Under the pieces are notes generated by a model, which worked only from the letters and a program-made list of their open reading frames with translations, was not told the DNA's origin and ran no database searches. Below are positions 1 through 13,295 of a DNA stretch of 13,295 bases, piece by piece. The number at the start of each line of letters is the position of its first letter. Within the stretch, counting starts at the first letter, position 1. The DNA is from Betaproteobacteria bacterium (lineage in GTDB: Bacteria > Pseudomonadota > Gammaproteobacteria > Burkholderiales > SG8-41). Where the stretch lies: contig JANXSE010000306.1 in assembly GCA_025356695.1 (NCBI GenBank), positions 1 to 13,295 of the forward strand, written 5' to 3'. A program made the position numbers and the translations under genes.

Positions 1-375
1 AACATCGACGATGCGCCGGCCGTCGAGCAGGATCAGCGTGTTCTGCCCGCCGGTCACGCCGAAGCCGCGCAGATCGACCGTGGTGGTCGCTGCGTTGTTA
101 CCGAAAAAATCGTGAATGGCGATGCCGGCCTGCTCGGACAAGAGATCAGGCAGCGTCTTGGCGGCGCTGTTGCGAATGTCCTCGGCCGTGATGACGGTGA
201 CGTTGACCGGACGGCCCGCATCGCGGTCGGCAAAACGTGTTGCCGTGACGACAACTTCATCGGCCATCGTTACCTGCAACGGTGATTGCGCTACTGCGCG
301 CGAAAAAACAAAACACATTCCGGCAGCCGATACTCCGGCCGCCAGTCTCCTGCGGACTTCCTGGTTGAACAACAT
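1..375 (-). CDS. TonB-dependent outer-membrane receptor, N-terminal part (cobalamin-type transporter), cut by window edge
   Basis: Only the first 125 codons are present; the gene continues past position 1. The product would be an outer-membrane beta-barrel that imports a scarce ligand with energy from TonB. A signal peptide is visible: basic RRR at residues 8-10, a hydrophobic stretch, and a likely cleavage after AVA (residues 27-29). A TonB box follows (DEVVVTATR, residues 39-47), then the start of the plug domain, with LPDLLSEQAG, VDLRGFG and LILLDGRRI. I place the start at 375 because a GAGGA Shine-Dalgarno sits 6 nt upstream and the signal peptide begins directly there. The cobalamin riboswitch upstream makes a vitamin B12 or corrinoid substrate (BtuB role) likely. 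The plug sequence alone would not separate BtuB from other receptors, so I give no symbol. The barrel is not visible. Confidence 0.88.
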   Translation of the reverse strand, partial: MLFNQEVRRRLAAGVSAAGMCFVFSRAVAQSPLQVTMADEVVVTATRFADRDAGRPVNVTVITAEDIRNSAAKTLPDLLSEQAGIAIHDFFGNNAATTTVDLRGFGVTGGQNTLILLDGRRIVDV

Positions 376-377
376 GA

Positions 378-392
378 CAATTCCTCGAATTG
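378..392 (-). promoter_or_regulatory. Ribosome-binding-site hairpin of the TonB receptor gene
   Basis: The Shine-Dalgarno GAGGA lies inside a perfect inverted repeat, CAATTC-GAG-GAATTG (6-bp stem, 3-nt loop), 2 nt before the start codon. A second copy of the anti-RBS arm lies further upstream in the leader: CAATTCC at 440-446 (minus strand) is exactly complementary to GGAATTG at 378-384. Either pairing would hide the ribosome-binding site. With the cobalamin riboswitch upstream and no obvious terminator in the leader, this suggests control of translation initiation. The pairing is seen in the sequence; its regulatory use is inferred. Confidence 0.55.
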
Positions 393-505
393 ACGCACGC
401 CCGCCGCGCACGGATTGATCGCTCGAGAAAACACATCGGGGAATTGAATTCGGACCGCAACGGGCACCTGAACACCGCATCCCCGCGGCATTTCCTCACC
501 TGGGG

Positions 506-708
506 CTCGAGGCCGGTCTACGGGCTTGCAAGATTTGACGCGCCGCCTTCCCGGGGTTTGAAGCCCAGTGGCTTGTGTGGCGCGCCCACGCTTGCTTACC
601 GTTGCGGGGGCAGCACAAGAATTGGTGGCGGGGGTTGAATCCCGCTTGACCGCACTTGTTTCCCGATTATCCCGCGCCGAAGAGTTCGGCACAGGCACCT
701 GGAACCTT
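506..708 (-). promoter_or_regulatory. Cobalamin riboswitch
   Basis: All the conserved blocks of a cobalamin riboswitch occur in order on the minus strand. GGTGCC is at 694-699. The GGGATAATCGGGAA block is at 660-673. The hallmark GCTGCCCCCGCAACGGTAA is at 596-614. A GCCACTGGGC...GGGAAGGCGGCG hairpin is at 541-572. The terminal B12 box, AAGCCCGTAGACCGGCC, is at 511-527 and fits the published consensus at all but one position. Outer boundaries are approximate. About 130 nt separate the B12 box from the receptor start. I see no terminator hairpin with a T-tract there, so regulation is more likely translational. When adenosylcobalamin or a related corrinoid binds, receptor expression should fall. 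Confidence 0.95.
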
Positions 709-859
709 GTTGCCGTGCACTGTCTCGGCGCAGCAACACATTGAGTTTACCCGATACCGGCCGTATGGCCTGAGGTTTTCGGTCGATGCGTAAAATTGGG
801 AAATATGACTGAGTATCCAAAGACATTGCGCGGAGTGGTGACTCACTTGGAAACAAAGT

Positions 860-871
860 TTTGATATCAAA
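860..871. repeat. Perfect 12-bp palindrome upstream of the zapB promoter
   Basis: TTTGATATCAAA is a perfect palindrome about 27 bp upstream of the -35 box of the zapBA promoter, in the divergent spacer between the riboswitch leader and zapB. The length and position would suit an operator for a dimeric regulator. It is also AT-rich, in a locally AT-rich promoter region, where palindromes arise more easily by chance. No regulator is encoded nearby. Confidence 0.3.
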
Positions 872-897
872 CCACATTCAATTGATTTCGTTAGATG

Positions 898-927
898 TTG
901 ACTTAACAGGATTTTTCAAACTATAGT
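898..927 (+). promoter_or_regulatory. Sigma70-type promoter for zapB-zapA
   Basis: TTGACT (898-903) and TATAGT (922-927) are separated by 18 bp, five of six matches to consensus in each box. The expected transcription start lies around 933-935, on or next to the ATG at 935. No usable Shine-Dalgarno separates the promoter from the gene. The -10 box overlaps a potential upstream GTG start at 926, so that GTG cannot serve as the start if this promoter is used. Confidence 0.65.
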
Positions 928-934
928 GCGGTTT

Positions 935-1135
935 ATGGATGCCGAACTTCGCTCGCTCGAAGATAAAGTCAATCAAGTGGTCGCGTTGTGCCAGCGCTTG
1001 CGCTCGGACAACCACGCCCTGCGCCAGCAACTTGCCAGCGCCTTGAACGACAACAAGCAGCTCGCGGAGAAAATCGGCGTAGCGTCAACGCGTCTTGAAG
1101 CCCTGTTAACGCAGATTCCGGATGAAGAAGCATGA
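935..1135 (+). CDS. zapB: ZapB-like small coiled-coil cell-division protein
   Basis: This is a 66-residue, almost wholly helical protein with heptad-like hydrophobic spacing (LRSLEDKVNQVVALCQRL, then LRQQLASAL and KQLAEKIGVASTRLEALL), as expected of a short coiled coil. It matches the small ZapB-like proteins found directly upstream of zapA in many beta- and gammaproteobacteria, which are thought to assist Z-ring assembly together with ZapA. I choose ATG 935 over the in-frame GTG at 926 because the GTG lies inside the predicted -10 box. The stop overlaps the zapA start (ATGA), so the two are probably translated together. The small size leaves the exact family less certain; synteny is the main support. 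Confidence 0.8.
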   Translation: MDAELRSLEDKVNQVVALCQRLRSDNHALRQQLASALNDNKQLAEKIGVASTRLEALLTQIPDEEA

Positions 1136-1440
1136 GCGCGGAACCCGCCGGCATGCAGATCAGTATCATGGGGCGCGATTTTCGCGTTGCCTGTGCGCCG
1201 GAAGAACAAAAATCGCTGCAGGACGCGGTCGATTTCCTCAATCGCAAGATGCAGGAGATCAAAGACCAGGGCAAGATCAACGGCCTTGATCGCATCGCCA
1301 TCATGGCGGCGCTGAACATCTCGCATGAATTTCTGACCGCGAAGGTCGGCAATTTTGATGTGTCCGAGTTTAAGCGTAGAATGAACTCAATCGAATCGAC
1401 GCTTGATCAGGCCATGGCCGATCAGGAAAAGCTGTTCTAG
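1132..1440 (+). CDS. zapA: Cell division protein ZapA
   Basis: The 102-residue product fits ZapA, which binds FtsZ and promotes bundling of protofilaments at the division site. The N-terminal domain has the typical beginning (MQISIMGRDFRVACAPEEQ, where a ZapA usually reads v.IlGr.y.v.c.peE...L). It is followed by LQDAVDFLNRKMQEI and the family's signature helix GLDRIAIMAALNISHEFL. The C-terminal part forms a coiled coil (FKRRMNSIESTLDQAMADQEKLF) that mediates dimer and tetramer formation. It overlaps the end of zapB by 4 nt and is followed by 6S RNA, the usual proteobacterial arrangement. A weak purine-rich stretch (GATGAAGAAG) precedes the start. Confidence 0.95.
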   Translation: MSAEPAGMQISIMGRDFRVACAPEEQKSLQDAVDFLNRKMQEIKDQGKINGLDRIAIMAALNISHEFLTAKVGNFDVSEFKRRMNSIESTLDQAMADQEKLF

Positions 1441-1441
1441 G

Positions 1442-1495
1442 CGGCACGTTACAAACCGGCGGACGGATGCACAGGCGCCGGCGAGCAACGTGCCG
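1442..1495 (+). repeat. Long-range inverted repeat between zapA and 6S RNA
   Basis: CGGCACGTT (1442-1450) is exactly complementary to AACGTGCCG (1487-1495). Within the 36-nt loop a second pair occurs, CCGGCG (1456-1461) with CGCCGG (1476-1481), giving a two-tier hairpin. It starts immediately after the zapA stop. There is no T-tract, so it is not a classical terminator. It could protect the zapA mRNA 3' end or affect processing of the 6S precursor. Confidence 0.5.
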
Positions 1496-1509
1496 GCAAT
1501 AACGTTAAT

Positions 1510-1681
1510 CCCCTGCGGTGTTCGTCAGAGCCTTTAATTCTTTGAACCGATAATTAAACAACGGTAGCGAACCAGTAGCGGTGCTGTTGTGCGTGTCCTA
1601 CGCGGACGCGCCTGATGCGCCCGGAACGCGACCACTTGGACCTTCGGTTCAAGAAGCGGGTTCAACGGCATCTGCGGGGGG
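1510..1681 (+). ncRNA. ssrS: 6S RNA
   Basis: 6S RNA binds the sigma70 RNA polymerase holoenzyme by imitating an open promoter and represses many promoters in stationary phase. The ends form a long closing stem: CCCCTGCGG (1510-1518) pairs with the segment ending CTGCGGGGG, and pairing continues through TGTT with GGCA. The conserved hairpin on the 3' side of the central bubble is present (CTTGGACC-TTC-GGTTCAAG, 1635-1653), followed by GGCATCTGCGGGGG, closely like the E. coli 3' end (GGCGGCATCTCGG). An apical arm is also visible (GCGTGTCC with GGACGCGC). Its position just after zapA is the usual one. End coordinates are estimated from the stem. Confidence 0.9.
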
Positions 1682-1695
1682 CCTTATCTGTCACT

Positions 1696-1723
1696 AAAAT
1701 GCGGCTTGCGCCGCATTTTTTTT
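1696..1723 (+). terminator. Rho-independent terminator after 6S RNA
   Basis: A perfect 10-bp stem AAAATGCGGC / GCCGCATTTT with a TTGC loop is followed directly by T's (eight in a row at 1716-1723). It should end the zapBA-6S transcript. Only 33 bp remain before the EVE gene start and I see no promoter there, so the downstream genes may depend on readthrough or on a promoter inside the preceding region. Confidence 0.92.
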
Positions 1724-1756
1724 GCGACTGACTCATTGCAGGACAAGGGGCAAATC

Positions 1757-2212
1757 ATGCGTTACTGGCTGATGAAATCCGAACCCTCCGAATTCGGTAT
1801 CGACGACTTCGCCAAGGCGCCGGGCAAAAAAACCTCGTGGTTCGGCGTGCGCAATTATCTGGCGCGCAATTTCATGCGCGACCAGATGCAGCTCGGCGAC
1901 CAGGCGTTTTTCTATCATTCAAGCTGCGAAGTGCCCGGCATTGCCGGCATCGTCGAGATCTGCAAACTCGCGCATCCCGATGTCACCCAGTTCGACCCGA
2001 AGAGCAAATACTACGACCCCAAGGCCACGCCGGAGAAGCCGCGTTGGTTCAATGTCGATGTCAAACTGGTGAAAAAAACGCGCCTGTTGCCGCTGTCCGA
2101 GCTGCGCGAGCAGAAAAAGCTCGCCGGCATGCAGCTTCTGCAGCGCGGCAACCGGCTGTCGATCACGCCGGTCGATGCAGACGACTGGAAATTCATCCTC
2201 GGACTGCTCTAA
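1757..2212 (+). CDS. EVE domain-containing protein
   Basis: The 151-residue product is a single EVE domain, related to the PUA fold. It has the family's start (MRYWLMKSEPSEFGIDDF), then SWFGVRNYLARNFMR, the strand LGDQAFFYHSS, GIAGIVEI, and PRWFNVDVKLV. EVE proteins are thought to bind modified bases in DNA or RNA; eukaryotic THYN1 is a homologue. The role of free-standing bacterial members is not established. The start is supported by an AAGGGG Shine-Dalgarno about 7 nt upstream. In-frame upstream codons (from 1706) overlap the terminator hairpin and do not look like protein. It lies just behind the 6S terminator and 30 bp before the amidohydrolase, with which it may be co-transcribed. Confidence 0.9.
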   Translation: MRYWLMKSEPSEFGIDDFAKAPGKKTSWFGVRNYLARNFMRDQMQLGDQAFFYHSSCEVPGIAGIVEICKLAHPDVTQFDPKSKYYDPKATPEKPRWFNVDVKLVKKTRLLPLSELREQKKLAGMQLLQRGNRLSITPVDADDWKFILGLL

Positions 2213-2242
2213 ACCGCACCCATTCCAAACCAAGGACGCGCC

Positions 2243-3238
2243 ATGGCCACCCCGAAAACCATCGACACCCACGCCCACTACTTTCCCGAGTCCTACATCA
2301 AGTTGATCCAGGAACACGGCAAGCGTGTCGGCACCACCGTCACCACCGACGACAAGGGCATCACCTTCATCCAGGTCGGCCTGCATCTGCGCACCGGCCC
2401 GATTACGCGCCTCTTTATCGATCTCGATGCGCGCATCAAGGACATGGACCGCCGCGGTGTCGGCATGCACGCGCTATCACTGACGCAGCCGATGGTCTAC
2501 TGGGCGCACGATGAACTGGCGACTCAACTGTGCATCGCCTTCAACGATGCGATCAGCGCCGCCCATCGGGCGCACCCCGAGCGCTTCATCGGCTTCGCCT
2601 GCCTGCCGTTCCAGAACGCACAACTCGCCCTCGAAGAACTCGAGCGCGCCGCCAGGCTCCCCGGCGTCAAGGGCGTTTACATGGCCACCGCGGTGCGCGA
2701 CAAGGAATTGTCGGACCCGAGCTTCTTCCCGGTTTACGAGCGCATCGCCGAACTCGGGCTGCCGATCTTCCTGCATCCGATGATGATCAACAACGAACGC
2801 CTCAAGCAGTTCTACCTGATCAACCTCTGCGGCAACCCGTTCGACACCGCGATCGCCGCCTCGCACCTCATCTTCGGCGGCGTGCTGGACGCTTTTCCCA
2901 AACTCGAAGTCAGTCTGCCGCACGCCGGCGGCGCGCTGCCGATCCTGCGCGGCCGCCTCGACCGCGGCTTTCATGTGCGCAGCGAATGCAAGACGATCCC
3001 GCGGCCGCCGAGCGAGTATCTCAAACGCTTCACCTACGACACTATCAGCTATAACGAAGACCAGATGGACGACCTGATCAAACTCGTCGGCATCGACCGT
3101 ATCATGATGGGCAGCGATTTCTGCTTCGACATTGCCTATGAAGAACCGGTCAAGTTCGTCAACGGCATGAAATCGCTCGACGAGGCGCAGCGCGAAAAAA
3201 TCCTCTGGGGCAATGCCGCGCGTTATCTCAAGCTGTAA
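2243..3238 (+). CDS. Amidohydrolase family protein (ACMSD-like metal-dependent hydrolase or decarboxylase)
   Basis: The 331-residue product is a TIM-barrel amidohydrolase of the amidohydrolase-2 group, which includes 2-amino-3-carboxymuconate-6-semialdehyde decarboxylase and gamma-resorcylate decarboxylase. Expected metal ligands are present: the HxH motif in DTHAHYF (H10, H12), H178 in IFLHPMM, H227 in LPHAGG, and D292 in MGSDFCFD. FIGFACLPFQNAQLALEELERA and the C-terminal LWGNAARYLKL are also typical. Family members act on ring-derived carboxylic acids, often by decarboxylation without a redox step; the substrate here cannot be told. An AAGGA Shine-Dalgarno lies 6 nt before the ATG. It converges on the end of the F420 operon, 57 bp away, and may be part of the same catabolic neighbourhood; that link is inference. 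Confidence 0.88.
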   Translation: MATPKTIDTHAHYFPESYIKLIQEHGKRVGTTVTTDDKGITFIQVGLHLRTGPITRLFIDLDARIKDMDRRGVGMHALSLTQPMVYWAHDELATQLCIAFNDAISAAHRAHPERFIGFACLPFQNAQLALEELERAARLPGVKGVYMATAVRDKELSDPSFFPVYERIAELGLPIFLHPMMINNERLKQFYLINLCGNPFDTAIAASHLIFGGVLDAFPKLEVSLPHAGGALPILRGRLDRGFHVRSECKTIPRPPSEYLKRFTYDTISYNEDQMDDLIKLVGIDRIMMGSDFCFDIAYEEPVKFVNGMKSLDEAQREKILWGNAARYLKL

Positions 3239-3295
3239 GCGGGAGTTCTACTGACATGCGTCCGGTGCGCTTTGCGCGCGGGGCGGCAGTTGCCG

Positions 3296-4255
3296 TTACG
3301 GCAGGCCGACGCCGGCCGCTTTCAGCGCGCGGCCGACATTCGCGATTTCCGCCTTCATCATGGCGGTCAATTCATCGGGGGAGCCCGGCGCTGCCTCAAT
3401 GCCGGCTTGCAGAAAAAGCTCCGTGACCTCCACCGACTGCAGCGCGCGCACGACCTCGCGGTTCAGCCGCGCAATGATTGCCGCCGGCGTTTTCGCCGGC
3501 GCGAACAGGGCATGCAGGGATTCCGAAGCAAAGCCGGGCACGCCGGAATCAGCGATTGTTGGCACGCCCGGCACGATGGCGGAGGGCCGCGCGCTGCCCG
3601 TTGCAAGTGCCCGCAGCCGCCCCGACTTCACGTGCGGCGCAGCGCCGCTCGGGGTGGCGAAAATCGCCTGCACTTCGCCGCTCATCACCGCGGTCATGGC
3701 GGGCCCGGTGCCCTTATAAGGAATGCGCACGATGTTCACGCCGGCCAGGTGGTTGAACAAAACCGCGGCGATGAAATTGGAGCTGCCGGTTCCGCCCACT
3801 GAATAATTAAGTTCACCCGGCTTGGCTTTGGCCAGCGCGATCAACTGTCTGACATTCTTCACCGGCAAGGAGGGGTGCACAACCAGGATGGTCGGCGATC
3901 TATCCAACAATGTGATCGCGACGAAATCTCCGAGCGGATCGTATGTGACTTTTTCCAGCAGCGGCCCGATCCAATGGGCGCCGCCGGTCACCAACAACGT
4001 ATAACCATCCGGCGCCGCCCTCGACACCAGATCGGCCAGCAGTGCGGTCGGTCGATTATCGATGACGACTTGCTGACCGAGCGTGCCGGAAAGGCTGCGC
4101 GCGACAACGCGCGCCGGGTAATCATTGCCACCGCCGGCAGGAGAAGTCACGACGCGAATCGCCCTGAGCGGATAATCCTGGCCCGAGGCCGCGCCGGCCC
4201 CAAGCCCGATCAGGGCGAACGAGGTCAAAAATGCGCCGAATTGTTTTTTCGCCAT
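3296..4255 (-). CDS. Bug/TctC-family periplasmic solute-binding protein (third in operon)
   Basis: The 319-residue product is an extracytoplasmic solute receptor of the tripartite tricarboxylate transporter type. It has a signal peptide (MAKKQ, hydrophobic core, likely cleavage before QDYP), the YPLRAIRVVTSPAGGGNDYPAR first loop, APDGYTLLVTGG, GGTGSSNF, VRIPYKGTGPAMTAVMSGEVQ and GRLRALATGS. Proteins of this kind hold di- or monocarboxylates or related solutes. I choose ATG 4255 over an in-frame ATG at 4276 because it gives a normal signal peptide and has GGTGGAAG just before it. Oddly, the second ligand loop, usually NRPGAGGxIGA, reads NRPTALLADL and is about three residues shorter than in the cofC-coupled paralogue. 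No TctA or TctB membrane partner is in the window. It is the last gene of the operon. Confidence 0.92.
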   Translation of the reverse strand: MAKKQFGAFLTSFALIGLGAGAASGQDYPLRAIRVVTSPAGGGNDYPARVVARSLSGTLGQQVVIDNRPTALLADLVSRAAPDGYTLLVTGGAHWIGPLLEKVTYDPLGDFVAITLLDRSPTILVVHPSLPVKNVRQLIALAKAKPGELNYSVGGTGSSNFIAAVLFNHLAGVNIVRIPYKGTGPAMTAVMSGEVQAIFATPSGAAPHVKSGRLRALATGSARPSAIVPGVPTIADSGVPGFASESLHALFAPAKTPAAIIARLNREVVRALQSVEVTELFLQAGIEAAPGSPDELTAMMKAEIANVGRALKAAGVGLP

Positions 4256-4291
4256 ACTTCCACCCCGATACTTCAAGCGCCGCAGCAGCGC

Positions 4292-4873
4292 CTATTTCAA
4301 GGCCGCCTGCAGTTCCTTCGCGCCGACCACGTAGCACAGCGTCGGCAGGATGTTCCTGATCGTGAACTCGTGGTTCTCGATGGTGTTGCTGGCGCAGGCA
4401 TCGCGCACCAGAAACACGCGGTAGCCCATGTCGCTGGCGTGGCGCGCCGTGGCTTCGACCACGTAGTTGGTCCACAACCCGACCAGGATAATGGTGTTGA
4501 CGTCGGCGTTCTGCAACGCCTGGTCGAGGTTGGTCGTCAGAAACGGATCGACGCAGGTCTTGTTCAGCACCAGTTCGTTTTTCAGCGGTTTGACGCGCGG
4601 GTCGATTGCGGCGCCCCTGGTGCCGATGATGAGCTGGCGCTTCTTGCGCAGGCCGTCCCACAGCGGATTGTCGCGCGGCAGATCGAGAAAATCCGCGCGC
4701 ACCGAGGCGGTGATGTGTATCACATTGGCCTTGCGGCGGCGCGCCGTTTTCAGCACGTCCACCATGTTTTCCATGATACGGTTCTTCTTCAACCCCGGCG
4801 TAATGTCGACCAGATCTTTTTGCACGTCGAGCAGCAGCAAGGCGGTGCGTTTGGCATCGATTTTCAATTTCAT
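4292..4873 (-). CDS. Isochorismatase-fold protein lacking the usual catalytic cysteine
   Basis: The 193-residue product has the Rossmann-like fold of the isochorismatase/cysteine hydrolase family: ALLLLDVQKDLV (with the catalytic Asp, D16), the VIHITASVRADF strand, LVLNKTCVDPF (K105 at the expected Lys position), and IILVGLWTNYVVEATARHASDMGYRVFLVRDACAS. In nicotinamidases and N-carbamoyl hydrolases the nucleophilic cysteine sits in TNxCVEATAR; here this position is Val138 (TNYVVEATAR). Hydrolysis through a thioester is therefore unlikely at this site. Isochorismatases proper also lack the cysteine, so a vinyl-ether-type or other hydrolysis remains possible, as does a changed or lost activity. 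It lies between two Bug genes (40 nt after one, 36 nt before the other), suggesting a role with the solute these receptors bind. The real substrate is unknown. Confidence 0.85.
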   Translation of the reverse strand: MKLKIDAKRTALLLLDVQKDLVDITPGLKKNRIMENMVDVLKTARRRKANVIHITASVRADFLDLPRDNPLWDGLRKKRQLIIGTRGAAIDPRVKPLKNELVLNKTCVDPFLTTNLDQALQNADVNTIILVGLWTNYVVEATARHASDMGYRVFLVRDACASNTIENHEFTIRNILPTLCYVVGAKELQAALK

Positions 4874-4913
4874 TACATTCCCCGTTAGTTGATGATTGCG
4901 CGCCGGGCGCGCC

Positions 4914-5885
4914 CTAATTGATTTGTTTGCCCTTGAGGCCGGCGGCTTCGACGACCTTGCCCCAGGTCGCCAGCTCCTGCCGCATCAGCGCCGTGAATTC
5001 CTCCGGCGTCGAGCCAATCACTTCGACCGCGATTTCGGTTAGGCGGTCTTTGACCTGCGGCAGCTTCAGGGCCTGCAGCAGGCTATCGCGCAATTTGGAA
5101 GTGATTGCGCGCGGCGTGCCCTTTGGCGCCAGCGGCCCGTACCAGCCGGCGGCATTGAACTGATAGCCGTTTTCGGCAATCGTCGGCAGATCGGGCATCA
5201 GTGCCGACCTTTTTTCGCTGCCAACAGCGAGTGCGCGCAGCCGCCCGGCCCGCACCTGCGGCAGCGCCGCCGACAAACCATTGAACATCATGTCGACCTC
5301 ACCGGCCAGTAGCGCCGTCATGCCGGGCCCCGCGCCTTTGTACGGCACGTGCGTGATCTTCACGCCGGCGGTGAGATTGAAGAGTTCGCCGGCCATGTGG
5401 ATACCGACGCCGGTACCGCCCGAGGCAAAATTCAATTTGCCCGGCTGCGCCTTCGCCAGCGCGACGAGCTCCTTCACCGTTTTCGCGGCGACGTTCGGAT
5501 GCACCAGCAGCACATAGGGTGCGGCGGCGGCCAGCGAAACCGGTGCAAAATCCTTCAGCGTGTCGTACGGTGTCGACACATTGATCTGCGGCACGATCAC
5601 CAGCGGCCCCGAGAAGCCGAGCAGGATCGTATAACCGTCGGGCAGCGCTTTCGCCACCATCTCGGCGCCGATCTGTCCGGCGGCCCCGGCGCGATTGTCA
5701 ATGACGATTTGCTGGCCGAGCGCTTCGGACCATGCCGGCGACAGAATGCGCGCGATCACATCAACCGGCCCGCCGGCGGATGACGGCGCAATCAGCCGGA
5801 TCGGTTTGTTCGGGTAATTCTGTGCGCCTGCCGCACCCGCCGCCAACGCGGCGGCCAGCCAGCATCCTATTGGCATTATTTTCAT
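4914..5885 (-). CDS. Bug/TctC-family periplasmic solute-binding protein, coupled to cofC
   Basis: The 323-residue product is a tripartite tricarboxylate transporter receptor with a clear signal peptide (likely cleavage at AAGAAGA before QNYP). It has the complete family loops: YPNKPIRLIAPSSAGGPVDV, GQQIVIDNRAGAAGQIGAE, LPDGYTILLG, GGTGVGIHMAGELF, ITHVPYKGAGPGMTALLAGEVDMMF and GRLRALAVGS. The start codon overlaps the cofC stop by 4 nt (ATGA), and a GGAGG Shine-Dalgarno lies within the end of cofC at a spacing of 7 nt. This tight coupling to an F420 biosynthesis gene is unusual. The bound solute cannot be predicted; family members take carboxylic acids, amino acids, nicotinate-like and aromatic compounds. 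No transporter membrane subunits are nearby. Confidence 0.95.
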   Translation of the reverse strand: MKIMPIGCWLAAALAAGAAGAQNYPNKPIRLIAPSSAGGPVDVIARILSPAWSEALGQQIVIDNRAGAAGQIGAEMVAKALPDGYTILLGFSGPLVIVPQINVSTPYDTLKDFAPVSLAAAAPYVLLVHPNVAAKTVKELVALAKAQPGKLNFASGGTGVGIHMAGELFNLTAGVKITHVPYKGAGPGMTALLAGEVDMMFNGLSAALPQVRAGRLRALAVGSEKRSALMPDLPTIAENGYQFNAAGWYGPLAPKGTPRAITSKLRDSLLQALKLPQVKDRLTEIAVEVIGSTPEEFTALMRQELATWGKVVEAAGLKGKQIN

Positions 5886-6553
5886 AGTCCCGCCTCCCCC
5901 ATGTGACTTTCGCCGGGCGGTAATATCCCGCGCGGAATTCTAGCATCGCGTTGCGCCATCCATTCCGCATAATCCTGCGGTAGATCGAGATCAAAAGCGA
6001 GTTCGTCACGCTCATAACGGATACTGCGACAACCCGCGTGCGCAAAAGCGTCGAGATGACGCACAAAGCTATCCGCGCCAAAGTGAAAGATATTGCGCGC
6101 ATCCGCATCCAGCGCCAGCGCATTGGTGCCGCTGCCCGCGCGATCGGGCGCAATCGCCGCGCAACCTGTCGCCGCGGCAAATTCGGCAAAGCCGCTCAGC
6201 GCCGCGGCAGACAATCGCGGCAGATCACAGGCCACCACCAGCAATTTCACGCCGCCGCGCGCGACCACAGCGGCTGCGCCGAACGTCAGCGCCGCATTCA
6301 AATCGCCACCGGCCGGCTCACGCAGGCCCTGCGCGCCAGCCGCCCGCGCGCAAGCCAGCGCTTCGTCACAGGGACTGACCACCACGCATCGCGCCAGATC
6401 GCCCTGCCACGCGTCGATGACTGCGAGCGTATGCGTCAGCAAATGCCGGTTGAGGGCAGCACGCGCCTTCGCATCAAGCACGGCCGCAAGGCGCGATTTG
6501 CCGCTGGCAATGCCGCTCACCGGCAGCAGCGTCCACCAGCCGGAGGGCCTCAT
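5882..6553 (-). CDS. cofC: CofC-type guanylyltransferase of F420 biosynthesis
   Basis: The 223-residue cytosolic enzyme activates a three-carbon phosphorylated acid (2-phospholactate, phosphoenolpyruvate or 3-phosphoglycerate, depending on lineage) with GTP, giving the guanylated donor used by CofD. Nucleotidyltransferase features are visible: LLPVSGIASGKSRLA near the N-terminus, where CofC proteins usually have PvK...aKSRLa; CVVVSPCDEAL; the metal-binding VVACDLPRLS (CDLP at 109-112); and PDRAGSGTNALAL (136-148), a good CofC signature. The C-terminal FHFGADSFVRHLDAFAHAG and FDLDLPQDY are also typical. The start overlaps the cofD stop by 4 nt. The sequence does not tell me which acid is used. 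The last 20 or so residues look poorly conserved and carry the downstream gene's ribosome-binding site. Confidence 0.9.
   Translation of the reverse strand: MRPSGWWTLLPVSGIASGKSRLAAVLDAKARAALNRHLLTHTLAVIDAWQGDLARCVVVSPCDEALACARAAGAQGLREPAGGDLNAALTFGAAAVVARGGVKLLVVACDLPRLSAAALSGFAEFAAATGCAAIAPDRAGSGTNALALDADARNIFHFGADSFVRHLDAFAHAGCRSIRYERDELAFDLDLPQDYAEWMAQRDARIPRGILPPGESHMGEAGL
5893..5900 (-). promoter_or_regulatory. Strong Shine-Dalgarno of the cofC-coupled Bug gene
   Basis: GGGGGAGG on the minus strand contains GGAGG at 7-nt spacing from the ATG at 5885, and lies wholly inside the last codons of cofC. It shows that the start at 5885 is real and that the Bug gene can recruit ribosomes itself as well as by coupling to cofC. 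Confidence 0.7.
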
Positions 6554-7500
6554 TTGAAATCCTTTGCCAGCAGCCGCGTAAAACCGACCACCTCGCGCGC
6601 CAGCGTTGCGCTCTTCCTGCGGTCGCGCATGATGGTGTCTGTCACCAGTACCCTGCGCCCCATCGTTTCAATTGCAGATTGCAGTTTCGCATCGGCGCGG
6701 TCAATCACCCAGCCGTCGACCAGCCTGCCGTAGTGACGCGCCATGCCCGCTGCACTCGCATCGAGCTTGAGTTCGCGCATCATCTTCGCCGCTGGCCCCT
6801 TGAGCGCCGCGCCACCAACGATGGGCGACACCGCCACCACCGGAAAATTGCGCTGCTTCAGCCACGCGCGTATTGCCGGCACGGCGAGGATCGGCGCCAC
6901 GCTGACGAAGGGGTTCGACGGGCAAATCACCAGCCCGGTGACTTTGCCGCTGCGCATCAGGTGCTGCAATGCCGGCGCCGGTTTCGCCTTGCGGCCACCG
7001 GCAAACCGAAAACCCTGCACGCGCGGGCGACAGCGCTCGCGGACGAAATAGTCCTGAAACGCCAACTCGCCTTTCGCAGTGCGCACGCGTGTACGCACCG
7101 GCGTGTCGCTCATCGGCAGCAGTGCGTGGCGGATGCCGAAGCGCTGCGCCAGATCGGCCGTGACTTCCGATAAGGTCGCGCCCGCGCGCAAAGCCTGCGT
7201 GCGCAAGACGTGCACGGCGAGATCACGATCGCCGAGATTGAACCAATCGGCGCCACCCAAGGCTTTCAGCGCCGCCATGAATTGCCAGCGCTCGTCAGCG
7301 CGGCCCCAGCCCGTCTTTGAATTGTTGACGCCGGCCAGCGTGTACATGACGGTGTCGAGATCGGGCGAGACATGCAGGCCGAGGTGTTCGAAATCGTCGC
7401 CCGTGTTGACGACGACCGACAACTGCGACGGCGGCAGCACCGCGGCGAGACCGACGGCGAGACGCGCGCCACCCACACCGCCTGCCAGCGCAACGATCAT
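6550..7500 (-). CDS. cofD: CofD: lactyl/phosphoacyl-FO transferase (2-phospho-L-lactate transferase)
   Basis: The 316-residue enzyme moves the phosphoacyl group from the CofC product to FO, the deazaflavin chromophore, forming F420-0 or a variant with another linker. Clear family motifs: LAGGVGGARLAVGLA near the N-terminus; NTGDDFEHLGLHVSPDLDT (32-50), the most characteristic CofD block; YTLAGVNNSKTGWGR; WFNLGDRDLAVHVLRT; MSDTPVRTRVRT; ICPSNPFVSVAPILAVP; and AVSPIVGGAALKGPAAKMM near the C-terminal third. Length fits bacterial CofD/FbiA. Four-nucleotide overlaps with cofE upstream and cofC downstream show a tightly coupled cofE-cofD-cofC unit. Confidence 0.97.
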   Translation of the reverse strand: MIVALAGGVGGARLAVGLAAVLPPSQLSVVVNTGDDFEHLGLHVSPDLDTVMYTLAGVNNSKTGWGRADERWQFMAALKALGGADWFNLGDRDLAVHVLRTQALRAGATLSEVTADLAQRFGIRHALLPMSDTPVRTRVRTAKGELAFQDYFVRERCRPRVQGFRFAGGRKAKPAPALQHLMRSGKVTGLVICPSNPFVSVAPILAVPAIRAWLKQRNFPVVAVSPIVGGAALKGPAAKMMRELKLDASAAGMARHYGRLVDGWVIDRADAKLQSAIETMGRRVLVTDTIMRDRRKSATLAREVVGFTRLLAKDFK

Positions 7501-8261
7501 CGGAACAAATCCTCGGTCGTTGGCCGCAACAGTTCACGCGCCGAACTCTCGCGCAGCGGGTACGGAAATCCGCGCACCAGCACCGCGGGGCAACCTTCGG
7601 CGGCCTGCCCCATCAGCAGCGACGCCGCGGCCGCCAGTTCATCGGCCGCGGCAATCTGCGTAACCTGCAACGCACGGCTCTCGCGATCGGGCTGGCCACG
7701 CAAATCGATCAACGCCGGCACACCGGCCACGCCGATCGCCACGCCGGTCACACCATTGCGCCAGGCGCGGCCGAAGCTGTCGTTGATGACGACGCCGATG
7801 TGCGCACCGGCCGCCGCTTTGATCTGTTTTTGCAGCCGGCGCGCCGAGGCATCCGGATCTTCGGGCAGCAGTAAAACGGTTTCTGCCATCGTCGCCCCTG
7901 GCACATTCGATTGATCGATGCCGGCGCTCGCCATCACGCAGCCGAGCCGGTGTTCGACGATCAACACATTCGGTTTGGCACGCAGCACCGTGCGCGATTC
8001 GCGCAGCATGCATTCGACGAGACGCGCATCCTTGTGGGTGGTTGCCGCCAGTTCAAGCGCACGCGCCGAGGGTTCGACATCCGCAAGGCGCACGCTGCGC
8101 GCCTCGGCCTTGGAAACGATTTTCTGCGCGACGACGAGGATGTCGTTGTCGGCAAGCTGTAAACCGCCGCGTGCAACGGCCGCCAGCAGCAGTGCGACGA
8201 GATCGTCGCCAGCGGCGATTTCCGGCAGGCCTTCGAGCGCCAGCAGCCTCAGTTCGCGCAT
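7497..8261 (-). CDS. cofE: CofE: coenzyme F420-0:L-glutamate ligase (single-domain)
   Basis: The 254-residue enzyme adds L-glutamate residues to F420-0 with GTP, giving F420 with a short gamma-glutamyl tail. Family motifs are GLPEIAAGDDL (11-21), ILVVAQKIVSKAEA (41-54, with the conserved Lys and Ser), AGIDQSNVPG (113-122) and NDSFGRAWRNGVTGVAIG (160-177). Its length matches the archaeal CofE form. It lacks the C-terminal FMN-binding nitroreductase domain fused to the ligase in actinobacterial FbiB. That matters because this domain reduces the dehydro-F420 made when phosphoenolpyruvate is the CofC substrate. The start follows the reductase gene by 15 nt and has only a weak GATAGAG ribosome-binding site. 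Confidence 0.96.
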   Translation of the reverse strand: MRELRLLALEGLPEIAAGDDLVALLLAAVARGGLQLADNDILVVAQKIVSKAEARSVRLADVEPSARALELAATTHKDARLVECMLRESRTVLRAKPNVLIVEHRLGCVMASAGIDQSNVPGATMAETVLLLPEDPDASARRLQKQIKAAAGAHIGVVINDSFGRAWRNGVTGVAIGVAGVPALIDLRGQPDRESRALQVTQIAAADELAAAASLLMGQAAEGCPAVLVRGFPYPLRESSARELLRPTTEDLFR

Positions 8262-8276
8262 CGCTCTATCAATAAC

Positions 8277-8948
8277 TCAGTCGCGCGGCACGCCAGTGAT
8301 GCGGATGCCCGCACCCGGCACCTTGTAGCGCTGGTTGATCGCAATCAACACCGAGGTCAGCGCCTCGGCCGCCGCCGAATTGGCCAGCACGCCGGCGTGC
8401 CAGCCGTGCATGCCGGCATCGCGCGCCAGACCGATCACCGTTTCCCGCGCCGCCACGTCATCGCCGCAGACCAGCACGTCGCAATCAACGGCGTGCGCCA
8501 GATCCTTGAGATGCGCCGCCGACACGTTTTGAAAAGCCGAGACGACTTTGACCGTTTCACCGAGCCGGCTCTGTAGCGCCACCACGGCCGAGCCCCCGAG
8601 CGGCAATTGCGCGCGGCTCACCTTGGGCGGCACCAGCGGCACGGTGACATCAACGAGAATTTTTCCGGCGAGTTGTTCGCGTATCGCCTCGGCCATCGCC
8701 AGCTGCACAGCAAACGGTACCGCCAGCACGACAATCGCCTGCGCCGCCGCCTCGGCATTGGAACCGCCGCGCAATTGTCCGCGTCCGGCCAGCAATGCGT
8801 TTAATTTCTGCACGGCTTCCTGCGCCTTCTCCGCCGTGCGCGAACCGACGATGACGTCGTGCCCCGCGGCCGCCCAGCGCAACGCGAGTCCGCCGCCCTC
8901 CTGGCCGCTGCCGCCGATGACGCCGATAGAAAGTTTTTCTGTGCTCAT
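8277..8948 (-). CDS. npdG: NADPH-dependent F420 reductase
   Basis: The 223-residue enzyme transfers hydride between NADPH and F420, here most likely making F420H2 for reductases. Evidence: an N-terminal dinucleotide-binding fold IGVIGGSGQEGGGLALRWAAAGHDVIVGSRT, in which GGSGQEG (12-18) and GSRT (35-38, the NADP-phosphate pocket) are typical of Fno/NpdG proteins; VVLAVPFAV; LVDVTVPLVPPK; VVSAFQNVSAAHL; and CDVLVCGDD. The C-terminal GWHAGVLANSAAAEALTSVLIAINQRYKV with GAGIRITG is also characteristic. It lies between fbiC (17-nt gap) and cofE (15-nt gap). No F420-dependent glucose-6-phosphate or alcohol dehydrogenase is present, so this is the only visible route to reduced F420 in the window. Confidence 0.94.
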   Translation of the reverse strand: MSTEKLSIGVIGGSGQEGGGLALRWAAAGHDVIVGSRTAEKAQEAVQKLNALLAGRGQLRGGSNAEAAAQAIVVLAVPFAVQLAMAEAIREQLAGKILVDVTVPLVPPKVSRAQLPLGGSAVVALQSRLGETVKVVSAFQNVSAAHLKDLAHAVDCDVLVCGDDVAARETVIGLARDAGMHGWHAGVLANSAAAEALTSVLIAINQRYKVPGAGIRITGVPRD

Positions 8949-8965
8949 GGTTATCCGTTCTTCCC

Positions 8966-11347
8966 TTACGCCGCCGCGATCATGCGCCGGCGCAGCGGCA
9001 CGGCCATTGTCGGCAGTGCCTCCAGCGGCGCGGCGGCATAAGAACGCTGCACGCGTTCCGCCACTGGCGTCCCGTATAAAGTCGTGCGCTGCTGCGGCAG
9101 GCGGCCGACGCTGCGGATCAACTCGTCCATTGCTGCAGGCGCCATTTCCTGTCCGTGCTGCGTGCCGGCCGCGCGCGAAATGCTTTCGTTCATCAGGGTG
9201 CCGCCCAGATCATTGGCGCCGGCCGCCAACGCGGCGGCGACACCCGCCTCGCCCATCTTCACCCACGACACCTGGATATTCGACAGCACGGGGTTCAACA
9301 CCAGCCGCGCCACTGCGTGCATCAGCAGCGCCTCGCGAAAAGTCGGCCCGCGGCGCGCACGGCCGCGCAGATAGACCGGCGCTTCCATATGCACAAAAGG
9401 CAGCGGCACGAATTCGGTGAAGCCCTGCGTTTTCTCCTGCAGCGCGCGGATGCGCAGCAGATGCCGCGCCCAATGCCGCGGCGCCTCAACGTGGCCGAAC
9501 ATGATAGTGGCCGTCGAGCGCAGGCCGAGTTCGTGCGCGGCCTTCATGATGCAGAGCCATTCATCCGTCGTCACCTTGCCGGGGCAGATCACCGCGCGAA
9601 TTTCATCGTCGAGGATTTCCGCAGCCGTGCCCGGCAGCGTGCCCAGTCCGGCGGCGATCAGTTCCCGCAGATAGTCGCGCACCGGCATGCCCAGAGTTTG
9701 TGCACCGTGCGCAACTTCCAGCGGCGTGAAGGCGTGCACATGCATCTGCGGCGCGGCGCGTTTCACCGCACGCACGATCTCGAGATAGGTGTCGCCCGTG
9801 TAATCCGGATGAATGCCGCCCTGCATGCAGACTTCACCGGCGCCGCGCGCCCACGCCTCGCTGACACGCCGTTCGATTTCAGAAAGCGGCAGATCGTAGG
9901 GCACGCCGCGCAACGCCGCGGCATGCGTGCCCTTGGAAAACGCACAGAAGGTGCAGCGATAGCTGCAGATATTGGTGTAGTTGATGTTGCGGTTGACAAC
10001 ATAGCGCACAGTGTCGCCTGCCGTTTCGCGCCGTAGTGTATCGGCCTCGGCGCAGACGAAATGAAACTCGTCGCCGCGGCCGGCGAACAGACGTTCGATC
10101 TGCATCTCGCTGAGTGTCGCGCCATCGCGCGCGCGCGAAACGATATCGCGCAGCTCTGTTGCAATGCCGCCGCCGCGCGGCAGCGCCGCCGGCGTGACGT
10201 TCAGCCCCGGCGACCACACGTCGTCACGCGCATAACCTTCGGCGTCAATATTGCGAAGAATGTCGGTGGCGATCTCCGGCACATGCCATTGCTGCACGGC
10301 ACGGCAGTAGGCAGGATAACTCGGCAGGCGCGCCTGCAAAATCTTGCCGCGCGCTGCGGTAATCGCGTGCAAGCGCTCAATCGCCGGCCACGGCGCTTCA
10401 GGATTGACGTGATCGGGCGTGACCGGCGAGATGCCACCCCAGTCGTTGATGCCAGCGTCGATGAGTTCGCCGCAATCGTCGCCGCTCAAATTCGGCGGCG
10501 CCTGGATGTTCATCTGCGGCCCGAGCAGCAAGCGCGCAATGGCGATCGTCCACAACAATTCTTCGCGCGGCGCGTCGGCGGTATCCGCCATGCGCGTGTC
10601 CGGTTTGGCACGGAAGTTCTGAATGATGACTTCCTGGATATGGCCGTAACGTGCGTGCAAATCGCCGATCGCCCGCAGCGCATCAATGCGCTCGCGGCGC
10701 GTTTCGCCGATGCCGATCAGGAGACCGGTCGTAAACGGCACTTTTAATTCGCCGGCCAGCCGCAGCGTTTCCAGACGCAACGCCGGCTGCTTGTCGGGTG
10801 AGCCAAAATGCGGGCCGCCGCGTTCGCACAGACGTTCGGCCGCACTTTCGAGCATCATGCCCTGCGACGCAGAAACCTCACGCAAACGCGCCATATCGTC
10901 GCGCGTCATGACACCCGGATTGACGTGCGGCAGCAAACCGGTTTCGCGGCGCACCCGCTCGCACATCGCCACCAGATAATCGATCGTGCTCGTGCATCCC
11001 AAGGCAGCGAGTTCATCGCGCACGACCTTGTAGCGCAGCTCGGGTTTGTCGCCAAGCGTGAACAGCGCTTCGTGACAACCGGCGTCGCGGCCGGCCCGCG
11101 CGATGGCAAGTACCTCGTCCGCCGTCAGAAAGGCGTTGCGTCCGGGCTGCGGCGCGGTGGCAAACGTGCAGTAATGACAGCTATCGCGGCACAGCCGCGT
11201 CAGCGGGATAAAAACCTTGCGTGAATACGAAACGATGGCGCCGTGACCGGTGTCGCGCAGGGCCGCGGCCTGCGGCATGAGTTCCGCCGCGCCGGCGGCA
11301 ACCCAGCGTTCGATCGCTGCTTCGCTCAACGCATCACTGTTTGACAC
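8966..11347 (-). CDS. fbiC: FO synthase, fused CofG-CofH (FbiC type), bifunctional radical SAM enzyme
   Basis: The 793-residue enzyme builds FO, the deazaflavin core of F420, from 5-amino-6-ribitylamino-uracil and tyrosine. Two radical SAM halves are present. The N-terminal CofG half (about 1-385) has its cluster motif at C53/C57/C60 (LCRDSCHYCTF), then LFTLGDKPELR, GLLIGIGETRRER and NWGG-like NDWGGISPVTPDH. The C-terminal CofH half (about 395-793) has C461/C465/C468 (NICSYRCTFCAF), VCMQGGIHPDYTGDTYLEI, HAFTPLEVAHGA, LPGTAAEILDDEIR and ATIMFGHVE. This order and fusion is that of bacterial FbiC; archaea usually have two proteins. It is somewhat shorter than the actinobacterial enzyme. The start is GTG at 11347, overlapping the preceding Bug gene by 14 nt, with AAGG a few bases before it. 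Confidence 0.97.
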   Translation of the reverse strand: MSNSDALSEAAIERWVAAGAAELMPQAAALRDTGHGAIVSYSRKVFIPLTRLCRDSCHYCTFATAPQPGRNAFLTADEVLAIARAGRDAGCHEALFTLGDKPELRYKVVRDELAALGCTSTIDYLVAMCERVRRETGLLPHVNPGVMTRDDMARLREVSASQGMMLESAAERLCERGGPHFGSPDKQPALRLETLRLAGELKVPFTTGLLIGIGETRRERIDALRAIGDLHARYGHIQEVIIQNFRAKPDTRMADTADAPREELLWTIAIARLLLGPQMNIQAPPNLSGDDCGELIDAGINDWGGISPVTPDHVNPEAPWPAIERLHAITAARGKILQARLPSYPAYCRAVQQWHVPEIATDILRNIDAEGYARDDVWSPGLNVTPAALPRGGGIATELRDIVSRARDGATLSEMQIERLFAGRGDEFHFVCAEADTLRRETAGDTVRYVVNRNINYTNICSYRCTFCAFSKGTHAAALRGVPYDLPLSEIERRVSEAWARGAGEVCMQGGIHPDYTGDTYLEIVRAVKRAAPQMHVHAFTPLEVAHGAQTLGMPVRDYLRELIAAGLGTLPGTAAEILDDEIRAVICPGKVTTDEWLCIMKAAHELGLRSTATIMFGHVEAPRHWARHLLRIRALQEKTQGFTEFVPLPFVHMEAPVYLRGRARRGPTFREALLMHAVARLVLNPVLSNIQVSWVKMGEAGVAAALAAGANDLGGTLMNESISRAAGTQHGQEMAPAAMDELIRSVGRLPQQRTTLYGTPVAERVQRSYAAAPLEALPTMAVPLRRRMIAAA

Positions 11348-12296
11348 CGGTCGCCTTGACCACGTCGGCCCACGTCTTCATGTCCTGCTCGAGCATCTGC
11401 TGCATCGCTTCGGGCGAGAGCTTCATCGCCTCGGCAGCATTGGCCGCAAAAATATCGCGCGATTTCGGCGCCTCGACAGCCTTGGCAAATTCGGCATTGA
11501 GCTTTTCGATGATTGCGCGCGGCGTGTTGGCCGGCGCAAATACAGCGGCGATCACCGCCGCGTCCACGCCTTTGACCGTTTCGCCGAGCGCCGGAATGTC
11601 AGGGAAAGCGGCGGCACGTTTGTCGGCGGTGATGCCGATAGCGACCAGCCGTTTGGAACGCACATATTCGATGGCCGCCGGTATGGTGTTCACGATGAGC
11701 GACAGTTCGCCGGTCAGCAGCGATATGGTGGACGTCGCGCCGCCCTTGTAATTGACCATTTCGAGGTTGATGCCGGCGCGCATGCGGAATTTCTCCGCCG
11801 CCATGTGCGTAACGGTGCCGACACCCGAATTGCCGCAGGTAATGGTGCCCGGACTCCGCTTCGCCAGGGCAATGAGTTCTTTCGCCGACTTAACACCCAG
11901 CGACGGATGCGCCACCATGATCAGCGGCGACGACGACACCGGCGCCACGGCAACAAGATCGCGCTGCGGGTTGTAGTTCAGCTTCGAATACAACGACGGC
12001 GTGATCGCGTGTGTCGACATGTCGGTGAAGAGCAGCGTGTAACCGTCGGCCGCCGATTTGGCGACGAGCTCGGCGGCGATCGTGGTGCCCGCACCCGGGC
12101 GGTTCTCGACAATCACCTGCTGGCCGAGGCTCTTGGTCATTTCCGCCGCGGTAACGCGCGAAAAGGTATCGGTAGCGCCGCCGGTGGCGAAGGCCACGAT
12201 CAGCCGCACCGGTTTTGTCGGATAGGTTTGCGCGCCGGCACTGCCGCACATTGTTGCGGCAACGGCTGCGCTGATAACCGCGATCTTCCTTTGCAT
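11334..12296 (-). CDS. Bug/TctC-family periplasmic solute-binding protein (first in operon)
   Basis: The 320-residue product is a tripartite tricarboxylate transporter receptor. It begins with a signal peptide (MQRKIAVISAAVAATMCGSAGA, likely cleavage before QTYP). Family blocks follow: YPTKPVRLIVAFATGGATDTFSR, GQQVIVENRPGAGTTIAAELV, AADGYTLLFTDMS, VAHPSLGVKSAKELIALAK, CGNSGVGTVTHMAAEKF, MVNYKGGATSTISLLTGELSLI and SKRLVAIGIT. The ligand-facing loops differ from those of the other two Bug proteins here (FATGGATDTF versus PSSAGGPVDV and SPAGGGNDYP), so the three may bind different solutes. It has a strong Shine-Dalgarno, follows the LLM gene by 38 nt, and its last codons overlap the start of fbiC. 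No TctA or TctB partner genes are present. Confidence 0.95.
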   Translation of the reverse strand: MQRKIAVISAAVAATMCGSAGAQTYPTKPVRLIVAFATGGATDTFSRVTAAEMTKSLGQQVIVENRPGAGTTIAAELVAKSAADGYTLLFTDMSTHAITPSLYSKLNYNPQRDLVAVAPVSSSPLIMVAHPSLGVKSAKELIALAKRSPGTITCGNSGVGTVTHMAAEKFRMRAGINLEMVNYKGGATSTISLLTGELSLIVNTIPAAIEYVRSKRLVAIGITADKRAAAFPDIPALGETVKGVDAAVIAAVFAPANTPRAIIEKLNAEFAKAVEAPKSRDIFAANAAEAMKLSPEAMQQMLEQDMKTWADVVKATGVKQ

Positions 12297-12303
12297 GTTC
12301 GGT

Positions 12304-12310
12304 CTCCTCC
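12304..12310 (-). promoter_or_regulatory. Strong Shine-Dalgarno of the first Bug gene
   Basis: GGAGGAG on the minus strand, 7 nt before the ATG at 12296, is the strongest ribosome-binding site in the operon. It predicts high synthesis of this periplasmic receptor compared with the cofactor enzymes downstream, which start with weak or coupled sites. Confidence 0.7.
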
Positions 12311-12334
12311 GGTTGCTGCGGATTGATTGTGGTT

Positions 12335-13288
12335 TTATTTTTTTGTGAAAGCCGGCGCCACGTCGCGCACAAAAGTCTCCATCTGCGCGACCTGATCAGT
12401 ACCCGCGATGCGTATGCACAAATCGGTGACCCCTGCCGCCTCATACAGTTTCAGCGTCTCGATCACTTTGTCCACCGGACCGAGGCCCATCAGGCCGCGG
12501 TAATTCACACCACCACCGTAGTATTCGGCGAGAAACTTCGCGGTGTCGGCTTCGGCCTTCGCCACATCGTTCTCAATACGCACCGTCGTATACACGCACA
12601 TCGGAAAATCCGGCAGCGACCGGTTTTTTTTCGCCAGCGCTTCATTGCACAGTTCGCGCAGCTTGCGGCAATCGTCGTCGGTCAGATAGGTGGTGATGAT
12701 ACCGTCGCCGAGCCGCGCGAAACGGTCGATCTGCGCCGGGATGAATTCGCCGCGGTTGCCGGCGGTCATCAGCACTGGCGGGCCGGCTTCGTTCCACGGC
12801 AGCGGACCGATGGTGTGCTCGGTCAGTTTGAAATCGCTGCCCTGATAAGTCACGGGCTCGCCGCTCCACAGCTTGCGCCAGACGATCACATGTTCTTCGA
12901 GGTCCTTCACGCGCCTTTTATGCACGCGGCCGCAGGCCTCCCATTCTCGTTCAATCGCCGGCAGCTTCCAGCCGACGCCGAGCCCGAGCACCAGCCGCCC
13001 CTGCGAAATCTGGTCGATGTTGGCAAGCGCACCGGCGAGCACCGTGGGCTGGCGCAACGCCGGCAACAGAATTGCGGTGCCGAGACGCGCGCGTTTGGTG
13101 ATGGCGGCGAGATAAGCCAGTGTCGTCAGCGGTTCGAGCCGCGGCTTGGCGACGATGCTGTCGCCGACCCAGACATCCATGCCGGCTTCGTCGGCTATGC
13201 GCGCCATCGTCCAGCACTGCTCGACCGGCGGACGCCGCGCCGATTGAATCACAACACCCCGGTGGGGCAACAACACGCCCAATCTCAT
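12335..13288 (-). CDS. LLM-class (luciferase-like) oxidoreductase, probably F420-dependent
   Basis: The 317-residue product is a TIM-barrel of the bacterial luciferase-like family, whose members use FMNH2 or F420H2. Family features are the MRLGVLLPHRG start strand, ARIADEAGMDVWVGDS, PRLEPLTTLAYLAAITKRARLGTAILLPALRQP, and the diagnostic DQISQGRLVLGLGVGW (92-107). This is followed by ERVHKRR-like GRVHKRRVKDLEEH and the C-terminal AGVTDLCIRIAG. Being first in an F420 biosynthesis operon favours F420 as the cofactor; the sequence alone does not decide between the two flavins. Its substrate is unknown; relatives reduce or hydroxylate nitroaromatics, ketones and sugar phosphates. Only 7 nt are visible upstream, so a start further upstream cannot be excluded, though the start strand fits the family well. 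Confidence 0.9.
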   Translation of the reverse strand: MRLGVLLPHRGVVIQSARRPPVEQCWTMARIADEAGMDVWVGDSIVAKPRLEPLTTLAYLAAITKRARLGTAILLPALRQPTVLAGALANIDQISQGRLVLGLGVGWKLPAIEREWEACGRVHKRRVKDLEEHVIVWRKLWSGEPVTYQGSDFKLTEHTIGPLPWNEAGPPVLMTAGNRGEFIPAQIDRFARLGDGIITTYLTDDDCRKLRELCNEALAKKNRSLPDFPMCVYTTVRIENDVAKAEADTAKFLAEYYGGGVNYRGLMGLGPVDKVIETLKLYEAAGVTDLCIRIAGTDQVAQMETFVRDVAPAFTKK

Positions 13289-13295
13289 GCCCTGC

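What the first reader, a model, noticed from the sequence alone, without database searches (positions are those of the whole stretch)
3296..13288. Ten-gene operon joining complete F420 biosynthesis, an LLM oxidoreductase, an isochorismatase-fold protein and three Bug solute receptors
Seen: ten genes on the minus strand with gaps of at most 40 nt and overlaps of 4 and 14 nt. Established: FbiC, CofC, CofD and CofE suffice to make F420, NpdG-type reductases make F420H2, LLM proteins often use it, and Bug proteins bind periplasmic carboxylates. F420 is classically archaeal and actinobacterial and much rarer in proteobacteria. Inference: the operon is a dedicated module in which captured solutes are metabolised with F420H2, with cofactor synthesis induced together with uptake and catabolism. 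I know of no described pathway with this gene set.
Basis: partly seen in the sequence, partly recalled or inferred. Interest (0 to 1): 0.8.

Follow-up and report, generated by a model that had tools for sequence, protein, structure and literature searches.

The report
F420 operon with its own oxidoreductase
A proteobacterium carries, as one tight gene row, everything needed to make the rare cofactor F420 plus one likely user enzyme and periplasmic receptor proteins, which gives a testable clue to why such bacteria make F420.

Summary
The ten minus-strand genes are real and lie where reported. FbiC, NpdG, CofE, CofD and CofC pass NCBIfam equivalog cut-offs, so a complete F420 route plus NADPH:F420 reductase is encoded. 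Of 399 genomes in the nearest held relative's order, 26 have cofD over its cut-off. The window-type LLM occurs in 10, its Bug1 neighbour in the same 10, all cofD-positive; in one genome the pair is far from cofD. These genomes are related, so the association is less independent than the count suggests. Three Bugs in ten genes is unremarkable: 28 of 212 genes sampled in the nearest relative are Bugs, and 27 of 104 ten-gene runs hold three or more. The isochorismatase-fold gene was found only in the closest relatives and lacks the family's nucleophilic cysteine (121 of 121 sequences). Best reading: a catabolic module supplying F420H2 to a dedicated LLM hydride transferase; substrate unknown.

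The parts
12335..13288 (-). LLM-class oxidoreductase (luciferase-like, probable F420-dependent hydride transferase)
   Evidence: PF00296 148 bits; best NCBIfam TIGR03619 F420_Rv2161c 141.7 bits, below its cut-off 166.9; orthologue in 10 of 399 genomes, all cofD-positive
11334..12296 (-). Bug1, TctC-family periplasmic solute-binding protein that goes with the LLM and F420
   Evidence: PF03401 221 bits; orthologue in the same 10 of 399 genomes as the LLM; nearest solved sequence, narrowly, Bug27
8966..11347 (-). fbiC (CofG+CofH fusion), FO synthase
   Evidence: NF006687 1131 bits, cut-off 1018
8277..8948 (-). npdG/fno, NADPH-dependent F420 reductase
   Evidence: TIGR01915 197.6 bits, cut-off 149.8
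7497..8261 (-). cofE, F420-0:L-glutamate ligase (no fused nitroreductase domain)
   Evidence: TIGR01916 283.2 bits, cut-off 180.65; 254 aa, only PF01996
6550..7500 (-). cofD, phospholactate transferase
   Evidence: TIGR01819 311.8 bits, cut-off 257.45
5882..6553 (-). cofC, guanylyltransferase with 2-PL/PEP-type rather than 3-PG-type residues
   Evidence: TIGR03552 121.4 bits, cut-off 105; L, L, G at the M91, C95, S162 positions of the 3-PG enzyme
4914..5885 (-). Bug2, TctC-family solute-binding protein
   Evidence: PF03401 248.6 bits; orthologues also in genomes without a cofD match (G065, G109, G208), within 4 kb of the amidohydrolase
4292..4873 (-). isochorismatase-fold protein without the cysteine nucleophile (V138)
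   Evidence: PF00857 135.5 bits; D16 in 120 of 121, K105 in 121 of 121, V138 in 121 of 121
3296..4276 (-). Bug3, TctC-family solute-binding protein; in this position in L001 and L002, no match in L080
   Evidence: PF03401 196.5 bits; loci compared
2243..3238 (+).
   Evidence: PF04909 133 bits; ACMSD is the nearest solved sequence; orthologue in 9 of the 10 LLM-positive genomes

Best explanation
The gene row is a catabolic module that makes its own F420. FbiC, CofC, CofD and CofE build F420, probably the 2-phospholactate/PEP type and not 3PG-F420; NpdG reduces it with NADPH; the LLM takes hydride from F420H2 and reduces an unsaturated or aromatic small carboxylate in the cytoplasm. Bug1 binds that compound or a relative of it in the periplasm, handing it to a TctAB pump encoded elsewhere or acting as a sensor. 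Products then pass to an ACMSD-like decarboxylase and, judging by relatives, to SMP-30, CoA-transferase and enoyl-CoA hydratase steps. Shown by sequence: gene identities, complete pathway, conserved order, LLM-Bug1-F420 co-occurrence. Inferred: F420 as the LLM's cofactor, direction of the reaction, substrate class, role of Bug1, order of later steps.
For: Five biosynthesis/reduction enzymes above equivalog cut-offs. LLM orthologue (73-96% identity, next best 38%) in 10 of 399 genomes and Bug1 orthologue (56-98%) in the same 10, all among the 26 cofD-positive genomes; hypergeometric 2e-13, not corrected for relatedness. In G276 the adjacent LLM-Bug1 pair and cofD lie on different contigs, each at least 27 kb from its contig's nearer end, so there the association is not close linkage. 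G003 has a single LLM match, the operon's own, though this is a 3.0-Mb and perhaps incomplete genome. The ACMSD-like orthologue (71% or more) is in 9 of the 10 LLM-positive genomes; 14 of its 18 genomes (one a fragment) are cofD-positive. SMP-30 (90-93%), ECH (67-72%) and CaiB (80-81%) recur near the LLM in L003, L142 and L155 as in L001.
Against: The LLM falls below the TIGR03619 cut-off, and its fold matches FMN and F420 enzymes alike, so cofactor identity is not shown. 16 of 26 cofD-positive genomes lack this LLM, so F420 must have other uses there. All LLM-positive genomes sit in one 22-row part of the cofD tree (support 82/87), so shared ancestry explains part of the co-occurrence. Only the 5 best first-look candidates per genome were scored. 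Many genomes look like metagenome bins, so absences may be gaps. The amidohydrolase also keeps its EVE/ZapA neighbours away from the F420 genes. No substrate, transcript or F420 has been measured.
Confidence: 0.5

Rival explanations
1. General F420 supply: the operon makes F420 for several unrelated oxidoreductases across the genome, and LLM and Bug genes sit there by history rather than shared function.
For: 16 of 26 cofD-positive genomes lack the window-type LLM; G004 and G005 have 15 and 26 LLM matches; Bug genes are 28 of 212 sampled genes in G001; LLM-positive genomes are related.
Against: LLM and Bug1 occur in the same 10 genomes and only with cofD, in G276 far from cofD; G003 has a single LLM match.
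Confidence: 0.28
2. FMN-dependent LLM monooxygenase: the LLM uses FMNH2 and O2 in a degradation route, and the cof genes serve something else.
Against: No flavin reductase among the ten proteins; the best-scoring NCBIfam models are F420-type; 10 of 10 co-occurrence with cofD.
Confidence: 0.12
3. Bug1 as a sensor only: it reports a periplasmic ligand to a regulator and does not feed transport, so the link between LLM substrate and Bug ligand is regulatory. This can hold together with the best explanation.
For: 3-6 TctA matches against at least 133 TctC genes per genome in G001-G005; BctC of Bordetella acts in signalling (PMC5812351, passages).
Against: No regulator among the genes identified in the window; TctB and TctC genes lie near the LLM in G105 (L153).
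Confidence: 0.2

Closest known systems
Actinobacterial picrate/nitrophenol degradation with F420H2-dependent LLHT hydride transferases (npd genes)
   Same: An LLM-family hydride transferase fed with F420H2 in a degradation route (PMC8498797, passages; that NpdG belongs to that gene set is recalled).
   Different: Here the whole F420 biosynthesis pathway is in the same row, with TctC receptors and an ACMSD-like neighbour, in a proteobacterium; no nitroaromatic link is known.
3PG-F420 cluster of Mycetohabitans (Paraburkholderia) rhizoxinica
   Same: Betaproteobacterial F420 biosynthesis cluster with fbiC, cofC, cofD, cofE (PMC11104420, passages incl. a figure legend).
   Different: That cluster is drawn with ribA and an ABC transporter, and no F420-dependent oxidoreductase genes were recognised in that bacterium; here NpdG and an LLM are present and CofC lacks the Ser critical for 3-PG.
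F420 biosynthesis clusters with neighbouring LLHT genes in other bacteria
   Same: LLHT is among the genes named in a gene-context figure legend of PMC8498797; L007-L010 and L012 (titled Rhodospirillales, Roseomonas, Acetobacteraceae, Alphaproteobacteria) also have LLM genes near fbiC.
   Different: Those LLMs are 24-35% identical to the window's, and no LLM-Bug1-fbiC order was seen there.
Orphan Bug/TctC receptors (Bug27, Bug69, BctC, AdpC)
   Same: TctC family, most without TctAB beside them (PMC5812351 and PMC11452294, passages).
   Different: Bug1 goes with F420 genes; its ligand is unknown. Bug27, a quinolinate binder, is its nearest solved sequence only by a small margin over BugD.

Membership tests
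Complete F420 biosynthesis pathway | FbiC (or CofG+CofH), CofC, CofD, CofE all present | tested here: met
   All four above NCBIfam equivalog cut-offs
Complete F420 biosynthesis pathway | F420 actually made by the host | not testable with these tools
   Needs LC-MS or fluorescence
3PG-F420 producers | Ser (or Thr) at the S162 position of CofC, critical for 3-PG; M91 and C95 implicated | tested here: not met
   Window reads L, L, G; 0 of 48 cofC ORFs aligned (some repeats of one genome) have Ser there, 43 Gly, 5 Arg (residues from PMC8764529, passages)
PEP/dehydro-F420 route with fused reductase (FbiB-type) | Nitroreductase-like domain fused to CofE | tested here: not met
   CofE is 254 aa with PF01996 only; a separate nitroreductase elsewhere was not searched
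F420-dependent LLM (LLHT) | Bac_luciferase family and fold | tested here: met
   PF00296; fold matches
F420-dependent LLM (LLHT) | Match to a named F420 subfamily above its cut-off | tested here: not met
   Best is TIGR03619, 141.7 bits against 166.9
F420-dependent LLM (LLHT) | Uses F420 rather than FMN | tested here: inconclusive
   Fold ties between the two kinds; co-occurrence with cofD 10 of 10
Tripartite tricarboxylate transporter | TctC receptor | tested here: met
   PF03401 in three proteins
Tripartite tricarboxylate transporter | TctA and TctB encoded with the receptor | tested here: not met
   None among the ten; in G001 all 6 TctA matches lie on other contigs than the operon
Isochorismatase-like cysteine hydrolase | Asp-Lys-Cys triad | tested here: not met
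   D16 in 120 of 121 and K105 in 121 of 121, nucleophile position Val in 121 of 121
ACMSD-type amidohydrolase-2 | HxH, His, His, Asp metal and catalytic residues | tested here: met
   All align with the ACMSD chain 4igm; which residues count is recalled
ACMSD-type amidohydrolase-2 | Same substrate as ACMSD | not testable with these tools
   No NCBIfam match at E 0.001

The most novel reading that the evidence does not exclude
A self-contained 'bring your own cofactor' catabolic module: F420 is made in these bacteria chiefly for one LLM that reductively dearomatises a pyridine- or benzene-type carboxylate captured by Bug1, after which an ACMSD-like decarboxylase and CoA-dependent steps degrade it. 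It would assign a physiological use to F420 in free-living Betaproteobacteria, for which the papers seen here give none.
Probability: 0.15. Interest if true: 0.75.

Novelty: new variant of a known kind. Interest (0 to 1): 0.5.

Why it matters
A 2021 review lists why Proteobacteria make F420 as unanswered and says no experiments on its role outside Actinobacteria had been done (PMC8498797, passages); a 2024 study notes that genes for F420-dependent oxidoreductases could not be found in the betaproteobacterium M. rhizoxinica (PMC11104420, passages). An LLM-Bug1 pair that was seen only with F420 genes names a candidate user enzyme and a candidate ligand-binding protein that can both be expressed and screened, so the open question becomes testable. 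It might also add an F420H2-dependent enzyme of use in biocatalysis.

Tried and rejected
Three Bugs as evidence of a dedicated uptake module: rejected as stated. Twelve 20-kb stretches of G001 (contigs C2-C6 and C8-C11, large ones, not a random draw; I had already seen one search's list) gave 28 Bugs in 212 called genes of 100 aa or more, by an HMM built from 80 Bug ORFs at E 1e-15; 27 of 104 ten-gene runs hold three or more. My gene caller misses genes, so the fraction is rough.

Fold comparison to decide FMN or F420: no decision, ties. Promoter and terminator scan: nothing above shuffles. PF04075 search: silent in the controls too, so uninformative. PF01243 gave 2-4 matches per genome, not sorted into FMN and F420 kinds.

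3PG-F420 was considered because a betaproteobacterium makes it; CofC residues speak against it. Five of the 48 ORFs read Arg at the S162 position and are probably out of register.

Cysteine-hydrolase chemistry (biuret, maleamate) for the isochorismatase-fold protein: rejected because the nucleophile is absent. Isochorismatase-type chemistry as in PhzD or VibB was not tested beyond fold ties.

My first gene calls by longest ORF picked wrong-strand ORFs in this GC-rich DNA; replaced by tblastn labels plus a codon-score caller, which still misses some genes (for example the amidohydrolase in L163).

In one search, 11 of 37 matching genomes were below the cut-off and not counted as positive. LLM, Bug1 and amidohydrolase counts use E thresholds 1e-40, 1e-80 and 1e-60 and score at most 5 first-look candidates per genome. 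The cofD tree has one very long branch (G304) and puts all LLM-positive rows in one 22-row part. The Bug2 search covered 43 hand-picked genomes. The isochorismatase search covered 320 genomes, a different draw from the 399.

Literature: the searches listed no paper whose title or abstract start shows this gene set; (F420, Burkholderiales, luciferase-like, TctC; three of four) returned none. Subscription journals are mostly not held, so this does not prove absence from print. Ney et al. 2017 was not read. Papers seen: passages only of PMC8498797, PMC8764529, PMC6279831, PMC11104420, PMC11452294 and PMC5812351; the rest as listings.
Full report
OBSERVATION. Pfam and NCBIfam identify them as LLM, TctC (Bug), FbiC, NpdG, CofE, CofD, CofC, TctC, isochorismatase-fold and TctC; the five F420 proteins exceed curated equivalog cut-offs. 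The window ends 7 nt past the LLM start, so the start of the unit is not seen. No whole genome is held for the window.

RELATIVES. L001 (83-98% identity over the ten proteins) and L002 have the full order LLM-Bug1-fbiC-npdG-cofE-cofD-cofC-Bug2-isochorismatase fold-Bug3, then convergent amidohydrolase, EVE and ZapA; L080 has the same without a Bug3 match. L003, L004 and L115 have LLM-Bug1-fbiC-npdG-cofE-cofD-cofC-Bug2 with LLM 74-75% and Bug1 77-79%; L125 has it without Bug2. No isochorismatase-fold match lies in the fetched part of these four, though L003 ends soon after Bug2. A DLH gene follows Bug2 in L003, L004 and L115, and a second LLM follows DLH in L004 and L115. In L118 and L124 the LLM sits next to npdG with no Bug1 or fbiC between. 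Another lineage (L122, L128, L131, L132) has fbiC-npdG-cofE-cofD-cofC with an asparaginase-like gene beside it and, in L128 and L132, a 49% amidohydrolase, and no window-type LLM in the fetched stretch.

CO-OCCURRENCE. In 399 genomes of G001's order (G001 holds L001), cofD is over its cut-off in 26. The LLM orthologue at 73-96% is in 10, next best 38%. Bug1 (56-98%, one match per genome at E 1e-80) is in the same 10. All 10 are cofD-positive; hypergeometric 2e-13 before any correction for relatedness. At most 5 first-look candidates per genome were scored, so misses are possible. In G276 the two contigs are 80 and 102 kb, and the LLM-Bug1 pair and cofD lie at least 27 kb from the nearer end of theirs, so they are unlinked at close range; in G334 and G186 at least one contig is short; in G174 both pieces lie at contig ends, so linkage is open; in G145 and G105 the LLM is next to npdG but Bug1 is on another contig. 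In the cofD tree all LLM-positive rows lie in one 22-row part (82/87): 3 scattered among 8 in one sub-clade, the others in the sister sub-clade of 14. So shared ancestry explains part of the pattern, while within that part the LLM comes and goes. The reverse does not hold: 16 of 26 cofD-positive genomes lack this LLM.

CONTROL ON BUGS. Each of five relatives has at least 133 TctC genes, the number at which scoring stopped, against 3-6 TctA matches. In 240 kb of G001, 28 of 212 called genes are Bugs and 27 of 104 ten-gene runs hold three or more. So Bug adjacency alone means little here; only the Bug1 orthologue pattern is informative. Bug2 orthologues occur also in genomes without a cofD match, G065, G109 and G208, within 4 kb of the amidohydrolase.

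PARTNER OUTSIDE THE GIVEN COORDINATES. The plus-strand gene 2243-3238 is an amidohydrolase-2, nearest by sequence to ACMSD, with the metal and catalytic residues aligned. Orthologues at 71% or more occur in 17 of 399 genomes plus one fragment; 14 of these 18 are cofD-positive and 9 of the 10 LLM-positive genomes have it. Part of its conservation is chromosomal: EVE and/or ZapA lie beside it in L158, L159, L160, L172 and L173, where the F420 genes are about 10 kb away or on another contig, which weakens the inference that it belongs to the pathway.

UPSTREAM GENES. In L001, SMP-30 family (PF08450), enoyl-CoA hydratase and CaiB CoA-transferase genes precede the LLM on the same strand. SMP-30 at 90-93%, ECH at 67-72% and CaiB at 80-81% recur in L003, L142 and L155, with CaiB about 0.8 to 7 kb from the LLM. 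CaiB scores best against succinate-glutarate CoA-transferase but below its cut-off (483 of 750). They may lie just off the window; this was not seen.

WHICH F420. CofC lacks the Ser shown to be critical for 3-phosphoglycerate (PMC8764529, passages). No nitroreductase domain is fused to CofE. So classical F420 from 2-phospholactate, or from PEP with a separate reductase, is more likely than 3PG-F420.

KNOWN AND NEW. F420-using LLM enzymes in degradation (picrate) are known in actinobacteria, and LLHT is among the genes in a gene-context figure of the 2021 review (PMC8498797, passages). What is new here, as far as ten literature searches show, is the conserved LLM-Bug1-F420 set in this order. 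I class it as a new variant of a known kind.

Noticed in passing
window 4292-4873: Isochorismatase-fold family, some members of which public records name cysteine hydrolase, with Val at the nucleophile position in 121 of 121 sequences and an invariant Cys107 near Lys105.
   Followed up: partly
L004:16436-20533, L115:11227-15309, L116:4035-5965: Downstream of Bug2 lie a DLH hydrolase and a second LLM, in L004 and L115 also an octopine-dehydrogenase-like protein, in place of the isochorismatase-fold/Bug3 pair.
   Followed up: partly
L128:6911-8901, L132:10019-12022: An asparaginase-like gene and a 49% amidohydrolase lie beside F420 genes in a lineage without the window-type LLM in that stretch.
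   Followed up: no
L153:5598-7171: TctB and a divergent TctC gene lie about 2 kb from the LLM in G105, on the other strand, a case of transporter parts near this LLM.
   Followed up: no
genomes G001-G005: Very large TctC expansion: at least 133 per genome, 28 of 212 sampled G001 genes.
   Followed up: partly
L001, L003, L070 record titles: Bins titled Chitinophaga pinensis, Bordetella parapertussis and Klebsiella pneumoniae carry F420 loci; the titles look doubtful for their content.
   Followed up: no
L175 (G208) 4463-8459: Bug2 (66%), DLH (88%) and an amidohydrolase fragment (80%) cluster in a genome where no cofD match was found.
   Followed up: no
window 1-480 (-), 1132-1440 (+), 1706-2212 (+): A TonB-receptor-like start (name recalled), a ZapA-like gene (65.7 bits, below its cut-off) and an EVE-like gene (name recalled) flank the module; their order with the amidohydrolase recurs in relatives.
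   Followed up: partly
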